Assembly (NCBI GenBank): GCA_017506865.1
Contig: JAFCMP010000379.1
Span: 620,001 to 684,000, forward strand
Length of the DNA stretch: 64,000 bases
Direction of reading: 5' to 3'
DNA from: Tribonema minus
Lineage: Eukaryota; Sar; Xanthophyceae; Tribonematales; Tribonemataceae
Shown: one piece after another, positions 1-64,000 of the stretch
How positions within the stretch are numbered: position 1 is the first letter of the stretch
How the letters are laid out: the number at the start of each line of letters is the position of its first letter
Translations under genes and position numbers: made by a program
Notes under the pieces: generated by a model
Seen by the model: the letters and a program-made list of their open reading frames with translations, nothing else
Told to the model about the DNA's origin: nothing
Databases searched by the model: none

Positions 1-1555
1 TCGTGGATCTTTGCAGTCGCTGCACCCGCCCTGCAGAATCTGGCTCCCGCGCCGCATTGACGAACATCGTCATTGTGTGTGCCAACAGATGTGTTGCTGC
101 GTTCTCCAGTGCAGCTCCCACATAGCGACGATTGCGTGGTCTAGCAAGGCTTCTAGTTGTCGCGAACTGCAGCTTGCACAGCTCATCGAGGCTGATGCTG
201 TCAAGCACTGCTGCGACTGCGGGGGTTGAGATGGTCCACGTGAAAAGCCCACCTGCCCCACCTGCTGCGCCTGCAGGGCCTGGCGCTGCCGCTGCTGTCG
301 CCGCACCTGCCGCTCTGGGACCCCCTCCGCCGCCGCCGCGGCCGCCACGACCACAGCCTCGTCCGCCGCTGTCGCTGCTGCGACCGCTGCCACGGCCACC
401 GCGGCCGTTTTGAGTTCGCGCGCCACTGCCGCTGTTGCTAGCACCGCCGCTGCGGCTGCTGGCATCACTGCTGCGGCCGTTGCCAGCGCCGCTGTCCTTA
501 GTACCGGCTGCACTGCCGCCGCCGGCACCGCTGCTGCTGCCGCCTCCGGTTCTGCTGCCGCTAGTCGCTCTGCTACTGCTGATGTCTGCATCATTGCTGC
601 CGCTGCGAACGCGTCCTCCATTGCCACGTCCGCGCCCTCCACTGCGACCCCGACCCCCTCGTGTAGCACTGCTGCCCCCGCGTTCCGGCCTCTTTGAGCT
701 GCCGGAGGAGCTGCTGCCACCAGCCTGAGCAGCAGGTGCCTGCTGCGCGTGCGCTGGTCCCTTTGCGTAGGGGTTGCCGATGGGTGTGCACGCCGGTTGC
801 TGCTGTGGCAGCGACGTGGTAGCTGTTGCCGTCGATGCATCAGGTGCTAGCGGTGCTGCTGATGCTGTTGTTGACAATGTTGCCGCCACTGCAGCGGGTG
901 AAGTGATAGGCCTGCATTTGCGGCAGTGCTTGCCCGCGCTGGCATCGCTGCTGTCCACTCTGAATGTCTTGTTGGCATGAAACAGGTTTTTGCACAAGGC
1001 ACACTCGGTGTAGATGGTTTGCAAGTGCGACGTGCTGAGGTCGGAGCGCTCCAGGAACGTTGTTGCTGTCCCACTGTGGTGTTTGCGCTGGTGCTTCGCC
1101 GCGATGTGGGCGTTTAACCTCTGCTGTAACGAGAGCAGCGACATGCCCTTCTTCACCACGAGGTCGCATAAGTTGCACTTGTACTCCGGGTCCGCACTGC
1201 CTCCACCTCCAGCTTCGTCGTCTAGCATCAGACGTTGCTGTTCCAGACTGTTATGACCTGTTCTAGAGCGCTTGACTGCACTTTGCCCGCCCGTGTGCTC
1301 CCCTTCGCCTGTTTGATCGGAAATTGACCAACCGTCATTCTGTACCCTCTTGCGTTTGTGCGCTGCGCGTCCGTCTCCAGTTGCTCTGCTGCTGCCACTC
1401 GTGCCATCGTCCTGTTGACAAGCGCCATTGCCATCTGCAGCACTGGTGCTAATATCCTGCGCTTGTGCGCACGCTAGATCGGATTCCTTGCATTTCTGCG
1501 CTGATTCAGAGTTGGCAATACGGGCCTCCCGCCGCCGCCATGATATTCTTTTCAT
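1..1555 (-). CDS. Zinc-finger and RGG-box protein, C-terminus beyond the window
   Basis: An open frame of at least 518 codons starts at the ATG at 1555-1553 and stays open to the left edge. The polar head carries a basic cluster (AAHKRKRV, residues 64-71) that could be a nuclear signal. Two Cys/His groups follow: C127, C130 with H150, H155 and H159/160, then C185, C188 with H210, C211 and C214; both look like zinc-binding sites. Residues about 285-430 are Gly/Ser/Arg-rich with repeated RGG and GRG units, the kind of tail seen in RNA-binding proteins. The last 70 visible residues are less biased. No family is recognised. It may be a host nucleic-acid-binding protein, or the first ORF of a LINE-type element whose remainder lies outside the window. 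This frame was preferred because the two alternative frames over the same bases give only Ala-rich or Pro-rich text and no motif. Confidence 0.6.
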   Translation of the reverse strand, partial: MKRISWRRREARIANSESAQKCKESDLACAQAQDISTSAADGNGACQQDDGTSGSSRATGDGRAAHKRKRVQNDGWSISDQTGEGEHTGGQSAVKRSRTGHNSLEQQRLMLDDEAGGGGSADPEYKCNLCDLVVKKGMSLLSLQQRLNAHIAAKHQRKHHSGTATTFLERSDLSTSHLQTIYTECALCKNLFHANKTFRVDSSDASAGKHCRKCRPITSPAAVAATLSTTASAAPLAPDASTATATTSLPQQQPACTPIGNPYAKGPAHAQQAPAAQAGGSSSSGSSKRPERGGSSATRGGRGRSGGRGRGNGGRVRSGSNDADISSSRATSGSRTGGGSSSGAGGGSAAGTKDSGAGNGRSSDASSRSGGASNSGSGARTQNGRGGRGSGRSSDSGGRGCGRGGRGGGGGGPRAAGAATAAAAPGPAGAAGGAGGLFTWTISTPAVAAVLDSISLDELCKLQFATTRSLARPRNRRYVGAALENAATHLLAHTMTMFVNAAREPDSAGRVQRLQRST

Positions 1556-1814
1556 GATCTCTGCTACGCCATGGTGCTACATGCTACAGCTACATACCTA
1601 TCCGCATCTCGTGGAGGCCTAGTTTGTACTTCTTATTTATGTACTTGTGGACTTGCATTTGTAAAGGTGTTTCATTTACGCCTAAGATACAGGCTTAGCC
1701 TTCCGCGCTGCTGTCCTTGTAGCCAGCGCCGTCACCAGAACTAGCACCACATTGCTGCCACTGCCGCCAACATTTCTTGTGTCGCTGGCATTGTCGCTGA
1801 CATTGTCGAAAGGT

Positions 1815-4800
1815 TCACCACAAGGGGGAGGGTACGCCCCATGTGTTTTTGAGGGCAGGAGACACAATGAGGTTCTCACAGAGCACCTCATATTCGGCTT
1901 CAGTTTTAGCAATGTGAGCGTCATGTACCAGCCGCTGCCATGGAGGCAGCGTCAGATTGTCGCGCCAGGAAGCCTCGGCAATCTGCGCCTTCTCTTGCGG
2001 ACTGCTCGCTTCTTGGATTTTGCACTGGGCGATCGACGCCCCAATCTCCATCATGTCATCACCCAACGCGGCAGCCGTTTTGACCAGCGCGACAAGGTCA
2101 TGGTGAGGCTGTGCCGCTAGCTGCTCCATAGACCCAGATGCCATGTGTGCCAGCACATCGTCTGCGGCAAAGAGCACGGTCCCTGTGCAGCACAAATCGT
2201 ACATACACAAAAGGAGGTTCTTGCAAGGTCAGGCTCGCATGCCCTGATGTGGCAATTGCTGCTTGAGAAGGTTGGTGGACACACAGCATGCGCGTTCTTG
2301 CTACCAAAACCTGCTAATCTCTGCCCAAACCACCACCTCATCACCACTCATCTGGCCCAATATGCCCACCATTACAGTTGGCTCTAACTTGAAACAGCAA
2401 CGGTGGAAAAGGGCTGGGGCGAGGGATTCAGCCAAGCTCCTTGACTTTGTACAGTAAAGCACCGGCTTTGCAGTCACCTCTCAGATTGATTCGGTTGTAG
2501 TTGCCTGAACTTTATAGGGTGGCGCTCGCAGGCACAACCTTAGCAGAGGTTTGTGTTTGCGCTCATGATTTGGTGAGTGCTTCGTGGTGAATCATGCATG
2601 GCGACAGTTGGTGACCCGACAGGCAGGCAGTACTGTAACAAACAGTAAATGAGTGAATGTAGCACCTCACCACGCGTGTTATAATAGCAGCAGTGATCTT
2701 AATCATCTGACAGCAAAAGACGCACAGAGGGGTCACAAGGCTCCACATGTGAGAAGCTGCTCACATGGCCTTCATGTAGTGTCGCCAAACAGCAAAGGCA
2801 TGCAGGCAGTAGGTGGCACTCCATCACGTGCGCAGCAGCAGCAGCGGGTGCAACTTGTGTTCTGGTGTTGAGGGCAGATCTGGCAGCTCTCAGCCCAGCC
2901 GGAACCAAACATATCTTATCTCTCTTGAGGCGGAGAGACATTTAGCTGACGTTTCATTTGCAACTCTACCGCGACACAATTCACCTGCTAGAAAGAGTGC
3001 GGTAAGGTGTACTTCACAAGTACCAGTCAGAGGGGGGGGGGCACATGGAGGAGGACGTAGGGGAGGACCCCGAGATGCCATTTGGCGGCGGCGGCGTTTG
3101 AGTGGTTGTCGTTGCGACACTTTCAGACTGTCATACGACATGTAGATTCCTTACAGCTAGATGCCAATCATCTGGGCTTTTTCGCGCCCTGAGCGAGAAT
3201 TAATAAAAAGTACCAGTCAGGACAAGGGGCTGGGCCGAAGGTTGAAATAAGCCCGGGTTGTAGGGCTAGGGTTTGAGAGAGGGGCGTTCGGCATTTTTGC
3301 AACAGCAGTGACCGCTGACATCTGTATCTGCACAATCCGCGTCAATTGCTTTGTTACAAAGCAATAGTGATCATACTCACCAGCGTACAAGATGCCAGGT
3401 ATCGTGCGTCCCACAGGACCGCTGACACCAACGTCAATCAGCAGGGCATCCAAACCGCCGATCAGCATGAGTTGCTTCGGCTCCACGTCTGCATGAACGT
3501 ACCGCACCGTTGAGTGTAGGAACCGCAACCCATGCACAAGCTGCCGCAGCATCCTCGCCAAAAGCTTACCTGACACAACAAGCAGCAGCGTAAGGCATGC
3601 ATGCACAGAAGTGGGTGAGTGTTTGTGTGAGCTAGAATGGGAGTGCCAATGCAATATTATATGCACATCAAATGAATGAAACCCGATACAAGATCTTGCA
3701 GATCTTAATTATATGACCTAGGAACGATAGCTTTTCCTGTGTTGATGGAAAGGTGCAAGGTGGGGCTGTTGTTTGGTATTTCTTTAGATGTCAGCTTTGA
3801 GGGTTCAGTGTTTTGTCTCCACAAAAATGCGACAAACTCGAAATGAAAGCGACAAACTCGAAATGAAAACAGACGCGATTCTGATTGTTTTGCTGTTGCG
3901 TCGCTGCATATGCAAAGCGTGTTGGAAATGAGGAAGTGACCGGTCAGGGGCGCCCCATAGGCAGAGCAGAGGACGAAGCCTGCAGAGAGTCCAGCTGCTA
4001 AGAGCGTGAAGTGAATCAAGATGGGGGCAAAAGCATGCTCTAAGGAGGTAACGTTAATGCCCAGGAGAGAAACATAGAAAGATGGGTTCCGAAAGACCCA
4101 AAACATGTGGGGAGGCACAACCATATCTTTAAAATATGCTGTTACCCTGCAAACTGTGGCCAGTCATGACCCTGCATGACATAACCAAGACCTATGAGAG
4201 TCTGCTATTTTGACAAAGTATACTACCATTCACAAAGCTGTAGCTGCGCTGCGGCCGCCTCGAGAAATCCCCATGCTTGCTGTGGTCACCATGGAATGTA
4301 ATGGTATGGGATTATGTTTTTGTTGTTGTTGACCCTCTCAGCAGGCAGCTCTCAGGAGCATCATGCGGTTGTTGTGCAGCGCGGGCGCTGGAAAAAGTCT
4401 TAATTGCCGCTTGTTGTTGCTATCATATGAAGGATTCGGCTCTCTACTGTGTGCTATGTGATATCCTTGCTGTACATGCCAACTTCACGGGCAACTTTGA
4501 GGAAATTGTGCGCCACCACTTATATCTCGTCATGTGCTGCACGGCATGCCAAACGCAGTATGCCTACCGCTTCAAAGATTCAACTCGCTAGAGCGATGAA
4601 CGCTGTCTGAAAGCATCTTCGTTGCCATGAGGTGATGTGCTAACCCCGACTCTGATGATTTGTTACACATCTGGGCGGGTCCACTGCTTTACAGATGCTG
4701 CTTTTGACGCGTGTCGTTGTGTAGACCACATGGCTGCAATGCAGCAAGCTGCTGGCCACGGAGCCTATTTTGGGAAGGGCCCCAGAAGGGGGGGGGGGCG

Positions 4801-7657
4801 GAGGGAGCAGGGTGGTTTGAGTTTCAGCAATACTTTGGCATGCCTGCACCTGCACATGCATGTCTGCTGTGTGACCCACAGAGTTGTGGACCAAAGCGCA
4901 TGCAGATGGATGTGTATCATTAGCCAATAGGCATGAAGCTGTCGTGCGTACAAGTCTGAGATGACCGACTTGTGAATAGTTGTATTATGCTCAGCCACTG
5001 ATACAATGCGGCCCTACATGTACGTACCTGCAAGCTTTCCAATGGGACGCATTATGATTGGCCCCTGTGGTTCCACACTCGCCACCCACTCTGGGAACAG
5101 AGTGATTGCCGCATTGCGTAAACCTGCGGCTGCAATCGCCTTCAGTGCGGCCACCTCTCGACCCATAGCGTCGGTACAGAGCTGCCCGTGTCCTTCAAGT
5201 TGAGCTGCTGCACTGTACACCTTGCACACCTTCAAAAATCAAGGCGGAGACGACAGGGATGATGAGGTTGGGAGGAGTGCAAGGAAAGAGACATATTCAC
5301 AGCTTGATGTGATTATAGGCGGCAGTAGTGAACAGCAGGATGCACATTGTAGTAGGACATTCAAGGTTTACCTGCTCCGCAACAACTTTTGCGTTTTCAG
5401 CAGGCTGCCAATCACCCGAGAAACATGAGCAAGCCTGCTGGAGCCCAGGAGCCCAGGTGGACGGAACCGGCCCTCCCCGACTACAATTGCCGTATTGCAG
5501 CCCGCTATTGCATCATCTATGTCAAAGAACCACAGCAGGTGGCGCCAGCCTGATGTGAGATGCAATACAATAGATAGCAGCAGCAGCAGCAGCAGCAGCA
5601 TCATGTGTCAAAGGGTTCATGATCTACTACAGTGATCGATGAGCCAATGTTTACGGTGGACACAGCCAGCAACAAGTGCAAGTGGCTGATGCTGCCAGTC
5701 AAAACGTAGACTAAGTGCAAGGTCTGCGCTCACCTTGCTGCAACGTTTCAGGTGTGCTGTGACTCAGCACAATGCCGCTCGCTTCCCTGGTGGCTGCGAA
5801 GAGCTCCATTGTGACAGTGTCAGTCAGGAGTCCAAAGGCATGCGACCTGCTAGGATTTGCTTCCATAAGAAGACGCAGGTGATGAAGAGTCTTGTCACGG
5901 TGCGCATCGTCCAAAACCTGGGCCTGGACAGCAGACACAATGTGGCACAGCACCATGTCACCAATTGTGGTGTGTGCGAGACACAGTGCCCACATAATGT
6001 ACATCATGTACACATTGCGTGGCTCCCACAACACGCATGTGGCCAGATGCAATGCAGTAATATTGGTAACATCAAGTGATGCCTCACCACCACATGAACA
6101 CAGAGACACTCTCATCACACCAGAGCCATACAGTTCCTTCTCGTGCCTGGTGTGTGGGGGGGCCCACGCGGGGCGGCGGCGATGAGTTTGGGCACAGAAA
6201 CAGGGTTTGCCGGAACGAGAACTGCGCTCGCTCAGGCGGCGGAGGGGGGGGGTGCTGTCATCGACCGCGACACAAATGCGCGTGCCAACCTCGGCATGCG
6301 CGGCGTCTATGGCACGTGCGGCGTCGATGACATCATCCCGGGGTATGTCCCGGCGGATCAAGAAGAGGACGACGGTGACGAGGGCGGTGATGGCGGGGAG
6401 GAGGGCGTCGATGACGGGGAGGGCGGTGCTGACGAGGAGGAGGTCGACGAGGAGGGGGGTGCCATAATGGCTTGAGGGGCAGTATTGAGGTTATGCAGCA
6501 GGGGGGGGAGGGGGGGGGAGACAGGCACGGGGGGTTCGTCACGCGGTGTGCGGGACTGCTGCAGCAGTACATATCACCAGCCACAGTTGCAAAAGCAGCA
6601 GACACAGGGTAGAAGTAGTGTACATCCTGCGTTTGTGTTTGCAAGCGGGCGGGCAGTAGCACAATGCTCTACCCCCGCCAGAATTTGGGCTGGTGTGCTT
6701 TCGGGCCTTGGTCAACCAAGGAAACTTGAGTACCAAACGGACGTCGCGACGTCTGCGCTGGTCAAGGGCAATCTGCTGTTCGCAGCATGCCCTCATAATG
6801 ACACAGAGACGGCAAACCATTCAAGCAAATTGCTCTTGCACACGCTAACAAATCCATATCATGATAGAGAAATTTCTACATGGTAACTGCTACTGTGCAG
6901 ACGACACTTCCAGCACAGGACATGCACAGTGCTGATGCTTACCAGCTCAATTATGCTCTTTGCACCGAACGGGTGCAGGTCTTTGCCCTCCGGTAGCAGG
7001 GTCATGTCAGGCGCAGCACCGCTCAAGAAACGCGAGAATTGCGTGTCCAAGATGACCACCCCAGGGAGCCCGGTCGTGCGTGCAAGCGTAAGCTTTTCTG
7101 CACTACCAATCCTAGTCACCCACTCCAATGGCCCCTTGTACCCTAGCTGGGAGGCAGCGCCTTTAAGAAAAGCTTTGAGGCGTGGCAGGAATGCCTCATC
7201 TTTGGTGCCAGTGGGCTTCTCCATGACTTGCAGTTGTAGGGGCGGGGTAAGGTCGTTTGCACTGCTGCCATGCGGTAGCATTGCTGAAAATGTGGAGGGT
7301 TGCAGCAATCCCTGCTGAGACTGGTAAATCCGGCTATAAGTGGTGGAACCTGCAATTGATGCACGTGTGCAATACCTCAGTATGATATGCAATGACAATG
7401 TGTTCTGCCAGAGCCGTGCAGCATCTCTTCTGGGCATCAGCCAATTGTACTGTGCATGGCACTGGTACTGTACAAGTACATACAAGGTCCAGGGTAACAC
7501 ACTGAACAGTAATTGAAAGACATGACAGGACTGCCTCACCTGGGGTTGCCTCGCTTCTGAGCCTCTTGAAAGCCTGTTCGACCATGCCTTCAATCATACG
7601 CGCTGTCGGGGCGTCTGCGTACACAAGCACAATGCCACTGCGTGATGTGCCAGGCAT
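1815..7657 (-). CDS. Divergent protein-kinase-like (crinkler-type) protein, downstream six exons
   Basis: Six exons join in frame with GT-AG sites: 7657-7540, 7349-6943, 5923-5734, 5207-5028, 3569-3381 and 2161-1815, giving 476 codons and a stop at 1817-1815. The exon at 3569-3381 holds the kinase-like core: LVHGLRFLHS, then YVHADVEPKQL (H324-A-D326 in place of HRD) and LLIDVGVS (D344-V-G in place of DFG). The last exon continues with YADDVL, HHDLVALVK and a Trp-rich tail, the order seen in kinase-like C-terminal domains of crinkler-type (CRN) proteins. The middle exons carry LLTDTVTMELF and PIIMRPIGKLAG, also typical of that group. A VAIK-type lysine is not obvious and the catalytic Asn is Gln, so phosphotransfer is doubtful. 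The ATG at 7657 follows an in-frame stop, but the gene probably began further upstream, beyond the MULE insertion. Introns carry a solo LTR and GA-rich DNA. Confidence 0.7.
3920..4215. mobile_element. Solo LTR of a Ty1/copia-type element (fossil)
   Basis: This 296-bp stretch begins TGTTGG and ends TTTTGACA. Along its whole length it resembles the LTRs of the copia element at 45215-47655 (shared blocks such as gaggaagtgaccggtca and gacctatgagag), but it is clearly more diverged. No internal region is next to it, so it is a solo LTR, older than the 45-kb element. It lies within the intron between the 5207-5028 and 3569-3381 exons of the kinase-like gene. Confidence 0.75.
6346..6530. repeat. GA/G-rich low-complexity tract in an intron
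   Basis: The stretch is dominated by gag, gac and ggg triplets and ends in runs of eight or nine G. On the plus strand it gives an Asp/Glu/Gly-rich open frame, which I read as a by-product of composition. It lies in the 1,019-bp intron between the 7349-6943 and 5923-5734 exons of the kinase-like gene. Confidence 0.6.
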
Positions 7658-7738
7658 CGGTCAACCAAGCAGGCATCGGCGGGCAGCAGCATCATGCTCT
7701 ACTGCAGCAATCAGCGCTCTGTGCCGCCAGATCTCAGG

Positions 7739-8053
7739 TCACGCGGCCATCACTGAGGCTTCAAAACTTTGTCTTGGGGTGGTCTTGGTCTCCAGAAAAT
7801 TGAGTACCAATGGGCGTCGATGAGATTCCCGGCAAAAGGTTGGGAGTAGAGGCGTCTGCGCAGGCAAGGGTTTCTGCTGATCTCCTTTGGCAAAGCGTCG
7901 GCATGTCCTCATAATGATATAACATCCAGCTGCTGGGTTGTCGCGGTATGAACCTTTGACAACTTGAGTTTCGCAGTCGTCCGCGAACGCTGTGATTGAA
8001 AACGCGTGCAGCTCAGAAGTGCCTTCCTCGATGCACTTCAGACTCGACGCACA
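7739..8053 (-). CDS. Candidate exon of the split kinase-like gene, left flank of the MULE
   Basis: A minus-strand frame of about 104 codons lies between the MULE target duplication (8191-8200) and the ATG at 7657. It reads without low complexity (for example CIEEGTSELHAFSITAF and NPAAGCYIIMRTCRRF). Bases 7670-7920 resemble 6640-6810 inside the next intron, as if this piece had been partly duplicated. Another short frame, FEGSALAAIAALDY, next to the MULE end is followed by a possible donor. The order fits an internal part of the same gene as the six downstream exons, but I could not find a splice that joins it cleanly, so either introns are missed or the gene has decayed since the insertion. 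Confidence 0.35.
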   Translation of the reverse strand, partial: CASSLKCIEEGTSELHAFSITAFADDCETQVVKGSYRDNPAAGCYIIMRTCRRFAKGDQQKPLPAQTPLLPTFCRESHRRPLVLNFLETKTTPRQSFEASVMAA

Positions 8054-8190
8054 TCACGCTGCCCATACTGTTCGTGCTTTTGCATGTATTGACCTAAAAG
8101 CTGATTGAAAAGTCAACAGCTGCATACCGTAGTCTAGAGCAGCAATTGCAGCAAGAGCCGAACCCTCAAATGTAGGTGTATGGCACACTC

Positions 8191-8200
8191 GTGTTCACGG
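8191..8200. repeat. Target-site duplication, left copy
   Basis: The 10-mer gtgttcacgg directly precedes the MULE terminus cggatccc. The identical 10-mer directly follows the right terminus at 19705-19714. A 9-10 bp duplication is typical of Mutator-like elements. Confidence 0.9.
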
Positions 8201-8351
8201 CGGATCCCATATTTGGGCCAGCCTGGCCCAATTAACTATTTGGGCCAGGGGGGTTGAACACCCCCCAGCAAGTGCACATTTGAAGTGTGCGTGTTCGCAG
8301 CAGTCGCCCTTGCGTTTCTGGCGCTACGCACAGTGCGGAGGCCGTGTTGAC
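8201..8351 (+). repeat. MULE terminal inverted repeat, left
   Basis: 151 bp, starting cggatcccatatttgggcc and ending gccgtgttgac. It differs from the reverse complement of the right repeat only at two nearby positions (gcgtttctgg against gcagttctgg). Confidence 0.92.
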
Positions 8352-8614
8352 GGCTCATTCTGTTGTAAAACACCAGCGGTCTGTGGTCTGGCGATGCAAT
8401 GGCGTGGCTGGTGCGGGCAGCTGTCATAGGCAAGTGTTTCGAAGCGAAAGTCTGCAACTGTTGCTCTTATCCTTCGTGCGCTGTCTATGCTGTGGCGAAT
8501 GCAGTGCTTGGTTTGCAAGAATTTGGAGTATTTCAGTCAACATGTAGAAATCTGCACCGGCATACACGGCAGCAGCAACCAGATTTGGCAGTCAGCACAA
8601 AGAGCAAGCACTCA

Positions 8615-8655
<41 letters not shown>

Positions 8656-11600
8656 ATTGCTGCTGGCGGTGCTGCTATTACTGCCACAACTGCGAGACCA
8701 GTGGCTATGGTTATTATCGCTGGCGACATTGTAGGGCGACGATAGCTTTCTGCAGCAGGCTGCTGTGCTCAGGTTGCGCTTGCCGTTCGTGTGTTGCTGC
8801 TTTACCACTGCCAGTGACGCAGCTGTGGTTGCTCAAAGCTGCTTACAACTGCAGCATATGTGCACCTGACCTGTAGGCTGTAGGCTTTGTGGCTCTTGCC
8901 TTGATATGACTTGAGACTGAGCTACTGCTTGTGCACGGCGCGAGTGCTTGTCCCATACTTGTTGGATCCCGCATATGGGCCAGCCTCACCCATTCAATGT
9001 TGAGGCCTCAGAGCCACGTCATCCATTCATTCAGCACTGCCGCCTCGCTGCTGCTGCTACGTGAGCGCCAGAACTAACAGGCAGTAGGAGGGCTGGCTCT
9101 GTGGCAGGCGCTGGCGGCAAAGGGAGGCCGCTGCTGCGACAGCCCCAGTCTCACAGGCAGTAGAAGGACTTTGTAGACAGGCGCGGGCGGCGAATGGAGG
9201 CCAATGGCGGCATGGAGACTGGTTGCAATGGCGAAAGCGCTCCAACGGCATTACAGCGGCGTTGTGTAGTGATCAGGTAAAGCGGTATACTAAAGGCTCT
9301 CAAACTGGCTTTTTTCGCTTGTGTGCTTTACTGAGGCGCTGTGTGAATACCTCTCCGTTCGCGCAACATTGCATTGAACCAGGCTCCAAACAGAGTTGGT
9401 TTACCACGTCAAGCAGACAAGGAGGCAATGATGCAAGCATCGGCTCACCACCAGCAGCAGCAGCAACAGCAGCAATTGAAACGCAGCCGCTGGTGCGTGC
9501 TGCTGCTGATGTTAGCATGCTACATGCAGGTTTTTTTGTGGTTGCTGCGCAATTCCCATATGCTCCTGGCCTTAGTCGCCCGCAAGTGCATGCCAAGCGC
9601 ACTAGCAGTTGCTCTGCAGGAGTCGCAGCAGTAGCAGCGCAACGGTCACTGGATACGGTACAACAATAGAGTGAAAGCGCGGGCCAAAATAAATATAGGA
9701 ACGCATGGTTTTTTTCGACTTCAGTGCAATATTCTGACGACCACATGTGCTCATTCAAGGTGGCACATGGCAGATGTTCTGATGCTATCTGTTGAAGAGT
9801 GTGATTGAGACAGCTTACACACGCACCTTCCGTTTACTGCATGTTATGGTTCCACTAAATGTTATGGTTCCACTGTTAATGTGTTCAGTCACTACCGTCA
9901 ACGCGGTCTACCATACCGTAAGGCAATTATCTAGTACAAGTCTACACCACGTGTCGTTATTTAGGGGTACAGCAACAAACGATTTTTTGGAAAGCGTATC
10001 CCACACGTGAAGACAAAGCTGAAAAGTGCCAGAGATACTGCAAAATTCAAATGTATCAATGCAGGCCAGAGCGGCTGAGTTGTGGCGTCATGCATGTGCA
10101 TGTTGATGTGATTGGACACGCTCCCGAGCAATAGAAAGATGAAGGACCACTGATTTGCACGGAGACCGTTGGGTTTGACAGGATTGCGCATGCTGGAGAC
10201 GGTCAAACATTCCCACCTGCCTCAGTCAATCCTAAGCTGAATGCGCATGCCCGTTGAGGTGAAATGCTTGAAATGTTCCAATGTGCATTGATGTTAACCA
10301 ACGTCGAAGAAAGTGACAATGACCATCATGTGTTGTGGTAGTATACTGTGCCTAGTGTCAAGGAATGCTGGAAGATGGTGAAATGCTTGCAGGCAGCTGA
10401 AATTGCTGTCGTCAGCATGAACACAAATGGATAACTGGACTTGTCCACACATCGCAGCGGCGCAACGAGCAACATTTGCGACTCAGGCAAATGCAATCAC
10501 TATACGCTACTCAAGAACTTGTTGCACTGTTAAATGTCTTACAGCACAATAGCGTTCTCAATGCAGTGTTCAAAACATGTTCGCATTATCACCTCACGGC
10601 CATCCTATTGCAATCTTATGCAGGCCCACCATCTGAGATCGGCTCCAAGCGAGGCACAGCTGCAGGCACCCTCACGAACTGTCAAATCGCCCTAGTACCA
10701 AGCAGCTGGTGTGCGCCACTTGCAGCGAGCAGGCCTGGCTATATGCTTGGCTCCAAGACAGGCAGGTGGTTTTGAAACTGCTCATGTTGCTTGCAAAGTT
10801 AGTTATCCGGAGCCTTTGTCCTGTGTGTATTATAAACACTGGCAGGTGTTGCTTATGTTGCGCATGCTGAAGGCATCATTGCAAATGGTGAGCTTGATTT
10901 ATGCACCTGCAGAAGTGCAGGGTGGATAAGCATTATGCTATGCCCATCAATACAGCTCAACTGCAAGGGTTATGATTCAGCAGTAGTTGCTGTCATGATA
11001 TATGCATTGCAATCGATGCCTTGTCCTGACCATCAAATTCATGCTGTTGAAATGATCAGGCTATTCAACTGCTGCTGTTGATCTAGTTAGCATGAGGTGC
11101 GTGCATGCATGGCCGCTGCTTGCGAAGAGGGCATCACTGGCCCCTGATGTGAGTATGCTGCGGATGAGATGTTTTTCTGTGACTGATGCACAAGTCCTGA
11201 ACCTCTGCGGTCTGTGCTAGTGAAGGTGGTACAAGTACGCTGCAGGCACAAACTGCGTCCTTTCCATACGAGCACCAGCACACAGCCTGATTTTAGAGTG
11301 TTTCAGGTTCGTAGCATTATCAGTATTCGTGTGCTGCAAGCAGGAACCATGATCATTTAGCAAATTACCTGATCGATGTTATCTCTATCTGACGTCGCAG
11401 ATGTCGTGGAGATTCCAGCAGCAAGATGGCGTGTTTTGCAGCTGCATATTCTGCATGGTGCCAGGCAACCATCCGCCCAAGTACTTATACCACCTGCAAC
11501 GTGCGATTACAGCACAGCGGATTTGCGCATTGCGCCCAGATGTGTACACACGCACTGTTATGTCAAGGCACACCGTTTTTTACAACAGGCACCTCATCAA

Positions 11601-13065
11601 TGCCCCTCTTTCTTTTCTTTTCTGCACAAATGCATTCCTGAGTTGTGCGTCCCCGTGTTGAGTATTAGTTTGTGTTACCATTTCAATTTGCGACACACTT
11701 GACCGGTTTCAAACTGTGAGGCCAACATCACATACACGCACAGGCGGCTGCAAGAGAGGGTGCATGCCCGTTCAGCAGGTTGTTTGGAGAACGGGTGCTC
11801 TGCTACACCTGATTCGATCATCTTTCAGTATTTCTCGCATTACAGTTGGTGCTGTGATCCTACGCGCATGACCTTAGTGTGAACACACATGCATGCATGC
11901 ATCATGTTTGAGTTGTGGTCCTGTCAGTGGTGAAGCATCAACAGTACATCAGGCACATGTACATGCACGCACCTTGGAGTTGTCCTCGTGAACCTGATGT
12001 CAAAAGACATGCCATATAGCTGGCAAGCACATGCCATGGAATTGCAATCCAGGTCTGTATGCAAAAATTATAAAGGTAGATGACTTTGTCAGAATTCGAC
12101 ATCAGGTGGCTCTGGCAGAGCCAGCTTGACAACACTTGGCTCGTGAAGTCATCATCCGTCGCTCAAGATGCCATGCACTGTTATGTCGTGTTGCAACAAC
12201 AGCACTAGACAAGCATACATACTCTGCTTTACAAGTAGTACCAGAGTCTATATATACTGCTCGTTAGCACCGAGAGGTGCGGCAGCACTCGCGGTGGCGC
12301 TGATGGTGGCGAGGGTGCATCAGGCAGCAAGGGGATGGGAGATGCTGGCTGTGAGCAGGAGCTGCGGAGTCGCGTGTGGTGAGGATACGGCTTTGGGCAG
12401 CAGCAGGGGATATTGGAACATGGGGATACGGATAGCATCAGGGCACACTGTAGATCGTTTGCTTGAACACGCAAGAAAGAGAACCTCGGCCAGGCACGTC
12501 AGCGGCGTGCTTAGGCAAGGAATCGAGGACCGGGCGCCTCTGGCCCAAATGTATACTAGAGGCATAACCGCGGTCCTCCGGCGTTTTCGCTCAAGAGATG
12601 GAGACATCGGCTACGATAGGTGTGGCTCAGACTGGGTGCCGCTGTGTCTGCCCCCCATGAGTCTAGTACAAGCCTGCAACGCAGGGCTCTAAGGGCCCGT
12701 CCGATTTTAGTTTTTTGCATTCTTATCCAACGCATCAAGCCCACCTTGGGGCTGCTATAAGTACAAGATCATAAGTACTAGCATGACATGTCATTATCTG
12801 CATTACAAGAGTAGGTGAAGCGGCTCACCGCAGCACGGTCACAATAGCAGAGCGGCTTTAGTTTTCACTATGCAGGACAAGGCTGACCTTACACAGCAGA
12901 TGACAACGCAATGTATGCTTGCAAGCGGCTTACTTTTGTACATGCATAAAGTTGTCAGGATGTGTGATCTGAACGCCGAAAGCAGGAGCAGTAGAACTTC
13001 AACATGCATCATGAATAATCTTGTGATTTAAACACACATTAGGCATCACAACTGGCTGCTGATGT
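8352..13065. other. MULE internal region without a recognised gene
   Basis: These 4.7 kb separate the left terminal repeat from the transposase stop codon. I see a second, degenerate copy of the terminal sequence at 8963-8990 (ggatcccgcatatgggccag), CTG/CAG microsatellites near 8619-8650 and 9455-9478, and a roughly 85-bp imperfect repeat built on caggcagtag at about 9075-9205. Open frames are short; the longest is 174 codons on the plus strand (12168-12692) and has no recognisable motif. The region could hold captured host DNA, remains of a second element gene or subterminal regulatory repeats; the sequence does not decide. Confidence 0.5.
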
Positions 13066-16000
13066 CTACGATTTGGGCTTCTTGCGGGCTCCGCCTGTGC
13101 TGCCCTTAATGCGTTTTCCCACCGTGTTCTGCGTACGCCGTTTCCTGACAAAAGGGTCATGGACATTGCCAGCAACCATGTCGCGCATTACCTCAGCCAG
13201 ATACCTCATTTTGTCTACTGCCTGCTGTGGTGGCAATGACTTAGCGTCTGCGACAATGGTCTTGGCAATCGCCCATACCTCAGCATGAGCCTTCTCAACA
13301 TTAGTCTGCAATGGCTCATCTAATGCTGCTGCCCCTGCCCAATCACCGTCGAATGCGTGTTGAGTGACATCTGTGCCAGCAGCATAGTGCATTGCAGCAA
13401 GAGCCAACACTTTGGCCAGTGCTACCTGCTGACCAGCACTAGTGGTGACGCAAGCTGCTGCCTGGGCTGAGGAAGGACGCAGCCACCTAGGGTTGGTGTT
13501 GCGGAATACAGCATTGGCAGCTGCAATGGCGACACGTAAGCATTGTGGCCGGCCAGGCGCTGCAGGATTTGATGGAAGAGGTACATCAGCCACCATTTGC
13601 TGCGCACTTGTGCCCGCCCCACCCCCCCCTCCTTACCATTCCGCAGAGTAAGTGTGTTCTGCATAGGGCTTGCTTTGCGAGCAGCCTTGAGCACCCGCTC
13701 TGCTGTGCTCTGCGGCAGCCCTTGCAGAGTGCAACCATCTATGGCAGTGATGATGTCGCCAATGGCTACAAGCTCTGATGCCTCGGCAGCAAGCATGCCA
13801 CCGTCCTCCGCGCGCGTGAACGCTTGTACGACGACCATGCGGTTGCCGAATTTGAGCTTGACGCCGAGGCCCTCGCCCTTGCGCATGCGCAGCGTCACGT
13901 CGAACATGCCGTACGCCGGAGCTGCTGACGCCGCACCGCTTGTATCGGCAGCGGCGGTGCCAGCTGCGCATTCTCCAGAGCCCTGCTCGCTATCCGCTGT
14001 CCCCCCCACCCCCTGTCCCTCCCCCGCCGCCGGCCCCGCCGCCTCTGCCACCCCCCCAGCGGGGATGACTGTCACTCGCGGCAGCCAAGCGATGATGTGA
14101 CGGCAGAGCATGCCTGTCCGTATGGGGTTCAGGCAGCTGCACAGGGCAGCGCCTGAGGCCGCCACCACCACCGAGTGCTGCGAGCACCCTGAAGTAGCCG
14201 TCGCTGCAAACCACTCCTGATTTGCAAACACTGGGGCGCTGCGCGTGATCGCTTGCAACATGCCCTCACTTGCCCTCCGACTATCATTGTCATCTAATGT
14301 TGCGTCAGGGTCGTCCTCCGGGGTTGGTCCTGAAAGCAGCAACACACGCGCATCAAGTCAGAGGGTGCTTTAGAAAGGGCTTGAATGCGTCCAGACATGA
14401 GAAGAAAGTGCAGGTGACTCTCGCATCAGGGCTGCCACCACCCAGCAGTCCGCAGTGCACGGCGCCTCATTGAGAACCTCACGTTGATTGTACAGGGCTG
14501 CACAGGCAGACAACCTGAAGATTGAGGAAAAAGGCAGGTGCGGCGTCTCAACGAGGCTCTGGTGTTGGTTGCAGCGGGCTGAACAGGTGAGAGGGGGTGA
14601 GAAAAATGCATGCAATCGAACTTCAAGTCCAGCTCAGCAGTGGAAACGTGTACCACTGAGGACATGAAGCTGAAGAACTGGTGGACATTAGCCTTCATTC
14701 GGCAGTGCACGGACTCATACAGGGTATGCATATACTAAATTACATCGGATGATCATGATCCCTCAGTCAGGCGAGTCTGACAGCACCCCTTTGAGGGGGG
14801 GGGGGGCCGGGGCATTTACCAGGGCGGGGGGGGGGGGGGGGGGGGGCAGAGGTCCAAGATTGGCAAGCCGAATAAACCAGGAGGCAGGCGAGTGGGTCGA
14901 GAGGGAGGGGGGGCAGGGGCATAAGAAAGGCTGAGGGTATCGAGGATGCCGTTACCTTGCTGGCTTTAGTGTACTCGACTTGCTTGGCACATGGACATGC
15001 AGTACTATAATGGGAACAGCAATATTTGCTGCAGCACTGTTGCTGTTGTCGACATTTCTGTAGGTGGGTGTTGTCGCCGTTTGGCAAAAGGGGGGCTATG
15101 ACTTTGCAATGACGCCCGTGGTCTCACACAAAGAGAGGGGGCGTCTAGAATGGGGGGGCAGTAAGTCATTATTCAACAGCGGTACGGTAAGGTCACCAGG
15201 TGCGTGTGCTACATGTGCATGATGAACTTCGCAAGAAAACGTACCTGGACTGGAATTGAGACCTTCATCCGCAACCGCCACATGATACCGCGCTGCAGCG
15301 ACCACCTCCTGGGCGATGTGCTTCAGGCAATGCAAAGTGCCATGATGCTTCGCTACCTCCAGCAATGCCCCGTAGATGCTGCGCAGCCCTGCATCGATGC
15401 CCTTCACAGCCACGTCCAATGCGCGGGTGCTGGCCTCCATGTATAGCTGGTCTTCCGCGCTGTATCTTGCAGTGATGCGGCTGATGGAAGTGGTGAGGGA
15501 GCACAGCGTGCCCATTTTCTCCAGCTCTGCCTTCAGCTTGGCAAAGTAGCCCTCGCAGCGCTGGGTAGAGTTGATGCCGAGGGTGAGGATGCCAAGCCGG
15601 AAACAGAAAGCCCACCGCCTGCGGATTGCGTAGATGGTCCGGTTGAGGTATGTCACCACCTCGGCCTCAGCTTTTCCAGCGTGTGCAAGGCAATGGTGCA
15701 TTGCTTGCCACGCTGATTCGAAGCAGCGCTCCGTGGGCGCTCTGGACGCCAGCCGCAGATGCCGCTTGAAGTCCTGTCAGTCAACAAGAATGGACAGTAC
15801 CGGTGATGGATATGCTTGGCATAAACATTAGCATACACGGACGAGCCTGGCCATGTCCACAGGCCAATAAGCACATGAAATACAGGAAGGTACAAACAGT
15901 ACATGAGGCTCTCACTTCTCTTGTAGTAGTACATTTTTCTGCCATCGCTGCTTGTTGCCAGGCAAACCCTAGTAAATCGCGCACATTATCAAGCTGATGT

Positions 16001-19000
16001 AAGTGTATCAAGCACATCTCTGCACTTTGCAACCCTATATGCGCATTCTGTCAGATCAATTGTTTTTGAGTTAAAACATTGTGCACGTGATTCAGCTGCC
16101 CAGCACTTCCCTGGCTGAGTATGCGAGTTGCAGCATCACTGTTTAAGATGGCGCAGAACACGCAGTGCACGAAGATCATGGTTGCTTCATACATGTCACC
16201 TTTGGGTGTCAGCTGGCACATTCTGGAAAAATACCATCTTGATCACTGCAGACTAGCCAGCGCTCAACACCAAAGACTTGTGCAAGCCTGACATGCAATG
16301 TCTCACAACGTGCATTTGGCAGCGGATGACTAAAAAAAATGCCACGGAAGTTGGCTTGCCAAGATAGGGATGCACAGCAATGCTGGCTGACAACATTGCG
16401 ATCAGATTGTTCCTGTCAACGTCATTTTTGTCACCTTTGGGTGTCAGCTGGCACATTCTGGAAAAATACCATCATGATCACTGCAGATTAGCCAGCGCTC
16501 AACACCAAAGACTTGTGCAAGCCTGACATGCAATGTCTCACAACGTGCATTTGGCAGCGGATGACTAAAAAAAATGCCACGGAAGTTCGCTTGCCAAGAT
16601 AGGGATGCACAGCAATGCTGGCTGACAACATTGCAATCAGATTGTTCCTGTCAACGTCATTTTTGTTCACGTGATGCACTCATGGCTAGGTGCTCTACAC
16701 ATGCAAACAAGGGGCATGCACTCATGGCTAGGTGCTCTACACATGCAAACAAGGGCCATGCTACTAATTTCCAACAGCTGTAGACATACATTTGACAGTC
16801 AACTTCCGTGGCGTCGGGGTTGCACTTGCCTTCCATGCAGTCCCCAGTCTTGATTTCAACTTCTCCTTCACGTTCTTGATGAAATGCCACTCGCAGATCA
16901 GGTGCACCGTTCCCGGCCATGACAACTCCATGGCCGCCTCTGCAGCTGCATCTCTGCACAATAACACAAGTAAGGATAAGATTGGGTCACCAGCCTGACA
17001 GTGATGCCATGTGTAACAGGATAAGGGATGTGCGCTAGCGTATAGCACCGTACATATACGGCTGTGCAAGGGATGACTAAGAGCCTCGCTTCTTCTTCGT
17101 ACATACCACGTAGGTGATACCTGAACTTCAACTTCTTTCAATTTCTCGTTCAGCAGTGTAGCGCTATTGCAGACAGCAGGCAGTTGTGCATTTGATGACA
17201 CCACAACCACAAGCATAACACTGCAAGCACGTGCGGGCCGATGGTGGCAGCTGCTCAACAACAGTTTATGTACATATGTCTGGGTGACTACCTTCAGCTG
17301 TTCGCTCATGTCCCTGAAATCAAGCTGAAAGCAAACCTTGTTGCTTAGTGAGAAAGGATCATGACATGTACGCCGTATGCCGCATGCCACAATGGCTAAA
17401 CTGCCGTCTTTATAACGCATATAGAGCGGGTAGGATACTTGAGTTGGCGTATATGTATATGCTATAGTATTTAATAACCAACATGTATATCAGTTTTGTT
17501 AAACAGGATACTCTTGCAGAAACAGGATATGCTGCAAGCCTTCATACCTGTCTGTGAAGCACACTCGAGGGAATCGCCCGTCCACCATTTTCACATAATG
17601 GTCGAAGAACCACGTGAACTCTTCAGTGCCCTCTCCATCCAACACTGCCTGGCAGAACAGTCTTGTCCTGCACATATTGCAGAGAGATTCGCACAGTCTG
17701 AGTCAGACATCTGTGTTTCATGGCCCGCTGTGATTTAAACTTGACTGATACATGCTCAGCAATCAATAGCATAGAAGCCATTAGCATGACAGTATACGGT
17801 ATACGCATATCAGAACCATGCATTCGCGCATACAGTACTTCATCACCATCAGACATTCCTGCAACAGCGACATGACTCACTTGCTCTCGCCGTTCACGCC
17901 AATGATAATGCTGAGCGGCAGGCCATACTTGTTTGTGCCAAATGTGCAGTCCTGTGAAACACCCAAGCAAGTGGACAACAGAGACGATTCAGATTAGTGG
18001 TGCTTCAGAAAATGCAACAGTGATCACTCCAGCGGCAGTTGAGGCATTGGCACGACGACACAATCATGACAAAGCCTGCAAGCTGACCTAAATGCAAGAA
18101 TATACCCCAAGGACGCAAGGATGGCACATTGACAGGTTTGTGACTGCACGTTCACTCACTACGGAAGCGTTGGCCGGCCTCAGCACACACACTGATAGCT
18201 GACAACTGCGTGCTTTGCATGCATCACCCTTTGTCACCTCAGTGCAGACCGACCGACAGTTGTGGCAAAAGCAAACTTACGTGCAGTAAGCGAGCTCAGC
18301 GACTGTGGGTCACCTGTTGAATGACATCCAGACCAAACTCCATGGCCAGCTCCACCTGCTCGCGTGTGGCCCAGAATGCTCGCTTAAACGTGCTGTCCTC
18401 CGAAAGGTCATGAGCAGCATACCCTCCTGTCGCCACCACATTGTTGAGCTCAGCAATGAACTCTTTGCTGTCGCCAGCAACGAATGCAAGCTTCGCCCTG
18501 ACAGCCGCCGCTACATTGTTGAGCTGATTGATTGCCTGCTCATCGAAGACAGCCTTCAGGTCCCCGCCGAAGTGGTGAGCGAGGACAGTTTGTCGCAGCA
18601 TCTTTCCACACATGCTGGGCGCCACGCACCAGCTCCTGACATCAGCTAAGATTTCTGCTGTGAGCTCGCTCTTGGCAATGATGCGGCCGATGCCATCAGG
18701 CCGAGGTAGCTGCTTCACAGCCATTGCATGGTTGTGACCCTCGCTGAATGACGAGGGGACACTGATCAGAGTCCATGGCACTGGTGTGGCAGTGACCGTA
18801 TGCTCCAGGCTATCAGTGATCGCAGCAAGAGGCTGACGCGCTGATGGCATGTGAGGCTTTAGAACTGCACGCCAGCTGCAGTTGCATTTGATGCACTGAT
18901 TTACCACTGTCCGTGGTGCAGCATCGGGCTTCAGTGCAGAGGCCTTCTGAGGAGGGGCACCTGCACAAGGGCAGACTAGCCAGTATAGCGAGCTGTTTCT

Positions 19001-19507
19001 TTTCTTCAGGTACACCTTAAAACCAGCAGTGGAAGCTTGCATCTGCACGACCTCCAAAGCTTCGTTTGGTGACCCAAACAGCCTCCCCTGAAGCTCAGCA
19101 CCGAACTGCATGCAAACGAACAGGGCACAATGCGATCAGCTTGACACGATCTGCTATCTAAGGTCGAGCTGTGCCGTGCACTCAGAAAACGCAGTGGCCA
19201 TGCAGTGCGAGAGCTAACAGTACAGTCAAACTTGAGCCAAACTGGCCATGCCCGCGGTAGCGCTGCTGTCCGTTGGTGTGTGTCTTTGAGTTTTGAGTAC
19301 GCAACATGTGCAGTGCGACTGGTCCACTCAAGCTGTGAAGCTTACAAGGCCGATGTCAAAATGGCTTGGAACATGAACCTGACTCCCTCATGGACATTGG
19401 TCTACCGCTGCAGATGGCAAGTTATGAATGAAATTTGGCAGTTGCTTCATAGTCACCTCGACATCTCCAGCGGTTGCAGCTGAGCTCGCCGGAGGCGAGC
19501 CCTCCAT
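13066..19507 (-). CDS. MULE transposase with FAR1-like, MULE, SWIM and C-terminal PDZ domains
   Basis: Nine exons (19507-19457, 19105-18314, 17951-17881, 17667-17548, 16953-16826, 16199-16087, 15773-15245, 14329-13637, 13559-13066) join in frame into about 996 codons; the splices around 16826 and 16199 are the least sure. Exon 2 has a FAR1/WRKY-GCM1-like finger: GFKVYLKKRN, CPCAG, CIKCNC, then HNHAM. The catalytic core starts at D282 (DCTFGTNKYGLPL), continues with EFTWFFDHYV and FTDRDAAAEA (D344, D346), and has CEWHFIKN (C365, H368). QRCEGYFAKLK is typical of the C-terminal part of the core. A SWIM finger, CSCLN with MLCRHI, lies near residue 664. Residues about 745-832 form a PDZ domain: GEGLGVKL, VVVQAF, IGDIITAIDG and AERVLKAA. 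The tail is basic (KRRTQNTVGKRIKG). It should bind the terminal repeats and cut and join DNA in the nucleus. The PDZ part is unusual for this family. Confidence 0.88.
14795..14847. repeat. Poly-G tracts in a transposase intron
   Basis: Two long runs of G (about 12 and over 20 bases) are separated by about 20 bp. They lie in the 915-bp intron between the exons 15773-15245 and 14329-13637, and are C-runs in the transcript sense. Confidence 0.8.
16195..16664. repeat. Tandem duplication, unit of about 235 bp
   Basis: The block starting gtcacctttgggtgtcagct at 16195 is repeated from 16430 with very few differences. It lies in the transposase intron between the core exon ending near 16826 and the tentative exon 16199-16087, whose acceptor lies at the edge of the first copy. 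An immediately adjacent 42-bp unit (tgcactcatggctaggtgct...) is also duplicated at about 16675-16758. Confidence 0.9.
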
Positions 19508-19553
19508 CTGTGCGTCACCAAGCCCACTGATTGCTGTCTTAGCTGCTTACTCG

Positions 19554-19704
19554 GTCAACACGGCCTCCGCACTGTGCGTAGCGCCAGAACTGCAAGGGCG
19601 ACTGCTGCGAACACGCACACTTCAAATGTGCACTTGCTGGGGGGTGTTCAACCCCCCTGGCCCAAATAGTTAATTGGGCCAGGCTGGCCCAAATATGGGA
19701 TCCG
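19554..19704 (-). repeat. MULE terminal inverted repeat, right
   Basis: Reverse complement of 8201-8351 with two mismatches. The terminal bases are gggatccg and the duplication gtgttcacgg follows directly. Confidence 0.92.
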
Positions 19705-19714
19705 GTGTTCACGG
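19705..19714. repeat. Target-site duplication, right copy
   Basis: Identical to 8191-8200 (gtgttcacgg). Here the base pairs fall in a minus-strand open frame (NRNTWPVNT), so the MULE entered or closely abutted an exon. Confidence 0.9.
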
Positions 19715-20604
19715 GCCACGTGTTGCGGTTCACATCATGTTTCCACGCCATCAGATTCTTTGAGTTGTTTGCCACAGCTCTTGAAGCTCCGTGAAAGCTC
19801 ATCATTTCATGCCCAACATCCATGATGGCACGAATCTTTTCACGAGCCTTGCCCTCCGCAGTCACAGGACCCATAACTCCAGCGGGCCCCACAGGTTCCA
19901 AATCATTAATGTTATAAATACCAGCGTTCGCACCTCCATTCAGCGTGAAGTTCTGCAAGAACAGTTCTCTCCCTGCTGTGGCATGCTCGTGATAAGAGTC
20001 ACTTTCTCTCACTTGCTCAGACGCGTCCTGTTGGTATCCCTGATTGCAGCCTGCTTCTCGTTGTAAGGAAGTCGTAATTTTCTAAATTCTCTGATCTGAG
20101 CAGTCAGGACTTCGTTATAATGCTTAAGATCCTTAATGCCACTGTGCTTGTTTACCCAAAGTTGCCCTTTGCCCACGACACCGACATCGCCATTGTCGCC
20201 CTCCACATACATGCCGCGGAATCTTCCAGTAGCATCCATCTCGTGACCGAAAACGCGTCCCTGAACTGACTGAGGAGGGCCATCTGAGTAGTGTCTTGCA
20301 GGGCGTCTGATGCGCTCCGCCGATGCATCAGGGAATTCAGAGGCTCACATCCTGCGAGTGGTGGAGCTGGTATCACATCCAGCTCCCATGGCCCCTCGCT
20401 GCTCCGTGATCGCAGATCATTCAGGTCCATATCGTCCGCCACCACACCGAGTCCGCCGTGCTCCACCAGCTTGTATGTCGACAACTGGGGATATATGCTG
20501 AGCACGTCTGCGCATAGTTCTTGGTAGGTCAAGGCCTGAGCATTGCGCACACGACGGTAGTTTTCCGCTTGGTCATAGAGGTGAAACTCCCCTCTTCCAG
20601 ACAT
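19715..20604 (-). CDS. Upstream part of the kinase-like gene, separated by the MULE
   Basis: An ATG at 20604-20602 opens a frame (MSGRGEFHLYDQAENYRR) with a PB1/ubiquitin-like feel (ELCADVLSIYPQLSTYKLV, then LRSRSSEGPWELDVIPAPP). Near 20250 the coding sense moves to another frame (GHEMDATGRFRGMYVEG to RKLRLPYNEKQAAIRD) and near 20012 to a third (ESDSYHEHATAGRELFLQNF to AVANNSKNLMAWKHDVNRN), which runs into the MULE duplication. No convincing introns were found for the two changes, so they are short missed introns or frameshifts after the gene was split. Assignment to the same gene as the 7657-1815 exons rests on strand, position on both sides of an exact duplication, and a start-like N-terminus here matched by kinase-like C-terminal exons there. 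The gene is probably inactive unless the MULE is spliced out as part of an intron. Confidence 0.5.
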
Positions 20605-21297
20605 GCTCTTCCCCCCTCTTGCTCCCCCTTCCTGCAGCAAAGTGGAGGAAAGGGAACAGAACAGATGTGCACAACACAGTAAGAACAGCAACAACGACTT
20701 GCAGACTGAAAGCAGTGACGATAGTCCAAAGCACAAGCACCAGCTGGCTTGTCGCCGTTTTAACGGCGAGCGACCACTCGAACGCTGGTTCTGTGTCGGG
20801 ATTGAACATTGTTTAGACTTGTTGGGGAGGCACACGAGAGTGACGATGTCAGCGTCACCTCGGCAGCAGACTATATCACTACCTCACAGCAAATCTGACT
20901 AAGCCTGAACCGCTCACTGGTGCAGCTTTGATGAGGCTGAAACCTCGGCTTCGGCTGCTGTGGATGTACACGCGCAGCTGGCTCACGTTCAGGGCCTGAC
21001 AGGAGACCTTGCTGTTGCGTCAAAGCGCCCCAAGGTGTGTAATCGAGGAGTTGCTGCGCGAGGAGCTGCAGCTCTGCTGCTTGCCCCGTCCGGACGTACG
21101 TCGTCCGGTTCCTGAAAAGTTGATGTGTGTTCTTCATGCGCAGGAATAAAACGTTGAACTTTCTTTCGAGGTCCCAACCGATCCGACCGCAACTGCAATT
21201 TCGAAACCGGAATTCCGGGGGGACGGAGAGCCCCCGAGCTGAGAGCGATTGTGGCTGCACTCACACAGCTTTCTCTAGCACCAACGAGACAAGAATC
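20605..21297. promoter_or_regulatory. Divergent intergenic region between the kinase-like gene and cyclophilin
   Basis: These 693 bp separate two genes read away from each other and must hold both promoters and 5' leaders. No TATA box or known motif can be assigned with confidence. The last 30 bp before the cyclophilin ATG (ccaacgagacaagaatcatg) look like a leader. Confidence 0.5.
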
Positions 21298-24200
21298 ATG
21301 GCCAACCCTGTGGTGTACTTCGACATGACCATCGGCGGCCAGCCGGCTGGCCGCATTGAGATGACGGTACGTGCTTCTGCTGTTGATTCGGATGCAATGC
21401 TCTGTAAGCTGTTCTGACTACGTCTTGCATGATGCTTGTCCTCACAGCTGCGCAAGGACGTGGTGCCCAACACCGCCGAAAACTTCAGGGCACTTTGCAC
21501 TGGCGAGAAGGTGTGTGGTGTTGTTGAGTGCGAAGTTCTGTTGGATTTGTGCCTGTTGTCTTAAAGATCAAAAGATCCAACTCGCGGCAAAGTACAGAAG
21601 TACATCGAACATTGTAGCTAAACAGTGTGATTCCACGCCTGCGTGTATGTTGTACTGCTTTCAACCAGTAACATGCAATTCCGGTGACCGGCTATTACAC
21701 GATCTCATGTGTTGAAGCCTCGTTGTGCGGATACGCGCTGAACGATCTTGGCATATGTTACCTTGGGCTGTTGGCATCGTCCACACACACGAGCAGCGGA
21801 TATTGGGCCATGTATAAGTCGTATCGGGTTGTGACATGCCGTGAATCACGAGAAACTGCTGTAGACGCGAGGGGCGCCAATGTTGATTCGCCACATTCTA
21901 GTGACGGACGCTCTTGGCGGACATGCTACTGCTTCTGTTTACTCGTTAACCCTCGTTAGAGTCTGGAATCGTGACCTTTCGCCGCGGCACTGGAGCCTAC
22001 AGGTGTCCGCAACAAACGAATTGGGCATTGCAGCTATGTGGCAGATCAAACCTTTGGTGATTCGCGAATGCTGGCTGTGACCTGCATTGATCATTTCTTA
22101 TGCTGTCGGCGCCCGACAAGGCACACAGCTTTACATGGCCACTATAGACGTGCTACTCAGAAGCATATGATTTGTGATGCACATTGCTTTCGAAGTGGAA
22201 ACCACATCTTCAAACTTGCCAACATCTGGACTTTGTACACCACTGCGTGATCTACATACACACCTCCGTGATCTTGCAAGCACTACCGTCTTGTCGATAA
22301 TCAAGGCCCGGGACGGTATTTTGGTACGTTTATACTACAGCAACAATAAGCACGTCCCCCCTTTCAGCGTCCAGCTGAGCGCGGAATGCATGTCGTGATG
22401 CTGCTAGCAGCTAGATAAGAGCCCCGCAGTAGCCTATGATGAACAGAGACAGCATTTGTTGCAGCCGCCTTCGATTTTTCAGGCCACAGATCCTCACAGC
22501 ATCTCCAGGAGGGCTCGAATGCTGAAAACCTATGAGAACTTCGATCAACTTCAAGCGTGACCCTGGCAAAGTCGGTGACGGCTGAATTCTCCGAGAGCAA
22601 TGCCCCTGGCGATGCAACCGAGCAGGAATCAAGTGCTGAGGACCTCACTTTAATTAGCGTCCCCCCTTTTAACTCGCCTCACAATAAGCACGTCCCCCCC
22701 CCCTTTTTACGCCAAGATCGAAATACCGTCCCGGGGCCTTAATTATCGACAAGACGATAACAGACTCAAGGATTGAGTGGTGGCATTGTACAGCCTAGCA
22801 CCGAATTTCCGGTGTTATTACATTCAGCAGCGCCTACTCGTAGGTCTGTCGGCGCATCTCACTCATAAGCACCAGGCTTTGTGTATTGTCAGACCCATTT
22901 TGTACAGCCAATTTCAAGCCGTGAACCCAAGCGTGAATTGCAGACCGCATCTGTGTAACGCTCTAGTTTACATGTGTAGCTAACGTAACGTCATTGGCAA
23001 CGCCCAGCGCAGGTACATTCCTTCCGCGAACCGCTTGTGGCACAGGCAGCAGCAGCTCGGAATCTCTAGCAGTCATGGCGCAGCACAGCCACTCTTGCCA
23101 TGCCTCTACGTGCTGAGTGACTCTTTGCGAGCAACCCTCATCACAAGCTCGGCGCGTATCGGGTGCAACTTTTCACATTTTTTCAAGACGTTCGCTGCAA
23201 TTTTGCTCGTACTGATGGTCAGGGCGTTGGCCGCATGGGCAAGGCCCTGCACTTCAAGGGCAGCAGCTTCCACCGTGTCATCACGGACTTTATGTGCCAG
23301 GGGGGTGACTTCACAAAAGGCAATGGCACTGGCGGCGAGAGCATCTATGGCGAGAAGTTCCGTGATGAGAACTTCACACTGAAGCACACTGGCCCTGGCA
23401 TTCTGAGGTGCGTACATGGCAGTATGGCACATGCATAATTACTTCCGAGTTTAGTGTAGTGAGCTCCAACAGTGTCAAGCACTGGCATACAAGCACTGGC
23501 ATATCAGAAAGTGTGTAGACAGGCAGGTTGAATGACAGTTGCATTGTGAGAATATGAGGTTAGTTTCATACATCGGAAAAAAAAATTCCGCACCTTTGTG
23601 ACTTAAAAACAACAAACACCAGTGGATTTAATGAGAACTTGAAGAATTTCACATTGTTGACTATTGCATCTCTTGTAAATGTATTAGGCCCCTGTTGTTA
23701 TTACTACAGTAGTGAGGCCTGGGGATTCTACACACTGCGAACAAGTGAGGGCTGGTGATTGCTCGTACTTTGAATCTGTCAATTTGTGGATTATTCAAGT
23801 GCATGGGTACCAGAATTCGCGAGAATGTCAAATCCATGGCAACTGCACTGAAGCTGTTTTATATCGAGGACGTTAATCATGGCAAATTTATTGGAGCTGT
23901 TGGTACGACAAGTGACAATTGGTTTACTTTGCAGTGTCAGAGATGTGACCAGGATGGTGCAGCAATGTTGCTGTGACTTGCGATTGTACCGTAGATCACG
24001 GAGTATAAAACCCCCCTCTTGTATAAGACCCCCCTCTTGTATAAGACCCCCCCATCGTATACTGTAGTATAAGACCCCCCGTTTCCCTTGGGAGGTGTGT
24101 GTGTGTGCGCAAGACCGGGGGTACGCTGTATAAGACCGGGGGAAGCACGTGTTGTATAAGACCGGGGTTGTAGACAAAGGAACATGGCAGTTACGCAAAC

Positions 24201-25963
24201 TTCAAGTCGTTTCGGCATAATTCAGCGCGAGAGACAAGTTGTGGTGCAGTGCCAAAGCAGGTGGTGCGAACTGCGTTGCTGCGCAATGCCTCTGCAGCCG
24301 TGAGTTTGTAGTGTTCAGGGCGTGTTTGAACCAGGCGTGCTAGAAGAATAGAAGCTGCAGAACGTTCATCTAGGCCTGCTGCGTGCAGCAAGTGTGTGCT
24401 TGCTGTATATGTCATGCGATACCATGCTACTGCAGCCATACACGCGCATGCAAGATGGGGGGTATGTTGTATAAGACCCCCCCCCCCCCCATAGAAGACC
24501 CCCGTCTTCCAAACACGGGCCTCGCAGCGTGCTAAGACGTGGGGGGGGTATACTCCGTGATCTACGGTACTCACACTTTCTCCAGCAACACTCCAGAAGA
24601 ACCCGGTCCACACAGCAGTTTATCAATCTCAGTTCGCCTTGACTGAGTTGATTCACCGGATAGCAGTAGCTTTTAACAGCAAGACAAATTAATCATTACT
24701 TGGATTTCAAAGGCTGCAGTGGGGATTTTAGTGTAGAGTCATCTGCAAGGCCGCTTTGCAGTTGAGCAATCATTCTCGAGGCTACTGATTTGAAAATGAA
24801 AGTTCAGACATTTTGATTGCTGGTCCTGAGCAAGCAGTGCCTTACTTGTTGAGCATGGAGGAAGAACATTTTGGCGTATATCATGTTGTATCCGGCAGAG
24901 GCTTCAGCTATGCATGTTTCAGGATTGTGCATCTAAGCTACAGTAGGTAGTGCTGTTGTACCTGTACATTCTGAGATGAGCGCATTTGACTCCAACTAGT
25001 ATAACAAATAAATATGTGAGACGTTGCTTTGTCTTGTATGTATCTGATTCTTTCACGGTGTACATGACATACGTTGTGGCGTTGACGCATGCTAAATGAC
25101 CTCACATAATCCATTTTCTATGCTGTTGCTGTTGTTGAACTGTTTGTTGTCCTTCGGCGGTCTACAGCATGGCCAACGCAGGTGAGCAACTGCACTGCTT
25201 GAGAGTTCGTCTTCTCTGCGCACTTGATGACAGCAGCCAAACCCTTGCATTACTTGTGATGAACTGACACTTTCTTTGTCCTACCACTCATGTGTGTCAT
25301 AACTCTCAGTAGCAAGCGTGATCATGTGTCAATGAGGGCATGGTGCATCTGCAATGTATACGCAAATTGTGTACAAATCAAGCCACGACATCAGCAAGCA
25401 CGACCACCAAGTACTGATTATCTGAAAGGGCGTCAATGTGCTGCTTTATGAGTGCACGCTCATATTCCCAAGTTGGTGCACAGTAGATGGCTTCACTGTG
25501 TTGCGCAGAAATGTTTCGTCCTACAGTTGCATGACAGGCATTTCTCCTGAGCTCTCTCTGCTGACGATAGTCAATATGCGCAAGACTGACATTTGCGAGT
25601 CATCGATGTTTCTTTGTGAGTTGGGCAAGCATGAGTGCAAAGTGGCGTGCCCAGCCATCATTTTGTCACTGCTGCGTAAAGCCCTGTGGTGGACGTGTGC
25701 ATTCAACTTGCTCCTGGAGATGCGATCAGGCATGGTTGGTGATTGTTGGCTTGCTTCGTGTCCACTTGCACGCAGGCCCCAACACCAACGGCAGCCAGTT
25801 CTTCTTGTGTACCGTGCCCACGCCCTGGCTGGACGGGAAGCACTGCGTGTTTGGTTCAGTGACCAAGGGCATGGAGGTGGTCAGGGCCATTGAAGCCGTT
25901 GGCTCCTCTTCGGGCAAGACCTCCAAGCCCGTTGTGATTGCCGACTGCGGCCAGCTGTCCTGA
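21298..25963 (+). CDS. Cytosolic cyclophilin-type peptidyl-prolyl cis-trans isomerase
   Basis: Five exons (21298-21366, 21448-21510, 23223-23407, 25168-25181, 25776-25963) splice at GT-AG sites into 172 residues, the usual length of plant and algal single-domain cyclophilins. It catalyses cis-trans isomerisation of prolyl bonds and is the cyclosporin-binding protein. The active-site set is complete: [27 protein letters not shown], and PWLDGKH with the Trp that sets cyclosporin binding. The loop [14 protein letters not shown] contains the plant-type insertion, and cysteines of the plant redox pair positions appear in RALCTGEK and ADCGQLS. There is no signal peptide or ER tail, so it should be cytosolic. 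The fourth exon is only 14 nt long. Introns of 1.7 kb before and after exon 3 each carry a MITE. Confidence 0.97.
22286..22757. mobile_element. MITE 1, TA-flanked, in cyclophilin intron 2
   Basis: A 472-bp element lies between TA dinucleotides at 22284-22285 and 22758-22759. Its ends are inverted repeats of about 40 bp (cgtcttgtcgataa...ggcccgggacggtatt on the left, complement on the right with one extra C and few mismatches). The inner part contains three copies of a gcgtcccccc/gcacgtcccccc motif and no coding frame. TA target sites point to the Tc1/mariner group, by inference. Confidence 0.8.
23989..24567. mobile_element. MITE 2, TA-flanked, in cyclophilin intron 3
   Basis: A 22-bp perfect inverted repeat, gtaccgtagatcacggagta plus ta, occupies 23986-24007 and 24549-24570; with TA as target site the element is about 579 bp. 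Inside, the word tataagaccccc or tataagaccgggg occurs at least six times, clustered near both ends. No coding frame is present. Confidence 0.82.
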
Positions 25964-26997
25964 GGGTGTCTGCCATAATGGCCGTGTTCCACACTCTTAT
26001 TTGTTGCCAGCACGGCACGGTCATTGATTGATTGCGGAATGCGCCCGGCATAATGGTCGTGTTTTGCACACCATGCTTGTTGCAAGCATCAGGAGGCCAG
26101 TGAGCCATCGTCCTGCAAGTCTGTATTAGCAAAGAAAACCATTGCCAGCAAAGTGTGCTAGCAGCACTATCCATTGCACTGGAACCACACGGCACGAGAA
26201 AGATGAATGAGACTGTTGCACTTGCAGTGGTTATGGTATTGGGTGTCTGCATGCTCTGGAGGTATTTGATGAGTGTACATGCTTCTGCGACAGGTGATGG
26301 ACGTAGAACACGACGGCCTGTGTGAAAGCACGGTTCCCATGTGTGCTTGGCAACGAGGGGTATATTGGGTGATTGTCACATGCAATGATGGTACAGCATG
26401 CATCCCCTTCTATGCTTCATGCATGAGATGTGATTATTTGTACTCCTCACATGTTGCATATTGCCCATCATGCTCATTCGCAAGCAACTGATGCGGAAAA
26501 AGCAGTGCATGGTCAGTAAAGGATTAGGAGGTTTTGATTGTTATCATTGCTCGAGTGCAATGTGATGCAAACCTCAATCTCGACTGGTCAATCCGTTGGC
26601 TTCGCAGTGATCCTGAACCAGGGTCGCAACTCCACATGACCCTGCCAGGCGTGAACAGCCATTCAAGCAGAAATCAGTGAAGTTCATGACAAATGAATGA
26701 ATGACATGCAATGCCACGAGACTGCGGCAGCACCTGCCGAGCCACTTCAGGGTTCCCACACGTGCTCAGTACACTACAGTTTTGCTTTCGCTTGAAGCCT
26801 GGCTGAATGTGTGAGGGTGCAGTCTCATCCACATGAAACGCAAGAGACATGCAGTGACAATTTTGACACAACCAGGAACAAGCATGCGGTCCAACGTGCC
26901 CAAGCACACTCATTGAGCTGTGCCTCTAAGAGGGTTTAGAATAATATCATCAGTACTTGGCAATCATTGTTCAAGTCACAGGCACCACTTGACAGCA
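25964..26997. other. Convergent intergenic region (cyclophilin / peroxiredoxin 3' ends)
   Basis: About 1 kb between two stop codons that face each other. It contains a short degenerate duplication (ccataatggccgtgttccaca near 25973 and gcataatggtcgtgttttgcaca near 26049). No gene, RNA or clear polyadenylation signal was recognised. Confidence 0.5.
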
Positions 26998-29900
26998 TCA
27001 AGAGTATTCTAGCCATATGTACTTCGAAGTATCAATTCTATGCGTCGACCGCCGGAACAACACTGGGTGCAGCACGCCAACATGACAAATTCCCACAATA
27101 ATTGCAATGACCGCGAGTCAATACTTGCCTTTGGAAACATGTCTGCCACCATGTTGTGTGGCACGTTGGCGCCTATGAAAACATCCTCGCCCTCCTTCCA
27201 ATTTGCCGGCACTCCAACTTGGTGAAATGTAGCCAGCTGCAGCAGAGTCAATGCAGAGGGGTGGTAGCTTTGTCATTACATTAACATTTGCATAGGACAT
27301 TGCCTGACTCCTTAATAGTCAACACACAGCAGGGAAGTGCAGATGGCTTGCAATCAGGTGAGATACCTCCCGAGCGCTGAAAAAGCCTGTGCTGGTAGAC
27401 ATGTGGTTGAAACCAACTTATCTGGAGCAGCGCTTGAGGAACTCGGCAGGTATGTAACGCTTGAGAACATGGCAAGGGGTTGGACAGGATCTCGAAAGGA
27501 TGCACATCCAGGGCAGTGGCAGTGCAGAGCGGCATGTGCAGCCACGAATTGACTGCTTTGTGCAGCAGGGCAGGCTAGCACAGTGCGAAGGGGTCGATCA
27601 ATATGGAACGTTGCTTTGAACCTGTAAGTGGACCTTGGGACAGTTAGCACGTCACCTGGTGAAAACATGTTCTTAGGTTGACAGCAGAATTGATCGCACA
27701 ATTGTTGGAAGAAAAAGCAGTCTCTCATTCAAATGTGTGCATGAGACACAATGCGTTGAACAGTATTGGTTGGCGCAAGAGTCACAGGTACGACTTCTGA
27801 CCACCACGTGCCACTGAACAATCTTGCAACGCGCAGGGGTGGTTGCAAGATCCACACCAACGAAGCCCCCTTGTGCACTCACATCACAATACATTCTGGT
27901 GGCTGCGCTGACATCCCAGTCATACTTCAGATAGCTTACCCCTCAACAAATTTGACTGACCTGTAAGGCATCCATAGCCCGCAATGCCTCGTAGAAGTTG
28001 CAGCCCACCACAGCAGGATACTGCATCATTAGCCGCACCCTCTTGTCTAATGAACAAGCAAACAAAAATTGCGCATGATGTGAAAACCCCGCACTCATAA
28101 TATTCTTCTTCCGTGAGTTCGTAAATGGTGAACGTAGCTCATGCATACATCAATTCAGCAGCAGCATGACAATGCAACCAAGCCAAATTCGTCGAGAATT
28201 GATTACATGCTAGATAGCGACCAAAGCCGGCAACTTTGCGTTGTTGTGACGATTTCACGCATTTCACTTCCATGCGGCATGCACTTAATTCATGCCAGGC
28301 GTACTGTGCACGAACGATGGTAAGCATTAGGGTGATGTGGCACACCAGTTGGAGCATAAAGTGATTGCGCACAGCGCTTGCCCATTTTTGGGCGATCATG
28401 CCCGCTGGCCTTTTCTGTGCTGTGGCTATTTTGCAAAAACCTGAAGTACATTCAAGCTTTGCAAGCGGAAACATCGTTGGCTTAAAAGTCAAGGCACACA
28501 CAAGCACGCATAAAGGCTAGCACGCAGCAGACAGCCAGTAATGCAAACACACACACACACACACACATGCGTGCGCGCACACGCAAGATTACTGGTGGTG
28601 TGGGCAATCACAGCAGGTGCACGTGGGATTGGCAGTGTCTCAGGCATGCCTGCTATCGCAGTTATCGCAGGAAGTTAAGGCGCTCGTCCTTGCGGGCACG
28701 GACATGCTGAACTCTTGAATCGTATGTGACAGTCGCACATGCTTTGGCAGCGAGCACTAACTCATCTCTCACCTCCGGCCCAACCTTAAAGGCGCAAACA
28801 AAGCGTTCATCCACGCTGTTGCGGCGCGAGCAACTCCTGAGTCTGGCCTAGCGTACCCAAACAGGATAATTCACTGTTCAGATCCTTGCACAATGAGGTA
28901 TTTGTTGCAGACTTCCACGCCAGAGGCCAACACTGATGCCTCCTATCTTTGTGAGCTGCTGCAACTGTGGTGTACAATGTGTGGGCCTCAAGTACACACA
29001 CACTGCAGAGTATGTGCAATCCTGCTTTTGACAGAAGCTCTTCAGCTTCATCATGAACAATTTGTGCCATCCATGTCATGTTGTGATGCTTCATATTTCC
29101 TGTACCAGACTCCCGCATGGTTTCTTACCTAGGTCGATGAGGTATAAAGTGGTTTGAGGCAGAAATCCCTGGTTGCCTTCCGCAGCAGCACTGCAGGCAG
29201 CCAAGAGTAACGCTGCTTTAATATCGGAACATGGGCAGCGACGGACATGAGTGTCACCATAGTTTAGCGTGGCAAGTCATGTTGCATATCATGGGTGTGT
29301 CAAGGAGCACTGTGAAGGAGGCATTTGACGGAAGGCGTTGAAGAGCCTGCAATCTCTGGCGGAAACGAGCACAACGCAATGCATCACAGTACACCTGACG
29401 ACAATGGTGATCATCCCAATCACGCGGGAATTCCTTGAAATGTCAAGAATCTGTCATCCATGGGAGAAGCATACAGGGGGGTCACGATGTCAGAGCGCGC
29501 GATTTAAGAGCAGTCACAGTATACGAGCGGTCTGAACACGGGTCTGATCATTTCAAGAGCGATTTGGAAGTGATTGGGGCTGACCGCTCTGACACCATGT
29601 CGGCCTACAGCGCAGCGCTTCATGATCGATGCATGAACGGCGGCTTTTGTTAAACATTTATCGACGTACAAGCGTACCAAAGCGATATACAAATGGTGCC
29701 ACAGCTGCAGTCTGTGCGGTTGCTTTCGCTGCCGAGTTTGGCAACTTTAACAGAATTGGCATACTAAACCCCTACGTTCATTACTTCAAAGCCTCGTGCC
29801 TAGGGTTTGCGCCAACCTACTTGAGCCCCCCAGGGCGACTTAGGAGCAGTCACAATACAAGAGCCGTGAGGCTGGCTGAGGGATGGATACACTGTTACAT

Positions 29901-31341
29901 CGTGATCCCCCTGTAAGCCTTCTTCACATAATACATTACACTTGCGTAGACTGTATGATGAATCGTGTACATGACCAGTCCTCGTAAAGCATAGGGCGGT
30001 ACCAGTCCAGCACAAAGCAAGCGGTGTACTAGACGACAGTGGCTGCCGGTTTTTATCGCAATGCATTCACAGAAGGCAGCCCATCATGACATACAGCACA
30101 TGTGCATGTCCTCTGATTGGAAGCTACTTTTGATACTGCGGGGAGCTTCTCTGCAGCTAGTTGTTGTGTAAATTGAGAAGACGATATGCTGTGTATGCAT
30201 GCCTCCAATGAACCAATGACCCACCAATGAAAACAGCCAGCAGAGGCGCCTCACCGCTGTATGTTAGAGCCACAGCTCAGGCATCATGAAGTCAGAGATG
30301 CATGAGTTTGTATTTGTACCTCTTCATGCCAAGGCCAGCCAGCACTTCCCCTGTTGCATCTGCTACAATAGGAAATGAAACTTGGCATGCCTGCAGCTCC
30401 TGCGCAAAAGGCAATTGAACAGATGCAAACAAGTCAGGGAACAGAGGAGACTAGGGCACAATGAGTGGCTCAGCTCAAGATGTGCCACAAGGTCAGCTGT
30501 GCGCAACGGTAAAACACGATGGTGTATAGCATGTGCGTGCTGCCTCAAAATCTGCATCGACTTCAGCTGCAAGTTGATGGCAGCATGGCGACACATGCAC
30601 AGCACGCACCACGCACACCACCATAGATAGCTGCGGTCATTTTACTTTGACAGCTCTTCATGGTCGCATGAGCCAAAAATGCGCTATGCACAGTTTTGGA
30701 CACCATGCATTGACGAGGCGCTGGTGGATAGAGCCAGCTCTCGTGCTGCGATTTCACAGTTGGAGTTGTTTGACAAGCGAGTGAGTACACTGTGCTGCAA
30801 TGATTGCATATTGTGTCCTGGAAAACACCTTGGCTTCCATGTCAAACGTTCTGCATGAACCAAATACAGAATGAAGCAAGTCACTGCGTGGCAGAGTGGC
30901 CATCATGCAGAACAGCACCTGTGTGTCCCTCACGAATGATCGGATTGTCGACGTAGAGCTTCCTGTGACCGCAAGTACTTTGCAGTTCCGAGCCTCGAAT
31001 TCATCGCCGAGCTTCGACAGCATCCTGATGCCATGAGCAAAAGCAGCAGACAGAGCGTGAGCACCTTGCACACGGACGAATGAGTCACACTATCAGCCTA
31101 CGCCAGCACGCGTAGTCACTGACCCGATTTCTGAACATGCCACGGCGTCGTTTGCTCGTGGAAAAGCCAGCAGCAGCCCCCAGTTGCCGTCTATGTAGTC
31201 GTGTAGATCGATCTGCGTCACAAGGAAAGAAACGGATCAGCACAGTGCTGCAGTCGCTGCAGTCATCAGAAACAGATTACATACCGTCCCAATGTGGCTA
31301 TCTGCGATGAATGCGGGCACTTCGTCGCCGAGCAACAACAT
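26998..31341 (-). CDS. 1-Cys peroxiredoxin (Prx6 type) with altered active-site motif
   Basis: Eight exons (31341-31285, 31212-31124, 31024-30919, 30399-30320, 30028-30003, 28046-27961, 27236-27125, 27062-26998) join in phase into 206 codons. The family is clear: MLLLGDEVPAFIADSHIG at the N-terminus, IDLHDYIDGNWGLLLAFP, GMLSKLGDEFEARNCKVLAV, VSFPIVADATGEVLAGLGM, DKRVRLMMQYPAVVGCNF, and VGVPANWKEGEDVFIG near the end. Such proteins reduce peroxides with one reactive cysteine. Here the canonical FTPVCTTE site reads ANDAVACSE: the only cysteine (C45) is one position late and the conserved Thr is absent. The 26-nt exon 5 and the last splice (GT donor at 27124 preferred over an overlapping GC donor) are the weakest calls. 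The gene is head to head with the TMBIM-like gene. Confidence 0.88.
28546..28568. repeat. (CA)n microsatellite
   Basis: An uninterrupted CA run of about 23 bp, followed by a GC-rich alternating tract (tgcgtgcgcgcacacgc). It lies within peroxiredoxin intron 5. Confidence 0.9.
29474..29913. mobile_element. MITE 3, TA-flanked, in peroxiredoxin intron 5
   Basis: A 440-bp element between TA dinucleotides (29472-29473 and 29914-29915). Its termini caggggggtcacgatgt and acatcgtgatccccctg are inverted repeats with 16 of 17 matches. No coding capacity is seen. The agcagtcaca motif near both ends (29507 and 29845) is direct, not inverted. Confidence 0.72.
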
Positions 31342-31601
31342 GGGGGCCTGCCTATGCCTGCCTTATTGCCTGAGAGCTCTGTGTCTGTGTTTCTCCAACT
31401 GTTTTCTCCAACAACTTCATCTCCGACTTCAACGTCACGGTAAGAATAAATGTAAGCATAAAAGCTGAAGCGTGGTTCACCTGCTGAGAGATCAGCATCC
31501 AAAAGTTGTCGGCATTGAGATCTTGGGCCGTAAAACAGCAGTATCAGCAGCAGCAAGCCGTGTTCTGGTCTGTGTACGTACGTACCGAAGCGTGAAATTT
31601 C
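31342..31601. promoter_or_regulatory. Compact bidirectional promoter region
   Basis: Only 260 bp lie between the ATG of the peroxiredoxin (minus) and the ATG of the TMBIM-like gene (plus), so both promoters and leaders must overlap or abut here. No TATA box is evident. Shared regulation of an antioxidant enzyme and a stress-type membrane protein is possible but is only an inference from position. Confidence 0.6.
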
Positions 31602-34600
31602 ATGGCAAGGCTTTTGGAGGACGGAGTCGTGAGCCTCGAGCTGGAGAGCGGCAGGGTGAGTCGGTGGCTCACTTTTTGGACTGCCTGCTGCCTTGTTTCT
31701 CGTCGTGACGATGATGACGTCACGACCGAGTGTTGCTGGGCGGCGTCAAGCTTTCTCACACTTGACGATGGTGTCGCCGCCATGCCCGGAACAAACATAT
31801 GGCTTGTGCAATGTGCTCGTTGTGCTATTAGTAGTCGCACAGTTTTGCGCGGGGCTGGAGTAGCCGCTGGATTGATGCCCTTAGTAATACGAAAACAGAT
31901 ATCATGCATCAGCTGCTGCGAGTTGCTTTCTGAAAAGCGGGTGATGTAACAGCGTGTGCCTGTACTTATGTTATGGACTTGTATTTATAAAGGCCCAAGG
32001 GAGGCCGGGTTGCCTATGCAATCGAAAAGTTTGCGTCAACGCAGCAGCCTAGTCTGCACAGCGCCCTAGGAGCTTGGATACCGGCGCTGCAACACAGCCC
32101 AGCATTCGCGCTCCGCGTGTGTACGCCATCTCCCGCGCCAGTGACATGCTCAGCTCAATGAGGATCTGACGGTTAGCTAGCCCGGCCTTGCGCAACATAT
32201 CTGCCTCCCCCCCCCCCTGAGCACAGTGCTGAGTGCATTGCCAACTCCTTGACAAAAAGTCTTGTCTGTACAGCTGCTGGCGCCTCATTTGTTGCCCCAT
32301 TGTTCAAGTTGTTCTTTGCAACAAACACTAAAGTGTAACACCTTCTGCTCCATATTTTGTCCACTAGGGGGGAGCCTCGAATACAACTGACCCTGACGAC
32401 TCTGATGATTGCAGTGCAACCAGCAGTGACGCTGGCGGTGCCTCGCCGAAGTCATCAGAGCAGGTAATGTGCTGTTCCTATATGGGGATCAGGAGCGCAT
32501 GGATTACCATGTTAAGTAGAAATGCTTCAGATCGTGTGGCATTGACAATCACATCATCGGCTGCTCTGGAAAGCTGCTAGACCCTATGACGACCAAGTAA
32601 GCGGCTAGCTGACACGGCGGTCGCCCGGAACGTGTGTGGCCTTCTGCATTGACATGGATCGCTACACACTTTTCCTGTGACATTAGTTTACGACTCATAT
32701 CTACTCTTCTGCATATGATACTTGCTGCTTGGAGTGGTGGCATGCACTGGCATGCACTGGGTTGCTGCAGTCATTTGTTCAAGACATGGTTGAGGGGCAA
32801 AACACTCAAGTTTTTTATGAGTCTTTTACTTTCTGAGTATTCGCTCTATGTATCAGTGAGGGACACGTGCAAAGCAAGCACAGGGGCAGCTAAATGCACT
32901 GCCTTTTGCTCGGTGAGCACAGTCACATTGCATGACGCAATTGTATTGCTGGCGCTGGTCTGCATATCATACTGATCCCACCTGTCATGTTGTGCCCCTC
33001 AGGCATGTGACAATCCAGCTATAATGGTCGTGCTGATCTGCAGCATTTGCACCATGGCCAACCTGAACGTGAGGACGCGGAGCTTCATGCTGACGTCTGT
33101 GGGGCCTGGTTTCTTCTCCACTTTTTGGTGCGTGTGCTGCTGACATACAGTCGTGTCTTCGAGCTGACAGCCTTTGTGAATGTGTTCAGTTTCTGTTGTG
33201 AAAATGATGAAGAGTCGAGATAGGAAAACATTGATGACACTCCAGACCGCAACGGCATTTAACAGAGGCACGGGTTGCAAACCGCATCTTACAGGCACAT
33301 ATTTGCAGAGACTGGGTAAGTTGTCGTAGACCCTTCCCCCTCTTCACCAGTCATGGGAGTATAATAGAGCAACAGTGCCGCAGCATGCTGGGAGGGGGGA
33401 GAAACTGCAATCGCAGCACGTTCCTATTCATTTTGGCGACATGTCTTCTGCGGCAGCATGCACGATCACATGATGGATGCGCTCAAATGAAGTATGTGGT
33501 TTGTTTCTTGTCGTGTGCTGCTTAAATTCAATTTATGGTACCCACTGATTATTGTGTTTGCATGCCAGCGCTGCTGAGCAAACAATGGCTACTGCTTACA
33601 ACAGTTAGTGGCAGCTGTGGTGGTGTCATGTCAGATGCTACATAGGGGGAGGGTTTGGGCTGACGCTCTCACCGCATATATTGTCCTCCGATCTCCATCG
33701 CCGTTGTGTTTGTTGCAAAGCCGAGCTCTGATGATGTGCTACCTGTGATAAAGGTGTTGTAAAGGATGCCATCGTACTACTAGCAGCATCTTGCAGGACG
33801 CATCATACTAGTGCAGCAGTAGCATCAGCGCTGCCCATGTTTTGACGAGCATGATTCTGACCTTCGCTGTGCTTGATCATGCTGGCCATGTGATTACTAG
33901 CGTATTGCTCCATGTGTACCCCCAGAGTGCTGCATGCAGCACATGTTTGCTGTGTGCTGACACAGGTATGCTTCTCTCTATTGTTCTATCACTCTTTTTT
34001 CAGGAGCTGTGGACTGGTGATGATGCACGTTTTCTCCAAGGGGTCATGTGCACAGATGCCGTGGCTTGTCTCCTGGGCAACGCTGGAGGGTGTGTCTCTG
34101 GCATCGGTAGTGGCAGTGTATGTGGCCGCCAACAAGTGCAGGGAGATGGTATTCGCGGCCGCTCTGGTAAGCGTCACACTTGCTATGTAGTGGTGTACCT
34201 TGAAGTAATGCATTTTTGTAGAGCTCCCATTCCTGGCCACCTGAAGGGCTGGAAATGATTTCTTTCAACAACTGTCTCTTGGGTACCACGTCGGAAGAAA
34301 TGTGTGAACGTGCTGACTGCACAAAACTGTAGGTTAAAAGACAAGGAAAGCGACTCCAGATTTTCTTATTACTTTGGATGTATGTATTGATGCATCTCAT
34401 ACTTTGAAACATGTGAAAGCTGCCAAATGCATGCACACTTCGAGCAACGCCTTTGCACAATCGGTAATATAAGTGTGGGATTAGGGTTAGGGTGAGGAGT
34501 AGGGTTAGGTTAGGCGGTCCCCCTACCATTGACAGCCACTGCCTCACCACCCCCTTCGTACTTCATACATGGCCCCGGTGTTGCTCTTTGCACGCTTGAC

Positions 34601-37196
34601 CGTTACGGCAGTTACACTTGCCGGTAGACAGACTACGGTACATTGATTTCTACATGGCAGCACACAACTAGCGTCGGCCTTCTGTTGCATTGGTCACCTT
34701 GATGTCTATCTCTGCTGGTGTGGAGCAACAGGGTAGTCCAACAGCTCTCCATATTGCAACAGATGGGCCGCTCCTACAGTGGCTGCAGTGACAAGAAGGA
34801 TTTGGTTAACAGTCAATCAAGAGCGAGCTCTGACTGGCTTGGGCGGCCTTCAGACTGCCATGTCCGGTGTTGCTGGCCAGCGTCCTGAGAGCGGCTGACG
34901 TGCTTATGGAGGTCCCCCCATTCCATGCACCTTTGCTTGCCGTGTGCACAGACCCTGGGCATCTTAGCATTGTGCATGACACTACGCATCCGATGCAAGA
35001 AATCCGACAATGGTGAGTCGCTGCATAACCTCAATACTGCCCCTCACGCCATTATGGCATCTGCCTCCTCGGCAGCGCATGCACCATTGGCTGTCATACA
35101 GTGCTGCCTTGCAGTGCTCAACACATGTTTCCTGCAACCACTGCTCCTGCTGCCGCTGGTCTAGTGCACAAACTCTTTTTTAAATACAATCGGGATTGCA
35201 AATTGGTGTAATTGGGGTCTGCTGCGGTTTGACGAACGTGTGCGTAAAACCCCAATGCTTTTGTATACTGACAAGAAATCCAATACATGCTCTGTGTGAG
35301 ATGATGATTCCGTCCGAAGCAGCAGCTCCCTGCTGTGGCGATGTGCGAAGCAGAGGATTGTTTTTTGGGTTGTGTGCCTTGTGCATGGCATGCCGCAGTG
35401 TGTCGAGATTCTGGGTCATGATGCAGCATGGCAAGACTCAGGGCTAGATATGTCATTGTGGGAGCTCCACGCCTTAAATGACAGTTTGCCAGCACTTGAA
35501 TGTGGGAACTCCTAGTTTGGTCTTAAAGATAGATGGGGGAGACATGCTGCCCCATGCATCTTAAAAGCTCCTGTGCCTGCTTGTTGCGCATGCTTGTCGC
35601 GGTGCAGGTGCCGCGACCATTCTGTGCTACCTGAAGTACCTCACCTGCATCTATCTGGCATGGAGGTAAGACAACGCTTGCAGCTTTTATGAGAGGCACT
35701 GCACTGGCAGCAGCAGATGATCGAGTGCCGACTCTCCCTGATCAGTCCAATCAATGCGTTATCGGCTGCACCTTGAGATAAGCTGGCTCGTCACTGTAAG
35801 GTACAAGGTAGTGCGCAGGCTTTGGGGCAGAGGCTGCAGCAGCACCAACTGGCAGCACCACGCCAGGCACCAGTCAAGATGCAGCTTAGCAGTGCAGTAG
35901 CAACAGCAGTGGCAGCAACAACAGCAGCAGCAATCTTTGCAGACTCATGGCCAGCCGATCACGAACCGTTTGTCTGACTACAGCAGGAGCCACAGGCAAC
36001 CTGTAAGGAAAACAGAGGATGGTTTATGGCTTATGCAATATCATGTTTGCTGTAGTTTATGGAAGCACAGATGCACCATGCCGTTCATCAATACACGTGT
36101 CACACGTGACGTGTGTCCTGGTCGGAATGTGATTTGCAAAATTGATGATTATGGTTTCGCGACGAGGAACATGTAATAGCTGCGCACTCTTAGTTCCCTC
36201 TTACACAAGCGTGCAAGCTTATGCTCACCAACGCTAACCAAAGGTCGCTTCTGCGTCAAATCCCAACGCCATACGCGTCATGATCCTTTCAAGCTGCGTA
36301 GCAGTACTTGTTTCCAGACCAATCAAATTGGCACAGCATCCTTTAGGTGGCTGGTCATTTTCACACAGCGGAAAATGAGCCAGAGTTGCGACACAATGGG
36401 ATGATCTTGGTGTTCAAGGCGTCTTCTGATGTTTGAGAAAGAACTCTGGTGCCTCATCTAGGCACCGGTACAGCGCGCGAATTGACTGAGCTGAAGTATT
36501 TTTGCGTCGTCCCAGTGAAGTCCCGGTGCCAGCGCCAGCTTGTGTGTCTTGGTCCCGAGTGCACAGCGAATACAGGTCATTTGGGCATGCATCTTTGGAG
36601 ACATCATGCAAAGTTAACACTCAGGTTGCTTTTGCGGCTGCCTTGAGCGCCTGCACCCTCAGCAACATGCCAGATCTGCTGTGGTCTCCTCAATGCATTG
36701 CCAGTACAGCATCAACTTTTGCATGCTTCAGCCGATCATCAACTCTCATTAGTCTGACTCTCTGTCGAACTTTGACCGAAAGCATGAATATTTGATGCGC
36801 AAAACAAGCAATAGTATTATTGCGTCTTGTAAGATCATTATGGGGGTAGACTAGGGCTCATGCCGCTGCATAAGCCTTACGACTTGCATGAGCACAATCT
36901 TGAACTGCTGCCCATGTTGTGCATACCACAGGTTCTACAACCTGGAGAAGCTGCAAGAGCCATCCTTCTGGATCTCCTCGTGTGGCATAGTCATCGGAGG
37001 CATGTACCTGTGGCTCCACAAGGGTGACATGCACTTGCACGGGCACTCAATCTTCGCCCTCGTCACGCTTTACATCAACATCCTCAACCTCTGGCCGCGC
37101 GTCACGGCACCAGAGCAGGGTTATATGAATTACGACACGGTGCGAACCACGACAGACTTGAACAACGCAATATACTTCCTGCAGACTCTGTACTGA
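31602..37196 (+). CDS. TMBIM / Bax-inhibitor-1-like multi-pass membrane protein
   Basis: Seven exons (31602-31655, 32368-32463, 33003-33127, 34004-34166, 34952-35012, 35608-35665, 36932-37196) join in phase with GT-AG sites into 273 residues. A polar Ser/Asp/Gly head (about 50 residues) precedes six or more hydrophobic segments: AIMVVLICSICTM, MLTSVGPGFFSTFWSCGLVM, WATLEGVSLASVVAVYVAA, MVFAAALTLGILALCMTLRI, AATILCYLKYLTCIYLAW, ISSCGIVIGGMYLWL and SIFALVTLYINILNL. The order and the segments ATLEGVSLASVVAVY and LYINILNLW match the TMBIM/lifeguard family, which forms Ca2+-leak channels in ER, Golgi or mitochondrial membranes. The conserved aspartates of the family, in YDT and LYLDI, read L/H and N here. 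Family assignment is by eye; a different multi-pass family remains possible. Confidence 0.68.
34480..34516. repeat. Short telomere-like tract
   Basis: Imperfect units of ttaggg/tagggt (gattagggttagggtgagga, then gtagggttaggttagg). It is too short and irregular for a true telomere. It lies in intron 4 of the TMBIM-like gene. Confidence 0.6.
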
Positions 37197-37989
37197 GGTG
37201 AGCGTCTGCGTCGTAGACTTACGACACGTCCAAATCGCGTCAAGTGTGCATCAAGCTCTAGATTCTACATCCTATGCTAATAGTGGATGTACTACCGCAT
37301 GCTTCGACCAAGGGGATCTGATCAAGAACCAAGGGGGTGGGGCAGTGGGCACGTTGCACCAAGCGTTGCTGGTGCAAGTAGATGGGGGACAGGGGGTTTG
37401 CAGGACTGCGGCAGTTTATTTCACCAGCCACTGTTGTACAGAAGTCACTATTGCTGCGGAATGCACACTGATGCACGCAGTACTGTCCCGACCGCCGGCG
37501 TCAGCTGCGCCATATCGATTGTCCAAAGGCACGGCTGCAGCGGTGTCGCACTGCCGCCAATACAAATAGGATGCTTTTCAGGTTTACCGACTCGGCGAGT
37601 GGCACTTGCCTGCTTGGCTGCAGTAAATGCAATAGAAACATACTGTGATCGCCCTGCAAGGTCAACTTGTCTGTCACACGGTGCTGCTCATGCTGATGCC
37701 AATAGCAGCTCCACTGTGACTGCAGTGCATGATGTAATTGTTACCACAGTATTGTCATTGGTGCTGTTGTCACGGTGACTGATCAAATGTTGTCGACGGT
37801 GCTGCCACCAGAAGCGGTAGCAGCATGTTGAAAATCAACACTCCGCGGCAGGATGTCATCATACTCAGGCCGCCTGAGTCTGGCAGGCTGTCAATCAGAA
37901 ATAATCTTTGGCTTTGATTAAGCGTCAGATCTTGAACCAGCTTTTGTTGAGCACTCGCCATGACTGCAGCATACTGCAGTAGTGACTAC
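37197..37989. other. Intergenic DNA between the TMBIM-like gene and the retroelement nest
   Basis: About 0.8 kb with a plus-strand open frame (37287-37778) of biased composition and no motif. I see no gene, RNA or clear repeat boundary. Confidence 0.4.
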
Positions 37990-39935
37990 CTCCACGCTAA
38001 GGGTCGCGACGACCAACCTCTTGGTACCCCCAAACCCCGGTCTCGCTCCAGACGCTGAGCAACCAGCAGCCAGAAAATCCAGGCGTTAACTGCATGATGA
38101 CGACATCCTCCTGCACTTGGCCGCGTGGAACGGGTGTGTGGCCAGACATTGCTAAGCTACACCATGTTCCCTCTTGCACATTTGAAAACCCCATAAAGAC
38201 TACGGGTAAGCAGTCAGATAATCTACGGCACTCCGTATCGTGTAACGACAACTTCCTCCGCCAGACGCCGTGCCGCCTGCACTAACGCGAGCCCTGACAT
38301 CCGATTGCCCCCACCACCGAGCCAGATAGCCGGTGCAAACAACAGTATGCTCCTGCTACCCGCAAATATAGTTGGAAACGGCCCAATAATATCTAACCCC
38401 CCCCATGACAGAGACGGGCTCCTCGTTTCCTTCCGCCAACGCCAAGACCACACTCCGGCATCTTGCCTTGTTGCCATAGCTTGCACGCCAGGCATGCGAC
38501 ACTGTAACTCACGTGTCATCTCTTGCTCTAGCGTCAAGCAGCCTCGCCGGACTTGCGGTCAAAACAACAACTCTTGTACGTCAACGGCTCCTACAAGTGT
38601 CTGAGGCACAACCACCCCTCAACACCTCAAGCTGTCCTCCTCCGGCACCGCCTTCTCTCCTTGCCGCCTCAGGCGTCGGCGGTACTGAGCTCCACTAACC
38701 CGTATGACCCTCGGTCAGCACATGATAGCCATGACACTTGGCCGCATGCACCTCCCTGACCTGCGTAGTGAGGACAGCAGCATCACGCCGCCCTTGATGT
38801 GTGCGACTATCGCCGCCAGCAACAGGTCTGCTTGCTGAGCCACAATTGAAGTGTCAGCTGAGAGCACTCTCCTCCTTGTCGGCGGTACTGAGCTCCACTA
38901 ACCCGTATGACCCTCGGTCAGCACATGATAGCCATGACACTTGGCCGCATGCACCTCCCTCACCTGCGTAGTGAGGACAGCAGCATCACGCCGCCCTTGA
39001 GGTGTGCGACTATCGCCGCCAGCAACAGGTCTGCTTGCTGAGCCACAATTGAAGTGTCAGCTGAGAGCACTCTCCTCCTCGGGCACTCCGCCAAGTCCTG
39101 CCTGCTGCAAGCTGCCCCGCTGCGGTGTGAGCAACCCACCAAGTCCGCAGTGAGCCGCCACCTGCGCATGTGAGCCCGATTGTGGTCACCACAACCTCCT
39201 CAGTGGCGACTGTCGCCCGAGCTCTAGCCCTCAATGCGTACGCCGGTGTGCGCATCATTGCTCTCCGTGGCACCGCTTGTACTCCGCTACTGCCGCCGAC
39301 TTCCCCTGTCGCGTTAGGCTCCTTGTCCTCGAAGCCACGCGCCACCACATCACCATCATGTGCCTTCTGCCGCATAACTGCGGTATGTGCCATCGGCTGT
39401 ACATTGTTCTCCCCGCCGCGTGGCACAACCACATCGTGTGTCCTGACCTCGTCGCCACGCAGTACAGCATAGCTGTATGCCTTGCCTCCGCTGTTGCATA
39501 TTGCGACAGAGCTGCCAACAGTGTGTGCCTCGCCCTTGCCGCTTGTATGCCCCGTATAGCTGCCGTTGTTGCGTGCGGCTTCCTCTCCGGGGTTAATGCT
39601 GCGTGTTGTCATTGCTGTATGCCCTGCCATTGGACTATGCTGTGCAGGCACTAGTGCTGCGCATTGCGCAGACGTCGTGATCCCAGCTCTTGCAGTGCCT
39701 TGCTGTACGAGCACCATTGCCTTGCGTCGCACGGCCTCCGCCAACCCACATGCGCCAGCTGTAGTTGCCACTGCAACGAGCTGAACTGCCTCCATGTTGC
39801 ACTCAACTGCCAAAAGGCTCTCGGCGATTGAGCGTTGCCCGTTGCTGGTGCTGACGGATACAGCTGCGCCACCTGCGCTGCTGTACACCAGTCCAGGAGC
39901 CGTGGCAAGCACCATGTTACTGTCCGCCGTGAAAG
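37990..39935 (-). mobile_element. Partial copy of element A internal region (fossil LTR element)
   Basis: This block matches 40520-42385 of element A in the same orientation and abuts the outer end of A's LTR at 39936. It carries an integrase-core-like remnant (LDIIGPFPTIFAGSRSILL, near 38330-38400) and part of the Ser/Gly-rich open frame (39915-39010). It is broken and old. Whether it is the target into which A inserted or the remains of a tandem copy cannot be decided. Confidence 0.7.
38675..39082. repeat. Tandem duplication, unit of about 204 bp
   Basis: The block starting gtcggcggtactgagctcca at 38675 recurs from 38879 almost unchanged. The equivalent place in element A (41330-41520) has a single copy, so the duplication is specific to this partial copy. 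Confidence 0.85.
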
Positions 39936-40259
39936 TGTGGCCTTGGGCCCAAGAAGTGTGCTGTCAAGTCATGACAGCGATCCAAGCAAGCTCCGTGGCT
40001 GAACAAGAAGAAGTCTTCATTCCATGATTTTGGGTGTTCAGTGATTAGTAACCAGATAGACATGCATGCAGCATTGCTCAGCGCGTCCCGCTGAGCATCC
40101 ACTCCAGACTAAACCTCAACTAGAGTGTGTTGAACATTGCACAACCTCAACTTCAACACTTGTCAAACTTCAACCTCAACTTGAAGTTCAACTTCAATTT
40201 CAACTGTTGCCACAGTGCTCAACATGCATTTATGCACACTTCTGCCTACCGCTGCCACA
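39936..40259 (-). repeat. Element A 3' LTR
   Basis: 324 bp, starting tgtggccttgggcccaagaa on the plus strand and ending ccgctgccaca. It contains a chain of caacttcaa-type words (40139-40205) in both orientations, able to form small hairpins. Confidence 0.8.
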
Positions 40260-40865
40260 TAACCCCCCTGCATGGTGCTCTCTGCATCCATGCACACCTG
40301 CAGCGGTACAAGCAATACGCATGTGCTGTGCCATCACTGGATGTCCTCACATCACGTGCCAACAATCCGTTACACCTAGTATCTTGCTGCAAAACAGAAG
40401 CAGAAAATCCATACAGCACAATGGCCGGTGCCAACGCACTGCGCTCGCGCACACGCACAAGCAACACTTCACCCCCCATGTCCTAGGCTGAGGTGGCAGC
40501 CCAGTTGTATAGTCCGTCGCACCACGCTAAGGGTCGCGACCAACCTCTTGGTACCCCAAACCCCGGCCTCGTTCCAGGCGCTGAATAGTCAGCGGCCAGC
40601 ACTCTCGGGCGTTAGCTGCGTGATGACGACCTCCTGCTGCACTCGGCTGCGTGGAATGGGTGTGTGGCCAGACATTGCTAAGCTACAACATGTGCCCTCT
40701 TGCACATTTGAAAACCCGCTTAATGCCCATGGCAACTTCTGGTAAGCAGTCAGAGAATCTACGGCACTCCGTATCGTGTAGCGACAACTTCCTCCGCCAG
40801 ACGCCGTGCCGCCTACACTAACGTGAGCCCTGACATCCGATTGCCCCCACCACCGAGCCAGATAG

Positions 40866-41095
40866 CCGGTGAAAAGAACAGTATGCTCCTGCTACCCGCG
40901 AATATAATTGGAAACAGCCCAATAATATCTACCCCCCCCCCATGACAGAGACGGGCTCCTCGTTTCCCCCCGCGAACGCCCCGGTGAAAACAACAGTATG
41001 CTCCTGCTACCCGCGAATATAGTTGGAAACAGCCCAATAATATCTACCCCCCCCCATGACAGAGACGGGCTCCTCGTTTCTCCCCGCCAACGCCA
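40866..41095. repeat. Tandem duplication, unit of about 115 bp, in element A
   Basis: The block ccggtgaaaa...cagtatgctcct at 40866 is repeated from 40981. It overlaps the integrase-core-like remnant. Confidence 0.8.
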
Positions 41096-41360
41096 AGACC
41101 ACGCTCCGGCATGTTGCCTTGCTGCCATAGCTTACACGCCAGGCATGCGACACTGTAACTCACGTGTCATCTCTTGGTCTAGCGTCAAGCAACCTCGCCG
41201 GACTTGCGGTCAAAACAACAACTGTTGTACATCAACGGCTTCTACAAGTGTCTGAGGCACAACCACCCCTCAACATTCTCAGGCTGTCCTCCTCCGGCAC
41301 CGCCTTCTCTCGTTGCCGCCTCAGGCGACGGCGGTACTGAGCTCCCGTATGACCCTCCGG

Positions 41361-43334
41361 TCAGCACATGATAGCCATGACACTTGGCCGCATGCACCTC
41401 CCTGACCTGTGTAGTGAGGAAAGCAGCATCACGCCGCCCTTGAGGTGTGCTACTATCGCCGCCAGCAACAGGTCTGCTTGCTGAGCCACAACTGTAGTGT
41501 CAGCTGCGAGCAATCTCCTCCTCGGGCACTCTGCCAAGTCCTGCCTGCTGCAAGCTGCCCCGCTTCGGTGTGAGCAACCCACCAAGTCCGCAGTGAGCTG
41601 CCACCTGCGCACGTGAGCCCGATTGCTGGGCACCACAACCTCCTTAGTGGCGACCGTCGCCCGAGCTCTAGCCCTCAATGCGTACGCCGGTGTGCGCATC
41701 ATTGCTCTCTGTTGCACCGTTTGTACTCCGCTACTGCCGCCGACTTCCCTTGTCGTGTTAGGCTCCTTGTCCTCGAAGCCACGCGCCACCACATCACCAT
41801 CATGTGCCTTCTGCCGCATAACTGCGGTATGTGCCATCGGCTGTACATTGTTCTCCCCGCCGCGTGGCACCACCACATCATGCGTCCTGACCTCGTCGCC
41901 ACGCAGCACAGTATAGCTGTATGCCTTGCCTCCGCCATTGCATATTGCGACACAGCTGCCAGCAGTGTGTGCCTCACCCTCGCCGCTTGTATGCGCCATA
42001 TAGCTGCCGTTGTTGCGTGCGGCTACCTCTCCGGGGTCAATGCTGCGTATCGTCATTGCTGTACGCCCTGCCATAGGACTATGCTGCGCAGGCACTAGTG
42101 CTGCGCATCGCGCAGACGTCGTGATCCCAGCTCGTGCAGTGCCTTGCTGCACAAGCACCATTGCCTTGCGTCGCACGGCCTCCGCCAACCGACGTGCGCC
42201 AGCTGTAGTTACCACTGCAACGAGCTGAACTGCCTCCATGCACTCAACTGCTGAAGGGCTCTCGGCGATTGAGCGTTGCCCGTTGCTGGTGCTGACGGAC
42301 ACAGCTGCGCCACCTGCGCTGCTGTACACAAGTCCAGGAGCCGTGGCAAACACCATGTTACTGGCCGCCGTGAAAGGATCATGGCTGTTGGGTGCTGCCG
42401 ACAAGGGTGCCAGGACGCCACAGATGCTTCCGACGCCTCCAAACGATGCAGAACCTTCACTGCTGTGGCATGATGCAACACCTGTCCCTGTGTTGCTGGT
42501 GCTGCTGAGCAACCCAACAGTTCTGCATACCGTGCAGCGTTGAACTGTCAGAGGCAATAGCAGCCGCTGCACCTCGTCGTTGAGCCTTGCATCTCTCGAG
42601 AGGCTGTCGTTGATGCGCGTTGCAGCAGGCGATTGCGTAGAGACGCCCATGCCAGCAGGGACTGTTGCATATGCCTTGCTACAGATCCCTGGATCGAACG
42701 GCGCAGAGGCGTCATCAATGCCACTAGTGGGCACAAGAGCTGCCTCCTCTGTTGTGGGCCCTGTAACCAAGTGCGTTGGTGTTGGCGAGCCTGTCCATTG
42801 CACTTTAGGACACAGTGCCTGATGAAAACAAGTGCCGTCAGTCAGAACGGAGCACTGCTGCGGCTGTGGTGCTGCGAGGAGGAGCTGCCGCTGATGCTCG
42901 TGCTGCGCTGATGATGAACGCTGGACCGGTGCTGACCGCAGCTGCTGCATTGCGGACGCTTGCTGTTGATGTGGCAGGGCTGAGCGTTGCTGTTGCAGAG
43001 CCCTGTGTGCTTGATGCGGCAATAATTTGCCAGTCCGCAGACCGAGTTGTGCTGTCTGGCTGATGTCAAGAGCCGCCCTTGAGGTACCACCACTGTCTGC
43101 CACACATGCCGTCGTATCACCACCAGAATGACCAGCTGCCACTAACCATTGTTGCTGGCGCAGCAAGTGGCCACTATGATAGCTGATCGCATATGTTGTA
43201 CCTGTAGCCTCGTTTGACAGTTGCGGTCGCTGATTTTGTAAGGCTGTACGCACCCGCTGCTGCAGCAAGAGGTCGCCGTTGCCAGCGCAAGCCGATGCTG
43301 CTGTGTCATCATTGCCGATATCTCCCCCCCCCAC
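41361..43334 (-). CDS. Ser/Gly/Ala-rich open frame of element A
   Basis: An open frame of 657 codons (the listed first codon is GTG, so the true beginning is unknown) within element A, upstream of the integrase-like remnant in the element's sense. It is rich in Ala, Ser, Gly, Gln and Thr, with no recognised domain. The 3' third is shared with the partial copy at 37990-39935. It is treated as part of a fossil element; function unknown. Confidence 0.4.
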   Translation of the reverse strand: MGGGDIGNDDTAASACAGNGDLLLQQRVRTALQNQRPQLSNEATGTTYAISYHSGHLLRQQQWLVAAGHSGGDTTACVADSGGTSRAALDISQTAQLGLRTGKLLPHQAHRALQQQRSALPHQQQASAMQQLRSAPVQRSSSAQHEHQRQLLLAAPQPQQCSVLTDGTCFHQALCPKVQWTGSPTPTHLVTGPTTEEAALVPTSGIDDASAPFDPGICSKAYATVPAGMGVSTQSPAATRINDSLSRDARLNDEVQRLLLPLTVQRCTVCRTVGLLSSTSNTGTGVASCHSSEGSASFGGVGSICGVLAPLSAAPNSHDPFTAASNMVFATAPGLVYSSAGGAAVSVSTSNGQRSIAESPSAVECMEAVQLVAVVTTAGARRLAEAVRRKAMVLVQQGTARAGITTSARCAALVPAQHSPMAGRTAMTIRSIDPGEVAARNNGSYMAHTSGEGEAHTAGSCVAICNGGGKAYSYTVLRGDEVRTHDVVVPRGGENNVQPMAHTAVMRQKAHDGDVVARGFEDKEPNTTREVGGSSGVQTVQQRAMMRTPAYALRARARATVATKEVVVPSNRAHVRRWQLTADLVGCSHRSGAACSRQDLAECPRRRLLAADTTVVAQQADLLLAAIVAHLKGGVMLLSSLHRSGRCMRPSVMAIMC

Positions 43335-43397
43335 GCTCGAGAGCGAAGAAGAGAGCGTGCCAACACAGCAGCCAGGGCGAGAGGGCGGGAGCTAATG

Positions 43398-45022
43398 GCC
43401 TGCTGCTCAAGCAGTGCACCTGTGTATAGATCCTGCACTGCGTTGCTCGCCGCCTCCAGCAGGAGAGTAGAGCACCCCCCCATTCGGGATTACTCAACCC
43501 CCTTGGTCGGGCCTGAGCCCGTGCCCATTGGCTGCAAGGTACCATTTTGACCCGCTATCGCCTGTGCAGCATGAGAGCCCTGTAGATTGCCGGCATGGCT
43601 ACCGACCAGGCTGAGCGTTGTTGCGTTGGCTGTGCCGTTGCTAGCGGTTCCAGACTGCGATACCAAGCTCTGTGCGCTGTAGAAGCTGCTGCATTGCCCA
43701 GCACCTGTCACACCTGAAGTCAGCGCAAAGCCGTGCGCAGTGCTGATGACACCACTCTCATGTGTACCGCCATCGAGAAGAACAGATAGCGGCACTGAGC
43801 TGTGGGTCCCAACACCACCGTCACCTCCATCAACAGCTGACTGTGCGAAGCCTTGTGTAGACAGAGGCCCTGTCAGTGAGCTACAAGTCCCGTGGCCATG
43901 ATTGCCGCTGGCGCCCGTAGACTTGAACATTGCTGCCAGCACTCTCCATCAGCGGCTCCGAGCTTAGAGTCTGTGTGTGGCAGTTGCATCGTTCTGCGAC
44001 ACCATCAACGGCTGCACATGTGCACACCTGAATGACACGGCCATGTCCATCACAAAGCGGCGCTGAGCCGTGCGCCGTATCATGACGACCACCACTGCTG
44101 ACGGCGGATTGCGCGGCACTGTCTGTGATGCTGCTACCAGCAGATGGTAGTGTTGAGCTCCGTGATGGGCTGATAGCGTCACGACCGCCACCATCGCCTG
44201 CCAACTGCGTTGCGCTTCCCGTACCCGTGTCGCCAGCAGGCGGCAATGCTAAACCACGTACACCGTCGCCATTGCCACCACCGGCGTCAGCATGCTGTGC
44301 AAAGCCGCGAGCACTGCTGCTGATTCCCTCTGTCCGCGGCACTGAGCTTTGTATGTTGGCGCCTATGGTTGCGGCTGAGCTTCTCGCATTGCATATGTGA
44401 CCAGGTAGCTGCTCTGAACTGCAAGCCATTCTGTCACCGTCAGCAATGCCGGCAGTCTGTACCAAGCCCTGAGTTGGCACTGTGCTACTCTCATCGGTCC
44501 CAGTGAACGGCCTCACTTTCCGCCTGTGGACGCCAAGTTCTCCAGCAGCCCCTATGGCCACCGCCAAAACCTGTGTATCATGCCCTTGACCGCCAGAAAG
44601 TGCCGCTGTGCTGTGCGTTGCATCGCGGCGACCACCAATCACGTTAGCACACTGCAAAAGGCTCTGAGCACTGTCATCGACGCCGTTGCCCAGGCTGAGC
44701 GACCCTGGACCTGACGCCGTGCTGCAAGAACCAGTCAGCAGCTCTGGGCTCTGTGCATGGCCTTCGTGCTCACAAACAATCGGTGATGTTGTGCCGAGGG
44801 CGCTGCTGCCGAGACCATCAGCAATGTTGGAGCACTGTGCGAAGCCCTGAGCACCACTGCCATCAGTCTCGCAGGACCGCATTGAGGACTGCCCGGTCCG
44901 TAGAGGTCCACCTGCGCAACCTGCCAAATGCACAAGGCCCTGAGTGTTGCTGCCATGTGTGTCCAGCAGCGGAGTTGGTTGCTGAGTGGTACCGTCAAGA
45001 TGATCGAGCAGCGGCGCTGTGG
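43398..45022 (-). repeat. Inverted duplication, left arm
   Basis: This block is the near-perfect reverse complement of 62423-64000; the match runs on to the right window edge. It codes on the minus strand for Ser/Gly-rich text (for example HADAGGGNGDGVRGLA) made of degenerate units with the recurring DNA word tgagcactg. Homology on the other arm begins immediately after element B's 3' LTR and TSD-like site. Confidence 0.85.
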
Positions 45023-45214
45023 GCAGAGCACTGCCATCAAAGCCAAGACATTGTGGTACTGAGCTGCGTGTGTTGCTGCTATGCCTGCAAGCAGCGCCTG
45101 CAACAGCCACCCTTGCGGAGCACTGTGCACCACGGCCACAAGATCCAGCCGGCGGCGCTGAGACAGATGTGCTGCAGACAGAGCCAGCAGCCGGTAATGC
45201 CATGCAGCTGCATG

Positions 45215-45505
45215 TGTTGGAATGAGGAAGTGACCGGTCAGGGACGCCCACAGGCAGGGCAGACAGAAGAGACTATAGAGAGTCGCACTGCTGAGAATGT
45301 GAAGTGAATTAGGATAGCTGGGCAAGCAAAGCATGTCCTAAGAAGGAACCAGCTCTGGAGAGCAACATGGAAAGTGCCAGAAAATATGGGGAAGCCCAGA
45401 ACTATCTGAGGAATATGCTGTGACCCTGCACTGCATGACTGTAGCCAGTGATAACCCTGCATGACCTAGATAACAGCAGACCTATGAGAGCCTGCTATTC
45501 CGACA
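45215..45505 (-). repeat. Copia element 3' LTR
   Basis: 291 bp; differs from the copy at 47365-47655 at two positions noted by eye. Related to the solo LTR at 3920-4215. Confidence 0.93.
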
Positions 45506-47364
45506 CCCCCTCTCAGGCCGAAATGAGGGCTGCAAGCCAAGTGACACTGCTGATAAAAAGCGTGTGTGTGCATGAGCACTGCTGCAGACTGCGGAAAAAG
45601 AAAGTGTGTGTGTGCATGGTTTGCAGGTGGACTGCTGCATGGATTGCAGATGGACTGTTGAATGGAACTGCATGTTGGTGGACTGCTGAATGAACTGCAA
45701 GTGTAGCTAACACTAAGCTGCCTGCATAGAACTGCAGGTGGAGCTAACACTGCTGCATGTGGAACTGGCATGTACCCCCCTCTCAGGCCAAAATGAGGCC
45801 TGATGGTATGAGTAACCCACTGGAAAGTTTACAAGCTGCCAGCAAACCAAGTGCTGATTCCCAATATTCTCGACTTCCCATGCCTTTAATATAGGCTGAT
45901 ACCAGGCAAATAGTGCCATGGTAGATCTGGGGCGAGTGGGGTGCCTCCCTCGCCTTTCAACAAGGCATATTTCAGCAGGCAACATAGTGCCGCGGATGAT
46001 GTGGGGCAAATGGCAAGCTTGATGACTCCGTGGTTGTCCTAGAAGATGGTAGAGGGTGATGCGCCAGACAGGGTGATGGTGGCGAGGTGTGCTGTCTTGG
46101 AGTCCTTGCTGCAAATGAGATCCAACGTCCAGCTCTCCTGTGTGTTCCTGCAGAAGGGAAAGAAGAGAGCACTTGTACGCACTCCTGCCGAATGTCTGCC
46201 GATGGAGATTTCCGCTCTGCGGTCGATGGCCTTGAGCACTGAACAGAGGCTGTCTGCGCCCACTGGCATGGTGGCGGGTACGACGACGCGGACGATGTCG
46301 TAGAGGGTGACGAGCTAAGCATTGATGAAGCCGTGTATGTCACCTATCTCAGTTGCCTGCGCCAAGCCGTCCGTTGTGGTGGCTATGGCGTTGAATGGCC
46401 GGCGGTTGAGCAGTCCTGCAGCTGAAGCAGTCATATGCCTTGTACAGCCAGAGTCGACAATCCACTCCTCGGGACAAGAGGAGGGAGACTCAGTAGAGCA
46501 AGTGGTGCTGACGATGCGGTCCTCGGGACAAGAGGAGGTCGTCTGCGGCTTGATAACCGCCAATAAACCCACATTATTGCTGCTGTTGCTGCTGCTGCTG
46601 GTGCTGCCGCCCTCTCCACAATGGCGACCTTGAATGGTCCAGCCTGGAGGTTTGCCGTGCAAGCAAGTAGTATGTGTCGACCGTGTAGCCACGATGAGAG
46701 CCGCATTGCTGGGAGGCTCTGGTGCTGCTGCTGCTGGTGGTGCTGCTGCAAGTCTGCGTTTGTAGAAGGCCTGCAGACAAAGTTGTAGCTCCGCTAGGGA
46801 GATGCTCTCCAGCTCCGGCTCGAGTTGAGTGCCGAGCAGGTATTGAGCTCGGGCAGCTTGCAGACGATGTGTGATCTGAAGTTTCACGTTGGTGAGGACA
46901 ACACAATCGTCGTCCAGCTGCCTCCTGATGTGATCAAGACTCAAGAGAAAGTCGTCAGGGTCCTGATCCGCAGACATCACAGCGGCTGAGAAGAGCCGCC
47001 TGAGTTTTGTCTGGCGACAAGTTGACTTCGCCTCGTACTTGTTGACGAGGGCTGCCCATGCGCGTGCTGCGCAATTGTCGCCACGCGTGATGCTGTCGAC
47101 GAGGTAGTAGGCTCCATTTGAACAGCACATGACGAGTTCTGCGTAGGCGCGTTTCTCTAGGGCTCCGCGTGCTGTCCTGGCGTCTGCGCTGAGAGCGTCG
47201 CGCACTGCAGTGTCCATTGAACTGGTAAGTAAGCACTGCATCTGTGCCGATCAAATCTGCTCTAGCAAGAAACTTGCCTGACCACTGTCTCCAGTTGGTG
47301 GGCGTGCCATTGAAGAGGGGAACTGCTAGCCGTAGGGCGTCCTTGACTCCAGTCGGTGTGACCA

Positions 47365-47655
47365 TGTTGGAATGAGGAAGTGACCGGTCAGGGACGCCCA
47401 CAGGCAGGGCAGACAGAAGAGACTATAGAGAGTCGCACTGCTGAGAATGTGAAGTGAATTAGGATAGCTGGGCAAGCAAAGCATGTCCTAAGAAGGAACC
47501 AGCTCTGGAGAGCAACATGGCAAGTGCCAGAAAATATGGGGAAGCCCAGAACCATCTGAGGAATATGCTGTGACCCTGCACTGCATGACTGTAGCCAGTG
47601 ATAACCCTGCATGACCTAGATAACAGCAGACCTATGAGAGCCTGCTATTCCGACA
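47365..47655 (-). repeat. Copia element 5' LTR
   Basis: 291 bp. In the element's sense it is followed directly by tggtcacaccg, a tgg-type primer-binding position, and then by the Gag-type frame. Confidence 0.93.
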
Positions 47656-48129
47656 GCATGCATTGTCACCACGCTCGCAAGCAGCGCCTGTAACCGTTGC
47701 AGAACACGGCTGAACGCCGACTTGACCACCACCGCATAGAAGTGCGGGCGTGTGTGTTGTGCCGCCATTGCCCCTGCAAGCAGACTGTGTGACGTTATCC
47801 GTGTTGCTGTCACCCGCCATTGGTTTAGCCGCCGTAGGAACTGTTGCTTCGTGTCTCAGGGCCTCGTCGTTGAGAGTAGCACCGACTCCTACAACCCGCA
47901 CACAGCCCTCGTTGCCCCTGCCAAACTCATCTGTCCCCAGCACTGAGCACTGTTCACAGCTGTTCCCGCCTCCAACAGGACTCATAGATGGAGCAGACTG
48001 AGTGTCTTGTCCACTGCTGTGATGTCCGCCAGTCAGCTGAGTTGAGACGCCAGCGCTGCCATCATCGCTCGTGTCTGTCGACGTGAAGTTCGATAAGTTG
48101 CCGCCACAACTAGCCTCCGATGCTGAGCT

Positions 48130-49818
48130 TCAAGGGCAGTGACCAGCGATCTGTGGTGCCATGCTGAGGGCATTGCTGCCATGGCTACCAACAGTGTCCC
48201 AGAAGAACTGCATGGAGCTTTGAGCACTGCTGCAATGAACACGTGGCTTTGAGATCCCCTGTCCATGACCGTCAGGTGGATCCGTAGAGCCTGTGTGTTG
48301 CTCGGAGCACGTGGACAGAAGTATGCTTCCATGGCCCTTCGCCGGCGAAGTTGAGCGACGAGCACTGCCAGCAAAACTGTTGATCAACGACTCTGACAGC
48401 TGCTGCAGAACACTGCCGTCCATGCCCTGCAACGGACTCCGTGACATGCTGCTGATCTCACATGCGGCACCTGCGACCCCTGCAGAACACTGAGCACTGC
48501 TGCCTCGATCTTCAGGCAGCATCGCTGCATCCGGCGCACAGCCATTCGGGCCAGCAGTCGCCATTGCCATGTTGAGCCTGAGTGAGCAGCCGACGAGAAC
48601 ACCTTTCGTTTGCACATGGCCCGGTGCGCCGCTGATGCAAACACCAGCCCGTGCTGAGCTCGGTGAAGTGCTGCCATGCTGGCAAGCAGTCAGTGTTGCT
48701 GAGCCTCGTGCGCTGCTACCAACATCGAATTCCAGCCGCGCTGGCACGACGATGCCCAGGGTGCTGTCGCCTTCCACAGCGGCATGGCTCCGAGACTGCA
48801 ATCCAGTGCCAGCGTCACTAGTGCGTGTTGCTGACAGCAGTGCTAGCGCGCCGGCAGACAAGATGCCATAAGCCGATCCCGTATCTGCAGTACTAGCTGA
48901 GGTTTCTGCAGACAGGGACAGCGATACTGGTGCAGGCAACAGAGTACCTGACTGATGTGCCACGACAGCAGATTTCGTGTCCTTGCCCTGTTGTACCGCT
49001 GACGGATGTGCCACCTCCGCAAATGCCGTGTCCTTGCCCTGACTTCTACGCTTTTTGACCGCTCCACTCGCACCAGCCTGTGCTGCCGTTACTCCCGCCT
49101 GAGCTGCTGTTGACATCACCTCTGCCTGAGGCATGTGTTGCTGAGGTGCGCCCAATGCAGGTTCGCACAGTGTTGTCGGCGAAGATGTTGTACCCGAGCC
49201 CTGAGCACTGCCATCGACTTGACCAGCAGAGTCGCACTGACACACCAACGTTGCTGATTGCGTCTGGGTTCCGTGCATCGCTGCCACGTTCACAAGTTGC
49301 ACCTGATGAGATCTCTCCTCCAGCAGATTCCATCCTTCCGACCCCGTGCTCCGCAACAGCCTCCATTGCATCTGCTTATGGTGCAGCTGCACCCGCCTGC
49401 ACTGGGGCTGGAACACATGCCGGCGCTTGCGTTCTGGCCAAAACACGCGTCTCTGCTGCCGCTGGAGCAGTTGTCGTTGGAGCACTCGTTCGCCTCGCGT
49501 CGCCAACGCCACCACCGCCATCGACATGCAACTGAGCGCCGCCCCCACCGATGCTGAGCGTACTCGCTTGTGCGCCGCTGTAAGCGTCCCCGCCAATGAC
49601 TGTTGAGGCCATGTCGCAGTTGCGGGTGGTAGGCGTGGTACCTCTGTCGGCACTGCCGCCTTGACGAGCCACCACTGTCGATAAAGCACCGCCAGTGATT
49701 GCCCGTGCATGATCACCATCTGCATGCCGCCTCCCGTGCGCGCTGGAGTCACCTGGCCCAGAGCAAACCTGGACCGCCGAGCACATTGGCACCCGCAGAG
49801 ACTTGCCGGCTGCGCCAT
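48130..49818 (-). CDS. Ala/Ser/Gly-rich open frame of element A
   Basis: An open frame of 562 codons in element A, upstream (in the element's sense) of the copia insertion. The first third is basic (REFWPERKRR-like stretches), the rest is Ser/Ala/Gly-rich and resembles the frames at 41361-43334 and 43398-45022. No domain is recognised. Fossil element part, function unknown. Confidence 0.35.
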   Translation of the reverse strand: MAQPASLCGCQCARRSRFALGQVTPARTGGGMQMVIMHGQSLAVLYRQWWLVKAAVPTEVPRLPPATATWPQQSLAGTLTAAHKRVRSASVGAALSCMSMAVVALATRGERVLQRQLLQRQQRRVFWPERKRRHVFQPQCRRVQLHHKQMQWRLLRSTGSEGWNLLEERSHQVQLVNVAAMHGTQTQSATLVCQCDSAGQVDGSAQGSGTTSSPTTLCEPALGAPQQHMPQAEVMSTAAQAGVTAAQAGASGAVKKRRSQGKDTAFAEVAHPSAVQQGKDTKSAVVAHQSGTLLPAPVSLSLSAETSASTADTGSAYGILSAGALALLSATRTSDAGTGLQSRSHAAVEGDSTLGIVVPARLEFDVGSSARGSATLTACQHGSTSPSSARAGVCISGAPGHVQTKGVLVGCSLRLNMAMATAGPNGCAPDAAMLPEDRGSSAQCSAGVAGAACEISSMSRSPLQGMDGSVLQQLSESLINSFAGSARRSTSPAKGHGSILLSTCSEQHTGSTDPPDGHGQGISKPRVHCSSAQSSMQFFWDTVGSHGSNALSMAPQIAGHCP

Positions 49819-50054
49819 CCCCTACCCCGCTGCACTGACTGCGCGTCTCACCGCCTGGCACAGCCGGCGCGTGGCCTGCACACGAGCTGCGCTGGAGCAC
49901 TGAGGGCTGCATCTGAAACCCTTGAAGACCATTCTTGGGGCGGTGTGAGGAGACCCGATAGCCATCAGAGCTCAATCACGCTCGCAGTGGACTGGACGTG
50001 TTGGGAGTATATGCGCAGGCCAGCAAGGAGGGAGAAGACGCGTACACCAGCGGC

Positions 50055-51374
50055 CTAGCCCTCGACATCTGTTGAGGCCATCACGTACGAGTCCGTCAGC
50101 GCCCGGTCAGGAGGTAGGGTGCAGAAGGAAGATACACTGCGCCCCAGTGGCTGTAGCTTATGCCATGCAAGCATGATTATTGGCTGTGTTTTCCCGTCGA
50201 TGATGGGACGTACAAGTACTCCGCCGTAACCATCACGAATGTATCGCAGACGCGCCTGGCCGTCGAATGAGCATTCCACCTCCACCAGCATCGTAATTTC
50301 GCCAGTGGTGACCCCCGGAAGTCCACAGCGTGCCAGCAGACGAGTGTTACGAGGCAACCAACAAGGCGCTAACTCGTAGCAGCTACTGCCATCTTATTGG
50401 TGGAAGGCACTTGCGGCTAACCATCCCTTGTCACCTAGAGCTCAACGATGTTTTTGATTCGTTTTTCATACTTGCCAACTTGGTTGAACATAAACAACTG
50501 CAGTCACTGTGCGCAATCATAGTATGAAGCAGTGTAGGGTGAGGCTATGTCTTCCGCACGACTGCTTCTTCTTCTTGCTGCGCACGCCTACTCTTTGAGC
50601 TAGCCTCACCACTTGCTTCTCCTTCTCCTCTTCCGTGCCGAGTCGAGGGTGCCAGATATGCACCATATCAGTCGCCTTCAAGAACGTATGTGACACTGGC
50701 TGTGCACGACCTATGACCTGGGCGATAGAGGCCGGCATGGCCTTTTTGTCTGCGCGACCGCTGCTGCAGTACAGGACCACCTCACCATCCTGAGGCGCCC
50801 ATGCACTGACCTCGCCATGCCTCTTTCCAATCTGCCGCCTCAATGTCCTTGTTGTTGCGAATCTCAACGACAGGTCCTGCGCCGCCGCCACAACCAGCGT
50901 GACTCGACCGGAGTCATAATTAATGCCAGCCACCGTCCATACTACTCGTTTGTACGCCGTGCATAGGACCTCATTATCGTCGGTGAAGGACGCGCACAGT
51001 CTAGCTCATCTCGGGGCACCCACGTTGACACCATACAACCGCTGGTGACTGTGGCCGACGGCACCGGCCGACAATCCGGCACATCAGTTGGGTACGGGTG
51101 CTCCGACAAATGGACCATACACCTGGTTGAAGTCCCTCAGCTCCTTCGCAAGAACGTCAGGCTGGTGTGCTATTGCTGCAGCTGCCGTCAACCATGGGTG
51201 CTCACGTGCACCTGCCCCATCAAGTTCGATTGCACAGCGCGTAGAACTGAGACACGGCAAAGCAGCTGCGACGGCAACTCCTCTCAGCACAACCTGTGCG
51301 TGATGGTTCAACGGTGGCCTGAAGTTTTCGACACGTTGCTGAGCATGCCGAAGTTCCGCCCATCTGTACATCAT
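50055..51374 (-). mobile_element. Element A segment homologous to the ORF of element B at 56208
   Basis: Minus-strand text here aligns by eye with the plus-strand ORF of element B: for example VVLYCSSGRADKKA, IAQVIGRAQPVSH and DMVHIWHPRLG against LTLMYSRGSDGEKP, IVQVIDYGESAS and DHVSVWNPLG, and VLVRPIIDGKTQPII with SFCTLPPD against IQVRPIFNGQPLAHV with TYCSLPPM. It shows that both elements carried the same unknown protein. It is a broken fossil copy. Confidence 0.65.
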
Positions 51375-52561
51375 CTCCCCTCGGTCTCACCGAAGCTGGC
51401 ATGTAATGCGCACTCAACATCGTTGCCGAATGAGCTCACCATGATTGTCTCGATCATCCGATGATCACTGAGCTCAATAGTCGAGCGTCAAGCAAGCTGA
51501 TACGCTGTTGCCGTGCCACTGTGTGTCCCAAGTCTGTGCACAAGACGTCTGCAGCCCCCGGGGGGCCCCCCCAGCGCCGAAGGCGGTGTAGAGCTGCAGT
51601 ACGTGTGACTAATAAGCCAGTAACACCAATGAGTACGCGCAATGTAGCCCACCCGACGGCGTTCAGTGGTTGAGGCAGCCGGGTGTGGCAGCAATGCCTC
51701 CCAAGAAAGTGGCTGTAGAAAATCGATTCCGCACGCAACAAATCCCACCAGGCCGTAGGACACCGTGCCCCAAAGTAGACAATATCTAAATGCCTTCGAA
51801 CTAGAAATTTGCCAGAGCACGCAATCATGTGACCTCGGCAAACACGCAGAATACGCCTCGAAAACTAGCAACGCAGCAAAAACTGCAACATGGGGCCGCA
51901 GAAGTACGCCGCGATCGTGCGAGCAGGCCAGCTACACAATCGAGAAGCAGGCTACATGACGTACCGATGTACTGCGCCGCTGCCTCAACGGCACGCTAGC
52001 GCTGCTCGCAATCGCTCCTCAGTGCCAACCAATTATCCCGTCCTCCTGTTTTTCCACCAAGCGCCAGCCCCACTGCTCACCCGAGCGCCAAAGCCGCCCA
52101 GATGACCCGCAAGGCTCCCACCAGCTCCAAAGCACCGCACGCCAATCCCCCAGTCCTGTGCGTCACACACCGCCCTGCAAAACTTTGCGCGTTCGACGTG
52201 TAACTGCCACCGGAAGTTGAACTGTGTGCGAGAAATGGCGACGGAGGCGTGATGCGAGCCCACGAATGCCTGTAGATGAAGGTTGCCACGCTAGTCCGTC
52301 AAATCCTGTGCGTACGCCACACCCGCCCTGCAAAACTCTGCGCGTTCGATGTGTAACTGCCCACCAGAAAAGTTAAACTGCGCGCGATGGCGATGCGTAG
52401 GCCTGCGGCAAGCCCACGATGCCTGTAGAAATTGTGCCGTTGCCCGATGAACCAAACTACCACGTAGGCTGTCAGCAGCCCTTAAACTGGCGGTCTGGCG
52501 GGCTGGGGTCCTCCCCAGTACCGTCCGGCTGACGATACGATCGCAAAAACCTCAAAAAGAA

Positions 52562-53066
52562 GTGCGTGCGCCAGTAAGCAGACCGAGGCTGACAGAAAGC
52601 AGGTCTGAACGGCCCTGGAATCTGTTCTGTCCCTGCCACTTGTGAAGTCCGGGCCCCTGTCAGCAGGGAACACCAGAGGAACCTTTGTCTGCGGGCGGGG
52701 CGTGCCCCCAGGGCATAGCGTCCAAATCCGCGAATTCCGGTCACCAAATGTGGCCTTGGGCCCAAGAAGTGTGCTGTCACGCCATGACAGCGATCCGAGC
52801 AAGCTCGAACACCTCATAAAGACGTGCGTGCGCCAGTAAGCAGACCGAGGCTGACAGGAAGAAGGTCTGAACGGCCCTGGAATCTGTTCTGTCCCTGCCA
52901 CTTGTGAAGTCCGGGCCCCTGTCAGCAGGGAACACCAGAGGAACCTTTGTCTGCGGGCGGGGCGTGCCGCCAGGGCATAGCGTCCAAATCCGCAAACTCC
53001 GGTCACCAAATGTGGCCTTGGGCCCAAGAAGTGTGTTGTCACGCCATGACAGCGATCCGAGCAAGT
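52562..53066. repeat. Tandem duplication, period 262 bp, at element A 5' end
   Basis: The block gtgcgtgcgccagtaagcag from 52562 recurs from 52824. Each unit includes a primer-binding-site copy (ggtcacca) and the first 50-55 bp of the LTR (tgtggccttgggcccaagaa). Confidence 0.88.
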
Positions 53067-53331
53067 TCTGTGGCTGAACAAGAAATAAGTTTTCGATCCA
53101 TGATGTTGGGTGTTCAGTGATAATTAACCAATGACATGCATTGCTCAGCGCGGCCCGCGGAGCATCCACTCCAGACCAGTGTCAACCTCAACTGGGAGTG
53201 TGTTGAACATTGCGCAACCTCAACTTCAACGTCTGTCAAATTCAACTCCAACTTGAAGTTGAAATTCAATATCAACTGTTGCCACAGTGCTCAACATACA
53301 TTTTTGCACACTTCTGCCTACCGCTGCCACA
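53011..53331 (-). repeat. Element A 5' LTR
   Basis: 321 bp with the same ends and the same caacttcaa-type tract as the LTR at 39936-40259, diverged from it. The primer-binding site adjoins at 52996-53008. Confidence 0.8.
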
Positions 53332-54775
53332 AAACATCACGTCGCAGGGCACTGGTGCGAGGTCAACATCGCTACCTTCCAAGCTGTGCGGCACAAAATG
53401 TGCTGCCATCACTGCTGAGCACTGCTGCTTCGCAGATGTTGTCGCACGATGCGCTGCACTGCTCAGCAACGCCATCAACCACCATAGATGTACTGCGCAC
53501 TCCCCACATGGACAGGCCACAGGAACATTAATAAGCGCATTCAGCACAAAGACCCGGCACCCAGTGATTCGTAACCACTGTCCTCACTTTCGCGCTGTTA
53601 GCACTTGAAGTTTCCCAGGCCTTAGGCTGCACAAATCCTGTCAAAGTCTGGGCCATTCGACAGAGACACATTGGTGTGGTGGCGGGGGGCCAGTCACAGG
53701 CAGCTTGGTACAGCCTGATAGTGGGCACCAAATTGGGTTTGGATAAGCATGGGCGTTTCAGTCTTGAACGGGCAATCAGCTGTGCAGCAGCAGCTGCTGC
53801 CTAAGGGGGATGCAACTTTACATACCTGTGCACGGCTTGTAGCAACTACAAGTGACCTAGAGCGGCAACTCCGTCAACAGTGAGGTCGCCTGCGGCCGCG
53901 CCATCCTGTGAACTCAGCAGCAGCTGCCAAATATGGCTGTTCCCCAAAATCCGCTCCACCCTGGCGCGACGCCTGTCACAGCAGGACCTCTGTGATGCAC
54001 GCACTCGCACTCTGTGGCGCCTCCCGGTCTGCGTGATTTGAATGCAACCACCCCTACTCGTCATGCCTCTGTGACCGCATCGCTGTGCTATCCTGCCAGC
54101 TGCAGAGCGTCCAAGGAGTCGGGCAGAGACGAGACGAGAGAGACGACACACTCGTAGACATGCCTATCTCCAAGTCGAAGGAGATGATGATTGACATTTT
54201 ACCGAGGGTTTTTAAAAAAGTGTGTGTGTCACTTCGACAAGCAGTTAAACTTGGACGCTTGGCGCCCGGGGGGCGGCGGATACATCTTTACGACCGCTGC
54301 GCAGAGATAGGGCGGCTGGCTCGCGAAACGGCACTCCGTCGGAGGGGAAGCCTGCTCTTCTGCTGGACAGCCGTCGTGCCGGCAAGGAGCGTTGTCTGCG
54401 ATTTTAGGCCGACGACGTGCGCCACATAGCAAGTATAGAAAAGATGCTGCTGGCCAGCCGAGAGTGCTGTAACAGTTTCAGCTCTGCCCAGGTCCTTCAG
54501 TTCTGCCCAGTTCCTGATGGTCCTCACTGGGTACCTGTTGACGCTGGCACACTGCCATTGTCGAAGCGCATGAGGCCGGGAGCCTGGCGCGGGATGTGAC
54601 CTTTCTGGTGCTATGGGCATGCGGAGTGGCAGCGCCTTTCTACAGTTCGGAGGGACCACCAGTTGCGTGCTGCGGTTGGTTCTGGCGGTGTTCAGCACTC
54701 TCGCCATGTTAACAGCAAAAAAGTCTGTGAAGCTTGATTAGGTAATGTTCAAAGCAAACAAGTCTGTTAAGCTTG
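53332..54775. other. Spacer between elements A and B
   Basis: Bases 53332-53520 are an inverted copy of part of element B's repeat-coding region (58185-58330). The remaining 1.2 kb holds a minus-strand open frame of 139 codons (54707-54288) without motif, and two near-identical 16-bp words (aagtctgtgaagcttg and aagtctgttaagcttg) just before element B. No host gene was recognised. Confidence 0.5.
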
Positions 54776-55106
54776 TGTGGCAGCGGTGCATGCAGAGGTG
54801 CAAGTGCGACAGCACATGTGTAGCGGTTGATGAGACGCACAACTCGTCATGCATTTGTTGAAGTTGTAAGTTCACCTTCAAGAGTGAGGTTGATGTTCAA
54901 GTTGAATTTGAAGTAGGGTTGCTCCGCATGTTGGTTTAGGGTTAGCGTCATGCGCTGAGCAATGCTGCGCTGCTTGCAACTGCTAATAAAATCACTGGAC
55001 ACCTTGAACAAGCTGGAAGCTTACCCCTCATGGATCTGGTCATTGTGTATATGGCAAACGCTGTGAAATGAGCAGTATTTAGACACATCAAGGCCGCTGG
55101 GCCACA
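54776..55106 (+). repeat. Element B 5' LTR
   Basis: 331 bp. It contains gttgaag/ttcaac-type words like the LTRs of element A, and a ggtttagggttag telomere-like word at about 54942. Confidence 0.8.
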
Positions 55107-56125
55107 TCTGGTGACCGGAGTGCTCGAGCTGACACCTTCGCCTTTTCGAGCCAGCGAACGGAACGGAGAGCTCTGGACTGCTGTACCGGCAAGTGCCGCG
55201 AGCGGACCATCTCCCTGTCAACTTAGAGCGGGCTGCCTTCAGCGCCAGCCCTGTCTCCGTCTCTTTGTTGGCGCTTACGTGTATACGGGGCGCTCGCAGC
55301 TGATCTATCGGGCCGGGAAACCGAGCAGCAACTGATAGAGCTGTTTTTCAGCAGGACTTTGGCGGCATATCGGAGTGCAACGACGTCAACTGGCCACCAG
55401 TTGTCGCGTCACGGTTGCGTCCGAGACCTGTGCTGGATTAGTGTCTACCACGGTCTGGCGGGCTCTGCGTGCGGGAAGAAGGCGACTTCAACTTTGCGCG
55501 TGAAGTCCATCATTGCAGGGGCGTGAGTGTCTACCACCGCGAGGGCCTGCAGTGAGAATCTTGGGGCTATCAGGGGGGTTTTTGCTGCTGGAGGAGTGGC
55601 TGGAGCGATTGGCAGCTCGGAATTTGCTTGGCGTGGCTTGCGCTGAGCTCGGCGTACTCGGATTGATTTTTTCCTGCGCGTGGGTGGCGCGCTCTGGCGA
55701 TTGGCGGGAGTATTTGCGGCTGAAATTGGGTGAGTGGCTTGCGCTGCTGCCCCGTAGTCGTTTTGGCACGCTGGCGCTTGCTCGCAGGTTGTCCATTCAG
55801 TGCCCTCTCGCGATCGCTACTGCCGTGCTTTTTGAGGCTCGCGTGTTGCGTTGTTCATCGCGCAACTTGCGGCTTGGCGGCAGTCTGGCGGTGTATGCAG
55901 TATCAGTGACCCTATCAACAATTTACTGGCACGCTACATCCACCGGAGGGTCATGTTTTGAAGGACTTAGGGCGCAGTCCTCGGGGTTTGCTGCATACGC
56001 GTTTTGTCGGAGGGGGTCGCCTGTATCTCCTGCACTATCCTGTTTTGGGTGGGTGCTGGTGATTGACAGTTGATTGACATCCTCTCGGCTCGCTGTGCAA
56101 CCCTTCATCGCCTGCTTGGCGCTGG

Positions 56126-56147
56126 GGGGGGGGGGGGGGGGGGGGGC
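56126..56147. repeat. Poly-G tract
   Basis: An uninterrupted run of about 22 G just upstream of the ORF of element B. Confidence 0.9.
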
Positions 56148-56207
56148 TGCACAGCTCTCAGTTTCCTGCAGCACAAATAGAGTGTGATATCAATCAGGAA
56201 TTTCGAC

Positions 56208-57965
56208 ATGGATTCGCATCAGCTTGGGGCGAAACACACTCTGCGCAGCCTTCAGGAGGCTGCCTCAAATCTTTGGGATTCTCCATCAGGCCTGGAGGCA
56301 GCGGTGACTTCGCTGCCACAGCAGTCTGGGGTATCGGCGAGAGGTGCGTCAAGGGTGCCATCGGGCACCACAAACTCAGCCGCAACGACTGATATGGGAG
56401 TGCTTGCACACAATCAGCCTGTCTCACGTCGTCTTGTTCTACAGCCGTGGTCGCGAGGCGCGGCACTGGCTGGCCAGCATCCTGCAGTTCGTCAGCAGCT
56501 AGCAGACATGCGTGCTGGCACGCCATTCATGCGGCCCGGCGGGTTTCCTACTGACTTGCCAGACTTTCGTGCATACGGCACTGGCTGCTTGGTGGATGGC
56601 ACCATGGTGGCGACGTTAGAGCCACGCAACGAGGCGTCCGGCGATGTTTTTGAGCTGGGCGTCGCGGAAAGCACAGTGATCGAGGATTATAACGGCCTTG
56701 AACTTGTCGTATGGACAGTTCGCGACTGTCATGAGGATGGGCGCATAACATTGACGCGGGGTGGTGGCAGTACTGCCCAGGGACGCCCACGGCCAGACCG
56801 TCAGCTGGAGGCTGTTGAGGTGGCTATGGGCTTTCATCAGGGGCTCCTTGCGCCATTCTCCCCACAGCTTGGCGAGCTCACGCTCATGTACTCGCGCGGC
56901 TCTGACGGCGAGAAACCGACGCCGCGCATTGTACAAGTCATTGACTACGGAGAGTCGGCGTCTCAACCGCTTCTGCACGCCGACGACCACGTGTCTGTGT
57001 GGAATCCTCTTGGTCACAATGGCCATGGTAGTGAGTATGGGGTGAGTGCATGGCGTTTAGCACCGCTTCGACTGCCTGCAAGGACCCGTGTCATTGCGCT
57101 TGTTCCCGCAAATGGGCCTGATGGCGGTGGCCCACTAATGGCCGTAGTGGCCATGTTGGCAACGTGGTGTGATGCGCAGCTGCACATACCAGAGTCGCGC
57201 ACAGGTGCCTTCAGAATTCAGGTTCGCCCCATCTTCAACGGACAGCCCTTGGCTCACGTGGTGTCCGTGAAGTGGACACACGTGCGTCTGATCGACATGG
57301 CAGTCACCACCTACTGCTCCCTGCCACCAATGGAGACAAGCAGGCCCGCCTACGCCGTCAACCCTCGCGACCTGCGATCATGGGCACAGCCGCTCGTGTA
57401 CTTCTGCACAGATGACAGCATGCACTCGTACCCGCAGGCTGTGCGACCACTGCGTAGCTGCTCCTCCAAGCTTGCCTTTAGTAAGCGTTCGTTGAACGCG
57501 TCAAAGCTCGCCTGCTGCAACGGGGGCTCTGCAGACCTGTGCGGCGATGGAACCGCTGTTGTGGCGGGATTACCGTTCGGCCAACATGGTGTTCGCGTCA
57601 CAACGGTCAGAGACAGCTCTTCTACTTCTAGCGCGGTGACGCACGCGGGAGCGCAGGGCAGAAAGGGGGGCTTGACAGCATACGACGGCACAAGTGTCTC
57701 CACAGATCCGCGCACCGCATCATGCAGCCCCAGCAGCAGCAGCAGCTGCCACAGCACGACGCGGCTCAGCGGCATTGGCAGCGCCTTTGTGCCGCACAAC
57801 TCGGCTGGCACTGGCACTGGCAATGGCGATTCAACAGAACTCAACGGCAGTGATGGACTAACCCTAAGAGCAGTGCAGCACATCGTGCAACAACATCCGC
57901 GAAGCATCAGTGCTCGGCAGCGATGGCAGCGCCTGCGTGCGGCACGAGTCAGCTGGCACTGGTGA
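56208..57965 (+). CDS. Unknown protein of element B, shared with element A
   Basis: The frame opens at 56184 (GTG); the first ATG is 56208, giving 585 codons. The first 420 residues are well mixed and globular-looking, with predicted beta-rich blocks such as ELVVWTVRDCHEDGRITLTR, MYSRGSDGEKPTP, DHVSVWNPLGHNGH, IQVRPIFNGQP and TTYCSLPPM. The tail is Ser/Thr-rich and runs into the tandem repeats. Blocks of the first part are conserved in element A (51374-50055), so it is a real element protein rather than chance. It has no Cys/His finger, no DDE pattern that I can assign, and no polymerase motif. Function unknown. Confidence 0.55.
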   Translation: MDSHQLGAKHTLRSLQEAASNLWDSPSGLEAAVTSLPQQSGVSARGASRVPSGTTNSAATTDMGVLAHNQPVSRRLVLQPWSRGAALAGQHPAVRQQLADMRAGTPFMRPGGFPTDLPDFRAYGTGCLVDGTMVATLEPRNEASGDVFELGVAESTVIEDYNGLELVVWTVRDCHEDGRITLTRGGGSTAQGRPRPDRQLEAVEVAMGFHQGLLAPFSPQLGELTLMYSRGSDGEKPTPRIVQVIDYGESASQPLLHADDHVSVWNPLGHNGHGSEYGVSAWRLAPLRLPARTRVIALVPANGPDGGGPLMAVVAMLATWCDAQLHIPESRTGAFRIQVRPIFNGQPLAHVVSVKWTHVRLIDMAVTTYCSLPPMETSRPAYAVNPRDLRSWAQPLVYFCTDDSMHSYPQAVRPLRSCSSKLAFSKRSLNASKLACCNGGSADLCGDGTAVVAGLPFGQHGVRVTTVRDSSSTSSAVTHAGAQGRKGGLTAYDGTSVSTDPRTASCSPSSSSSCHSTTRLSGIGSAFVPHNSAGTGTGNGDSTELNGSDGLTLRAVQHIVQQHPRSISARQRWQRLRAARVSWHW

Positions 57966-58330
57966 TGGCGTACCAACGGTGCTCAACTACGCGCGGCACG
58001 AGTCAACTGGCACTGGCGATGGCGACTCAACAGTGCTCAACGGCGGGGATAGCATCGCTGAGCAGTGCAGCACATCGTGCAACAACATCGGCGATCGCGA
58101 AGCATCAGTGCTCAGCAGCGATGGCAGCGCCTGCGTGCGGCACGAGTCAGCTGGCACTGGTGATGGCGATCCAACGGTGCTCAACGGTGGTGATGGCGTT
58201 GCTGAGCAGTGCAGCGCATCATGCAACAACATCTGCGAGGCTGCAGTGCTCAGCAGTGTTGGCAGCACATTTGTGCCGTGCAGCTTGGAAGGCTGCGATG
58301 TTGACCTCGCACCAGCGCCCTGCGACGTGA
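57770..58330 (+). repeat. Coding tandem repeats in element B
   Basis: Repeated units built from cagcgatggcagcgcctgcg, gcacgagtcagctggcactg, and gctgagcagtgcagc, with a period near 170 bp in the longer units. They encode SSDGSACVRHESAGTGDGD and similar text. Confidence 0.8.
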
Positions 58331-58365
58331 GGCCTGCAGCCGGCGTGCCACACTCGGTCTGCCGT

Positions 58366-58774
58366 AGGAGAGAATTATTTGGGGCAATCTTCCAATACTA
58401 AAAGGCGCCACAGGACATTAATGCAATTATCGAGTTGAAGATTGCACAACCATTTGACCGAACATCAACAGTTTGCTTCAGCTCGCTCTGCGGATGATAA
58501 TGCATACTTCAAACTTCAAATCGAAGATGATGGTCGATATTGAGCGGGACAGTTGATGTTAAACTTCAATGTGAAGTTATACTTCAATTACAGTAGCGCC
58601 TCGAGTCAACTTTGTCCAATTTGAAGTTTGAAAGTTGCACTATCGTCCGCAGAGCGAGCTGAAGCGAACTGTTAATGTTCGGTCAAATGGTTGTGCAATC
58701 TTCAACTCGATCATTGAATAAATGTCCTGTGGTGCCTTTTAGTATTGGGGGATTGCCCCAAATAATTGTCTCCT
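58366..58774. mobile_element. MITE 4: foldback element inserted in element B
   Basis: A 409-bp element whose two arms of about 150 bp are inverted repeats (aattatttggggcaat... on the left; complement on the right) with scattered mismatches. Outside both arms stands ccgt (58362-58365 and 58775-58778), a likely 4-bp target duplication. The centre is rich in ttcaaac/gaagtt words. It interrupts the coding text of element B and is therefore younger than B. Confidence 0.85.
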
Positions 58775-58796
58775 CCGTGAGGATATTTGCGCTGCC

Positions 58797-60848
58797 TTGG
58801 CAGCCAGCACGGACAATTGCTCTGTGCTCACAGATCCAACAGGCGACAGTGGCGCAGGCAAGGAGGCACGGCCTGGTGTCGATTGTGACGGCATCGGTGG
58901 CGGTATTGCTGGGGTCAGCATCAGCATGGCGAGCCCATTCGCAACGACGGCTTCAGATGCCAACAGCAGCAGACCTGATGAGGAGGACAGCCCTGCAGTG
59001 CTCAACAGCAGTAGCGAAACCCATGCTGCGCCTACGGCACTGAGCAGGTGCACGGTCGACCCCCCATGCCTCAGCAACAATGGTGATGCTGGGATTCAGC
59101 ATGCTGTAGAAGGAAGCGGCCACGTCATGGCAACTGACGACCACGGCTCTGGAACTGCACTCACTGCTGGAACGGAGCCATCGGCAGCTGATGCGCCTCC
59201 AAGTACTTCAGTCGCAAAGGCGCCCTCCGCTCGCAGCAGTGGGGCCAGATACTGCAGCAGGCAGTGTAGTCACTGCGGGATGCTCGGACATTTGGTGGAC
59301 CGCTGCTGGAAGCTGCATCCCCAGCTGAGACGCAAAACGTCACCTGTAGAGGCGGCGTCAACAGCACCAGCGTCCGGGAAGCAGTCTTCAGCGGCTCAGA
59401 CTCCCACGAAGCGTCGCGGTGGTGACAACGCACACCGTCGTGCTGGTGCGCGTCTACGTGCTACAGCTGGCTCGAAGAGTTCAGCAGGTGCCAGCAATCA
59501 TACAGCCAGCAAGGAGGAGCGTGCTTTGCGCAAGCAGGTGGCACGGCTCAAACAGGATGCTGCTGTCTTGCGCAAACACTTGGCGGGATTGGAGAGCCGG
59601 GGGAAGGAGTCCGCTGTTCCTGCAGATGCGCATGCGGCGTCCTGCTGCAGCGGGCAGCAGTCAACAGCCTTTTGCGCTGCGCTTCGAGAGATTGTAGAGC
59701 TTTGTCAGCAGCTGCTGGCAGGTGCCGCAGATTCAACGTCAAAAGTGGCTTTGCTCAACAGTGCGCTCGCGGACGGTTTCAGTGGCATGACGACACCAGC
59801 ATGCAGCAGCAGTGACAGTAACAGCACGGTGTGTGGTGAAGCCAAATGCACCATCAACTCTGAGCACTGCAACACAGGTGCGCGCACGGCTGTTGGGGAC
59901 AGCGGCCATGCCATACGCGGAAGCTGCACTGGAGGCAAGTCGTCGATCAAGGCAAGCGTCGCGGCGTCTGCGCGGAGAAAAGCGGCTCCTCCTTGTCGCC
60001 GCACTGCAGCTGGTGCTGGCGTCAACATGGCTCAGCAAACGGTAGCTGGGCAGGCGTCTTCGAGGAAACCTGCTGCTGGCTCCTTGCGTGCAGGTGACAT
60101 GCTTCCTGTAGCTGTCGCACCACCTTTGACAACAAAGCACACAGGCGCCATGGCTGCAGACAAAGCGACAGGTACGGCTCGCCGTGACACCTCACATGGC
60201 ACAGCAGTAAGGCAGCCTCAGTCACAGCTAAGGGCCGTGCGGATGACTCAGCAGGTGGCTCGGTCTCAGCCCAAACATGGAGTTGTCAGTGCACCGCTTG
60301 CAAAACGCAGTGCGCCCGTGGGTGCTGCATTGGCGCCAGCGGCAGCGGAGCTTGGCGCGCAACGGGACACCGGCGTATGCAAGCATCCCATTATGGGCAT
60401 ATCGGCACGCAGCGATGATGGAGGTGTGGCTGTGCTTCGCAACACCAGCGATGCCGCTCCGAACTGGACGGCACAAAGCCGCAAGTCAAGCAGGCCTGCT
60501 GTATGCTGCGACTCCGGAGGCACAGCACTGGTGCATGCTTCCGCCGTGGCATCTGGTGCCAGGCGCAGCAGGGGTACACATGCCACAACGCTCAGCAGCA
60601 CGGGAGACACCGCAACTTCGCATTCTGCGGAGAACAGCAGCATGGCGCTGGCAGTTGGCACGACGGCACTCTTCAACATCAGCCATGCCACTAGTACGCT
60701 GCCGAGGGCAGTCAGTGCCTATTCTGCATGGTGCTGTGACGATGTCACTACATTGTGCAGCCCCTGGATGTTGTCGTGCTGGCGCAACTACATGAGCACA
60801 GAACGGCGGTGCCTCCCAAAGCCTCCGTGGACGCAGGTGGACGTTTAA
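58797..60848 (+). CDS. Gag-like frame of element B with zinc knuckle and coiled coil
   Basis: An open frame of 683 codons (first codon TTG, true start unknown). At about residue 160 stands a CCHC zinc knuckle, CSHCGMLGHLVDRC, followed by WKLHPQLR; a basic stretch and a coiled-coil-like helix (KEERALRKQVARLKQD) come next. The rest is Ser/Ala/Thr-rich. CCHC knuckles of this form are typical of retrotransposon nucleocapsid proteins, which bind element RNA. Fossil element part. Confidence 0.6.
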   Translation: MAASTDNCSVLTDPTGDSGAGKEARPGVDCDGIGGGIAGVSISMASPFATTASDANSSRPDEEDSPAVLNSSSETHAAPTALSRCTVDPPCLSNNGDAGIQHAVEGSGHVMATDDHGSGTALTAGTEPSAADAPPSTSVAKAPSARSSGARYCSRQCSHCGMLGHLVDRCWKLHPQLRRKTSPVEAASTAPASGKQSSAAQTPTKRRGGDNAHRRAGARLRATAGSKSSAGASNHTASKEERALRKQVARLKQDAAVLRKHLAGLESRGKESAVPADAHAASCCSGQQSTAFCAALREIVELCQQLLAGAADSTSKVALLNSALADGFSGMTTPACSSSDSNSTVCGEAKCTINSEHCNTGARTAVGDSGHAIRGSCTGGKSSIKASVAASARRKAAPPCRRTAAGAGVNMAQQTVAGQASSRKPAAGSLRAGDMLPVAVAPPLTTKHTGAMAADKATGTARRDTSHGTAVRQPQSQLRAVRMTQQVARSQPKHGVVSAPLAKRSAPVGAALAPAAAELGAQRDTGVCKHPIMGISARSDDGGVAVLRNTSDAAPNWTAQSRKSSRPAVCCDSGGTALVHASAVASGARRSRGTHATTLSSTGDTATSHSAENSSMALAVGTTALFNISHATSTLPRAVSAYSAWCCDDVTTLCSPWMLSCWRNYMSTERRCLPKPPWTQVDV

Positions 60849-62085
60849 GAGCTGGGGGGGGGACCAGCTTGGCCACAGCGGAGCAGCACGGCAGCGCCGG
60901 GATGTTAGGTACTCTCCGTCCAGGCCCCAGCAGCTCTCTGCCTCATGTTTGGACAGGGGGGTACATGTTGGCAGCATCCAGCGTCTGGATCCTGGGGGGG
61001 GTATGTGGCATGTACCCCTCAATGCGTGCGGCTCGTAACGCAGTAGCGAGCCACATGGACGGGGTGCAGGCCACAAATCCCGCCCACCCACCCCTTTAGC
61101 GCGCTGGCTGTGTGCATGTACGGCCCGGCCCGTACATGGGGGGGGAGGTCAGCGGCGCGCAGGCATATTAGAGCGTTGCAAACCTAGGGACAGATGGTGG
61201 GCATGGCGCAGTGGACATGCGGCGACGGTATGTGCAGGCTTAGGCGCTGCGCTGTTGGTGGTGGGGGTGCATCAGGGACAGTGCACAACACGGCGGGGCG
61301 CTTGAGGTCGCCACGCAGCAGAACAGGACCTGCTCAGCGCGGGAGCACGGCGACAGTGCTCAGGGGCTGGAGAGGTGTGCTGCTTCCGCTGTGGCAAAAG
61401 GGCGTGTTCGGGTTAGCTTGTAGCAGCTACAGGCGGCGCAGGGGCGTGCGCGGAGGAGCTCTGGCGAGTAGGAAATTAACGGCCCCGGGTTTAGTCAATA
61501 CCAAGTGTGTAATGGCGGAGTTCGTATATGTAGCCATAGTGGCGGCCTTATGCCGACCTTCCAGCGCGTTGAGGTGCTAGAGCTGGAGAGCTGGGCCCAT
61601 CTGATGCTGTAGCACTGCTGGCATGTGACCTTCTGTTGTCACCCTCGAGCAGGTCATTTGACTTGCCTATGCACATTATGCCGCGAGCAGTTTCGTATTG
61701 TATGCGGCAGGGGTACTTCAGACTATGCTCTCAAGGCCGAGCAAGCAAATGTAGCAGCATTAGGTGTGGCCTCAAGAGGAGGAGACGCGCAGCGCGATAG
61801 TTCTTGCACCAGCTCAGTGATGGGGGGGGGTATGTTTTGCCGTCGCTGGGCAGTCTGTCACTGGCCTTAGTGTGTAGCTTTTGTGTGTGTGCGGCCTTGC
61901 ACAATTGCCGCTGCATGTGGTGCCTGCTCTCGCGCAGTGATGGTTGCCAGCGAGCCACAGAGCGTTTTGCACACATATTCATGCAGTTGTTCTGCACAGG
62001 CATGCTCAAGGAAAAGGATAGGAAGGAGCCATTGACCGCTGCTGGTTGTGTGCATGGATGCAGAGAGCACCATGCAGGGGGGGTA
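60849..62085. other. Element B 3' internal region
   Basis: Contains G-rich runs and a plus-strand frame of 128 codons (61194-61580) with no motif. The end, from about 62040, matches 40260-40310 of element A in reverse and contains the polypurine tract. Nothing else is recognised. Confidence 0.45.
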
Positions 62086-62417
62086 TATGGCAGCGGTGCA
62101 TGCAGAGGTGCAAGTTCGACAGCACATGTGTAGCGGTTGATGAGACGCACAACTCTGCATGCATTTGTTGAAGTTGTAAGTTCACCTTCAATTTGAGGTT
62201 GATGTTTAACTTGAAGTTGAAGTAGGGTTGCTCCGCATGTTGGTTTAGGGTTAGCGTCATGCGCTGAGCAATGCTGCGCTGCTTGCAACTGCTAATAAAA
62301 TCACTGGACACCTTGAAACAAGCTGGAAGCTTACCTCTCATGGATCTGGTCATTGTACATATGGCCCTCGCCCTGGAAATGAGTAGTTGGTAGACACATC
62401 ACGGCCGCTAGGCCACA
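62086..62417 (+). repeat. Element B 3' LTR
   Basis: 332 bp; aligns with 54776-55106 throughout with scattered differences. It follows a polypurine tract directly. Confidence 0.8.
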
Positions 62418-62422
62418 TCTTG

Positions 62423-64000
62423 GCTTGGACAGCAGTGTTCCGCCCACAGAGCCCCTGCTCGATCCTTCTTTCGGCACACTTCAGCAATCAACTCCGCTGC
62501 TGGACACACATGGGCGCTCCTCAGCACTGTCCTGCGCAACTGATGGCGGTGGTGCTCCGGGCTCGACACAGTGTTCTGATGGTCATGAGGGCAGCGCGCC
62601 CGGTATAACACCCCTGACTGTTTGCGAGCACGGGGACCATGCACAGAGCCCAAAGCTGCGGGCTGGTTCTTGCAGCAGGGCAGTAGGGCCAGGGTCGCTC
62701 AGCCTGGACAACGGCGTTGATGACAGTGCTCAGAGCCTTGTGCGGTGTGCTAACATGATTGGTGGTCGCCGCGATGCAACGCACAGCACAGCGGCACTTT
62801 CTGGCGGTCAAGGGCACGACGATACACAGGTTTTGGTGGTGGCCGTAGGGGCTGCTGGAGAACTTGGCGTCCACAGGCGGAAAGTGAGGCCGTTCACTGG
62901 GACCGATGAGAGTAGCACAGTGCCAACTCAGGGCTTGGCACAGACTGCCGGCATTGCTGACGGTGACAGAATGGCTTGCAATTCAGAGCAGCTACCTGGT
63001 AACATATGCAATGCGAGAAGCTCAGCCGCAACCATAGGCGCCAACATACAAAGCTCAGTGCCGCGGACAGAGGGAATCAGCAGCAGTGCTCACGGCTTTG
63101 CACAGTATGCTGACGCCGGTGGTGGCAATGGCGACGGGGTAGCTGGTTTAGCATTGCTGCCTGCTGGTGACACGGGCGCGGAAAACTCAACGCAGTTGGC
63201 AGGCAATGGTGGTGGTCGTGACGCTATCAGCCCATCACGGAGCCCAACAGTACCATCTGCTGGTAGCAGCATTACAGACAGTACCCCGCAACCCGTCGTC
63301 AGTAGTCATGATACGGCGCATGGCTCAGCGCCGCTTTGTGATGGACATGGCCGTGTCATTCAGGTGTGCACATGTGCAGCCGTGGATGGTGTCGCAGAAC
63401 GGTGCGACTGCCACACACAGACTCTAAGCTCGGAGCCGCAGATGGAGAGTGCTGACAGCAATGCTCAAGGCCTGGCAAAGTCTGCTGGCGCCAGCGGCAA
63501 TCATGGCGACGGGGCTTGTGGCTCAGGGCCTCTGTCTACACAAAGCTTCGCACAGTCAGCTGTCGATGGAGGTGACGGTGGTGTTGGGTCCCACAGCTCA
63601 GTGCCGCTATCTGTTTCTTTCGATGGCGGTACACATGACAGTGGTGTCATCAGCACTGCGCACGGCTTTGCGCCGACTTCAGGTGTGACAGGTGCTGGGC
63701 AATGCAGCAGCTTCCACAGCGCACAGAGCTTGGTATCGCAGGCTGGAACCGCTAGCAACGGCACAGCCAACGCAATAACGCTCAGCCTGGTCGGTGGCCA
63801 TGCCGGCATTCTACAGGGCTCTCATGCTGCACAGGCGATAACGGGTCATGATGGTACCTTGCAGCCACTGGGCATGGGCTCAGGCCCGACTAAGGGGGTT
63901 GAGCAATCCCGAATGGGGGGGTGCTCTACTCTCCTGCTGGAGGCGGCGAGCAACGTAGTGCAGGATCTACACACAGGTGCACTGCTTGAGCAGCAGGCCA
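62423..64000 (+). repeat. Inverted duplication, right arm, open at window edge
   Basis: Reverse complement of 43398-45022 with high identity, continuing past the window. It holds the same Ser/Gly-rich coding text with tgagcactg/cagtgctca words and starts right after element B. Confidence 0.85.

Follow-up and report, generated by a model that had tools for sequence, protein, structure and literature searches.

A MULE transposase of Tribonema minus with a PDZ domain behind its SWIM-type motif

INTRODUCTION

Mutator-like elements (MULEs) have been surveyed in 50 lineages, and the extra motifs given in Table 1 of that survey are FAR1, OTU, SET, PMD, DUF, minisatellites, and unknown ORFs (PMC6446971). 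The word PDZ is absent from the main text of the survey, and no group in its Table 1 carries such a domain. PDZ was also absent from the portion of the main text of PMC5745447 available to us, and no report of a MULE-PDZ fusion was found in the titles and abstract beginnings of the open-licence literature.

Fusions of TRADD-N with Mutator/MULE-related transposons are a precedent for an adaptor domain in this superfamily; in the portion of that report available to us, PDZ is mentioned on other proteins only (PMC8195603). Work on Ectocarpus describes Tudor and chromodomain Gypsy elements in brown algae, the Tudor element also occurring in Tribonema minus, together with one MuDR family; the main text of that paper does not mention PDZ (PMC12477816).

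Here, we describe a MULE in a 64,000-nucleotide stretch of the T. minus genome (contig JAFCMP010000379.1, positions 620,001 to 684,000), referred to below as the window. Like the SWIM-transposase MULEs of the survey (MuDR, Jittery, and elements of diatoms and other groups), it has the transposase core, a SWIM-type motif, long terminal inverted repeats (TIRs), and a target-site duplication (TSD) within the 8 to 11 bp that the survey text gives for MULEs; unlike those elements as they are described there, its SWIM motif is followed by a PDZ domain and a conserved region (PMC6446971). It resembles the OTU, SET, and PMD MULEs of the same survey in having an extra domain on, or carried with, the transposase, but those domains are different ones, and here the PDZ stands behind the SWIM motif. 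With the TRADD-N fusions, as far as the available text describes them, it has in common a signaling-adaptor domain and the superfamily, the domain there being TRADD-N (PMC8195603). The chromodomain and Tudor Gypsy elements come from the same algal lineage and likewise carry an interaction domain at the C terminus of a mobile-element enzyme, but according to the main text they are retrotransposon polyproteins with histone readers, whereas the element described here encodes a DNA transposase with a PDZ (PMC12477816). The original prediction, made on the letters of the window, had regarded the SWIM-PDZ architecture as nonstandard, a judgment with which the main text and Table 1 of the survey agree.

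RESULTS AND DISCUSSION

Transposase gene

The gene lies on the minus strand, and its seven exons splice into a frame for a 942-amino-acid transposase, with the phase kept at every junction and with GT..AG intron ends except for a GC donor after exon 4 (Table 1). The order of its parts is a Cys/His-rich N terminus, the MULE core, the SWIM-type motif, a linker, the PDZ, a conserved C-terminal region, and a basic tail. The original prediction had a nine-exon gene; seven exons are enough to keep the frame and to complete the MULE profile, the MULE transposase domain PF10551 matching the spliced model at 1.3e-19 over positions 1 to 99 of 99. The predicted coordinates of the exon at 14329-13637 and of the 77-nt intron at 13636-13560 were confirmed, SWIM motif and PDZ were found in one open frame within that exon as had been claimed, and the phases match across both neighboring introns, which have GT..AG ends, with the frame running on into 13559-13066. 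A basic tail had been placed directly beyond the 77-nt intron; the tail is present, but a conserved region of about 140 amino acids, with no Pfam family at an E value of ≤1, precedes it. At two related loci (L022 and L025), a single open frame crosses the place of this intron.

TABLE 1 Coordinates of the element and its features in the window
Feature	Positions	Strand	Description
Complete MULE element	8201..19704	-	11,504 bp; from TIR search and comparison with other copies
5' terminal inverted repeat	19554..19704	-	151 bp; 149/151 identical to the other end
3' terminal inverted repeat	8201..8351	+	151 bp
Target-site duplication GTGTTCACGG, left copy	8191..8200		10 bp
Target-site duplication GTGTTCACGG, right copy	19705..19714		10 bp
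Exon 1	18314..19111	-	N-terminal Cys/His-rich region (CIKC.C.W ... EGHNH); Cys and His invariant in 4/4 rows
Exon 2	17881..17951	-	DCTFGTNKYG; first conserved acidic residue of the MULE core
Exon 3	17548..17667	-	CFTDR; second conserved acidic residue
Exon 4	16830..16953	-	HLICEWHF, C/H motif; GC donor next
Exon 5	15245..15773	-	NSTQRCEGYF; conserved Glu
Exon 6	13637..14329	-	SWIM-type motif CSCLNPIRTGMLCRH, Gly/Ala/acidic linker, PDZ domain
PDZ domain	13638..13904	-	FDVTLRMRKGEGLGV ... NTLTLRN; 89 aa; PF00595 and PDB PDZ profile matches
Intron between PDZ and C-terminal exon	13560..13636	-	77 nt; GT..AG, frame kept
Exon 7	13066..13559	-	Conserved C-terminal region (AVFRNTNPRWLRPS...) and basic tail GGARKKPKS*
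Nested insertion	12243..12773		About 0.54 kb; in the 3' part of the element; missing from 8/8 other copies compared

The D of DCTFG, the D of CFTDR, and the E of QRCEGYF are invariant in all four rows of a full-length alignment; we take them to be the catalytic DDE residues. A six-frame scan of the genome with PF10551 gave zero matches, even at the known copies, because introns split the domain. The C, C, C, and H of the SWIM-type motif, CxCx9CxH, are invariant in 12/12 rows.

The intron between exons 4 and 5 contains a tandem duplication of ∼240 bp (16194-16670), whose cross-matches are about 98% identical. Elsewhere in the window, Copia-type gag and Pol_BBD gave weak matches at 46318-47250 on the minus strand, neither reaching its curated cutoff, and open frames resembling exons lie at 21124-23438 on the plus strand. 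By motif, the latter presumably encode a cyclophilin-type peptidyl-prolyl isomerase.

The element and its copies

The long TIRs (149 of 151 bp identical) and the 10-bp TSD are those of a MULE. With up to 3 mismatches allowed, the 19-bp TIR tip, CGGATCCCATATTTGGGCC, had just two matches in the window, one at 19686-19704 on the minus strand and one at 8201-8219 on the plus strand (chance expectation, 0.01). In eight other copies (L009 to L016), the first block matching the window is 99.7 to 99.8% identical to it and starts at 19704 in four copies, at 19705 in three, and at 19711 in one; the starts past 19704 are chance matches in the flanks. Without the nested insertion, the element measures about 10.96 kb.

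Downstream of the transposase gene, some 4 kb of the element (8352-12242) is without a recognized gene, and CAG/CTG-rich simple repeats lie near 8600. The 3' region has 49 listed frames, of which seven were scanned with Pfam for a second element gene; no match reached a cutoff, three frames having matches far below it and four having none.

A search of the T. minus genome (158 Mb, 554 contigs) with the PDZ stretch of the window gave 68 matches, comprising 22 at 99 to 100% identity (the window included), one at 80%, and 45 at 40 to 54%. The 19-bp tip occurred 44 times genome-wide at ≤1 mismatch, 41 of these exact, compared to zero for the reversed control; by position, the tips formed 15 pairs spanning 10.96 to 11.70 kb. 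TSDs were checked in 14 copies, with one end missed for C41, C106, and C123. The 10-bp duplication was exact in 9 of the 11 copies in which both ends were found, had one mismatch in C447, and was lacking in C522.

One insertion flank is common to contigs C438, C220, and C539a, another to C447 and C457, and a third to C348 and C123. Contigs with a common flank are probably alleles or duplicates, so that the 22 near-identical copies represent fewer independent insertions. Two related sequences on the same contig as the C31 copy, each 87% identical, cross the insertion point without the element; no empty site was found for the window copy. The 942-amino-acid frame is whole in five of nine copies (the window and eight others) and broken by a length change in the other four. 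On the strength of its sequence, we take the element to be an intact, recently mobile, autonomous MULE with one recognized gene.

Identity of the PDZ domain

PF00595 matched the 89-amino-acid PDZ stretch, taken alone, at 2.1e-5 (25.2 bits), above the curated cutoff of 23.2 bits, and the full 942-amino-acid model at 1.8e-3 (19.0 bits), below it. Among five relatives scanned, three were above the cutoff (P0003, 3.5e-7; P0008, 3.1e-5; P0004, 6.3e-5), P0006 was slightly below it (1.3e-4, 22.7 bits), and P0007 had no PDZ in the Pfam scan. A search of the PDB with a family profile built from 10 PDZ stretches (nine MULE and one host) yielded 46 distinct sequences at E values of ≤0.01, with GRIP, X11/APBA, and nNOS on top and a best value of 1.1e-7; many of these matches span the second half of the domain only.

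The LG, GD, and AI residues of the PDZ are invariant in 12/12 rows, and LG, GD, and AIDG are invariant in the four-row full-length alignment. In PDZ domains, LG is the carboxylate loop and GD..AI forms a strand. The original description of a well-formed PDZ is thus borne out by the match of the stretch alone to PF00595 and by the solved PDZ structures found with the family profile. The HMMER runs proposed with it had a mixed outcome: the MULE profile was found, PDZ was above the cutoff for the stretch and below it for the full model, and no SWIM family was listed by Pfam at an E value of ≤1.

Conservation across families

Long loci were fetched around 20 of the 68 PDZ matches. The transposase is present at 19 of them, in families that have about half of their residues in common; eight loci belong to the family of the window. 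Upstream transposase exons were matched at 11 of the 12 diverged loci, the remaining one, L026, matching by its PDZ alone, and matches continued past residue 930 of 942, in the tail, at nine of the 12. SWIM motif and PDZ share one open frame at nine of the 11 diverged MULE loci, a count that includes L027, where the PDZ frame is lost near the end of the domain; the exceptions are L018, with a stop inside the PDZ, and L028, with a frame change. In the full-length alignment, which runs from the N terminus to the tail and in which two of the four rows are exon chains with known blemishes, core, SWIM, PDZ, and C terminus are all kept. L020 and L021, of one family, have a long in-frame Ala/Pro-rich repetitive insert at the junction of the PDZ and the C-terminal region.

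A Trinity-derived EukProt protein, P0006 (960 amino acids; ORF type, complete), has the same architecture and is 49% identical to the model over 99% of its length, PDZ and C-terminal region included. It is close to L023, five of nine matched stretches being 94 to 100% identical and the others 92.5, 81, 74, and 49%. In our reading, P0006, which is not a read from the window locus, indicates that transcripts of a sister family are made and spliced with the PDZ included. The original prediction that the fusion is one protein and looks functional is in line with the matching phases, with P0006, and with the conservation of the PDZ between diverged families, and its proposed search for further SWIM-PDZ MULEs turned up the same order at diverged T. 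minus loci and in P0006.

In a database of 5.8 billion proteins, searches returned 5, 3, and 2 hits, or at least eight different proteins: two from T. minus, two from EukProt, and four with no organism shown. One of the T. minus proteins, P0005, is 98% identical to locus L019. Among the candidates scored in these searches (8,000 or 7,997 sharing most words, so that distant relatives may be missed), the distribution is narrow, comprising Tribonema, a EukProt transcriptome close to Tribonema, and the four database proteins, most of which lie on short contigs.

Selection on the PDZ

The dN/dS ratio of the PDZ was 0.31 for L019/L022 (SWIM part, 0.20; linker, 0.97), 0.18 for L023/L025 (SWIM, 0.11; linker not computable), 0.34 for the window and L021 (SWIM, 0.33; linker, 0.58), 0.26 for L021/L022 (SWIM, 0.15; linker, 0.31, nearly as low as the PDZ), and 0.69 for the window and L017 (SWIM, 0.25; linker, 0.48, so that the PDZ is above the linker); synonymous distances of >1 are saturated, and ratios derived from them are rough. 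The pairs L020/L021 and L024/L025 were too similar to tell. Since all five ratios are below 1, four of them at or below 0.34, the PDZ appears to be under purifying selection. The pair of the window and L017 counts against a strong form of this reading.

Origin of the PDZ

A tree was made of 19 PDZ stretches, 11 from MULEs and eight others from the same genome. The 11 MULE rows and L026 formed one group (support, 97/95), and the remaining seven rows were on long branches, where joins may be false. L026 was placed beside the L023/L025 group with weak support (81/72). By BLAST, its PDZ is up to 50% identical to the MULE PDZs, and its links to other PDZs of the genome are short or weak. The L026 PDZ lies at 6995-7279 in a frame that ends at 7399; the next frame runs from 7403 to the end of L026 and continues in L058 (2-1297), where it matches Rav1p_C (RAVE/DMXL) at 1.2e-21. 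We infer that the PDZ and the Rav1/DMXL-like frame belong to one gene. The host PDZ of L026, just upstream of the Rav1/DMXL-like frame, is the closest non-MULE PDZ found.

The tree of the transposase core (nine rows) has a deep split between L025, L023, P0006, and P0008 and the rest, and the PDZ tree has the same deep split for the rows present in both. The simplest reading of this agreement, and the probable one, is that a single gain of the PDZ preceded the family split and was followed by vertical descent, the domain having been kept since. The transfer may have gone from the gene neighboring Rav1/DMXL to the MULE or in the other direction.

Possible roles of the PDZ

By homology with other MULEs, binding to the inverted repeats would fall to the N-terminal and SWIM parts and cutting to the MULE core. 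The linker behind them shows poor conservation and an abundance of Gly, Ala, Ser, and acidic residues, so that it probably holds the PDZ flexibly. There the PDZ could dock another protein by the peptide at that protein's C terminus; the invariant LG of the carboxylate loop makes the binding of a terminal carboxylate plausible. Recruitment of a host partner (chromatin, nuclear pore, or protease) or of a second element protein to the transposon ends had been suggested with the original prediction. Such a contact would tether the transposase to a nuclear host factor, helping nuclear retention or target choice. Chromodomains in retrotransposon integrases are thought to serve much as is proposed here for the PDZ.

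That the PDZ is a docking module tethering the transposase to a host partner protein is the explanation that we prefer, tentatively, giving it slightly less than an even chance. In its favor are the shared SWIM-PDZ frame, the four-row alignment, the low dN/dS of the PDZ, the matching split in the two trees, P0006, and the near-identical copies, with exact 10-bp duplications in nine of 11 and a whole frame in five of nine; against it are the score of the full model below the Pfam cutoff, the ratio for the window and L017, the linker ratio of L021/L022 close to that of the PDZ, the narrow distribution, and the broken frames (four of nine copies and two of 11 diverged loci).

The residue at the start of helix B in PDZ domains reads ligand position -2, and a histidine there denotes class I. 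Mapped via the GRIP alignment, this residue is Q, A, V, T, or R in nine MULE rows, in contrast to the animal scaffold PDZs (GRIP, X11/APBA, and nNOS), which are the best solved-structure matches by profile; no row has the class I histidine. The families probably prefer different ligands, since the residue differs among them. This variation fits either family-specific partners or family-specific self-assembly; within one genome it argues against tethering, because it would be odd if all families docked on one host protein.

A role within the transposition complex, in which the PDZ binds an internal motif of another transposase subunit or an element-encoded peptide and so gives family-specific assembly, is possible, though we think it unlikely. 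A ligand-reading position that differs between families in one genome is as expected if each family recognizes itself, and the unexplained 4 kb downstream of the transposase gene would leave room for such a peptide; however, the seven scanned frames of that region had no match at a Pfam cutoff, and the transposases have S, T, R, or A as their last residue, so that most of their C termini are not classic PDZ ligands. Self-binding via the transposase C terminus is unlikely on the latter ground.

Anti-silencing proteins are known in some plant MULEs, and the PDZ might be an anti-host module that captures or blocks a silencing or repair factor of the host. The 22 near-identical copies indicate recent success, which fits this idea without discriminating, but no observation points to a silencing factor as the ligand, and we regard the idea as improbable. 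We likewise give little credence to the PDZ being a passenger from a host gene, tolerated and unused. MULEs tend to acquire host gene fragments, according to the survey text (PMC6446971), the closest non-MULE PDZ found adjoins a Rav1/DMXL-like frame, and the PDZ ratio for the window and L017 is 0.69; yet the domain stays in frame and is conserved between families with about 50% identity, and its dN/dS lies at 0.18 to 0.34 in four of five informative pairs. Finally, an artifact, either a chance likeness to PDZ or a separate gene wrongly attached by the gene model, would account for the full-model score of 19.0 versus 23.2 bits and for P0007, but it was rejected as having next to no probability given the open frame shared with the SWIM motif, the PDB profile matches down to 1.1e-7, the three of five relatives above the PDZ cutoff, and the transcript-derived P0006 with the same order.

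Docking to a host partner can be extended to a more specific scenario, which we offer as a speculation with the chances against it. A MULE lineage would have taken the PDZ from a host scaffold-type gene, the candidate being the one beside the Rav1/DMXL-like frame; docking would have become obligatory, the C terminus of the partner would steer or license transposition, and the groove would have been retuned in each family. If true, this would be a DNA transposase whose targeting could be reprogrammed by a short peptide tag.

The SWIM-PDZ transposase itself is real. A PDZ is a simple, well-understood peptide socket, and its presence in a transposase, kept across diverged families, offers a handle on the contacts between transposons and proteins. 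With it, a DNA transposon joins the mobile elements of brown and yellow-green algae for which interaction domains are reported in the main text of PMC12477816.
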